Shown here piece by piece: positions 1 to 34,982 of a stretch of 34,982 nt of DNA. The number at the start of each line of letters is the position of its first letter. Within the stretch, counting starts at the first letter, position 1. The position numbers and the translations under genes were made by a program. The notes under the pieces were generated by a model. It was not told the origin of the DNA, did no database searches, and worked only from the letters and a program-made list of their open reading frames with translations. Source of the DNA: Rhodococcus sp. (in: high G+C Gram-positive bacteria) (GTDB taxonomy: Bacteria > Actinomycetota > Actinomycetes > Mycobacteriales > Mycobacteriaceae); assembly GCA_012514505.1 (NCBI GenBank), contig JAAZAD010000507.1:1-34982 (forward strand). Reading direction: 5' to 3'.

Positions 1-759
1 ACGCGCCGAGAAATTCCGTGCCTGGGAGATGGGGACGTTGAGCATCGTGGCAGGTGCCGATACCGACATTGCCCCGCCGAGGTCACGAACCGCGCGGGAC
101 ACGGTGTCGGCGAAGGCGGGGACGGTGCCGGCAACCTCGCCGAGCAGGTTGAGGCCCGTTCGAACGGCGGTGCCGGGGAGGTCGACAAGACGGATGCCGC
201 GTCCGGGGCCGTCCGGTGTTGCGCTCTCCTCGGGCGAGCGGCGCTGCCACGGCGCACGCATCCCGCGTTCGTCGGCATCCTCGCTCATGGAGTGCCGCAT
301 CATCTTCATCGCCGTGACACCGTCCGCCAACGCGTGGTGCATCTTGGTGTAGATCGCGAATCGGCCACCGCTGAGGCCTTCGATGAAGTGCATTTCCCAC
401 AGTGGGCGGCTGCGGTCGAGCGGCGTGCTGTGCAGACGGGAGCACAACTGCATGAGCTCGCGGTCTCCGCCCGGGCCTGGCAGCGCTTCCTTCTGGAAAT
501 GGTGTCCCAGATCGATGCGCGTATCGGGCTCCCAGGCCCACTGGCCGAGGGTGGTCAGCGTTCGCCGCGGTCGCTTCGCCATCCGTGGGGCGAGGTCGTC
601 GAAGTCGACCTCGGTTGCCGAATCGAGGAGGTCTCGAATGTCGCGTGCGTCCGCGCCCTCCGGTGGTTGGAAGATCTGGACACCGCCGACGTGCAGTGGA
701 CGCTCCGGTGCCTCGCCGATGAGGAACAGTGAGTCGAGTGGGGACATCGGCGTCAGCAT
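1..759 (-). CDS. Wax ester synthase / diacylglycerol acyltransferase (WS/DGAT), 3' end cut by window edge
   Basis: This reading frame enters from the left edge, so only the first 253 residues are present and the C-terminal half is missing. It carries the acyltransferase active-site motif HHALADG (residues 141-147, family HHxxxDG) and the upstream conserved PLDRSRPLW stretch (about 113-121). The N-terminus (MLTPMSPLDSLFL) is typical of the family. Members esterify fatty alcohols or diacylglycerol with acyl-CoA at the membrane to make wax esters and triacylglycerol storage lipid. The start at 759 is chosen because AAGGA lies 7 nt upstream; an ATG at 747 is an alternative. No partner gene is close: the next gene is over 340 bp away. 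Which acceptor is preferred cannot be told from sequence. Confidence 0.9.
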   Translation of the reverse strand, partial: MLTPMSPLDSLFLIGEAPERPLHVGGVQIFQPPEGADARDIRDLLDSATEVDFDDLAPRMAKRPRRTLTTLGQWAWEPDTRIDLGHHFQKEALPGPGGDRELMQLCSRLHSTPLDRSRPLWEMHFIEGLSGGRFAIYTKMHHALADGVTAMKMMRHSMSEDADERGMRAPWQRRSPEESATPDGPGRGIRLVDLPGTAVRTGLNLLGEVAGTVPAFADTVSRAVRDLGGAMSVSAPATMLNVPISQARNFSAR

Positions 760-1103
760 GTGCGCATCCTTCGGCGTGGACGGTCGGTGGTGTGCGCGGC
801 GATCGCGAACTCGTGCTGCGCGGGGTCGGCGCCATAGTGTTCTGAAGCCGTGGTGCTCCATTACTACTATGCTCGAGGCGTCTCTGCTACTAGACGAACG
901 TCCACTTGGGTGAACATTATGGGACCGAAGTGGTGCGAGTTGTTGAACGTGAAATGGCTTGGGGTGGACGGATCTTCGGCATCTGTAACGCAGTCACGCC
1001 TGTCATGAATCTAGGTGTACACGCTCGTCCACTCCGACGCGACTCGGATAGCAAGAGTGAAATCGTCACTGCTGGAATCTATTTGGTTCCACAGCGGGGT
1101 GCG
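760..1103. other. Intergenic stretch, no gene recognised
   Basis: About 340 bp separates the WS/DGAT start from the GH65 stop. Open frames crossing it are extensions of non-coding frames and have no recognisable protein content. I see no strong hairpin, tRNA or repeat. It should contain the WS/DGAT promoter (reading leftwards), but I cannot place it with confidence. Confidence 0.5.
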
Positions 1104-3443
1104 TCAGCCGCGACGAGTGGGTGCTCGCCCGTGGGGTTGACGGATTCTCGGGATTTGTGGCGGTTCCGGAATGTCATGGGTGACCGGTGTTTCGTCGAGG
1201 GTGAACGGTTCACCGTGATGGGACAACGGGATCGAGTTGCCGGACGTCAGGGTGTAGGTCGCGGAATGCTGACGGATTTCCACCGAGACGCAACTGCCGC
1301 GAATGCGCATGTGGAATGCCAAGCGATTCAGTTGTTCCGGGATTCTGGGGGCGAAGGTGATGTTGCCGTTGTAGTCGCGCATTCCGCCGAACCCTGCGAC
1401 GCATCCCAGCCATGTACCGGCCAATGATGCGATGTGCAGCCCGTTGGAGACGTTTGCGTGCAGGTCGTGGAGATCGGTGAGTGCCGCCTCGGCGAGGTAG
1501 TCGTAGGCCAGTTGCAGATCTCCCACTTCGGACGCGACCACCGATTGGACGCACGCGGACAACGAGGAATCGCGCACGGTGATGCTCTCGTAGTACAGGA
1601 AGTTCGCCAGCTTCTGTTCGTCGGTGAACGCGTCGCCGCGCAGATACAGGGCCATGACCAGGTCGGCCTGTTTGACCACGCGCTTGCGGTACAGGTCGAA
1701 GTACGGGTAGTTGAGCAGCAGTGGATAGGTGTCCTGGGGGGTGGCTTCGAAATCCCAGTCGGCGTGATGGGTGAACCCGTCCGACTGTTGGTGAACACCC
1801 AGCGCGTCGTCATAGGGGAGACGCATGTGCTCGGCGGCATCACGCCACCGCGCCGTTTCCTCGTCGTCCACACCGAGGTCTCGGGCGAGATCGGGGTGCT
1901 TGGAACAGAGCGTGGCCGCGTCGATCAGGTTCTGCTGGGCCATCAGATTGGTGAACACGTTGTTGTCGGCGATCGCGGTGTACTCGTCCGGTCCGGTCAC
2001 GCCGTCGATCCGGAACTCGCCCTCCGAGTTGTGATGACCGAGCGAGCCCCACAGGCGTGCCGTCTCCACGAGTATCTCGAGACCGAATTCCGTCTCGAAC
2101 TCGGTGTCCCCGGTGGCAGCCAGATAGCGAGAAGTCGCGGCCGCGACATCTGCTCCCACGTGGAATGCGGCCGTTCCCGCCGGCCAATAGCCGGAGCATT
2201 CCTGTCCGTTGATCGATCGCCACGGGAACGCAGCACCTTGTTGGCCCAGTTGCTGTGCGCGCGCCTTTGCCTTGTCCAGTGTCGTGTGGCGCCAGCGCAG
2301 GGCGTCGCGAGCCGAGTCGGGCAATGTATAGGTGAGCACGGGCAATACGTATGTCTCGGTATCCCAGAAGGCGTGCCCGTCATATCCAGGACCGGTCAGA
2401 CCCTTCGCAGGGATCGCCCTCGATTCACCACGGGCACCGGCCTGCAGCACGTGGAACAGTCCGAACCGCACGGCCTGCTGGAGTTCGGCGTCGCCTTCGA
2501 TCTCGACGTCCGCCACTGCCCAGAACTTGTCCAGGTACGCACGCTGCCGCTCGAGCAGGGTCTTCCAACCAGTCTCTTTCGCACCGGCGAGTGCGCCGTC
2601 GACCTGGGCGCGAAGGGCAGGAACGGAGCGTCGGGCAGACCAGCCGTACGCCAGGTATTTGGTCAGACACAGACTCTTCCCTGCCGGAATGTCGACGGCC
2701 ACCGTCAGTCGGGCCAGGTCTTCCTCGGTCTCGATGCTGCAGCGGGCGTCGGCGGGCAGTTCGATCTCGTGGTCCATGCCCGCCGCCATGTACAGGTTGG
2801 ATGCGCGGGTGTGGTGGGCGAGCACCGCCCGATAACCACTCGCTGCCGCGAAGTCCGCGACAAGGGGCCGGTCGAGGGCAGCCGCCACCCGGGGATCGTC
2901 GGATTTCGTCGGCAACGGTTCGTTGGCCAGCAGATCCGATTGCAACACGACTTCGAGTTCCCCATCGAGGGGTTCGACCTCGTAGCGGATCGCGGCGACC
3001 GCACGTGAAGAGAACGACACGAGCCGCTCCGACCGGATGCGTATGCGACGGCCGGTGGGAGACACCCATTCCGTGGTGCGCCGCAGGGTGCCCGACCGGA
3101 AGTCCAGCACACGCTCGTGATGCGGGGCGTCGCCGTATCGCATGTCGAGGGGCTCGTCCCCGATCAGCAACCTGATGATGTTGCCGTCGGTGACGTTGAC
3201 GACGGTCTGACCGTCCTCCGGATATCCGTAGCCGGCCTCGGCGTAGGGGAGTTCGCGCTGTTCGAAGAAGCCGTTGAGGTACGTTCCCGCAAGCCCACGA
3301 GGTTCGCCTTCCTCGAAGCTGCCGCGGATACCGATGTGGCCGTTGGACACGGCGAACGTCGACTCGGTGCGGTGAAGCGCCTCGAGGTCGAGACCGCGCC
3401 ACCGCAGTTCCCACGGTGATATCTCGTAACCCTTAGCGTCCAT
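1104..3443 (-). CDS. Glycoside hydrolase family 65 protein (trehalose/maltose phosphorylase-like)
   Basis: A 779-residue protein of the usual GH65 length. It has an N-terminal beta-sandwich domain (about 1-260), an (alpha/alpha)6 barrel (about 310-690) and a small C-terminal beta domain. The barrel shows GYDGHAFWDTETY (354-366), the proposed general acid Glu487 in GVTGPDEY, and KQAD (591-594) as in phosphate-using members. Family enzymes cleave alpha-glucosides such as trehalose or maltose, usually by phosphorolysis to beta-glucose-1-phosphate. The ATG overlaps the last 11 bp of the upstream HAD gene, so the two are translationally coupled, and that HAD protein would convert beta-glucose-1-phosphate to glucose-6-phosphate. 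The same pairing is seen at Rv3400/Rv3401 in M. tuberculosis. The exact disaccharide is not determined by sequence, and a hydrolase activity remains possible. Confidence 0.93.
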   Translation of the reverse strand: MDAKGYEISPWELRWRGLDLEALHRTESTFAVSNGHIGIRGSFEEGEPRGLAGTYLNGFFEQRELPYAEAGYGYPEDGQTVVNVTDGNIIRLLIGDEPLDMRYGDAPHHERVLDFRSGTLRRTTEWVSPTGRRIRIRSERLVSFSSRAVAAIRYEVEPLDGELEVVLQSDLLANEPLPTKSDDPRVAAALDRPLVADFAAASGYRAVLAHHTRASNLYMAAGMDHEIELPADARCSIETEEDLARLTVAVDIPAGKSLCLTKYLAYGWSARRSVPALRAQVDGALAGAKETGWKTLLERQRAYLDKFWAVADVEIEGDAELQQAVRFGLFHVLQAGARGESRAIPAKGLTGPGYDGHAFWDTETYVLPVLTYTLPDSARDALRWRHTTLDKAKARAQQLGQQGAAFPWRSINGQECSGYWPAGTAAFHVGADVAAATSRYLAATGDTEFETEFGLEILVETARLWGSLGHHNSEGEFRIDGVTGPDEYTAIADNNVFTNLMAQQNLIDAATLCSKHPDLARDLGVDDEETARWRDAAEHMRLPYDDALGVHQQSDGFTHHADWDFEATPQDTYPLLLNYPYFDLYRKRVVKQADLVMALYLRGDAFTDEQKLANFLYYESITVRDSSLSACVQSVVASEVGDLQLAYDYLAEAALTDLHDLHANVSNGLHIASLAGTWLGCVAGFGGMRDYNGNITFAPRIPEQLNRLAFHMRIRGSCVSVEIRQHSATYTLTSGNSIPLSHHGEPFTLDETPVTHDIPEPPQIPRIRQPHGRAPTRRG

Positions 3444-4179
3444 CGGATACGGACCCCGTCATCAGATTCTCGAGGTCGGTGACGACTATGTCCGCACCGT
3501 GTTCGCGCAGAGCATCGGCCTGGCCGACCCGGTCCACGCCGACCACGTACCCGAACTTGCCGGCCCGTCCTGCCTCGACGCCGGAGAGAGCGTCCTCGAA
3601 AACGGCGGCATCGTTGGGCCGCACAGCGAGCGCTTCGGCTGCCGCGAGGAACGAATCCGGTGCCGGTTTGCCCCGCAATCCACGGTCGGTGATGACGACA
3701 CCGTCGATGCGGATGTGGACGTATCGAGTGAGGTCGGCGGCCTCGAGTACCGCCTTGCCGTTCGCGGAGGAGGTGACGACCGCAATTTTGAACCCTTGGT
3801 CGTACGCGGTCTTGATGTAGTGCACCGACCCCGGATACGGGTCGACACCTTCTTGGTCGATCACCTTCAGCAACAGTTCGTTCTTGCGATTGCCGACACC
3901 GTTGATCGTCTCGGCGGTGGGCGGATCGTCCGGCGCGCCCTCTGGGAGTGCTATCCGTCGCGACTCCAGGAACGTGCGAACTCCGTCCGCGCGAGGACGG
4001 CCATCGACGTAGTTCTGATAGTCACTGTCGGTGAAAGGCTCGAAATCCTCACCGTCTCGCTCCGCCAGAAAACCGTCGAACGTCTGTTTCCATGCCTTCT
4101 TGTGAAGAACGGCAGTACCCGTCAACACACCGTCGAGGTCGAACAGACAGGCTGAGATGTTGCCCGGTAGTCCAATCAC
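3433..4179 (-). CDS. HAD-superfamily beta-phosphoglucomutase-like protein
   Basis: This protein has the HAD nucleophile motif FDLDGVLT (Asp14 and Asp16 from the chosen start), a helical cap domain, the motif II region VVTSSANG, the lysine motif GKPAPDSF and the acidic motif FEDALSGVEAG. These are the signatures of beta-phosphoglucomutase, which interconverts beta-glucose-1-phosphate and glucose-6-phosphate. It precedes and overlaps the GH65 gene by 11 bp, which fits a disaccharide phosphorolysis pathway. The frame stays open up to 4293, but the extra 38 residues are unlike the family, and a start there would lie inside the terminator hairpin of the next gene. I therefore prefer the GTG at 4179, although its ribosome binding site is weak (AGAAAG abuts the start). 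Function is assigned by family and context. Confidence 0.85.
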   Translation of the reverse strand: MIGLPGNISACLFDLDGVLTGTAVLHKKAWKQTFDGFLAERDGEDFEPFTDSDYQNYVDGRPRADGVRTFLESRRIALPEGAPDDPPTAETINGVGNRKNELLLKVIDQEGVDPYPGSVHYIKTAYDQGFKIAVVTSSANGKAVLEAADLTRYVHIRIDGVVITDRGLRGKPAPDSFLAAAEALAVRPNDAAVFEDALSGVEAGRAGKFGYVVGVDRVGQADALREHGADIVVTDLENLMTGSVSDGR

Positions 4180-4251
4180 CTTTCTGACCGTACCGCCGCA
4201 CACCCCCAGTTCGTGGGCGTTGCGCAGTTGCGTGTTGTGATCGTTCCCAAA

Positions 4252-4296
4252 CCGGTGGGAGTGCAGGCGGTTGCGGTGTGCCCGCACTCCCACCGG
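4252..4296 (-). terminator. Strong hairpin downstream of aztD1
   Basis: Perfect 13-bp inverted repeat, CCGGTGGGAGTGC (4252-4264) and GCACTCCCACCGG (4284-4296), with a 19-nt loop. It begins 16 bp beyond the aztD1 stop codon, so it most likely ends the zinc operon transcript. There is no clear U-tract, as is common in actinobacteria. Confidence 0.7.
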
Positions 4297-4312
4297 ACGA
4301 CAGTGGGTTGGA

Positions 4313-5473
4313 TCAACCCGTGACGCCGGTCAGTTCGTTCGGGGTCTCCGGAAGTGTCGCCTTCGACGTGACCCGCCCTGCATCGAGATTCACCGCGTAG
4401 ATCGCTTTGGTCTCCGGGTCGGTGACGTAAGCGGTGGCACCCTGTACGAAGAGCGTGGGGCGCGGGGACTGCCAAGTTTCCGGCTCGGACCAGGGTGAGA
4501 TGACGGGGACGGTGCGTGTCACGGTCTTCGTCTCGGGGTCGATCACATGCAGCTCGCCATCGGTACCGAGGACGATTGCCTCCCCGGTAGGACCGCGGCC
4601 CAGTGACCGAAAGCTGTAGCTGGTACCCAGGTCCACCAACGAGATCTCATGCTTTTCCGTGTCGATGAGCGACACTCGCCCGGGACGTTCGAGTTCGGCA
4701 TCGGGGTCGGTCTTGTAGTCGCCGAGGACGATCGCGGATTCCTCGTCGCCGGCCAGGTTGCCGATGCGTCCGTACGGGTCCGCTGCCGGAATCTTCGTGA
4801 TGAGACCATCCGTGACGACGAGGACGCCGTTCTCGCAGCCGAAGACCACTGTCTCGCGCGCGGCTGTTGCCTCACCGTGCACGCCGTGGCATTCCTCGCT
4901 CCGGGCGGTTTCGTGGCCGTGTTCGTCGAGGACGACGACTCCCTGTCGCTCTTCCTCGTTGCCGAGTGTGGTCAGTAGCGTCCCGTCGGACAGTTCCACC
5001 GCCACGCCGTGATGTGCCTCCTCGGTGCTGTGTTCCTCGGTTTCGGGCATCCCTTCCGAGAGTGTCGTGGGGTCGAAGACCCGGATCGATCCCGTGCCGT
5101 CGTCGAACAGCACCGTCTTGCCGTCATGGCGCACTACGTGACCCGGCTTTTCGGCGGAGAAGCTCACATCGGTCAGTTCTGCTTCGGCGGTGTCGAGGGC
5201 GGTGAACGAGCTTCCGGTGCTGACGAGTACGTGGCGTCCGTCGCCGGCGGGGTTGAGGCGGACGAATCCGTCGATGTTTTCGACGGTGTCCACCACCTCG
5301 AGGGTATCTGCGTCGAGGACCATGATTCCGCCGTCGTAGCTTGCGGTGAGCCGTGGACCGGCAGTGTCGGACGCGTCGACGGCGTTGCCGGTCGAGCAGC
5401 CCGCCAGCACTGCTGCCGACGTGCCCAGGGCAAGCACTGCGGCCGGGATTCGGGTTCGTTTGCTGGTTGTCAT
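4313..5473 (-). CDS. aztD: AztD-like zinc metallochaperone lipoprotein (paralogue 1)
   Basis: A 386-residue exported lipoprotein: Arg/Lys start, hydrophobic segment and lipobox VLAGC (Cys26). The rest is repeated beta-propeller-like blades (for example IMVLDADTLEVVDTV and LHVIDPETKTVTRTV). It resembles AztD, the extracytoplasmic chaperone that hands zinc to the binding protein AztC. It keeps two motifs shared with its paralogue at 6454-7737: EEAHHGV and a Cys pair near CHGVHGEA...FGCENG. It lacks the HGDHTH cluster found in that paralogue, the equivalent stretch reading without histidines. It follows aztC by 69 bp, and a Zur-like palindrome lies just upstream, so it may have its own zinc-repressed promoter. 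Which residues bind zinc here is inference. Confidence 0.82.
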   Translation of the reverse strand: MTTSKRTRIPAAVLALGTSAAVLAGCSTGNAVDASDTAGPRLTASYDGGIMVLDADTLEVVDTVENIDGFVRLNPAGDGRHVLVSTGSSFTALDTAEAELTDVSFSAEKPGHVVRHDGKTVLFDDGTGSIRVFDPTTLSEGMPETEEHSTEEAHHGVAVELSDGTLLTTLGNEEERQGVVVLDEHGHETARSEECHGVHGEATAARETVVFGCENGVLVVTDGLITKIPAADPYGRIGNLAGDEESAIVLGDYKTDPDAELERPGRVSLIDTEKHEISLVDLGTSYSFRSLGRGPTGEAIVLGTDGELHVIDPETKTVTRTVPVISPWSEPETWQSPRPTLFVQGATAYVTDPETKAIYAVNLDAGRVTSKATLPETPNELTGVTG

Positions 5474-5493
5474 GAGCGAGAGTCAAGCCTTAA

Positions 5494-5508
5494 TGGAAAT
5501 GATTGTCA
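5494..5508. promoter_or_regulatory. Candidate Zur box upstream of aztD1
   Basis: TGGAAATGATTGTCA lies 20 bp upstream of the aztD1 start. Its core AAATGATT and end bases match the pattern of the box at 8599-8613, with two mismatched pairs in the palindrome. Actinobacterial Zur sites have an AATGAT-type core, so this may give aztD1 its own zinc-responsive promoter. Confidence 0.55.
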
Positions 5509-5542
5509 AAGTTGTTAATGCGCATTTCCGCATGTGAACAAC

Positions 5543-6457
5543 TCATTTGAGCCCTTCGGTGATCCTGGTTGCGTTGGTTTCCATCATTTCGAGGTAGGAC
5601 GATGCGCCCGATCCGGCGTCTCCGAGGGATTCGGTGAAGAGTTCGATCACCTCGACGCGTTCTCCCGACTCCTTTGCGAGAACATCCGCCAACTTCGACG
5701 GCTGCGACGAGTCGACGAATATCGCGCCAACTCCCGATGTGCGCACCGCTTCCGACAGCTCGGCCAGATCGGCAGAACTCGGTGACGCCAGCGTGGTCCC
5801 GCTGGGAACCACCGCGCCGATCACCTCGAACCCGAACCGCTCCGCGAAATAGCCGAATACGTGATGATTGGTCACCAGTCGACGGCTCTCGGCGGGTATG
5901 GAATCGAACAGTGCCGTCATCGCTGTCGTCAGGTCGGAGATTCGGTCCACGTAAGCGTCGGCTCGATCGTCGATGGCGGCTCGGTCCACGCCCGGTACGT
6001 GCCGAACCACCGCGTCGCGGATCGATTCGGTGGCGGCAGCCACCCGATCCGGATCGGTCCAGAAATGTGGGTCCAGCGCGGCAGAGTCGCCATGGGTGTC
6101 GAACGGGATCGGGTTCACCTGCGGTGCCACCTCGAGGATCGGAACCCCTTCGGATCGTGCGGCTTGCACGGTGTGCGCGATCCCCTCCTCGAGGCCCAGT
6201 CCGTTGGAGATGAGCAGGTCGGCCGATTCGATTCGTGCGGCCTGCGCGGCGGAGATCTGGAAGGAGTGCGGATCTGCGCCTGGAGGCATCAGCACCCGTA
6301 CATCGATGTCGTCTCCCACGATGTTGTGTGTGACGTCGCCCAGAATGTTGGTGGTGACCACCACGGTGGGTCGGTCGGCTCCTGCTGTTCCCGAGCAGCC
6401 GGCCACCATCGCGGCGGCCGCGGCCAGAGCGAGCAGGAACGTTGCCGCGCGAGTCAT
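5543..6457 (-). CDS. aztC: Zinc ABC transporter substrate-binding lipoprotein AztC
   Basis: A 304-residue cluster A-I (ZnuA/TroA-type) metal-binding lipoprotein. The lipobox is VAGC (Cys21). The expected ligands are all visible: His64 in GADPHSF, His131 in LDPHFWTDP, His198 in VTNHHVFGYFAERFG and Asp249 in FVDSSQPSK. The His loop between the first two ligands is very short (PFDTHGDSAALD), unlike the long His-rich loop of ZnuA, which fits AztC receiving zinc from AztD. The start is fixed by an ATGA overlap with aztD2, showing translational coupling. Zinc as substrate is inferred from the AztD/Zur context. Confidence 0.92.
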   Translation of the reverse strand: MTRAATFLLALAAAAAMVAGCSGTAGADRPTVVVTTNILGDVTHNIVGDDIDVRVLMPPGADPHSFQISAAQAARIESADLLISNGLGLEEGIAHTVQAARSEGVPILEVAPQVNPIPFDTHGDSAALDPHFWTDPDRVAAATESIRDAVVRHVPGVDRAAIDDRADAYVDRISDLTTAMTALFDSIPAESRRLVTNHHVFGYFAERFGFEVIGAVVPSGTTLASPSSADLAELSEAVRTSGVGAIFVDSSQPSKLADVLAKESGERVEVIELFTESLGDAGSGASSYLEMMETNATRITEGLK

Positions 6458-7737
6458 TCGCCCACCACGCTGGCCGATGCGATCGGAAAGTCGACGTTCA
6501 GTGTGCGGGCAACGCGGGCGCCGTCCCGGTAGTCGATCTCCTGTATCCGCTCTGCCGAGGGGTCGGTGACGTAGGCGCGCGTGCCGGAGACTGATATCTG
6601 CGGTGTCGGCTGCGACGCGTCGGTCGCGTCGAAAGGTTCGGACAGTACCTGCCGGGAGGCGATCTCGGTTCCTGTCGCGCTGTCGTAAACGCGGAAGGTG
6701 CCGTCCGCGAGCACGGCGAACACCGTCTTGCCGTCGCCGGAAAGATGGGCGTCGAGGGCGCGGTCGGGTGTGACGATGTGCGTCCAGTTCGTGGTGGCGC
6801 TGTCGAACGTCAGCACACCGGTGTTGGTAGCGGGTGGGCCGGCGACGGCCGCAATCACGGGGGTCGAATCCTGTCGACGGAATGCAGTCGGTCGGGTCTG
6901 TTCCGTGATTCCGTCGGGGTAGGGGATTTTCGTGGACGTCCATCCCGAACCGTCGGTCGTCGCGATGGAGAGTCCGTCGTCGCAACCGACGACAACGTGG
7001 GTGTCGAACACCGCCGTGCCGTCCATCTGTGGGCAAGCGGTGTCGAAGGCGCTGACGAATTCTCCGCTGCTGTCGCGCAGTTCGAACCCATCGGGTAGTG
7101 ACTCCCCGGGATCTTCGGTGGAACGGGAGACGAGGAAGTGGTTGCCGACCGGAACGACGACTCCGTGGTGGGGTGCATCTACCGCGATCGACAGCGCGGT
7201 ATCTGTTGCGCCGTCCGACAAGGCGTCGAAGGTGGTGACGTCGGCCCGTCCCAGTCCGTCGAAGAAGGTCGCCACCTTGCGGTCGCCCGCGATGACTCGG
7301 GCGGGTCCAACCCCTTCGAGTCGGCCGAGTACGGCGGGCGGCTTCGTATACGAGTGAGTGTGATCGCCGTGTTCGACGGTCCACGATCCCGGATCGAGGA
7401 TGTGGACCGAGTCGTCGGCGCTGACGGCGTAGACGTAGCGGTCGTTCACGGTGGTCAACGCGGCGGAGTGCGCGAGGTCGAAGGTTGCGATCGTCTCGGT
7501 GGAGGTGAGGTCGAGGACGTCCGTTCGCCCCGAGTTCGCGTCGGAGACCACGAGGCGGGGCCTGGGTCCGGCGACTTCGGTCGAACCGGACTCTGCGGCG
7601 AGATCGCTTCCGGCTACAGGTGTTCGGCTGGGGCTCGCGTCGTGTCGGTCGGTGGTTCCGCAGGCGACGAGTATCGACGAGGCCACCGTGGCGGCGGCAA
7701 GACGAAGGATGGGGGAGCGGCGCACAATCTTCTCCAT
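6454..7737 (-). CDS. aztD: AztD-like zinc metallochaperone lipoprotein (paralogue 2)
   Basis: A 427-residue exported lipoprotein (lipobox LVAC, Cys26) with a beta-propeller-type body, for example LSIATTDGSGWTSTKI and FRVYDSATGTEIAS. It carries a histidine cluster, HGDHTHSY, followed by DAPHHGVVV, and a Cys pair in CPQMDG...VGCDDG. This matches AztD, which binds zinc outside the membrane and loads AztC. The gene overlaps aztC by 4 bp and sits directly behind aztB with a Zur-like palindrome just before its start. Compared with paralogue 1 it has the HGDHTH cluster but has Asp where paralogue 1 has His in the CxxxHG segment. No good ribosome binding site precedes the ATG, so a short or leaderless message is possible. 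Confidence 0.85.
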   Translation of the reverse strand: MEKIVRRSPILRLAAATVASSILVACGTTDRHDASPSRTPVAGSDLAAESGSTEVAGPRPRLVVSDANSGRTDVLDLTSTETIATFDLAHSAALTTVNDRYVYAVSADDSVHILDPGSWTVEHGDHTHSYTKPPAVLGRLEGVGPARVIAGDRKVATFFDGLGRADVTTFDALSDGATDTALSIAVDAPHHGVVVPVGNHFLVSRSTEDPGESLPDGFELRDSSGEFVSAFDTACPQMDGTAVFDTHVVVGCDDGLSIATTDGSGWTSTKIPYPDGITEQTRPTAFRRQDSTPVIAAVAGPPATNTGVLTFDSATTNWTHIVTPDRALDAHLSGDGKTVFAVLADGTFRVYDSATGTEIASRQVLSEPFDATDASQPTPQISVSGTRAYVTDPSAERIQEIDYRDGARVARTLNVDFPIASASVVGE

Positions 7738-7744
7738 TTGTTGG

Positions 7745-7759
7745 TAATGAGAATCATTA
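7745..7759. promoter_or_regulatory. Candidate Zur box upstream of aztD2
   Basis: TAATGAGAATCATTA is a perfect 6-3-6 palindrome that overlaps the aztB stop codon and ends 8 bp before the aztD2 ATG. The sequence matches the Fur/Zur operator type, so it could let the aztD2-aztC part be transcribed separately from aztB when zinc is scarce. Confidence 0.65.
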
Positions 7760-8584
7760 TCGTAAATGTAGTGTTCGTAGCGCGCTCCGAGCGGCGCCGG
7801 CCAGAAAGAACTGCAGGACGGCGATGCCGGCGATCGTCGCCCCTGCCGCCGTGTCGCCGTGCCACGACACGAGGAGGCCGATGAAGGTCGCCGACCATCC
7901 GAGTAGTGCGGCGATGCCGACGGTCTGACCGATGGATCGGCCGAACAGGTACGCCGTGGCCGAGGGGGCGATCAGCAAGCCGAACACCAGGAGTGTCCCG
8001 ACAACTTGGAATGACGCGACCACGGCGAGTACGACCAAGGCGAGCATTGCCACGTGTGCACCGCGTGGGCCCAGTCGCAGGGTGTGCGCTTTCCGTGGGT
8101 CGAAGACGAGCGCCACGAACGGGCGATAACAGAGCGCAGAAACGGCGGCCGCGAGTGCCGTGGCTGCGACGAGCCACCATACGTCCGTCTGTGTTGCCGA
8201 CAGCACGTCCCCGAAGAGGAACCCGGTGAGATCCACCGCGAATGAACTCGACCGCGACACGATCACCACGCCGAGAGCGAGCATTCCTGCGAACAGCAGA
8301 CCGATTCCTGTGTCTTCGGAAAGTTCGGAATCTTTTGACACCCAGGATATTCCGAAGATCATCACGAGCGCGCTGACGGCGGCGCCGACCAGCAGGTTGG
8401 CGCCGACGAGGTACGAGACCGCGATACCGGGCAGCATTCCGTGCGCGACGGCGTCGCTCATGAATGCCATGCCGCGAAGTACCACCCAGGTCCCGACCAG
8501 TGCGCACAGGATCGACACGAGCATGCCTGAGAAGAGCGCCCGCTGCACGAACGAGACCGCGAACGGATCGAGTAGCCACTGCAT
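7757..8584 (-). CDS. aztB: Zinc ABC transporter permease AztB
   Basis: A 275-residue polytopic protein of the ABC-3 (ZnuB/TroB) permease family. It starts MQWLLDPFAVSFVQRALFSG, the standard N-terminus, and has about eight hydrophobic segments. It includes GMAFMSDAVAHGMLPGIAVSYL, the characteristic ABC-3 segment that contacts the ATPase. The frame is open further upstream, but those residues are unlike the family. I use the ATG at 8584; an in-frame ATG at 8614 would add ten residues. It is the first gene of the minus-strand zinc operon and diverges from aztA with only 19 bp between starts, a gap that holds a Zur-like operator. No ribosome binding site is seen for either start. Confidence 0.92.
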   Translation of the reverse strand: MQWLLDPFAVSFVQRALFSGMLVSILCALVGTWVVLRGMAFMSDAVAHGMLPGIAVSYLVGANLLVGAAVSALVMIFGISWVSKDSELSEDTGIGLLFAGMLALGVVIVSRSSSFAVDLTGFLFGDVLSATQTDVWWLVAATALAAAVSALCYRPFVALVFDPRKAHTLRLGPRGAHVAMLALVVLAVVASFQVVGTLLVFGLLIAPSATAYLFGRSIGQTVGIAALLGWSATFIGLLVSWHGDTAAGATIAGIAVLQFFLAGAARSALRTLHLR

Positions 8585-8598
8585 GGTGTTAAAGTAAT

Positions 8599-8613
8599 TG
8601 ATAATGATTGTCA
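8599..8613. promoter_or_regulatory. Candidate Zur operator shared by divergent aztB and aztA
   Basis: TGATAATGATTGTCA is a near-perfect palindrome centred on the start region of both genes, and it covers the proposed aztA ATG (8604). Binding of zinc-loaded Zur here would block both promoters at once. The match to Zur-type operators is by eye. Confidence 0.68.
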
Positions 8614-9257
8614 TAAGCGAATTGGTTGTGCGGTACGGCAGAGACGCGGTGCTCGACAACGTCGATGCGCGGTTCGAGCGGGGGACAGTTACCGCCCTGA
8701 TGGGACCCAACGGGTCGGGGAAGTCGACTCTCCTGCAGGTTCTCGCAGGTGTTGTCGCACCACGATCGGGTGTGGTGACGGGCGTTCCCGAATCCGTGGC
8801 CTACGTCCCACAGCGCCGCGCAGTGGGCGCCCGCCTGCCGCTGACGGCCCGAGACGTGGTCGCGATGGGCAGGTGGGAGAAGCTCGGTCTACTGCGGCGC
8901 CCCGGCCGCGAGGGCCGCAAGGTGGTCGACGACGCTCTCCACAGGCTGGGCGTCTCGGATCTTGCGCATCGGAGATTGACGTCGTTGTCCGGCGGGCAAT
9001 GTCAGCGCGTCCTCTTGGCGCAGGCGCTCGTTCAGCGCGGCCGGCTGGTTCTTCTCGACGAACCGACCGCCGGCCTCGACGCACACGCCACCCGCGTGAT
9101 CAGCGACATCACCCGCGAAGAGGCTGCTCGCGGGGCGACCGTAGTGGTCGCAACTCACGATGCACTCGAGGCTGCGCGGGCAGATCAGGTGATCGAGTTG
9201 GGCCGTTACGAAAATGAATCAAGTGAAATACGTGCATCTTCACGATCTTGCGTCTAA
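8604..9257 (+). CDS. aztA: Zinc ABC transporter ATP-binding protein AztA
   Basis: A 217-residue ABC ATPase with Walker A GPNGSGKST (34-42), Q-loop YVPQRR, signature LSGGQCQRV, Walker B LVLLDEPT and switch His in ATHD. It would energise AztB-mediated zinc import. It is transcribed away from aztB with a Zur-like palindrome across the start. The ATG at 8604 is preferred; an in-frame TTG two codons earlier is possible. Neither has a clear ribosome binding site, so the message may be leaderless. The C-terminal residues after the H-loop are short and variable, normal for this family. Confidence 0.92.
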   Translation: MIVISELVVRYGRDAVLDNVDARFERGTVTALMGPNGSGKSTLLQVLAGVVAPRSGVVTGVPESVAYVPQRRAVGARLPLTARDVVAMGRWEKLGLLRRPGREGRKVVDDALHRLGVSDLAHRRLTSLSGGQCQRVLLAQALVQRGRLVLLDEPTAGLDAHATRVISDITREEAARGATVVVATHDALEAARADQVIELGRYENESSEIRASSRSCV

Positions 9258-9301
9258 TGTGGGTTAGGCAAGCCCAGCCAACCCCCCCGGCTGGTTGCGC
9301 C

Positions 9302-9337
9302 GGCCCCGCCAACCCACCCCCCCGGTTTGGCGGGGCC
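9302..9337. terminator. Hairpin terminator between convergent aztA and phosphatase gene
   Basis: GGCCCCGCCAA (9302-9312) pairs perfectly with TTGGCGGGGCC (9327-9337) and is followed by ACTTTAATT. A smaller hairpin, CCAGCC/GGCTGG (9274-9294), precedes it. The position 45 bp after aztA and 61 bp after the opposing gene suits a bidirectional terminator. Confidence 0.75.
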
Positions 9338-9398
9338 ACTTTAATTCTGGTGGTCGATCGCCGAGCTGCTCAGGACGATTCGGTCCAGCAGATTCAGC

Positions 9399-9917
9399 TC
9401 AGGAGCGCACCGACCGCGTCAACGCTCCCACCAGCTCCGCGATTTCCGAGCCGACGGTCAAGTAGGTGTCTTCGTCCGACCCGGTCGGATCCGCGACGTT
9501 CTCAGGACTCGTCGACGCCTTGTGCTTCGTGCGTGCTGCATCCAGGTCGGCGACCGTGGTCGCGCCGGACGCCTCCGCGAGCCGTGCGGCTTCCTTCAGG
9601 GTGAACGTCTTCTTCGACTGCGAGGGCGCCAGCTTCAGCACGTCGTCCCGGTTGTCCTCCGTCATCGTCAGAACGAGGTCGGCGTCGCCGGCGATCTTCT
9701 CGGTGATCGCACGAGCGGTGAAGCCGGTCGGGTCTCCACCCAATCCCTCCAAGACGGCCGCTGCCGTCTTCTCCATGGGCTTACCTGCAGTTGCCTGCGT
9801 TCCTGCGCTCGACGCGACGAGATCGGTGGCACCGGACTCCTCGGCGAAGGCTGCGGTGATCCGTTCCGCCGTCGCGGACCGGCAGACGTTTTCGTTGCAG
9901 ACGAAGAGAACATGCAT
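9399..9917 (-). CDS. Low-molecular-weight protein tyrosine phosphatase / arsenate reductase family
   Basis: A 172-residue protein starting MHVLFVCNENVCRSATAER, which holds the LMW-PTP phosphate loop C-x5-R-S (Cys7 to Arg13). A later DPTGSDEDTY supplies the DP motif of the general-acid loop. Members dephosphorylate phosphotyrosine or reduce arsenate. In actinobacteria they are often linked to exopolysaccharide genes, and the divergent neighbour here is UDP-glucose dehydrogenase. The ATG at 9917 has no ribosome binding site but stands 7 nt after TATGCT, suggesting a leaderless message. An in-frame ATG at 9929 would add four residues. Substrate is not deducible. Confidence 0.87.
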   Translation of the reverse strand: MHVLFVCNENVCRSATAERITAAFAEESGATDLVASSAGTQATAGKPMEKTAAAVLEGLGGDPTGFTARAITEKIAGDADLVLTMTEDNRDDVLKLAPSQSKKTFTLKEAARLAEASGATTVADLDAARTKHKASTSPENVADPTGSDEDTYLTVGSEIAELVGALTRSVRS

Positions 9918-9924
9918 GACCGAA

Positions 9925-9930
9925 AGCATA
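9925..9930 (-). promoter_or_regulatory. Candidate -10 box for leaderless phosphatase transcript
   Basis: TATGCT on the minus strand ends 7 nt before the ATG, which would place transcription start at the start codon. There is no Shine-Dalgarno sequence, consistent with leaderless initiation, which is common in actinobacteria. Confidence 0.45.
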
Positions 9931-10031
9931 AGGTCTCGGGTCCCGGGCGCCGAATACGCACCGCACCGGATGTACACGTGCTGTTGGCTGCGCACTCCTG
10001 TCGGGTATCCGTGTTGATCACCTGCCCGGCA

Positions 10032-10037
10032 TATCAA
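10032..10037 (+). promoter_or_regulatory. Candidate -10 box for UDP-glucose dehydrogenase gene
   Basis: TATCAA ends 6 nt before the ATG at 10044, and no Shine-Dalgarno is present. This would again give a leaderless message, mirrored with the divergent phosphatase gene. Confidence 0.35.
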
Positions 10038-10043
10038 AGTGAC

Positions 10044-11366
10044 ATGCGCTGCACCGTCTTTGGAACCGGATATTTGGGGGCAACCCACGCGGCCTGCATG
10101 GCCGAGCTCGGACACGATGTCCTCGGCGTCGATATCGATCCCGGCAAAGTGGCGAAACTCTCGTCGGGCGAGGTTCCGTTTTTCGAACCCGGGCTCGCGG
10201 AGGTGCTTCGACGCAACATCGATGCAGGTCGGCTGCGGTTCACCACGTCGTACGACGAGGCAGCCGAGTTCGCCGACCTGCACTTCGTCGGTGTCGGTAC
10301 CCCGCAGAAGAAGGGCGAGTACGCGGCCGATCTGCGTCACGTTCACTCGGTGATCGACACCTTGGCGCCGCGGCTGGATCGGCCGTCGGTGATCGTCGGC
10401 AAGTCCACAGTCCCGGTGGGAACCGCCGCTGATCTCGGTGTTCGGGCCCGCCGACTGGCCCCGGCAGGTGACGACGTCGAGGTGGTGTGGAATCCGGAGT
10501 TCCTGCGTGAGGGCTTCGCTGTGGAAGACACGCTCAGTCCGGACCGTCTCGTTCTGGGTGTAGACCGTGACCGTCCGGGCCGCGCCGAGCAGCAGCTCCG
10601 CGAGCTGTACGCCGACCTGCTCGACAATCAGGTGCCATTCCTCGTCACCGACCTTGCGACCGCCGAACTCGTCAAGGTGTCGGCGAACGCCTTCCTCGCC
10701 ACCAAGATCTCGTTCATCAACGCAATTTCCGAAGTCTGCGAAGCGACCGGTGCGGACGTCACCGAACTTGCCGACGCACTGGGATACGACGCACGTATCG
10801 GTCGCCGCTTCCTCAACGCCGGTCTCGGGTTCGGGGGTGGTTGCCTCCCCAAGGACATCCGCGCGTTCATGGCCCGTGCCGGTGAGCTCGGGGCCAACCA
10901 GGCTCTGCACTTCCTGCGTGAGGTGGACAGCATCAACATGCGTCGCCGCACCCGCATGGTCGAACTCGCAGCCCAAGCGTGCGGGGGTTCCGTGCTGGGG
11001 GCGAACATCGCCGTCCTGGGCGCCGCCTTCAAGCCCGAGTCCGACGACGTCCGGGATTCGCCCGCGCTCAACGTCGCGGGGATGCTGCAACTGCATGGGG
11101 CGGTCGTCAGCGTGTACGACCCCAAAGCCCTCGACAATGCACGTCGGTTGTTCCCCACGCTGGACTACGCGACGTCCGCTACCGAGGCGTGCGACAACGC
11201 CGATGCCATCCTCCTGCTCACCGAATGGCCGGAATTCGCGAAGCTGCAACCGTCCGACCTCGCCGACGTGGTTCGCCGCCGCGTGATGGTCGACGGCCGA
11301 AACTGCTTGAGTGGTGAGGCCTGGCGTGAGGCAGGGTGGGAATACCGAGGCCTCGGTCGCGGGTGA
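10044..11366 (+). CDS. UDP-glucose 6-dehydrogenase
   Basis: A 440-residue protein with the full domain order of the UDP-glucose/GDP-mannose dehydrogenase family. These are the NAD-binding GTGYLG (7-12) at the N-terminus, the NPEFLREG motif (150-157), the central helical domain with Lys211 (LVKVSANAFLATKISFIN), the catalytic Cys267 in GFGGGCLPKD, and the C-terminal UDP-binding domain with AFKPESDDVRDSPA. It oxidises UDP-glucose to UDP-glucuronate, a precursor for extracellular polysaccharide. It resembles M. tuberculosis Rv0322 (UdgA). The start at 10044 is set by the nucleotide-binding motif beginning five residues later. It is divergent from a phosphatase gene. GDP-mannose as substrate is less likely but not excluded. 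Confidence 0.93.
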   Translation: MRCTVFGTGYLGATHAACMAELGHDVLGVDIDPGKVAKLSSGEVPFFEPGLAEVLRRNIDAGRLRFTTSYDEAAEFADLHFVGVGTPQKKGEYAADLRHVHSVIDTLAPRLDRPSVIVGKSTVPVGTAADLGVRARRLAPAGDDVEVVWNPEFLREGFAVEDTLSPDRLVLGVDRDRPGRAEQQLRELYADLLDNQVPFLVTDLATAELVKVSANAFLATKISFINAISEVCEATGADVTELADALGYDARIGRRFLNAGLGFGGGCLPKDIRAFMARAGELGANQALHFLREVDSINMRRRTRMVELAAQACGGSVLGANIAVLGAAFKPESDDVRDSPALNVAGMLQLHGAVVSVYDPKALDNARRLFPTLDYATSATEACDNADAILLLTEWPEFAKLQPSDLADVVRRRVMVDGRNCLSGEAWREAGWEYRGLGRG

Positions 11367-11499
11367 TGAACGACACCGAACATCTTTACGTTCATGCTGG
11401 TAACGGGGTCGAATTCCGGGCACTTCTTTCGGTAGTGTTCCGGACCAGGTAGCGGGGGGAATCCAGCATCGAACCCTGCGCAGTCGAGCGGGGCGGTCC

Positions 11500-12804
11500 A
11501 TGAGTTCGGTTCTCGGAGTATCGGTGGGCGCTAGTGCGGTGCACCTGGTCCACCCCGGAACGGGCGACCTCCAGGGGCCGCGCACGATGTCGCAACCCGT
11601 CGACAAGAGTGGCAGGCCCGAAGAGTTGGCCGCCGAATCGATCGGTGTCGTGCTCACCGGTGACGCAGATTCAGGGCAGGTGCACCGGACGGGCGTCGCC
11701 TACCGTGACGACGTGCAGGCGGGGGCCGTCCACGCGGCGATGGCCCGCCAAAGCCTGAGCAACTATCAGTTGGTTCCGGAAATTCGCGCGACCATGCGAG
11801 CCCTCGAACATGCCGGGCTCCTCGGAACGGCGTCGACCCCGCTGATCTATGACCTGGGCAGTTCCGGCCTCACCGTCAGTGTCGTCGATCGCGCGAGCGG
11901 CGATGTGCTCGAGACTCTGCGCACGGACGTCGTCGGTGGCGACCTGTTCGATCGCATGGTGCGAGACAAGCAGGTGTCCGGCGGGCGGTTGCGGGCACCG
12001 ACCACCGAAGCGCAGGCACGGGCGCTCGACGCACAGTGCCGGGGCGCCAAAGAACAATTGTCCAGCAGAGGCGCGGTGTGCGTGCCTGGTGACAGCGGCC
12101 TGTTGCTCCTGTCCCGGGACGTGTTCGAATCACTCGTCACCGTTCCCGTCGAATCCTCCGCCCGTTTGGTCCGTGAGGTGATTGCACGGGCACCGCGACT
12201 GCCTGACGTCGTCGTCCTCGTCGGGGGCGGGGCTCATGTTCCCGTGGTTCGCTCGGTCATCGAGTCGTGGATCGCACTTCCCGTCGTCGTACCGGAGTCG
12301 CCGGAACTGGTGGCCGCTCAGGGGGCGGCGCTGCTCGTCGGCGCACAGGGGCCAACGCAGTCACCGGCCGCCGAACCTGTCGGGAACGGACCCGATTCGG
12401 AACCCGACTGGAGTGCATTGCTCGCGGAGTCCGAACCCGAGCGCAGCAGTGATCCGCGTAAGCGCAATACGGTGGCAGTCATCGGTAGCCTCGCCGTTCT
12501 CGGCGTGCTGGGTATCGGTGTCGCGGTGGGCATGAGCATGATCCCGAAAACGACGACAGGTGAGGCGGTTCCGGCTGATCCCACCGGTCCGCCGGTGACG
12601 ACCACAACCGCTCCGCCACCTCCGCCGCCTCCACCGTCGGCCGAACCTGCCCCGGTTCGGACGCAACAGCCGCAGCCCGCTCAGATCGAGGAGCCGACTG
12701 CGCCCCCACCCCCGCCGCCTCCCGAGTTGACCATTCCAGGGCTGCCGCCGATCACGCTGCCGCCGCCCATCCAGCTGCCGGAGATTCCGCGCTTCCCGCG
12801 CTGA
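11500..12804 (+). CDS. Hsp70/actin-fold membrane protein with proline-rich extracytoplasmic tail
   Basis: A 434-residue protein. The N-terminal ~285 residues have actin/Hsp70 ATPase-fold motifs: the second phosphate loop DLGSSGLTVSVVD (118-130) and the adenosine motif VGGGAHVPVV (241-250). The usual first phosphate loop (residues 4-12, VLGVSVGAS) is degenerate. A linker and positive patch lead to one membrane segment (about 324-348), followed by about 85 residues rich in Pro and Thr with runs of prolines. There is no substrate-binding domain of true DnaK. This architecture resembles the mycobacterial Pro/Thr-rich Rv0312 type. It may sense or anchor cell-wall components, but the function is unknown. 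GAGCGGGGCGG provides a ribosome binding site before the ATG at 11500. Confidence 0.8.
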   Translation: MSSVLGVSVGASAVHLVHPGTGDLQGPRTMSQPVDKSGRPEELAAESIGVVLTGDADSGQVHRTGVAYRDDVQAGAVHAAMARQSLSNYQLVPEIRATMRALEHAGLLGTASTPLIYDLGSSGLTVSVVDRASGDVLETLRTDVVGGDLFDRMVRDKQVSGGRLRAPTTEAQARALDAQCRGAKEQLSSRGAVCVPGDSGLLLLSRDVFESLVTVPVESSARLVREVIARAPRLPDVVVLVGGGAHVPVVRSVIESWIALPVVVPESPELVAAQGAALLVGAQGPTQSPAAEPVGNGPDSEPDWSALLAESEPERSSDPRKRNTVAVIGSLAVLGVLGIGVAVGMSMIPKTTTGEAVPADPTGPPVTTTTAPPPPPPPPSAEPAPVRTQQPQPAQIEEPTAPPPPPPPELTIPGLPPITLPPPIQLPEIPRFPR

Positions 12805-12813
12805 CCGGCAAGG

Positions 12814-14088
12814 TCAACGTGCGTGGCGACCGGACTTCTTGACTGTGGCCGGAGCGTCACCGAACGGACGGGCGAGGAGTACCGCGATTCCCGTGGTCAG
12901 CGGCACCGAAAGAGCCAGTGCGATACCGCCGACCGCCGATCGGGTGATTTCGGTGGCGACGGCGTCACTGGTCAACACGTCCTGAATCGAACGCCCGGAC
13001 ACACTGAACAACAGCAACAACGGCAGCGCACCACCCGCGTACGCGAGGACGAGGGTGTAGACCGTGCTGGCGATATGGTCGCGCCCCACACGCATGGCCG
13101 ATGCAAAGATGTGGCGGCGATTCGCTTCGGGGTCGAGTTCGGCAAGTTCGAATGCAGACGACGCCTGCGTGATCGTCACATCGTTGAGCACACCCAACGA
13201 GCCGATGATGAAGCCGGCCAACAACAAGCCCGTGATGCTCACCGTTCCGATGTACGCCTGCACGTTCGTGTTCTGTTCCTCGGACAGCCCGGTCAAGCGC
13301 GTCAGGTCGATTGCGGCGTACGACAGAATCGCGGCCAGCATCATCGAGACCAGTGTCCCCAGCAGGGCGGAACTGGTGCGCAGAGAAACGCCGTGGGCCA
13401 GATACAGCACGGCATAGAGGATGATCGAACCACCCACCAGGGCAACGGGAATGGCCGGTTTTCCGTCCAGGAGGGCCGGTAGCATGAATACAACGAGGAC
13501 GCCGAACGCGATACCGATTCCTACCAGTGCACGCAGACCACGCCAGCGCGCGACGGCGATGACTACGGCGGCGAAAATGATGGTGATCAGGGTGAGCGGC
13601 AGGCCTCGTGCGTAGTCCTCGAACGAGTACCGAACGTCGCCGTTGGTGTCCAGCGCCCGGAGCATGCGGATCTCGTCACCCTCTTCGAGGGTGGGTTGCC
13701 CAGGGGTCGAGACGATCTCGAGGAGGGTGCGTGAACCAGCATCCGGGCCGGAATTGATGTCGACGATGCTGCGCTGGCACGTGTAGGCGTCGGTCGCCGG
13801 CGGTATCGGCTCACCGGTGAAAGCGCGGCTGGCAGACGGGCTTCCGCAGACGCCGACATCGTCGGATGTGACCGTGCCTGATTCGGTGACGACTTCGTCG
13901 CCCAACGGGAGTTGGGTCTGGAATTGTTCGGTGCTCGGCCACAGCAGCACCGCGCCGATGGTGACCGCGAGTGCAATCAGTCCGAGGAGGGCGACCACAA
14001 CCGTGGCCGCGGCTTTACCGAGCGGCGCAGGTCCGTGTCCGTGCCCGTGTCCGTGTCCATGTCCATGTCCATGTCCATGTCCGGTCAT
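12814..14088 (-). CDS. YibE/F-family polytopic membrane protein with N-terminal His-Gly repeat
   Basis: A 424-residue protein. It opens with eight His-Gly pairs (residues 4-19), then a membrane segment (about 26-50). An extracytoplasmic domain (about 51-160) contains two cysteines (CGSPSAS and YTCQRS), and about seven more membrane helices follow. The helical core with VQAYIGTVSITGLLLAG and IIGSLGVLNDVTITQASS is characteristic of the YibE/F family. Its biochemical role is not established. The His-rich cytosolic or exposed N-terminus suggests metal binding (inference). It ends 9 bp from the convergent upstream neighbour, with a small TGACC/GGTCA hairpin across the gap. The start is set by the ATG preceding the repeat. 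Confidence 0.85.
   Translation of the reverse strand: MTGHGHGHGHGHGHGHGHGPAPLGKAAATVVVALLGLIALAVTIGAVLLWPSTEQFQTQLPLGDEVVTESGTVTSDDVGVCGSPSASRAFTGEPIPPATDAYTCQRSIVDINSGPDAGSRTLLEIVSTPGQPTLEEGDEIRMLRALDTNGDVRYSFEDYARGLPLTLITIIFAAVVIAVARWRGLRALVGIGIAFGVLVVFMLPALLDGKPAIPVALVGGSIILYAVLYLAHGVSLRTSSALLGTLVSMMLAAILSYAAIDLTRLTGLSEEQNTNVQAYIGTVSITGLLLAGFIIGSLGVLNDVTITQASSAFELAELDPEANRRHIFASAMRVGRDHIASTVYTLVLAYAGGALPLLLLFSVSGRSIQDVLTSDAVATEITRSAVGGIALALSVPLTTGIAVLLARPFGDAPATVKKSGRHAR
14035..14082 (-). repeat. Hexanucleotide tandem repeat encoding (Gly-His)8
   Basis: Eight 6-bp units: four GGACAT, then GGACAC-type units with one GGGCAC. They code for alternating Gly and His at the extreme N-terminus of the YibE/F protein. 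The four identical units at the 5' end suggest recent slippage. Because the unit is 6 bp, copy changes would alter His number without a frameshift. Confidence 0.9.
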
Positions 14089-14470
14089 CGTTGGGTGGCC
14101 CGGGCAGCGGTGAGTGTCGGCACCAGGAAAGAGTAGTGGTGGGCTCGGCCGCGCACCGGTGCAGGTCCTGTCGGGCAGTGTCCGATTCGGAGTCCGATTC
14201 AGCTGTGCGACCTACGCGTTCCGTCGGTATTGCTCTGGTGTGGTTTACGTGTCGCCAATGTGCTTAAATATCGGGGCAACGGCAGGACGCGTGTCCAGGT
14301 GCGCGTCCCGCGTTCGAACCCCGCACGCAGCATGGCATTACGGGGCTCGTGCTTTGTTCCGGAAGGTCGGTCAGGAGGGGGATCGATCTCCACGCAGTGT
14401 TTCGCTGTACGGAGCCGCCGCGAAGTTCCCGAACGAGGGGTGGATTTCGCGCTCTGAGGTAGTCGAGCTG

Positions 14471-14504
14471 GGTGGCGGGGTACAGGGGGGTTGACCCCGC
14501 CACC
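14471..14504. terminator. Stable hairpin, possible terminator of an unannotated transcript
   Basis: GGTGGCGGGGT (14471-14481) pairs perfectly with ACCCCGCCACC (14494-14504) around a 12-nt G-rich loop. No annotated gene ends here, since both neighbours point away, so it may end a small RNA or form part of a 5' leader. Confidence 0.45.
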
Positions 14505-14530
14505 AACCTGACGACCACAGGGGGGGGAGG

Positions 14531-14568
14531 GGCGTCAGGTGCTCGGGGGCACCGAAGTGCCTGACGCC
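14531..14568. repeat. Second hairpin in the same intergenic region
   Basis: GGCGTCAGG (14531-14539) pairs with CCTGACGCC (14560-14568). The enclosed bases could form an alternative inner stem, GGTGC/GCACC. It follows a run of G residues and lies about 155 bp upstream of the peptidase start. Confidence 0.5.
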
Positions 14569-14571
14569 AAC

Positions 14572-14594
14572 TTTACATACACATCCGGTGTAAA
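14572..14594. promoter_or_regulatory. Candidate operator upstream of the ImmA/IrrE gene
   Basis: TTTACA and TGTAAA (14572-14577, 14589-14594) form a 6-bp inverted repeat with an 11-bp spacer in a locally AT-rich patch. This spacing suits an HTH dimer, possibly one of the two regulators encoded at 16384-17555 (inference). Confidence 0.35.
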
Positions 14595-14723
14595 CGTCAA
14601 GCAGGTGGTCGAAATCGCAACCGTGTCGTCATAGAGGCGGAGATCGCACTTCCACTCGAAGACCGGGCTGACGTACTTTCCCGAGTTGTAAGCGCATAGG
14701 CTTTGCCGTTCAGGAGGTGAACG

Positions 14724-15224
14724 GTGAACCAGCCCGGCGGCAAGGACCGGATCGGCGCAGTACTTGCGCGGATGAATCTGCCTTCCGTCGTGGACCGCGA
14801 TTCGCTCGTAGCGAGTGTGGCCTGGCGCCGCGGGCGACCCATTCGGCTCGCTCCGGTCCCGCACCGCCTCATCCCGAGCAACCACTACGGCATGTGGCTG
14901 GCTCGCGTCTCGGACGACGTCATCGTCTACACCGACGACACATCGGACGTACACGCCACGCACATCGTGTGTCACGAGATCGCCCACATGGAACTCGGCC
15001 ACGACCACGATGCAATCGGCGACACCACACTCGACGCCGACCGTCTGCGCGGTCTGGAACCGGTCGTCGGCTCCTCCGCCGTCCTCGGCGCATTCGGGCG
15101 GTCCAACTACTCGAGCGAGCAGGAGTACGACGCAGAACTTCTCGCCACCCACATCATGTCGCGGGTGAGCCGGCGTACGGCGAATGTCGACGAGCGGACC
15201 GGCCGCATCCTCGGAAGTTTCTGA
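14724..15224 (+). CDS. ImmA/IrrE-type zinc metallopeptidase
   Basis: A 166-residue protein with the zincin motif HEIAH in THIVCHEIAHMELGH and a downstream acidic segment (YSSEQEYDAELLATHIM) that supplies the third ligand. This is the compact layout of ImmA/IrrE peptidases, which typically cleave HTH repressors. The GTG start is set by a near-ideal AGGAGGTGA eight bases upstream, the best ribosome binding site in the window. The next gene, a MAB_1171c-type membrane protein, begins 2 bp after the stop, so the two form an operon. Two small HTH proteins are encoded just beyond on the opposite strand and are candidate targets. No helix-turn-helix is fused to the peptidase itself. Confidence 0.85.
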   Translation: MNQPGGKDRIGAVLARMNLPSVVDRDSLVASVAWRRGRPIRLAPVPHRLIPSNHYGMWLARVSDDVIVYTDDTSDVHATHIVCHEIAHMELGHDHDAIGDTTLDADRLRGLEPVVGSSAVLGAFGRSNYSSEQEYDAELLATHIMSRVSRRTANVDERTGRILGSF

Positions 15225-15226
15225 CG

Positions 15227-16408
15227 GTGGACGTCCTGCCCCCGCTCGTCACGGGCGTGCTGCTGTTCGTGGTGTGGGGGACGACGGCTGTCCGCTTGAT
15301 CTGGACGCGCCACGGAGCGGTGAATTCCCGGCAGAACGCCTTTCTGGTGCTGGCGTCGATAACGATGTTGCTGTCGAGATCATGGGTACACCAACCTCTC
15401 GACACGGCGTTCGGTCTCGGCATGTCACGGCACCTCGGGAATGCCGTCATCATGTTGGCGTTCGCGTCACTGTTCAGCCTGGTGGTGGCATGGGTGCTGG
15501 GGCCGGAGCGTTGGCCGGGTGTGCACGTGGCATCGATGCTCGGCGCAGCAGTGCTCGGACTGGCACTGCTTGCCCTGGGTGCGCCCGCAAGTTCGGCCGG
15601 AGAACGTATCGAGACGTTCGGCGGCTGGCAGTACCCCGCGTACTTCGGGATCTACGCAATTCCGTCGCTGACCTTCGCCGGCGCGATCGTGGGCATTTCG
15701 GTGAGCGGATTGCGTCGCACCACCGACCGCCCCGACCGTCGCGTGTTCGGCGCGTTGCTCGCGCTTGCGTGTGTGGCCGCGATCGACACGACCTCGATGG
15801 TGGCAGCAGCAGTGATGAGTGCGCTCGGTGTGACGAACGGCTTCACCGAATTCAGGGTGGCGGTGAACGGTATCCCGACGATGTTCCTCCTCATCGCAAT
15901 GTGCATTTTCGCTGTGCGGCCGGCGGTGCGCGAAGCGCTGATCGGTTTCGGTCTCGATGCGGACTCGCGTATGCGACGGCGACTCACACCGCTGTGGCAG
16001 ACCCTCTCCGCTGCGGTTCCCGAAGTGGTACTCGAACTGCGTCCTGCCGACCGCAGCGCCCTCCCTCCTGCGATGGCGCTGCACCGGATGTGTGTCGAGA
16101 TTCGTGACGCCATGCTCGTCCTGGCCGAGTATCCGCAGTTCGGTCGCTTTCCGCCCGCGGGCGAAGATCGTGATCTGAGTATCGCCATCGGCTTGCACCT
16201 GTCGTGCCTTGCCCGCGCAGGGGGAGAGGAACCGGACGGCGGTCGTGATTCGGTCGTGCCGACCGTGACGGGACACGATCACATCATGTCGACGTCGGTG
16301 GACTTGCGCAGCGAAGCGCGAGAGCTGTCTCGGCTGGCCCACGTGTGGGAACGGGCCGGCCGCATGGCTCGCAATTGGGTGGACTACCGGGAGTCGGTAC
16401 TCGCCTGA
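15227..16408 (+). CDS. MAB_1171c-type polytopic membrane protein
   Basis: A 393-residue protein with about seven hydrophobic segments in its first 240 residues (for example LVTGVLLFVVWGTTAVRLIW and MLGAAVLGLALLALGA). A soluble C-terminal region of about 150 residues follows, beginning LIGFGLDADSRMRRRLTPLW. This layout matches the MAB_1171c group, annotated as putative transporters but without a known substrate, and commonly found beside ImmA/IrrE peptidases and HTH proteins. The GTG start is 2 bp behind the peptidase stop, with GGAAG upstream. The last 25 bp overlap the 3' end of the opposing EspR-like gene. A sensing rather than transport role is equally possible. Confidence 0.75.
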   Translation: MDVLPPLVTGVLLFVVWGTTAVRLIWTRHGAVNSRQNAFLVLASITMLLSRSWVHQPLDTAFGLGMSRHLGNAVIMLAFASLFSLVVAWVLGPERWPGVHVASMLGAAVLGLALLALGAPASSAGERIETFGGWQYPAYFGIYAIPSLTFAGAIVGISVSGLRRTTDRPDRRVFGALLALACVAAIDTTSMVAAAVMSALGVTNGFTEFRVAVNGIPTMFLLIAMCIFAVRPAVREALIGFGLDADSRMRRRLTPLWQTLSAAVPEVVLELRPADRSALPPAMALHRMCVEIRDAMLVLAEYPQFGRFPPAGEDRDLSIAIGLHLSCLARAGGEEPDGGRDSVVPTVTGHDHIMSTSVDLRSEARELSRLAHVWERAGRMARNWVDYRESVLA

Positions 16409-16803
16409 TCCGGAAGGTTCCGCAGCAGCGGGATCATCCGCTCCATGTCGCGTACGGACAGGCTCGGTTGTCGGACCGACCTCCCACGCATCGACAGATG
16501 ATTCACACCGGCATCGCGTACCGCGAGTTTGAACCGGATCAGCACGTCGTACTCGTGGTAGTCCTCGTCCGACAGGTACTGAGCCGGTGCGTGAAAATAC
16601 GCGGCCAGCGCGGACAGGACGGCCGGCTCGCCGTCCGGGTCGACGCCGTCACGGATCGCTTGTACGGCGTCCGGGTCGACAGGACGTCCCAGAATCGCCG
16701 CGAGATCGGCGGCTACCTGGGCGGTGGACGGTTCCGGCGCGTTGTCGGCGTGTGCCAATGCGAACAGCCGATTGACCCGTACGGACAGCGGGGTGATGAT
16801 CAT
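16384..16803 (-). CDS. EspR-like XRE-family DNA-binding protein
   Basis: A 139-residue protein. Its plan follows mycobacterial EspR: an N-terminal RVNRLFAL helix, a helix-turn-helix with an inserted segment (STAQVAADLAAILGRPVDPDAVQAIRDG), ALAAYFHAPAQYLSDEDYHEYD, and a C-terminal helical part that in EspR forms dimers. EspR is a nucleoid-associated regulator of cell-wall and secretion genes. Here the gene overlaps the preceding XRE gene by 4 bp (ATGA), so the two are co-expressed. It is convergent with the MAB_1171c gene, the 3' ends overlapping by 25 bp. The similarity to EspR is by recalled sequence pattern; target genes are unknown. Confidence 0.72.
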   Translation of the reverse strand: MIITPLSVRVNRLFALAHADNAPEPSTAQVAADLAAILGRPVDPDAVQAIRDGVDPDGEPAVLSALAAYFHAPAQYLSDEDYHEYDVLIRFKLAVRDAGVNHLSMRGRSVRQPSLSVRDMERMIPLLRNLPDQASTDSR

Positions 16804-17555
16804 GCGCTGACCTCCGCGTCCAGGTCTGTGTCAGCGTGCGGATCGCAATCGGCGGCGTTCGCGACGGCTTCCTCCCAACGGAGGCGGAATCGCTCACGTG
16901 TGGCTGCGTCGAGGTCGCGGTCGCGGCCAGACAGGAAGCGGCGGTACAGGGCCTCTTCGTGTTCGCGCGGGTCGGCGAACTCGGGTGGCACCTCGAGCAG
17001 TTCTCCGAACGCGAACTCGACGAGGGGCTGCCGCGGCCCGGTCGGTCCACCGTTGACCTCGAGCAGGCGCGTCACATAGGCGCCGGTGATCTTGGAGACC
17101 ACGCGGTTCAGGTCGGCGGCGAGATCGGCCAGTTCGGGCACGTCTGTGCGCGACTCGGCGAGTCGGTTGAGTCTTGCGTGCGGTCCCAGGATTTCGATGA
17201 TGGTTTCGAGGTCCAGCGGGATCTGCGAAGGTCCGAGCGCGAGCGGGCGTTGCTGCGCGCGGCGCCGACGGGGTTCGCCGCCACTCGCTTCGGTGCCGGT
17301 TGCCTCGTCCTCCAACGGTGTCGGCACGCCACCTTCGAGAGCGCGAGCCGCGCTGCCCGGCACCCACCGCAACGCCTTGTCGAGCTTGCGGAGCGTCTCG
17401 ATACTCGGAGCGGGTCCGGTTCCGTTCTCGGCGCGCGTCTGTGCGGCATCCGACGGTCCGCCCGCTGCGCTCACCTCGTCCTGTGTCAGATTCAGTAATC
17501 GCCGACGCTTGTAGACGAACTGCCCGAATCCGGCGCGGTCGGTGGCCATTCCCAT
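16800..17555 (-). CDS. XRE-family transcriptional regulator
   Basis: A 251-residue protein with an N-terminal Cro/CI helix-turn-helix (about 11-66: FGQFVYKRRRLLNLTQDEVSAAG ending in a LRKLDKALRW helix). A basic linker (RRRRAQQR) and a long helical, acidic C-terminal half of unknown function follow. The ATG at 17555 is followed two codons later by another ATG with GGGGG at a better distance, so the true start may be 17549. It is 51 bp behind aspC on the same strand and overlaps the EspR-like gene. It may be a repressor cleaved by the nearby ImmA/IrrE peptidase, which is inference from context. Confidence 0.75.
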   Translation of the reverse strand: MGMATDRAGFGQFVYKRRRLLNLTQDEVSAAGGPSDAAQTRAENGTGPAPSIETLRKLDKALRWVPGSAARALEGGVPTPLEDEATGTEASGGEPRRRRAQQRPLALGPSQIPLDLETIIEILGPHARLNRLAESRTDVPELADLAADLNRVVSKITGAYVTRLLEVNGGPTGPRQPLVEFAFGELLEVPPEFADPREHEEALYRRFLSGRDRDLDAATRERFRLRWEEAVANAADCDPHADTDLDAEVSA

Positions 17556-17606
17556 CCCCCAAAAGTGACACTCGAGCGACGTGCGTATCGCTTCCCGGTC
17601 CGTACT

Positions 17607-18887
17607 CTACTGCTTGTAGCTCGTGAGGAAGTTACCGAACCTCTCGATCGCCACCGCGAGGTCTCGTGCCCAGGGCAAAGTGACGATTCGGATGTGGTCG
17701 TGATCGGGCCAGTTGAAGCCGGTGCCCTGCACGACCAGGATCTTCTCCTGATGCAGAAGATCCTGGACCAGCTTCTCGTCGTCGTGGATCTCGTAGACCT
17801 CGGGGTCGAGGCGCGGAAACGCGTACAGCGCGCCCCGTGGTTTCACGCAGGAGACACCCGGGATCATGTTGAGCCGCTCCCAGGCGACGTCACGCTGCTC
17901 GAGCAGACGCCCGCCAGGAAGGATCAGTTCTTCGATGCTCTGATGTCCACCGAGCGCCACCTGGATCGCATGCTGGCCCGGCACGTTCGGGCACAACCGC
18001 GACGACGCCAACAGGTCGATGCCCTCGAGGAAACCCTTGGCATGATCCTTGGGGCCGGTGATCGCCAGCCAGCCCGCGCGGTACCCGGCGACACGGTACG
18101 ACTTCGACAGGCCGTTGAACGTCAAACACAGCAGGTCGGGGGCGAGTGTCGCCAACGAAATGTGCTTGGCGTCGTCGTAGAGAATCTTGTCGTAGATCTC
18201 GTCGGCGAGCAGGAGCAACTGGTGCTTGCGGGCCAGGTCCACCAGCTGTTGCAGCACCTCCATCGAGTAGACCGCACCCGTCGGATTGTTCGGGTTGATG
18301 ACCAGCAGTGCCTTGGTCTTGTCGGTGATCTTCGATTCGATGTCGGCGATGTCCGGGTTCCAGCCGTTGCTCTCGTCGCACAAGTAGTGGACGGGAGTGC
18401 CTCCGCCAAGGCTGGTCATCGCGGTCCACAACGGGTAGTCGGGCGCCGGGATCAGCACCTCGTCCCCGTTGTCGAGGAGCGCCTGCATCGTGATGGTGAT
18501 GAGCTCGGAGACACCGTTGCCGAGGTAGATGTCGTCGACGTCGAGTTCGGGGAACCCCGGAACCAGCTCGTAGCGAGTCGCGATCGCGCGCCGTGCCGAG
18601 AGGATGCCCTTGGACTCCGAGTACCCCTGCGCAACCGGCAGCGCAGCGATCATGTCGCGCATGATCACATCCGGTGCGTCGAAACCGAACGGGGCCGGGT
18701 TGCCGATGTTGAGCTTGAGGATGCGGTGCCCCTCGGCCTCGAGACGAGCGGCGTGCGCGTGTACCGGTCCGCGAATTTCGTACACGACGTTCTGAAGCTT
18801 GCTCGACTGCTCCAACGTGCGCTGCGGCTGACGACGGTGAAAATGCTCCGGTGTACTCACGACGTTCATCATCCCATCTGTGTGCAA
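17607..18887 (-). CDS. aspC: Class I aminotransferase (aspartate/alanine aminotransferase, Rv0337c-like)
   Basis: A 426-residue fold-type I PLP enzyme. The internal-aldimine lysine is Lys262 in FNGLSKSYRVAGYRAGW. NPNNPTGAVYS (198-208) and ADEIYDKI (229-236) are the cofactor-binding motifs, and a C-terminal Arg region (HIRIVTLP) should bind the substrate carboxylate. It matches M. tuberculosis Rv0337c (AspC) and the E. coli AlaA-type alanine/glutamate transaminases, so aspartate versus alanine specificity is uncertain. Several in-frame starts exist (18887, 18872, 18869, GTG 18860) and none has a clear ribosome binding site. In M. tuberculosis it is adjacent to Rv0338c; here the Rv0338c homologue lies 14.5 kb away. 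Confidence 0.92.
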   Translation of the reverse strand: MHTDGMMNVVSTPEHFHRRQPQRTLEQSSKLQNVVYEIRGPVHAHAARLEAEGHRILKLNIGNPAPFGFDAPDVIMRDMIAALPVAQGYSESKGILSARRAIATRYELVPGFPELDVDDIYLGNGVSELITITMQALLDNGDEVLIPAPDYPLWTAMTSLGGGTPVHYLCDESNGWNPDIADIESKITDKTKALLVINPNNPTGAVYSMEVLQQLVDLARKHQLLLLADEIYDKILYDDAKHISLATLAPDLLCLTFNGLSKSYRVAGYRAGWLAITGPKDHAKGFLEGIDLLASSRLCPNVPGQHAIQVALGGHQSIEELILPGGRLLEQRDVAWERLNMIPGVSCVKPRGALYAFPRLDPEVYEIHDDEKLVQDLLHQEKILVVQGTGFNWPDHDHIRIVTLPWARDLAVAIERFGNFLTSYKQ

Positions 18888-18901
18888 CCTGGTTTCGAAC
18901 A

Positions 18902-18970
18902 GGCGCTCCGCGCCTGTGAGTGGTTAACGAGTGTGGGGACTCCTTAACCGCTCACCGGGCGCGGAGCGCC
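18902..18970. repeat. 69-bp near-perfect palindrome between aspC and the ABC pseudogene
   Basis: The outer arms GGCGCTCCGCGCC (18902-18914) and GGCGCGGAGCGCC (18958-18970) are perfect inverted repeats. The inner arms GTGAGTGGTTAA and TTAACCGCTCAC (18916-18927, 18944-18955) pair with one mismatch, and GAGT/ACTC closes the loop. A related half-copy, TGTGAGCGGTTAACGAGT, lies at 19812-19829. The right arm supplies the last codons and stop of the pseudogene. It may serve as a terminator or be a mobile palindromic unit. Confidence 0.8.
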
Positions 18971-19782
18971 CGCAGCCGAAGCCTGGTGTGGGTGAAGACA
19001 GCGAGCACGAGGCTGATGAGCAGCAGCATGGCGATGCTGAGCAGCCACCACGATGCGGTGTGTTGCCACAGTGTGTCCGGCTCGGTGCCGGTGGCATTCG
19101 TGACCAGGTCTACTGTCGAGGCGGCCGCCGCGAACCCCCAGCGGGACGGGAAGAGTCACGCCAACTGTTCGAGCACCGCGCGTCCGGTGATCGTGATCAA
19201 CCCTCCGCACATCACCAGCTGCGCCATGATCGTGACCACCAGCATCGGCAGTACCTGCTCGTTCGAGCGCGCCACCGACGACAACGCCAGTCCGACCAGC
19301 ACACAGGTGCAGGTGGTGACGGCGATATAGGCCAGTACGTCCTTGACGACGATGTCGTTGTCGGGTGACCGGCCGATAGTGAGGGAACCGGCTGGGATCG
19401 ACGCGTGTGGGGTCGGCTGCGGGACATCGACGCTGACCGTCGACTCGTCCCATCGGCCACCCACGTCCTGTCGCGTGGCGTCCGGGTCCTCGACGGAGAT
19501 CCGCACGACCGGCCCCTCGGTCGCGTCGCCGAGGCGTACGCGGACCGGGCCTCTGACGGGAATCTCCCTTCGGCGTTCACCGTCGACGTAGATGCCGTTC
19601 TTGCTGTCGGCATCGACGAGCAGCCAGCCGTCGTCCCAGGTGAGGCGGGCATGTTCGCGGGACACCACGGAGTCGACGATGGTGATTTCCAACTGCGGAT
19701 CCCGGCCCATGCGTACGGAGGTGCCCGGACCGAACCGGGTTCGGCCGCGCTCGGTCTCGACCACGACCCACGGGTCGTCCAT
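18952..19782 (-). pseudogene. Decayed Rv1747-like ABC transporter: FHA domain kept, ATPase deleted, nonsense codon near the end
   Basis: The start (ATG at 19782) encodes a good FHA domain (VRMGRDP...SVVSREHARLTWDD...DSKNGIYVDG). A second FHA beginning (LTIGRSPDNDIVVKDVLA) then jumps at about 19330 straight into membrane-permease sequence (YIAVTTCTCVLVGLALSSVARS...). The rest of FHA-2, the whole ATP-binding domain and the first permease helices are absent. An in-frame TGA at 19156-19158 interrupts QLA-LFPSRWGFAAAASTVDL, where homologues such as Rv1747 are expected to read on, probably Trp (TGG to TGA). The frame then continues to a stop at 18952. FHA proteins bind phosphothreonine, and a truncated FHA-membrane protein could still be made. 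Short repeats flank the locus. Confidence 0.8.
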
Positions 19783-19811
19783 AGCTTCATGGTCCCACGT
19801 CCGCTCCCCGC

Positions 19812-19829
19812 TGTGAGCGGTTAACGAGT
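19812..19829. repeat. Half-copy of the 18.9-kb palindrome arm
   Basis: TGTGAGCGGTTAACGAGT differs by one base from 18915-18932. It is followed by a GTCTC/GAGAC hairpin but lacks the GC-rich outer arms. It lies 30 bp upstream of the pseudogene start, so copies of this motif bracket the decayed gene. Confidence 0.7.
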
Positions 19830-19889
19830 CTCTGCACTCGGAGACCACGCACAGGGGCGGGCGTTACATGTAACCGACTGAGTCGACTC

Positions 19890-20495
19890 CTAGGTGGTCG
19901 ACTGCAGCGTTGCGGTCAGAGTCAGGTAGATCGACCTGGCGATGCGGTTCAGGTGATCGTCCGTGATGGGTACGTGAAAGACGAACAGAGCCGTGATCAG
20001 GGGGCCGACGATCATCAGGTGGGCGACGTCGATATCTGCCGGTCCGGTGATTTCACCGCGTGCCTCTGCCCGATCGCAGATCTCGCGTATGTCGGCGAGT
20101 TCGCTGGTGAGGAAGGTGTTCGTCAGTTTCTCGCGCAGGGATTCGTCTGTTGAGAGGGTCTCGATGAGGGCGGGGAGTGCGGCCTGGGCGGCAGGGTCGG
20201 TCAGGATGTCGCGAACCTCGCCGAGGAGCGCGCGTAGGTCGGATTCGAGCCCGCCGGTGTCGGTGGTGGGTCCGGTATCGACGTCGTGGACCGCCGCAGC
20301 GAACACCATCTCGGCCTTGGACCCGAAGCGTCGGTAGATGGCCGCCTTGCCGACTCCCGCGCGCTTCGCCACCTGGTCGACGGTGAAGCGTCCGTACCCG
20401 ATCTCGGCAAGAAGTTCGCGGACAGCGGCGGGTACCGCGCGGTCGATGCGATCGTCGCGGGGCCGTCCGGGCTGAGTCGATTTCACCCCAACCAC
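19890..20495 (-). CDS. TetR-family transcriptional repressor
   Basis: A 201-residue protein. The N-terminal helix-turn-helix reads FTVDQVAKRAGVGKAAIYRRFGSKAEMVFAAAV (about 37-69), and the remainder is the helical ligand-binding and dimerisation domain. A GTG at 20495 is used; a second GTG at 20486 is possible. It is divergent from a small membrane protein gene followed by a carotenoid oxygenase, and the 69 bp between starts contain strong palindromes, so it likely represses itself and that operon. The ligand cannot be predicted from sequence; an apocarotenoid or other lipophilic compound would fit the neighbours (inference). Confidence 0.88.
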   Translation of the reverse strand: MVGVKSTQPGRPRDDRIDRAVPAAVRELLAEIGYGRFTVDQVAKRAGVGKAAIYRRFGSKAEMVFAAAVHDVDTGPTTDTGGLESDLRALLGEVRDILTDPAAQAALPALIETLSTDESLREKLTNTFLTSELADIREICDRAEARGEITGPADIDVAHLMIVGPLITALFVFHVPITDDHLNRIARSIYLTLTATLQSTT

Positions 20496-20538
20496 TATAC
20501 GGAACCATAGTTCCGATATTAGAGTTCCGTATATACGG
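20496..20538. promoter_or_regulatory. TetR operator region with repeated GGAAC/GTTCC palindromes
   Basis: Three overlapping symmetric elements occur. CGGAAC-CATA-GTTCCG spans 20500-20515, TATACGGAAC/GTTCCGTATA has arms at 20496-20505 and 20524-20533, and the perfect 12-mer CCGTATATACGG spans 20527-20538. This density of symmetry between divergent genes strongly suggests paired TetR dimer sites covering both promoters. Confidence 0.75.
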
Positions 20539-20564
20539 ACGTTTCGAGACCGGGAGGTCGGATC

Positions 20565-21014
20565 ATGTTCGATACGAACGCACGTATGGCCAACCAGCTA
20601 CCGGCGCGACTGCACGTGCTCGGGGCTGGGTTGCTGGGATTCGTCGGTGTTGCGCATATTGCTGTCGTGCACGTTTTCGGCACACCGAGCGAGGGGGAGC
20701 GGTCCGTCCACGAACTTGCCGACGCCACTCCGGTTCGAATGTTCGATGGCGGATTGACGCGCAGCGTGCACGATCTGGACACCGGTTACAGCGTCGCGAT
20801 GGGTGTGCTCGCCGCTGGGTTCGCCGCCACGTCGATTGCCGCCGTTCGTGGTGATCCGGCGCTCGTCGGCAGGCGGTCGGTGTTCTCGGCCGTATCCACT
20901 GCGACATCGGGTGCGATGCTGGCGGTTGCCGCGAAACGCTTCCCGGAGTTGCCCATCGGTGTGATCGCGCTCGGCGTTGCGTGCTTGGGTGGCGCACAGC
21001 TTGCGAGCCCGTAG
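20565..21014 (+). CDS. Small four-helix membrane protein of unknown function
   Basis: A 149-residue protein with four hydrophobic segments at about 16-38, 74-93, 105-123 and 129-148. A short polar loop between the first two contains RMFDGGLTRSVHDLDTGYS. GGGAGG lies 7 nt before the ATG. I do not recognise a characterised family; the overall plan resembles small four-helix proteins of the LIC_13387 type. It is first in a likely operon with the carotenoid oxygenase (71-bp gap) and is separated from the TetR gene by the operator, so it is probably de-repressed by the TetR ligand. Confidence 0.75.
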   Translation: MFDTNARMANQLPARLHVLGAGLLGFVGVAHIAVVHVFGTPSEGERSVHELADATPVRMFDGGLTRSVHDLDTGYSVAMGVLAAGFAATSIAAVRGDPALVGRRSVFSAVSTATSGAMLAVAAKRFPELPIGVIALGVACLGGAQLASP

Positions 21015-21085
21015 TTTCGATCCGCGGTGGCCAAGCCCGGTGTTACCGTGGATTGGCACTGTTCATCGACCTGACAGGTGTTCCG

Positions 21086-22492
21086 ATGAGTGTCACAGAT
21101 TCCGGTCCGGCCGCCCGTCCCGCGCCCGTCGACGTCGCCCATCACGCACATCTGACGGGCTTGTTCGAGCCGCAGCGTGAAGAAGTCGACGTCCGCGGTC
21201 TCGAAGTGGTCGGTGAACTTCCCCGCGACTTGCACGGTGCGTATCTGCGCAATGGCCCGAATCCGCGTTTCGACCCGATCGGGACGTACATTTATCCGCT
21301 CGACGGAGATGCCATGGTGCACCGGATCGAGCTGGACGACGGCACGGCCCGCTACACCAACCGTTTCGTCCGCACTCCGATGGTGGTCGCAGAAGAGGCT
21401 GCCGGACAAGCGATCTGGCCGGGCGTCACCGATTTCTACACGCCCGGCGAAGACGAGGTAGGCCCCGAACTCGCCGGGACTCAGCGCGAACTGCCCGACA
21501 TCAACATCGTCCGGCACGGCGGTCGGCTTCTGGCGATGGCCGAGACCACCCTGCCCTTCGGTTTGGATCCAGCAGATCTACGGACGCTGGGGCGCGAGAC
21601 CTGTGACGGTGCGCTGGCCATCGGTAGTACCGCGCATCCGAAGATCGACCCGGTCAACGGCGAGATGGTGCTGTTCAACTATCTGCTCGAGGCGCCGTAT
21701 CTCACGTGGTCGGTGGTGGGCGCCGACGGTTCTGTGGTGCGCAAGCCCACACCTGTTGCCGGGGTGGACAAGTCGATCATGATCCACGATATGGCGCTCA
21801 CCGAGCGCTACATCGTGCTGATGGTGTGTCCCCTCGTGTTCGACATCGAGGCGGCGATGACGGGCGGATCGATCCTCGATTGGCGGCCCGACGACGGAAC
21901 ACGTATCGCCATGATTCCACGTGACGGTGGCGCAGTCCGATGGGTGGATCACGAGGCCTACTGGGTGTGGCACTTCGCCAATGCCTTCGATCTCCCAGAC
22001 GGTCGTGTCAGTGTCGATTACGTCGAATGGCCCTACCCCGCTTTGCTCGCAGGCGATCCACGCCCGTGCGAGGCCGCGCTGATTCGTGCCGTCATCGACC
22101 CCGCTTCGGGGCGCGTGGCACGAGATGTCGTCAGCGATCGGGACATGGAGTTCCCGAGAGTCGACGACCGGCAGATCACCCGCCGGCATCGCGCGGTGGC
22201 GACGGTGGGTAAGTCCGGTGGCCGGGAAGGTGACATGGATTCGCTGTGGTTCTTCGACACCGAGTCCGGCTCCGAGGCGCACTGGAAGCCTGACGGCTGC
22301 TCGGTAGGGGAGCCGATCTTCATGCCGGGCGCCGATCACGAGTACTGGGGCACTATCGGCACCGACCTCGCCGCGGGCGAATCGTGGTTCTTCGTGTTGC
22401 CGGCCGAGGACCCGTCATCCGGACCACTGGCGAAGGTGCGGCTTCCGATCCGCGTTCCCGCCGGACTGCACGGAGCGTGGCTGCAAGCATGA
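21086..22492 (+). CDS. Carotenoid cleavage oxygenase family protein (RPE65/CCO)
   Basis: A 468-residue seven-bladed propeller dioxygenase. All four iron-binding histidines are visible: His184 (STAHPKIDP), His234 (IMIHDMALTE), His296 (YWVWHFANAFD) and His462 (GLHGAWLQA, close to the C-terminus). Conserved LHGAYLRNGPNP near residue 49 and DGDAMVH near 73 are also family hallmarks. Members split carotenoids, stilbenes or lignin-derived alkenes at a C=C bond using O2. The ATG at 21086 has AGGTG upstream. It is probably co-transcribed with the small membrane protein under TetR control. Bacterial members in lignin-degrading actinomycetes include stilbene oxygenases, so the substrate need not be a carotenoid. 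Confidence 0.92.
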   Translation: MSVTDSGPAARPAPVDVAHHAHLTGLFEPQREEVDVRGLEVVGELPRDLHGAYLRNGPNPRFDPIGTYIYPLDGDAMVHRIELDDGTARYTNRFVRTPMVVAEEAAGQAIWPGVTDFYTPGEDEVGPELAGTQRELPDINIVRHGGRLLAMAETTLPFGLDPADLRTLGRETCDGALAIGSTAHPKIDPVNGEMVLFNYLLEAPYLTWSVVGADGSVVRKPTPVAGVDKSIMIHDMALTERYIVLMVCPLVFDIEAAMTGGSILDWRPDDGTRIAMIPRDGGAVRWVDHEAYWVWHFANAFDLPDGRVSVDYVEWPYPALLAGDPRPCEAALIRAVIDPASGRVARDVVSDRDMEFPRVDDRQITRRHRAVATVGKSGGREGDMDSLWFFDTESGSEAHWKPDGCSVGEPIFMPGADHEYWGTIGTDLAAGESWFFVLPAEDPSSGPLAKVRLPIRVPAGLHGAWLQA

Positions 22493-22521
22493 CGTGCCGC
22501 TCCAACGAGAAGGAACCAGCT

Positions 22522-22815
22522 ATGAGCGAACTCCGTGACGTGCTGGATCAAGAATCCCGCGATTCCGAAGCCAACCTTGACGCGCCGATTCCCCCAGGGG
22601 CGAAGGTCACCCGCGGGCATGGTCGCAGCAAGACGCTGCAAGTGCGGCTCAACGACGACGAATACGCCACACTCGAGGACCTCGCCGAACGTCGCGGTCT
22701 CCCGCTGTCGACGATGGTCCGAGCCCTGCTCCTCACGGCCGTCGACTCCGGTTCCGAATCCCCTGCAGAACGCATCGCGCGACTGCATCGTGAACTCGAC
22801 CTGCTCTCTCAGTAG
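22522..22815 (+). CDS. Ribbon-helix-helix (CopG/Arc-type) DNA-binding protein
   Basis: A 97-residue protein. The segment SKTLQVRLNDDEYATLEDLAERRGLPLSTMVRALLLTAV is a typical RHH fold: one beta strand and two helices. The N-terminus is acidic and disordered. The ATG at 22522 has AAGGA upstream and lies 29 bp after the oxygenase stop, so it may be the third gene of that operon; an ATG overlapping the oxygenase stop is a weaker alternative. RHH proteins are often antitoxins, but no toxin gene is adjacent, since the next frame is AlkB. I consider it a small autorepressor or orphan antitoxin. Confidence 0.75.
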   Translation: MSELRDVLDQESRDSEANLDAPIPPGAKVTRGHGRSKTLQVRLNDDEYATLEDLAERRGLPLSTMVRALLLTAVDSGSESPAERIARLHRELDLLSQ

Positions 22816-22924
22816 ATCCCCTGACGCACACCGGAGCCCAGCCGCGGATAGGGCCGGTGCGGGCCACCAACTGTGACCCGCATCACTAGTTGATGACCCG
22901 CGGGGAGTACGACGTCCGAATTGG

Positions 22925-22978
22925 GTGACTTGTCACATATCTACGCCGCCTGCTCAGGTGCTAAAGTACCGACCGGTA
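22925..22978. promoter_or_regulatory. Palindromes upstream of alkB
   Basis: GTGACTTGTCAC (22925-22936) and TACCGACCGGTA (22967-22978) are perfect palindromes with 2-nt centres, in the 200-bp gap before alkB. TAAAGT (22962-22967) could be a -10. The second site lies about 38 bp before the start codon and would suit a TetR-type repressor. Confidence 0.4.
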
Positions 22979-23015
22979 ATGAGCCGTCGGGGCATGTGGA
23001 TAGGGACGAGACAAC

Positions 23016-24242
23016 GTGGGGGCATCGAACGTAAACGCCAGCTCGCAGGCAAGTTCTACGCCAGCGAAGGCCAAGCGTTATCTGTGGCTCTGCGGCGCAG
23101 TCGTGCCCCTCAGTCCGTTTCTGGGATGGGCCCTCGTCGAATCGGTGGGTCCTGGCCTCTTCTGGGCATTCGGTGTGTTGCTGATGGCCATTGTGATTCC
23201 GCTCGTCGACCTGCTCACGGGACCGGACCTGAGTAACCCGACCGACGAAGAGTCGGCGGCCCTCGAGAACGACGCATTCTATCGGTGGTGCACCTACCTG
23301 TTCCTCCCCGCTCAGTACGCGGGTCTGGTGACGGCGTGCTACCTGTGGGTGACTGCGCCGATGGGCTGGCCGGAACGTTTGGCGTTGGCAGCCACGGTCG
23401 GTGTGGTCGCGGGCATCGGGATCAACGCCGCGCACGAACTCGGCCACAAGCGCACCCAACACGAACGCTGGTTCGCGAAGATCGCTCTCGCCCAGTCTGC
23501 GTACGGCCACTTCTACGTCGAGCACAATCACGGTCACCACTTGCGGGTGGCGACTCCCGAGGACGCCGCATCCGCTCGCATGGGTGAAACGTTCTGGCAG
23601 TTCCTGCCCCGCTCGGTGATCGGCGGCGTGCGCTCGGCGTGGCAGCACGAGAGCAGGCGGTTGACGCGGAAGGGGCAGCGCGTCTGGAGTCCACGGAACA
23701 ACGTGCTGAACGCCTGGGCGATGACTGTCGTGCTGTTCGGCGGACTCATCGCGGTGTTCGGGTGGGCGGTGGCCCCGTGGCTTGCCTTCCAGGCAGTGTT
23801 CGCTGTGGCGATGCTCGAGGCCGCCAACTACCTCGAGCACTACGGTCTGCTGCGCGAGCGCCGCAAGAACGGACGCTACGAGAAGTGCTCGCCCCGGCAC
23901 AGCTGGAACAGTGATCACCTGTGCAGCAACCTTTTCCTGTACCACCTGCAGCGGCACAGTGATCATCACGCCAACCCGCTCCGTCGCTACCAAACGTTGC
24001 GCACCAGGCCCGAGGCCCCGCAGTTGCCGGCCGGGTATGCGGTGATGATGTGGCTGTGCCTGGTGCCGTCGCTGTGGCGCAAGGTGATGGACCCGCGGCT
24101 CTTGGCGCACTACGACTACGACATCTCGCGGGTCAACATCCACCCGCCGAAGCGCGACGAACTGCTGGCCAAATACCCGCTACCGGACGTGCCCAGCGCG
24201 GCCGATCCGGCTGCCGAAAGGCCTGCCGCACCCGCCGTGTAA
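23016..24242 (+). CDS. alkB: Alkane 1-monooxygenase AlkB
   Basis: A 408-residue integral membrane non-haem di-iron hydroxylase. All hallmark histidine boxes are present: HELGHK (140-145), EHNHGHH (169-175), LQRHSDHHA (311-319) and the AlkB-specific NYLEHYGL (271-278). Six hydrophobic segments surround them. It hydroxylates medium or long n-alkanes at the terminal carbon using electrons from rubredoxin. No rubredoxin, rubredoxin reductase or alkU-type TetR gene follows; the next gene is on the other strand and ends 6 bp away. It is thus a stand-alone alkB, as described for some of the multiple alkB copies in rhodococci. GTG at 23016 is used, with AGGGACGAG upstream. Confidence 0.96.
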   Translation: MGASNVNASSQASSTPAKAKRYLWLCGAVVPLSPFLGWALVESVGPGLFWAFGVLLMAIVIPLVDLLTGPDLSNPTDEESAALENDAFYRWCTYLFLPAQYAGLVTACYLWVTAPMGWPERLALAATVGVVAGIGINAAHELGHKRTQHERWFAKIALAQSAYGHFYVEHNHGHHLRVATPEDAASARMGETFWQFLPRSVIGGVRSAWQHESRRLTRKGQRVWSPRNNVLNAWAMTVVLFGGLIAVFGWAVAPWLAFQAVFAVAMLEAANYLEHYGLLRERRKNGRYEKCSPRHSWNSDHLCSNLFLYHLQRHSDHHANPLRRYQTLRTRPEAPQLPAGYAVMMWLCLVPSLWRKVMDPRLLAHYDYDISRVNIHPPKRDELLAKYPLPDVPSAADPAAERPAAPAV

Positions 24243-24248
24243 CTGCCG

Positions 24249-25727
24249 TCAACTGGGTAGTTCGTTCAGGCTCGTGGTGCGCTCTTCGATCCACGAGCGC
24301 ATGGAGTCGATCTCCGTCTGCAACGCTTCGGCGGTAAGTCCGTCGGAGACCGGTACCGTCCCGGCGAGGGTGTCCAGAATTTCGAGTGCCCGCCCGCTTC
24401 CGTACATCTGCTCGAACAGGTCCCAATAGGCGTCCTCGTAGATTTGGGTGAATGCAGCAGATGCCAGGAATCGGGTTTCGAGGGGGTTGCCGACCTGTGG
24501 ACCGCCGCCATCCGGTGCGCCTCCACCGGGTCCCCCGCCGACCCCCATGGACACCGTGTCGTGGGGGCCTGCCGTGGTGTCACCTTGCATCGCCAAGTTC
24601 AGATCCCACGAGATGACCGACAGCTTCTGCGTTTCCAGGTCGAACCAGAGGTAGTAGTTCTGCCCGGGACCACCCATGTCGTCACCGTTGGTGAGCAGGT
24701 TCTGGGTGGCGGTGTACCGGGCGAACGATTCCACGTCGACCCAATCGGCCAGGTGCGCGGCGAATTCCTCGTCGTTCGCCGAGTCCATCCACTTCAGGAA
24801 GCTGATGATCGGTTGAAGGTTGCCGCTGTCCACGGCGTTGATCTGTTTGAACTGATCGGCGTAGGAAGACTGATCGCCGCCGACGTATTCGAATCGCGAG
24901 GACGCGTCCGCCTTGTAGAGGTAGCCGTCGGTGTCGAACAACGTGTTGGCATACGTGTCATCGGGATGTTCGAGTACCAGCCTCGTGGTGGTGGCGCTGT
25001 CGTTGACCGAATACACCGTGTACGCGTACCGCTGGGTGGGCTGGCCGGTGTCTGCAGTCAGCGAGAGCGCCATCGCTTCGTTGATCACCGGCGAGCCGGG
25101 ACGGACCGCGAGTTCGGTCATGCCCTGGTAGGCCCGGCCGCCGGCGTTCTCGTCGAAGCTGATGAGCAACGGAAGTGACGTCGGGTCGTCGGCGGAAGCC
25201 TGCGCCATCATCGGACCACCCATTCCCCGCGGACCTTGCGTGGGGTCGAACGCTTCGGGCGGCGCGAATCCTCCTGGCATGTCCAATCCCGGCGGTGGTG
25301 TCATGTCGGAGGGGTCGGTGCCTCGGACCCCCATGAGGGTGGAGTTGCCCTTCAGTCGTACGGACGCGTCTTCAACCCGTGTGCCGTCGATGACGACGTC
25401 GGCGGTCACCCACCTTTTGTTGCCGGTGTCTTGGAAGGTGGTGATCATGGTGTCGTACTCGACGTCGGTGATCTCGATCGACAATTCGTGCGTGATCGTG
25501 GCGTCGAACAGGTCCACCGTTCCGGTGATGTTGTCGGTGATCTCCGAGGAGATGATCGTGGCGTCGCCGGTGATGTACGGGTGTATTCTCGACGATCCGA
25601 ACACGGTTGCAAGGAGCATCACGAACACCACCAACACGACCGGCAGCTTCCAGTGCCGGCGCAGCGACGTGGGGATCCGGTGCCGCAGTCGGCGCCGCGG
25701 CGGTCGCCGTATGGACATGTCGCTCAT
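24249..25727 (-). CDS. CotH-family protein kinase-like membrane-anchored protein
   Basis: A 492-residue protein. A basic N-terminus leads into one membrane anchor (about 27-48, WKLPVVLVVFVMLLATVFGSS), so the rest should lie outside the cytoplasm. The CotH domain shows VRLKGNSTLMG, FDENAGGRAYQGMTELAVRP and the active-site segment YYLWFDLETQKLSVISWDLNLAMQ. A Gly/Pro/Met-rich insertion (for example APPEAFDPTQGPRGMGGPMM) is present. CotH proteins are atypical kinases of the secretory and spore-coat type. The start overlaps the DUF4956 stop by 1 bp (TGATG). It is the last gene of the VTC-DUF4956-CotH operon. Its substrate is unknown. Confidence 0.88.
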   Translation of the reverse strand: MSDMSIRRPPRRRLRHRIPTSLRRHWKLPVVLVVFVMLLATVFGSSRIHPYITGDATIISSEITDNITGTVDLFDATITHELSIEITDVEYDTMITTFQDTGNKRWVTADVVIDGTRVEDASVRLKGNSTLMGVRGTDPSDMTPPPGLDMPGGFAPPEAFDPTQGPRGMGGPMMAQASADDPTSLPLLISFDENAGGRAYQGMTELAVRPGSPVINEAMALSLTADTGQPTQRYAYTVYSVNDSATTTRLVLEHPDDTYANTLFDTDGYLYKADASSRFEYVGGDQSSYADQFKQINAVDSGNLQPIISFLKWMDSANDEEFAAHLADWVDVESFARYTATQNLLTNGDDMGGPGQNYYLWFDLETQKLSVISWDLNLAMQGDTTAGPHDTVSMGVGGGPGGGAPDGGGPQVGNPLETRFLASAAFTQIYEDAYWDLFEQMYGSGRALEILDTLAGTVPVSDGLTAEALQTEIDSMRSWIEERTTSLNELPS

Positions 25728-26404
25728 CAGATGTCGGTCTGGTCGTATCCGGTCAGGACGGTGACGCGCTGGCCGGTGTTGACCCCACTCAAGGCCGAGA
25801 TCAATTCGTTCGGCTTCTTGCCCTTCTTCAACTGCGCCGTGTAGTACAGCTCGGTCAGGGCGCCGGACCGGACCGCTTCGGTGGAGACCAGTTCGAAGTC
25901 GGTGCAGTACTGGATCAGCACGTCCTCGACGATCGACGTGAACTCCGGCTCCGGCGGGACCTGAACCTTGACGACCTGGCGCTGCACGTCGAGTTTGAAC
26001 CAGTTGAACTTGTTCATCAGCACCAGCACCAAGCAGATCGCGATGGTGGCGGCGATCGCCAGCACATAGAACCGGGTGCCCGTGGTCATACCGATGGCCA
26101 TCACCAGGAAGATGAAGCCGACGTCGCGAGTTTCCTTGATGGCGTTGCGGAATCGCACCACTGACAGCGCACCTACTAGTGCGAACGCGCGAGCGATGTT
26201 GGATCCCACCACCAGCATGATCAGGGCGATGACCATGCCCACCATGACGAGGGTCTGTACATAGGACTGGCTGTACGAGACGTTCTTGTGGGTGTAGCGG
26301 TAGACCCAGCCGATGATGGCCGAGAGCACGAACGACAGCGACAACGACACGATGATGTCGAATGTGGTGAATGTTCCGCTCAGATCTTGGAAGTCGAAAT
26401 TCAT
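25727..26404 (-). CDS. DUF4956 membrane protein
   Basis: A 225-residue protein with four membrane segments in the first ~135 residues (including FDIIVSLSLSFVLSAIIGWVY and LVMVGMVIALIMLVVGSNIA). The conserved FALVGALSVVRFRNAIKETRDVGFIFLVMAIGM block is characteristic of DUF4956, and a soluble C-terminal domain of about 90 residues follows. The function is unproven; the family is repeatedly found next to VTC-domain and CotH genes. It follows the VTC gene by 11 bp, with AGGA before the ATG, and overlaps cotH by 1 bp, so the three proteins are probably made together. Confidence 0.87.
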   Translation of the reverse strand: MNFDFQDLSGTFTTFDIIVSLSLSFVLSAIIGWVYRYTHKNVSYSQSYVQTLVMVGMVIALIMLVVGSNIARAFALVGALSVVRFRNAIKETRDVGFIFLVMAIGMTTGTRFYVLAIAATIAICLVLVLMNKFNWFKLDVQRQVVKVQVPPEPEFTSIVEDVLIQYCTDFELVSTEAVRSGALTELYYTAQLKKGKKPNELISALSGVNTGQRVTVLTGYDQTDI

Positions 26405-26415
26405 GGAGATCCTGT

Positions 26416-27270
26416 TCAGGAGGCGTGGTCGTGGAGGGCGGGGACGGGCGCGTCGAATCCTTCGGAGAGAAGCAATTCGGGCGCTCCGATCCGGGAGTGT
26501 GGGGCAAGTCCGAATGCTTGGACCGACTGGCAGTACTTCGAGATGCGGATGACCGACATGCCGAGCCTGGCGGTCAGATCGGTCGCCCAGTAGGGCACCC
26601 GTTCGTTGGCCTTGAGTTCGACGATGGCCAATTTCGGCGGAACGATGAACCGGTTCTGTGCGCCCGAGGCGAAGTGGAAGTCGCGGTCACGTCCGTGCAC
26701 TTTGTGGTCGATCGTCACCCGCAACCCGAGGTCCGCGCCGCGGCCGACGAACGCTTCCCGCCGGTACCCGGTGGTCACGATCGGCCGCAGATCGAGATTG
26801 CCGACCAAGGTGGAGACTTCGTTCACGAATGGGCGCTGAGAGGGGTGGCAATCGATTTCTTCGCGTCCGTTGACCCAGCCTCGGGCGAGACCGTAAGGCA
26901 TTGCGGTGCGCCGCTTTTGGGTCACGCGGTTGACACGCTGCTTGATCTCGACCTGGACGGGTGTGTCGTCTGCGCACTTGTCGGGGTTGCCGTACAGGCG
27001 CAGCCGCAGCTTGCGCCGAAACTTCAGCCCTTCGATCTTCTCCCAGTAGAACCGCAAGTCGGCAGTGTCGTAGTACAGCGACGTCACCGGGTAACTCCCG
27101 TGCGGGGAGTGCGGGTCGGTGTCCATTCGGGCGGCGAGCTCGCGGCGGAGCTCGGGAACCTTCATCTCGTCGACGAAGTACTTGATCTCGTAGCGGTTGA
27201 AGGCGTGCAGCTTGCTCGCGGTCTGTTGATATCCGGTGGGCTCGGTGGGGACGTCTCCGGTCATCCACAC
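26416..27270 (-). CDS. VTC-domain polyphosphate polymerase-like protein
   Basis: A 284-residue protein consisting of one VTC tunnel domain (CYTH/TTM-like fold). Visible signature elements in order are NRYEIKYFVDE, SLYYDT, KLRLRLYG, VEIKQRVNR with QKRR, LRVTIDH, AIVELKANE and ISKYCQ. These provide the basic and acidic residues that line the tunnel and bind metal. In yeast VTC the domain polymerises phosphate from ATP into polyphosphate. There is no SPX or membrane domain here; the next gene, DUF4956, could provide the membrane part. GTG at 27270 or ATG at 27264 are possible starts. It diverges from a PhoP-like regulator gene across a 133-bp region with PhoP-box-like repeats. Confidence 0.87.
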   Translation of the reverse strand: MWMTGDVPTEPTGYQQTASKLHAFNRYEIKYFVDEMKVPELRRELAARMDTDPHSPHGSYPVTSLYYDTADLRFYWEKIEGLKFRRKLRLRLYGNPDKCADDTPVQVEIKQRVNRVTQKRRTAMPYGLARGWVNGREEIDCHPSQRPFVNEVSTLVGNLDLRPIVTTGYRREAFVGRGADLGLRVTIDHKVHGRDRDFHFASGAQNRFIVPPKLAIVELKANERVPYWATDLTARLGMSVIRISKYCQSVQAFGLAPHSRIGAPELLLSEGFDAPVPALHDHAS

Positions 27271-27308
27271 AGCACACCCCGGTCACCTCGAGGATTCATG
27301 GGGTCTTG

Positions 27309-27358
27309 CTGGCAATCAGCTGGGAATCGACCGGAACCTGTTGCCAGGAACTTCCCAG
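27309..27358. promoter_or_regulatory. Two mirrored PhoP-box-like direct repeats between the VTC operon and phoPR
   Basis: CTGGCAA-N4-CTGGGAA (27309-27326) is mirrored by TTGCCAG-N4-TTCCCAG (27341-27358), the whole being symmetric about 27333. Seven-base direct repeats with a 4-base spacer, of type CTGTGAA, are the known M. tuberculosis PhoP recognition geometry. The location, 46 bp before the regulator start and 39 bp before the VTC start, suggests that one response regulator controls both divergent operons. Confidence 0.6.
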
Positions 27359-27403
27359 ACAACCTCGAGGTGTTCGCCAGCTTCGCCTGAAAGAATCGGC
27401 AAC

Positions 27404-28111
27404 GTGAGCGACCGCATTCCCGAAGCCCGTGTACTGGTCGTCGACGACGAACCGAGCATCGTCGAGCTGCTGTCCGTGAGCTTGAAGTTCCAGGGCTTCG
27501 AGGTGGAGACCGCGGCCAACGGGGCCGAGGGGCTCGACCGGGCCCGACGATTCCAGCCCGACGCGGTGATTCTCGATGTGATGATGCCGGGGATGGACGG
27601 TATGGGCATGCTGCGGCGGCTACGTGCCGACGGCAGCGACGCCCCGGTGCTGTTCCTGACGGCGAAGGACTCGGTCGACGACAAGGTGGCGGGCCTGACC
27701 CTCGGCGCCGACGACTACGTCACCAAACCGTTCAGCCTCGAGGAGGTGATCGCTCGTCTACGGACGATCCTGCGGCGTGCCGGTAAGACGTCCGAGGCGG
27801 AGCGCAGCGCGCGTATCAGGTTCGCGGATGTCGAACTCGACGACGACACCCGAGAGGTGTTCAAGGCAGACCAGCCGATATACCTGTCGCCGACCGAGTT
27901 CACTTTGCTGCGGTATTTCATGGTCAACGCGGGGACGGTGCTGAGCAAACCCCGGATCCTCGAGCATGTGTGGAACTACGACTTCAACGGCGAGGTCGGT
28001 GTGGTCGAGTCCTACGTCTCCTATCTGCGACGCAAGATCGACACTGGCGACGTCCCTCTCATACACACTGTCCGCGGAGTCGGCTACGTGATGCGGAAGC
28101 CACGCACGTGA
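27404..28111 (+). CDS. phoP: PhoP-like OmpR-family response regulator
   Basis: A 235-residue protein. The receiver domain has acidic Asp14/Asp15, phosphoacceptor Asp58 (VILDVMMPGMDG), Thr86 and Lys108 (DYVTKPFSLEEV). A C-terminal winged helix follows (LSPTEFTLLRYFMVNAGTV...VVESYVSYLRRKID...VRGVGYVMRKPR). The match to mycobacterial PhoP as I recall it is very close along the whole length. GTG at 27404 is chosen because the receiver begins nine residues later; the frame is open upstream but without similarity. It overlaps the sensor gene by 4 bp (GTGA). In mycobacteria PhoP controls lipid, acid and phosphate-related genes; the regulon here is not known but probably includes the facing VTC operon. 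Confidence 0.9.
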   Translation: MSDRIPEARVLVVDDEPSIVELLSVSLKFQGFEVETAANGAEGLDRARRFQPDAVILDVMMPGMDGMGMLRRLRADGSDAPVLFLTAKDSVDDKVAGLTLGADDYVTKPFSLEEVIARLRTILRRAGKTSEAERSARIRFADVELDDDTREVFKADQPIYLSPTEFTLLRYFMVNAGTVLSKPRILEHVWNYDFNGEVGVVESYVSYLRRKIDTGDVPLIHTVRGVGYVMRKPRT

Positions 28112-29541
28112 TTCGCCTCCGTAGGCTGCCGCTGCGGTGGACGCTGGTTGCGGCCCTGCTGGTGTTGTCCGGTCTGGGGTTGCTCGCCTCCGGTGTCGCG
28201 GTCACCTCTGCGCTGCAGAATTCTCTGCTCACTCGCATCGACGGAGACCTTGGCACCGCGGCACAAACGTGGGCGCGTCCCAGGGGGCTGCCGCCGCCAC
28301 CGCCACCGGCCGCTCCGAGTTCGCAGCGGCCGCCGAGCCCGTTCTACGTCCAGGTCACTGGCCCCGACGGTGAGGTTCGGTTGGTGGTCAACGACGAATC
28401 GGCCGCACCCGAGGTACCGGCGGAACCGACAGACGGTCCGGTGACCGTCGGCTCCGTCGGCGGCGGCGACGTGCGCTGGCGTGTGGTGAGAACCGAAGGC
28501 CCCGACGGGGTCGTCACCACTGTCGGAATGAGTTTGTCCGAAGTGGAGGAGACCGTCCGCCGGCTCGTGGTGCTGCAGACGACTATCGGTGCGGTCGTTC
28601 TTCTTGCTCTCGCCGCGGCGGGCGGGTTCGTGGTGCGCCGGAGCCTGAGGCCGCTGCGCGAGGTGGAACGGACTGCCGTCGCCATCGCTGGTGGCGATCT
28701 CCACGAACGCGTGCCCGAACGAGATCCGCGGACCGAAATCGGCCGGCTGTCGGTGGCATTGAACGGGATGCTCAGCCAGATCCAGGCGGCCTTCGCGGCG
28801 ACAGCGCAGTCGGAGGAATCGGCGCGCCGTTCGGAGGAGAAGATGCGCCGGTTCGTCGCCGACGCCAGCCACGAACTGCGCACTCCGCTCACCACCATCC
28901 GCGGATTCGCCGAGCTGTACCGGCAGGGCGCGAGCACCGATACCGACCGGCTCATGGACCGCATCGAGCGGGAGGCCCGGCGGATGGGGTTGCTCGTCGA
29001 AGACTTGTTGATGCTCGCGCGGCTCGATGCGCAACGGCCCTTGGAGCGGGTCCCGGTGGATCTGCTCGCGGTGGCCGCCGACGCGGTGCACGGGGCTCGG
29101 GCGGTCGAACCGGACCGCACCATCGAACTCGAGGTGATCGACGGCCCCGGCACCCCAGAGGTTCTCGGCGACGACGCACGGTTGCGGCAGGTGCTCGGCA
29201 ACCTGGTCACGAACGCCCTCACCCACACGCCGCCGGACACTCGTGTGACGGTACGAGTCGGCACCACCGAGGATGACGTAGTGCTCGAAGTCGTCGACAC
29301 AGGCGACGGACTGGGGGCCGAGGAACAGGAGCGGGTGTTCGAACGCTTCTACCGGGCGGACGCTTCGCGCACCCGGGCATCGGGTGGCAGCGGATTGGGC
29401 CTGTCGATCGTCGCGGCGTTGGTGGCCGCGCACGGTGGCCGCGTCGAGGTGGACTCGACGAAAGGGGTGGGCTCCACCTTCCGCGTCCACCTCCCACCCC
29501 GGCCAATGTCGCACACGTTCAGCCCAGGTGAACCGGTGTGA
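28108..29541 (+). CDS. phoR: PhoR-like sensor histidine kinase
   Basis: A 477-residue membrane kinase. TM1 spans about 12-34, and an extracytoplasmic sensor region of about 120 residues carries a proline run (PPPPPP at 62-67). TM2 spans about 154-176, with HAMP about 177-229. The H-box is DASHELRTPLT with phosphorylated His255, followed by N-box NLVTNALTHTP, G1 DTGDGLG and G2 GSGLGLSIV. The GTG start overlaps the stop of the response regulator gene, so they form a cognate pair. The 3' end is 18 bp from the convergent sortase-like gene. The signal sensed is unknown; by homology to PhoR, acid or envelope conditions are candidates. Confidence 0.92.
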   Translation: MIRLRRLPLRWTLVAALLVLSGLGLLASGVAVTSALQNSLLTRIDGDLGTAAQTWARPRGLPPPPPPAAPSSQRPPSPFYVQVTGPDGEVRLVVNDESAAPEVPAEPTDGPVTVGSVGGGDVRWRVVRTEGPDGVVTTVGMSLSEVEETVRRLVVLQTTIGAVVLLALAAAGGFVVRRSLRPLREVERTAVAIAGGDLHERVPERDPRTEIGRLSVALNGMLSQIQAAFAATAQSEESARRSEEKMRRFVADASHELRTPLTTIRGFAELYRQGASTDTDRLMDRIEREARRMGLLVEDLLMLARLDAQRPLERVPVDLLAVAADAVHGARAVEPDRTIELEVIDGPGTPEVLGDDARLRQVLGNLVTNALTHTPPDTRVTVRVGTTEDDVVLEVVDTGDGLGAEEQERVFERFYRADASRTRASGGSGLGLSIVAALVAAHGGRVEVDSTKGVGSTFRVHLPPRPMSHTFSPGEPV

Positions 29542-29559
29542 CATTCGTCGGGGAGCAGG

Positions 29560-30159
29560 TCAGGCGGGCGCCGGTGTCGCCCAGGCGATGATGTTGTCCG
29601 CGTATCCCAATGGTGCGCCCACGAACTCGCCACCGCAGGTGATGAGTGCCAACAGTTCTGGACCTTGGAGGCGATTGAGCCGCTCGGTCGGTAGTTTTCC
29701 GGACGCCTTGTCGTAGTGCTCGACTGCCTGCACCACATACCTGGCCTCGGCGTCGTCGGCCGAGCTGAGGGTGACCACGTTGCCCATCTGTAGGCCGATG
29801 AACTTCTTCGCGAACCCGACCTGACCGTTGCCGTTGATGTGGCCGGTCATCACGATCGTGCCGCCCACCCTGTCACCTGGCATGTCGGACGCCTCCCACC
29901 AGCCGATGCGGTCGAGCCGTTCCGGGGGCAGCAGCACGCCGTCCTTGTTGGTCGCGATCGTGACGATCGTTGCGGAGTCCGCGCCGGGCAGCGTGATGGT
30001 CGTCGGAGCCCACTCAACCTGCAGCGGTTGTACAGGTTCAGCAGTCTCGGTGACGGGCATCTTCGTGGACGACGACGGGTCGGAGGGTTGCGAGTCAGCG
30101 CCGCACGCTCCGACGGCCAGTGCCGTCGCCGTAATCCCCACCGCGAGTGCGCGCTTCAC
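29560..30159 (-). CDS. Class F sortase-like lipoprotein
   Basis: A 199-residue exported protein: short signal, possible lipobox VGAC (Cys19), Ser/Thr/Pro-rich linker, then a sortase beta barrel. The catalytic His107 (IVMTGHINGNG) and Cys175 (LALITCGGEF) are in place. No arginine occurs anywhere after the cysteine (GYADNIIAWATPAPA), although sortases normally need one there. Class F sortases of actinobacteria are housekeeping-type transpeptidases or have unknown roles. It starts 12 bp after a secreted protein with a Ca-binding-type motif, so the two are likely co-transcribed and that protein may be its partner. No LPxTG-type signal was found in the window. Confidence 0.8.
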   Translation of the reverse strand: MKRALAVGITATALAVGACGADSQPSDPSSSTKMPVTETAEPVQPLQVEWAPTTITLPGADSATIVTIATNKDGVLLPPERLDRIGWWEASDMPGDRVGGTIVMTGHINGNGQVGFAKKFIGLQMGNVVTLSSADDAEARYVVQAVEHYDKASGKLPTERLNRLQGPELLALITCGGEFVGAPLGYADNIIAWATPAPA

Positions 30160-30171
30160 GGCCCGAGTCCC

Positions 30172-30987
30172 CTACACGTGCAGTGGACCGGACGGCACCG
30201 ACCTGAGCGGGGTGCGATCTGGGTTCGGGGGAACCGTCACGTCGATGTTGTTCTGTTGCACATTCACGTCAGGGGCATCTGAGGCCGGGGGTGGCGGTGT
30301 TGCCGGGATGGGCATCCCGGCATCGGTGGCCACGGTGAAACTGACTGGCACGCTCGTCGACTGCCCGCCCTTGCTGTTGCATTGCACGGTCACGGTGTAG
30401 TTGCCGTCGGGGAGCATCTCCTCGTAATAGGTGATCGACGCGCCGCCCGAGGTCCATTGCTCGGGAAGGAAGTTTCCGTCCCGCACCCCGGTCGGCCCGC
30501 AGGTCGAGATGATCTGTTTCGGATCGTTGGGATTGTGCACCACCAACTGCACCGCTGAACCGTTTCCGCCCACCTCGACGATCGGGCCCAGGAGCGGGGG
30601 CTCGCCGGGGAACTCGTCCACGCTGTCGGGAACACCGTCGCCATCGCTGTCGGTGGGAGGCGGTTCTGTGGGCGGGTTGTCCTCGCACACTGTCGCGTTG
30701 TTCACCGCCTCGGTGGCCGCGGTGTGTGCGGCGTTGGCGTCGGCGATCGCGGCCTGTTCTTCGGCTGTGACCTCGGCTCCGCCTGGAGATTCCGGCGTCC
30801 GTGCGTCCGTCTTCACCTGTTGCGCTTGGTCGGCTGCCGCGCTGCGATCAGCGGTGAGTTGATCGTATTCGGCCTGCGTCAAGCATCCCCCTTGTGGCGC
30901 CCCACTTGCCACGCCGCCGCCCACCAAGGCGCCTCCGGCAAGGACGACCGCCGCCACCAATCTCCCGCTTCTCCGCTGGATGTTCAT
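30172..30987 (-). CDS. Secreted protein with thrombospondin-type-3-like calcium motif
   Basis: A 271-residue protein with a signal peptide ending near ASGA (residue 30). A helical Ala/Gln-rich segment (about 35-100) bounded by two cysteines comes next, then a DSDGDGVPDSVDEFPG repeat of the Ca-binding thrombospondin type 3 kind. A beta-sandwich-like domain with two cysteines (STCGPTG and VQCNSKGG) and a Pro/Asn-rich C-terminal tail complete it. There is no membrane anchor or sorting motif. The ATG at 30987 has AGGA 7 nt upstream; further upstream frame is not supported. It lies 12 bp before the sortase-like gene. No named family is recognised for the full protein; cell-surface or matrix function is inference. 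Confidence 0.75.
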   Translation of the reverse strand: MNIQRRSGRLVAAVVLAGGALVGGGVASGAPQGGCLTQAEYDQLTADRSAAADQAQQVKTDARTPESPGGAEVTAEEQAAIADANAAHTAATEAVNNATVCEDNPPTEPPPTDSDGDGVPDSVDEFPGEPPLLGPIVEVGGNGSAVQLVVHNPNDPKQIISTCGPTGVRDGNFLPEQWTSGGASITYYEEMLPDGNYTVTVQCNSKGGQSTSVPVSFTVATDAGMPIPATPPPPASDAPDVNVQQNNIDVTVPPNPDRTPLRSVPSGPLHV

Positions 30988-31113
30988 GATGTGTTCCTGC
31001 CCTTCTTGGAACGGGGCAGCGGTCGTGCCTGTCAGCGGCACGAACTCCGCTGTTACGTGGTTAATCGTTCGATTTCGTGACCCTGTTACCAGCATCTTCG
31101 AGAATGTTCGGAC

Positions 31114-31143
31114 TTGACCTTCGAGTCGACTCGAAGGTTTACC
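31114..31143 (+). promoter_or_regulatory. MerR-type promoter/operator
   Basis: TTGACC (31114-31119) and TTTACC (31138-31143) are separated by about 18-19 bp, which are filled by a perfect 22-bp palindrome at 31117-31138 with arms ACCTTCGAGTC/GACTCGAAGGT. An overlong spacer carrying a palindrome is the standard layout of promoters activated by MerR proteins. It lies 8 bp upstream of the merR ATG, so the gene is self-regulated, probably from a leaderless or short-leader message. Confidence 0.8.
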
Positions 31144-31151
31144 GTCGTGTC

Positions 31152-31922
31152 ATGAGTACTTATCGGATCTCGAAACTGGCGGAGGTCTCCGGTATTCCGG
31201 CGACCACCTTGCGGTTCTACGAGACGGCCGGGCTGCTCTCGGCCGAGCGGACCGCGTCGGGTTACCGGGTCTACGGCGACGAGGCCGTGGAGCGGTTGGC
31301 GTTCATCGCCTCGGCAAAGCACCTCGGATTGCCCCTCAACGAGATCCGGGAGCTGCTCGGGGTCTGGGAGCAGGGAGTCTGTGCCGCAGTGCGGCAGCGG
31401 ATGCTTCCGATGGTCACCGAACGGATGACCGACGCGGACAACAGGATCGCGGAACTGACAGCCTTCTCGGCGCGCCTCGCCGGGTTCCGCAACGAGCTGG
31501 CCGAACCCGCCCCTTCCGGCGCTTGCGGGCCGGACTGCGGCTGCGTCACGTCCCACACCCCGGCACCCGTCCCACTGCCACTGGAACGCGTCCGGTCCGA
31601 GTCATCGCCGGATCGACAAGCATGGCGGGACGCACCCGTGGCCTGCACCCTCGGCGGCGACGAGTACGACGAACGAGCACAGCGGGCCGTGCCAAGTGGC
31701 GATACCGGCGAGTACCCGTTGATACCGGAATCTCGATCGTCGTTGCACCGTCCACGTATTCATCTTGCCTGGCGGCTTGCTCCCGACTTGAAGTCGAGTC
31801 CGTTCTTGGCGGCTGGGGCGCCTTGGGAGCTTCGGCCTTGGTGGTCGACTGCCCGGCCAGCGGTGAGTCATCGTGCAGCTTTCACCTCGGTGCAATACGT
31901 CATCAGATACAATTACGTGTAG
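31152..31922 (+). CDS. MerR-family metal-type regulator with abnormal C-terminus
   Basis: The first ~125 residues are a normal MerR protein: the winged HTH YRISKLAEVSGIPATTLRFYETAGLL, then a dimerisation helix, followed by a Cys-rich CGPDCGCVTSH and VACTLGGDEYDERAQ as in a known actinobacterial subgroup. After about residue 178 (near position 31685) the translation loses family resemblance. It runs through a relic of the Fe-S reductase tail (31764-31842) read antisense and stops at 31922. In the +1 frame a segment CSFHLGAIRHQIQLRVDV (31889-31942) could be a displaced MerR C-terminus (weak). Frameshift and insertion damage are therefore likely. The DNA-binding half and operator are intact. No metal exporter or chaperone target lies next to it. 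Confidence 0.7.
   Translation: MSTYRISKLAEVSGIPATTLRFYETAGLLSAERTASGYRVYGDEAVERLAFIASAKHLGLPLNEIRELLGVWEQGVCAAVRQRMLPMVTERMTDADNRIAELTAFSARLAGFRNELAEPAPSGACGPDCGCVTSHTPAPVPLPLERVRSESSPDRQAWRDAPVACTLGGDEYDERAQRAVPSGDTGEYPLIPESRSSLHRPRIHLAWRLAPDLKSSPFLAAGAPWELRPWWSTARPAVSHRAAFTSVQYVIRYNYV
31764..31842 (-). pseudogene. Relic copy of the 3' end of the Rv0338c-like Fe-S reductase gene
   Basis: On the minus strand this reads as the terminal part of the gene at 33447-34982 (KAEAPKAP..AAKNGL.FKSGA.KPPGK). It corresponds to 33453-33483 for the final codons (CTTGCCTGGCGGCTTG shared exactly) and to 33642-33697 for the preceding part (GAGTCCGTTCTTGGCGGC shared exactly). It has two single-base deletions and lacks the last internal repeat and the stop codon. 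It has the same orientation as the intact gene, 1.7 kb away, with the AbiE operon between them. Confidence 0.8.
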
Positions 31923-31928
31923 ACGTAT
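31895..31928. promoter_or_regulatory. Candidate AbiEi operator/promoter
   Basis: ATACGTC (31895-31901) and GACGTAT (31922-31928) form a perfect inverted repeat, with a -10-like TACAAT (31908-31913) between the arms. It lies 23 bp before the AbiEi start in an AT-richer patch. AbiEi antitoxins are known to repress their own promoter through inverted repeats. Confidence 0.5.
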
Positions 31929-31951
31929 CGTTCCAAACCGAGGTGGTGACG

Positions 31952-32509
31952 GTGACTACTGTGAGACCGAGCGCGCCGGAGCAAGTCGGCCTGTCGCGCA
32001 GCGCGCTGTATCGCGCGGCGAATTCGGGGCGGCTGGAGCGGATAGCGCGCGGCGTATACCTGCCTGCGGAGTCGTCGGCTGCGGACTGGGACTGGCTCGT
32101 CGCTGCGACCCGCCGCCCCGCGGCAACGATCTGCTTGACCTCGGCGCTTGCCCACCACGATCTGACCGATGCAATCCCCACTGCTCTGGATGTCGCGATC
32201 CCCCGAGGGGTGAGGACACCGGCGGGCGACGCGTCGATCGCGTGGCACCAGTTCGATCGGGCGACATTCGAGATCGGACGCGAGGAGATCCCGATACCGG
32301 GGGCGGATCAGATGATCTGGATCTACTCGCCGGAGCGCTCGATCGTGGATGCGTTCCGGCTTCGCGGCGAGGTCGGGTACGAACTGGCGCGGGATGCATT
32401 GAAGGAATGGCTGCGTCGCGGAGGTAAACCGGCCCGACTGATGGAACTCGCATCCCACCTACCTCGAGCGAAATCCCCTGTCCTGCAAGCATTGGAGATA
32501 CTGGGTTGA
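31952..32509 (+). CDS. AbiEi-family type IV antitoxin / transcriptional regulator
   Basis: A 185-residue protein with an N-terminal winged helix (EQVGLSRSALYRAANSGRLERIARGVYLPAE). The AbiEi body follows: TICLTSALAHHDLTDAIPTALDVAIPRG, IWIYSPERSIVDAFRLRGEVGYELARDAL. In AbiE systems this protein counteracts the AbiEii nucleotidyltransferase and represses the operon. GTG at 31952 is chosen because GAGG lies 8 nt before it; the frame is open further upstream but crosses the reductase relic and is not coding. It overlaps the toxin gene by 4 bp (TTGA). The codon and base usage near the start is less GC-rich than flanking genes. Confidence 0.85.
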   Translation: MTTVRPSAPEQVGLSRSALYRAANSGRLERIARGVYLPAESSAADWDWLVAATRRPAATICLTSALAHHDLTDAIPTALDVAIPRGVRTPAGDASIAWHQFDRATFEIGREEIPIPGADQMIWIYSPERSIVDAFRLRGEVGYELARDALKEWLRRGGKPARLMELASHLPRAKSPVLQALEILG

Positions 32510-33357
32510 ACATCGGCGAAGAAGCGTTCCGCCGCATCCAGTCTGCGGCGCGGTCCGCCACCGCTAGAAGCGGTGCGGGTGCGCCGACACAGGAATACCT
32601 CATCCGGCACACTCTGGAATCGTTCCTGGACCGACTTACGCGCACACCGCATGCGGACGACTTCGTACTCAAGGGCGGCATCCTGCTGGCGGCCTACGGG
32701 GCGCGGCGCCCGACGAAAGACGTCGACGCGAACGCGGTGAGGGCGGACGTCACATCCGAACACCTCGCCGGCGTAGTCCGTGACATCGCAGCGATCCGGA
32801 TCGACGACGGCGTGGCGTTCGATCTCGACACGATCGACGTGCAGGAGATCCGCGAACAGGCCGACTATCCGGGCCTGCGCATGCGAGTCGCCGTATCGAT
32901 CGGCCCGTGGAAGGGCGTCGCTGCATGGGACGTGTCCACCGGGGATCCGATCGTGCCCCCACCCCGGCGCGTGAGCATCGATCGGGTGCTCGGCGATCCG
33001 ATCACGCTCCTCGGGTACGCGCCCGAGACCACGATCGCGGAGAAGGGTGTCACCATCCTCGAACGCGGCATCACCAGCACTCGGTGGCGCGACTATGTGG
33101 ACATAGTTCAGCTCGCCCGCCACGGCGTCGACGCCGACGAACTGCTGCGATCGGCGCGGGCGGTCGCTCGCTTTCGCGGGGTGACGCTGGAACCCGTCGC
33201 GGCGCACCTGACGGGATACGACAAGGTCGGTCAAGCGAAATGGGCGGCATGGCGTCGCAAGGAACGCCTCGAGCACGCCTGCGAGGAGAACCTCGACGAG
33301 CAGATCGTCCTGGTGGCCTCGTATCTCGACCCAATCTTCTCCAATGGCCCCGCGTAG
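32506..33357 (+). CDS. AbiEii-family nucleotidyltransferase toxin
   Basis: A 283-residue protein of the AbiEii/AbiGii/MenT-like nucleotidyltransferase family. It has FVLKGGILLAAYGARRPTKDVDANA (about 51-75), which holds the metal-binding Asp pair, the acidic FDLDTIDVQEI segment, and the conserved EKGVTILERGITSTRWRDYVDI block with the family's EK and RDxxD residues. Such toxins stop growth, for MenT by adding nucleotides to tRNA, and can abort phage infection. A TTG start overlapping the antitoxin stop is used; no better start is seen upstream. It is followed by a perfect terminator. It appears intact. Confidence 0.87.
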   Translation: MNIGEEAFRRIQSAARSATARSGAGAPTQEYLIRHTLESFLDRLTRTPHADDFVLKGGILLAAYGARRPTKDVDANAVRADVTSEHLAGVVRDIAAIRIDDGVAFDLDTIDVQEIREQADYPGLRMRVAVSIGPWKGVAAWDVSTGDPIVPPPRRVSIDRVLGDPITLLGYAPETTIAEKGVTILERGITSTRWRDYVDIVQLARHGVDADELLRSARAVARFRGVTLEPVAAHLTGYDKVGQAKWAAWRRKERLEHACEENLDEQIVLVASYLDPIFSNGPA

Positions 33358-33400
33358 GCGCTACCGATACCAGCGCCACCCGGTTTATGCCGGCGACAAA

Positions 33401-33438
33401 CAACTGCGCCCCACCGGAATCCCGGTGGGGCGCAGTTG
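33401..33438. terminator. Perfect 17-bp bidirectional terminator
   Basis: CAACTGCGCCCCACCGG (33401-33417) pairs with CCGGTGGGGCGCAGTTG (33422-33438) around a 4-nt loop. It lies between the AbiEii stop and the convergent Fe-S reductase stop, 8 bp from the latter, and probably ends both transcripts. Confidence 0.85.
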
Positions 33439-33446
33439 TTCATGTC

Positions 33447-34250
33447 TTACTTCTTGCCTGGCGGCTTGGCTCCCGACTTGAAGCCGAGCCCGCCCTTGGC
33501 GGCCGGGGGAGGCGTGGGGGCCTCCTTCTCGGCTGCGGGGGCCTCGGGCTCTGCCTTCGGCTCGTCTTCCCTGGGCTCGGCGGCCGGTGCTGCGGCAGCA
33601 GCAGGAGCAGTCTTACCTGCACCCGGTGCTTTCGCTCCGCCCTTGAAACCGAGTCCGTTCTTGGCGGCCGGAGGCGCCTTGGGAGCTTCAGCCTTGGGGG
33701 CCTCCGCCTTCGGTTCCTCTGCCTTCGGTGCCTCGGTCTCGCCTGCGTCGGACGAGGGTGCTGCGGCGGCCGGTGCGGGCTTGCGTGCGCCCGGTGCCTT
33801 TGCTGCGCCCTTCATGGCGAGTCCGCCCTTTGCTGCGGGCGGTCCCTTCGGCTTCTCCGCTGCCGGAGCTTCCGAGGCGGTGGCCTCGGTGGAGTCTGCC
33901 GTGGCCGGTGCTGCGGGGGCCTTCGCTCCGGGAGCCTTACCGGCGCCCTTCATCTGCAGACCGCCGCCGGGTGCCTTCCCGCCGCCTTTCATGGCGAGCC
34001 CGCCCTTGGCTGCGGGCGGTCCCTTCGGCTTCTCGTCGTCGGAAGCGGCAGCGTCGGCAGGTGCGGAAGCCTTGGCTCCCGGTGCCTTTCCGCCGCCCTT
34101 CATGGCGAGTCCGCCGCCGCCGGGCGCCTTGGCTCCGGGCGTCTTGCCGCCGCCCTTCATCGCCAGGCCACCGCCGCCGGGCGCCTTCGCACCGGGTGTC
34201 TTTCCGCCGCCCTTCATGGCGAGTCCGCCACCGGCGGGTGCAGCCTTGGC
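33447..34250 (-). repeat. Imperfect coding repeats in the Fe-S reductase tail
   Basis: Eight degenerate units encode GL(A/G/Q)(M/F)K(G/S)(G/A)(G/A)K-x-PG. Three near-identical 5'-most units (about 34090-34230) follow each other with a period of about 57 bp, and the others are spaced by charged linkers. Such arrays expand and contract by recombination, and the relic copy at 31764-31842 lacks one unit. Confidence 0.8.
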
Positions 34251-34982
34251 CGGAGCCTCGGCTGCTTCCTCGACCTCTTCGACCCGATCCTGCTCGACCG
34301 TCTCGGCCTTGGCCTCGGCGGCTTCGGCAGGCTTCTCGCGGGGGATGACCTTGATGTTCTCGGTCAACGCGTCCGGCTCGAGGCGGGTGATGGACGACAG
34401 CATCAACTGCGCGACGTCCACGACCTCGACGCCCTCGCCCTGGCCCGATTCCTGACGTGCGGTGACACCGTCGTTGAGCATCACGCGGCAGAACGGGCAG
34501 CCGGTGGCGATCTTCTTGGTGTCGGTGCTGAGCGCCTCGTCGACACGGTCGACGTTGATGCGCTTACCGATGTTCTCTTCCATCCACATGCGGGCGCCAC
34601 CGGCACCACAGCACATGGACCGCTCACCGTGACGCGGCATTTCCTTCAGGGTGCTGCCGGACGCGGCCATCAGCTCACGGGGAGCGTCGTACACCTTGTT
34701 GTGACGACCCAGGAAGCACGGGTCGTGGTAGGTGACGTCCTCCTGCACAGAGGCCACCGGAATCAGCTTCTTCTGCCGCACGAGGCGGTTGAGCAGCTGC
34801 GTGTGGTGCACGACCTCGTATTGGCCACCCACCTCCGGGTACTCGTTGCCCAGGGCGTTGAAGCAGTGGGCGCAGGTGACGACGATCTTGCGCTTGCGCT
34901 GCTCGACGCCCTCGAACACGGAGTTCAGCGTCTCGATGTTCTGCAGGGCGAGCTGCTGGAACAGGAACTCGTTACCTGCGCG
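33447..34982 (-). CDS. Rv0338c-like Fe-S (CCG-domain) oxidoreductase, 5' part outside the window
   Basis: The last 511 residues are visible; the N-terminal membrane and 4Fe-4S parts lie beyond the right edge. Two cysteine-rich CCG domains of the heterodisulfide reductase/GlpC type are seen: VTCAHCFNALGNEYP, VTYHDPCFLGRHN, ERSMCCGAGGARMWMEE and TGCPFCRVMLNDG. After about residue 210 comes a 290-residue low-complexity Ala/Pro/Lys/Gly tail with eight copies of a GLAMKGGGKxPG-type unit separated by acidic Ala/Pro/Glu spacers. Rv0338c is an essential-type membrane Fe-S reductase of mycobacteria, presumed to pass electrons from a dehydrogenase. A decayed second copy of the 3' end lies at 31764-31842. 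Confidence 0.9.
   Translation of the reverse strand, partial: RAGNEFLFQQLALQNIETLNSVFEGVEQRKRKIVVTCAHCFNALGNEYPEVGGQYEVVHHTQLLNRLVRQKKLIPVASVQEDVTYHDPCFLGRHNKVYDAPRELMAASGSTLKEMPRHGERSMCCGAGGARMWMEENIGKRINVDRVDEALSTDTKKIATGCPFCRVMLNDGVTARQESGQGEGVEVVDVAQLMLSSITRLEPDALTENIKVIPREKPAEAAEAKAETVEQDRVEEVEEAAEAPAKAAPAGGGLAMKGGGKTPGAKAPGGGGLAMKGGGKTPGAKAPGGGGLAMKGGGKAPGAKASAPADAAASDDEKPKGPPAAKGGLAMKGGGKAPGGGLQMKGAGKAPGAKAPAAPATADSTEATASEAPAAEKPKGPPAAKGGLAMKGAAKAPGARKPAPAAAAPSSDAGETEAPKAEEPKAEAPKAEAPKAPPAAKNGLGFKGGAKAPGAGKTAPAAAAAPAAEPREDEPKAEPEAPAAEKEAPTPPPAAKGGLGFKSGAKPPGKK

Follow-up and report, generated by a model that had tools for sequence, protein, structure and literature searches.

A decayed etfD tail fragment flanks an AbiE module in a variable interval of a Rhodococcus genome

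Some genomic islands integrate at the 3' end of a gene, duplicating that end. The gene of interest here is Rv0338c-like and takes its name, etfD, from PMC8593149 and PMC13083937, the latter describing mycobacterial EtfD tails as variable in length and bearing interspersed repeats. Modules of the AbiE type IV toxin-antitoxin class, according to PMC3985639 and PMC7319586, place an antitoxin-repressor gene first and a nucleotidyltransferase toxin gene second, with a 4-nt overlap, family motif residues and inverted repeats ahead of the operon, and the operon under study is alike in gene order, overlap and motif residues and is preceded by candidate inverted repeats; the same 4-nt abiEi/abiEii overlap is given for Streptococcus agalactiae in PMC3985639. 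The window, that is, the whole stretch of 34,982 nucleotides of Rhodococcus sp. DNA that was analysed, holds this operon between the 3' end of etfD and a decayed copy of the same end in the same orientation, an arrangement proposed in a preliminary description of the sequence and now borne out by PADLOC, Pfam and alignments.

The 3' part of etfD (33447..34982, minus strand, the contig edge cutting the gene) encodes a CCG domain (Pfam CCG, 4.8e-18) and an Ala/Pro/Gly/Lys-rich repeat tail; a match to the gene was found in 39 of 41 genomes, and NCBIfam gave sub-cut-off scores only (best 80.3 of 385 bits). The tail is of low complexity and repeats internally, its penultimate unit (33634..33700) and last unit (33452..33508), both on the minus strand, being spaced by 165 bases. 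Directly after the etfD stop codon, between the convergent etfD and abiEii genes, the inverted-repeat listing places a terminator-like perfect stem of 19 bp (33399..33440), which resembles hairpins found behind etfD in many relatives; a terminator scan requiring a T run listed no terminator.

The AbiE operon (31952-33357, plus strand) is open throughout, with an AbiEi homologue followed by an AbiEii homologue. The first gene (31952..32509, GTG start) matches PADLOC AbiEi with an E value of 1.5e-51, and its predicted product combines an N-terminal winged helix with a C-terminal domain, as indicated by Pfam AbiEi_4 (1.6e-8, residues 11-38) and by the match to PDB 6y8q (E 7.5e-10, residues 12-184). 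Query residue 12 aligns with chain residue 25, and comparison that included the upstream residues indicates that relatives have roughly a dozen more residues at the N terminus. The second gene (32506..33357, TTG start) belongs to the nucleotidyltransferase family (Pfam AbiEii 2.1e-32; PADLOC 7.4e-73), and no NCBIfam family was found for either protein at E 1e-3. The nucleotidyltransferase motif is present, with K56, G57, R68, T70, D72, D74, K180, R193 and D196 identical in all 21 aligned sequences, and AbiEii retains 21 of the 22 columns invariant in 20 relatives. The exception is position 35, a histidine here and a tyrosine in 20/20 relatives; the C-terminal end is also unusual, lacking a tryptophan found there in 17 of 20 relatives. 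These two departures and the short AbiEi N terminus leave some doubt about full activity. By sequence, the closest toxin of solved structure bears the name AbiGII (9hlo, E 5e-16). Judged from its sequence, the operon looks like a standard type IV module of ordinary build, in which, by analogy with the family, AbiEi would repress its own promoter via a dyad and neutralise AbiEii, the latter being a putative GTP-binding nucleotidyltransferase toxin that would stall growth and thereby serve phage defence or DNA stabilisation. A candidate operator-like dyad (31883..31945, from the inverted-repeat listing) precedes the operon, with exact arms of 9 bp in the outer repeat (CACCTCGGT/ACCGAGGTG) and 7 bp in the inner one (ATACGTC/GACGTAT), unequal inner spacing (3 vs 8 bases) and a TACAAT at 31908-31913 between the arms. 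Its role as AbiEi operator is suggested by analogy with the AbiEi operators of PMC7319586; a consensus promoter scan that included the dyad region listed no promoter. A foreign base composition of AbiE was considered and rejected, its GC content (0.66-0.67) and GC3 (0.74-0.81) standing beside a GC3 of 0.74-0.79 in three other genes of the window.

The relic of the etfD tail occupies 82 bases on the minus strand, in the orientation of the live gene, and its presence stands as first described, its span being 31763..31844 and not 31764-31842. One half resembles the penultimate tail unit (86.6% identity over 67 columns, E 2.1e-16) and the gene-end half resembles the last unit (89.5% over 57 columns, E 2.6e-15), with 17/17 bases identical at the gene end. 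The relic is best fitted by the live tail minus 165 bases, or one repeat unit, the best of the deletion lengths tried, with 78 of 84 columns identical, four substitutions and two single-base deletions, both of which break the frame; this agrees with the earlier account of a match to two tail parts with two such deletions and one unit fewer. It was conceivable that Ala/Pro/Gly/Lys-rich coding sequence as such gives rise to the similarity, the etfD tail being of low complexity and internally repeated, but the controls refute this and leave it a probability close to nil: the three pieces holding most of the relic reach local-alignment scores of 84-88, where none of 1542 controls, drawn from both strands of window 1-31700 as 771 overlapping pieces, exceeds 33, and an own-genome search with the relic returns the live tail at 77.9 and 73.4 bits and the next best place at 29.2 bits.

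The origin of the copy can be read from its variants. KPPGK and AAKNGL occur in the live tail, are readable in the relic and are found in 0/108 relatives' tails; the relic thus derives from the etfD of its own lineage. Where the live tail has GLGF the relic has GLDF, which is also found in none of the 108 tails and, together with the two frame-breaking deletions, indicates relaxed constraint on the relic, which is itself probably functionless. The live gene retains its stop codon and the hairpin, whereas the relic ends a few bases before the stop codon and is followed by no stem over 4 and no second hairpin. The live end is therefore the old one and the relic a partial copy, and the proposal that the tail had been rebuilt at the live gene, leaving the old end behind, is not upheld. 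The same features bear on a site-specific integration for which the 3' end of etfD served as attachment site, with an integrase since lost. Copies of a gene's 3' end in direct orientation on both sides of a small defence module, identical in 17 end bases, would fit such an event, but the repeat omits an internal unit and the stop codon, no comparable duplication is seen at 107 other loci, and no integrase or transposase was recognised in 34 distinct frames of the window scanned with Pfam (35 scans), as had been stated for integrases, nor was a tRNA found in the window; we disfavour this explanation as highly improbable.

Beyond the relic, the merR-like gene (31152..31683, plus strand; Pfam MerR_1 1.5e-18) is truncated at its 3' end near 31683: its DNA is 80% identical to two relatives (G005:C26 and G041:C4) up to that position, its frame continues through the relic to 31922, and relatives' proteins extend about 80 residues beyond the truncation point. 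The 79 bases between merR and the relic (31684-31762) have no match at E 0.01, and the right edge of the relic with the next 33 bases (~31835-31877) matched weakly in just two places, in G024 at E 0.004 and in G042 at 0.007. Further away, CotH-VTC, response regulator-histidine kinase, sortase and secreted-protein genes identified with Pfam (24249..31095) make up the rest of a patchwork: the CotH-VTC and kinase pieces lie separately and at other locations in relatives, and none of the pieces has a strong match behind etfD (33 loci put in, 25 with any match). The fatty-acid desaturase, which adjoins etfD in one relative's locus (L098) and lies near it in another (L157), is here separated from it by about 9 kb of mixed origin (24.2-33.4 kb), and the idea of a clean insertion of AbiE alone at the etfD end is not borne out. 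The distance from the etfD stop to a conserved aminotransferase is 14.6 kb here and 1.4-10.2 kb in 23 loci (33 put in, 25 with any match, two of these inverted), so that the content between conserved flanks is variable, as in a hotspot; AbiE is one piece of the patchwork within a region of gene gain.

This context lends some support to the notion that an earlier and unrelated duplication of the tail produced the relic, or that it is end-joining filler, and that AbiE was inserted between the two copies later, as do the frameshifts of the relic and its differences in 6 of 84 columns. Against this stand the mere 38 bases that separate the relic from the abiE dyad and the fact that neither relic nor AbiE is found at the other loci examined; we consider this course of events possible but doubtful. 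Related species have a single tail and no AbiE downstream of etfD, as had been anticipated: neither AbiE nor a fragment comparable to the relic was found in any of 107 loci, a set that lies at species distance, includes some genomes twice and was inspected over 1.6-16 kb per locus. Same-genus DNA matches this stretch at about 72-86% identity in the best piece per genome, and tail matches to the relic have 74-78%. With the own tail and the relic as queries, up to 16 kb downstream, weak matches at E 1e-3 appeared in seven of these loci, five with the tail (L065, L135, L156, L158 and L186; the best of them in L065, at a distance of 12 kb, with 1.8e-5 over 52 columns) and two with the relic over 32 bases (L068, 2.5e-4, and L127, 1.5e-4, one place in a genome fetched twice); they do not bear comparison with the relic's 82 bases at E 1e-15, and recurrent relics in relatives were rejected. 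AbiEii matches occur in 10 of 201 family genomes (best other E 4.4e-51, 39% identity) and 53 of 396 phylum genomes (best other E 2.6e-53, 37%), the own genome included in both counts, and all those in 622 plasmid and 16 phage records are below 60% identity; with the best others at 37-39%, dating the gain by a close AbiEii relative was set aside.

These results are best accounted for, with a probability of roughly 0.6, by the gain of AbiE in a variable interval, the relic being a partial copy of the own etfD tail made by local recombination or repair and later cut back. An ordinary type IV operon would have been gained downstream of etfD, recombination or repair in the repeat-rich tail would have produced a partial copy short of one unit, and a later deletion or rearrangement would have trimmed both the relic and the end of the merR-like gene next to it. 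We infer both the tie between the copying event and the arrival of AbiE, although relic and AbiE may be independent events, and the later deletion; homologous recombination between etfD tail repeats is a possible route. A special form of the same explanation is a Campbell-type single crossover, in which a circular molecule with AbiE and part of a conspecific etfD tail on it would have integrated at the tail and left the full gene, AbiE and a partial tail, a later deletion having taken the second stop, the hairpin and the end of merR. Such a crossover yields the observed order in one orientation, the scar marked by the truncated merR could account for the missing stop, and AbiE modules can stabilise mobile DNA (PMC3985639); yet the two AbiE genes are the only ones recognised between 31.8 and 33.4 kb, with no replication, transfer or integrase gene, the copy is only 82 bases long and the second hairpin is absent after it, and we hold this form to be unlikely. 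Even more speculatively, the disordered repeat tail of etfD might be an integrase-free landing pad, where DNA entering the cell would recombine among the repeats of the tail, the gene stays whole because many in-frame unit numbers are tolerated, and a unit-short copy is left at the far end of the module; no second case is seen among the 107 other loci, and we would give this general scheme only a slim chance.

The locus offers a clear small case in which a defence module lies next to a core metabolic gene and no recombinase belonging to the module is seen; the relic would be the scar of an old rearrangement, datable given sister-strain sequences. If tail repeats did act as a recurrent landing pad, they would provide a concrete and testable route of integrase-free gene gain. 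A narrow literature search, too narrow for a claim of absence, found no earlier report of such a scar.

In respect to islands that integrate at gene 3' ends, the locus is alike in carrying direct copies of a gene end on both sides of a module; it differs in that no integrase is seen and the copy lacks the stop codon as well as one of the internal repeat units. Hotspots flanked by core genes are another parallel: the interval next to the core gene is variable, its content shifts between relatives, and neither integrase nor transposase is seen, although here the variation is observed between species and not strains. Compared with described AbiE type IV modules, the operon has a shorter AbiEi N terminus, an unequal inner spacing of the dyad (3 vs 8) and one changed invariant AbiEii residue. 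Finally, the gene shares with EtfD (Rv0338c / MSMEG_0690), whose tail is disordered (PMC13083937), a repeat-bearing C-terminal tail of variable length, and it differs from what is described there in the decayed partial copy of that tail that lies downstream.

The 82-base relic at 31763–31844 resembles two adjacent repeat units in the tail of the etfD gene (33447–34982, − strand) and lies in the same orientation. Within its own genome the relic scores 77.9 and 73.4 bits at these two units and 29.2 at the next place, and its alignment score of 84–88 compares with a maximum of 33 among 1542 controls, made by cutting window 1–31700 into 771 overlapping pieces and taking each on both strands. In a single step it is fitted best by the live tail minus 165 bases (one unit, 55 codons), a length picked as the best among those tried; with these bases omitted, 78 of 84 columns are identical, the differences being four substitutions and two single-base deletions. 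The preliminary description, which had noted matches to two tail parts, one repeat fewer and two single-base deletions, was therefore correct, its coordinates falling within 1–2 bases.

The live gene is Rv0338c-like, and Rv0338c bears the name etfD in PMC8593149 and PMC13083937; the latter describes a disordered C-terminal region whose length varies among mycobacterial species, with interspersed repeats inside. We have compared the tails from 108 relatives' loci, chiefly Rhodococcus and Nocardia among those named (109 entered, one stretch without a stop, L160, being left out; several genomes are counted twice). The motifs KPPGK and AAKNGL occur in the live tail, are readable in the relic and are found in none of the 108 tails, the nearest variant of the former being KPPGR at locus L159. 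Because both copies have them in common, the relic is copied from this lineage's own tail. The GLGF motif is altered in the relic to GLDF, also absent from the 108 tails, and this change and the two deletions sit on the relic side, as expected of a piece freed from constraint. Counting motifs in a simple way gives 38 tails with at least two GLGF-type units, 54 with a single one and 16 without any; since those with at least two are mostly from Rhodococcus, the shorter form in the relic may be derived, which is suggested rather than proven.

The relic had also been proposed to be the old etfD end left behind, but the flanking sequences argue against this: the live gene retains its stop codon and, six bases further, a 19-bp perfect stem, whereas the 90 bases past the relic contain no stem longer than 4. 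Of 95 distinct stretches that follow etfD in relatives, 56 contain a perfect stem of at least 7 and none was found in the other 39, against a background of 86 in 1000 random window pieces; in many relatives these hairpins are built similarly to the one here. Hence the older end is that of the live gene, and the relic is a copy of part of it.

Downstream of etfD in 107 loci (1.6–16 kb examined per locus, median 10 kb), tblastn at E 1 found neither AbiEi nor AbiEii, save for a 26-residue AbiEi match at locus L065 (E 0.83); no tail copy comparable to the relic was found there, seven loci giving weak matches. A related site carrying one tail and lacking AbiE, as envisaged earlier, is thus the rule, seen at species distance. 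The window is one entire contig, 34,982 bases long, of a draft genome (609 contigs, 96.93% complete, 6.93% contamination), and its AbiE-etfD stretch has about 72–86% DNA identity to the same genus (best piece per genome). Scoring ten candidates in each of 27 further genomes of the genus gave one 44-base DNA match within abiEii and none in the rest of the module.

The interval downstream of etfD is one of gene gain. From the etfD stop to a conserved aminotransferase there are 14.6 kb here versus 1.4–10.2 kb in 23 loci (33 entered, 25 with any match, two inverted in Nocardia). A fatty-acid desaturase, here at 23016–24242, starts 164 bases past etfD at L098 and about 1.5 kb past it at L157 (Rhodococcus sp. 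RD6.2); between it and etfD lie here CotH-VTC, response regulator-kinase, sortase, secreted protein, merR, relic and AbiE. The CotH-VTC and response regulator-kinase genes are adjacent (24249–29541), their pieces lying elsewhere and apart in relatives among the matches listed, so that a further junction lies at about 27.2–27.4 kb. To the left of the relic, from 31152, is a merR-like gene that shares 80% identity with genes of two relatives (G005:C26 and G041:C4) through 31683, where matching stops, with some 80 further residues in those relatives; broken off there, it marks a deletion or junction scar. Its truncated frame (31077–31922) is open through the relic into the abiE dyad and could yield a fusion protein. 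At 29498–29553, where two convergent genes' ends meet, lies a dispersed, palindromic repeat some 57 bases long. It has at least 57 own-genome matches at E 1e-3 (a place matching on both strands counts twice, and 33 of the 56 candidates were scored). In 27 same-genus genomes it has at most three matches each, every one of them weak and the strongest reaching 6.3e-7 over 31 bases, with none in 16; it is REP-like and expanded in this lineage.

Both abiEi (31952–32509, +) and abiEii (32506–33357, +) match PADLOC and Pfam families of those names, NCBIfam listing neither; solved relatives are 6y8q and 9hlo, of which 9hlo carries the name AbiG, and the matches found include no close relative of this module. 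AbiEii retains 21 of 22 columns invariant among 20 relatives, motif residues included, with H replacing the invariant Y at position 35. A W near its C terminus (17/20 relatives) is missing and its end (33325–33357), near the etfD-facing side, is divergent; at its N-terminal end (31943–31990) AbiEi apparently lacks the first dozen or so residues found before the winged helix in relatives.

The relic is a true scar adjoining a toxin-antitoxin operon of known kind, and its position suggests that the two may be connected. The AbiEii departures slightly lower our confidence, so that we give a probability of roughly 60% to AbiE having been gained downstream of etfD, with the relic a partial copy of the gene's own tail, later cut back. 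The operon itself resembles described systems: abiEi and abiEii overlap by four bases, as do the S. agalactiae AbiE genes in PMC3985639, and upstream of abiEi a dyad with 9-bp and 7-bp arms flanking a TACAAT box is comparable to the AbiEi operators in PMC7319586, although its arms are unequal in inner spacing and its operator role is putative. AbiE has been reported before in Rhodococcus, the defence table of PMC12915292 giving two such systems for R. erythropolis NI86/21.
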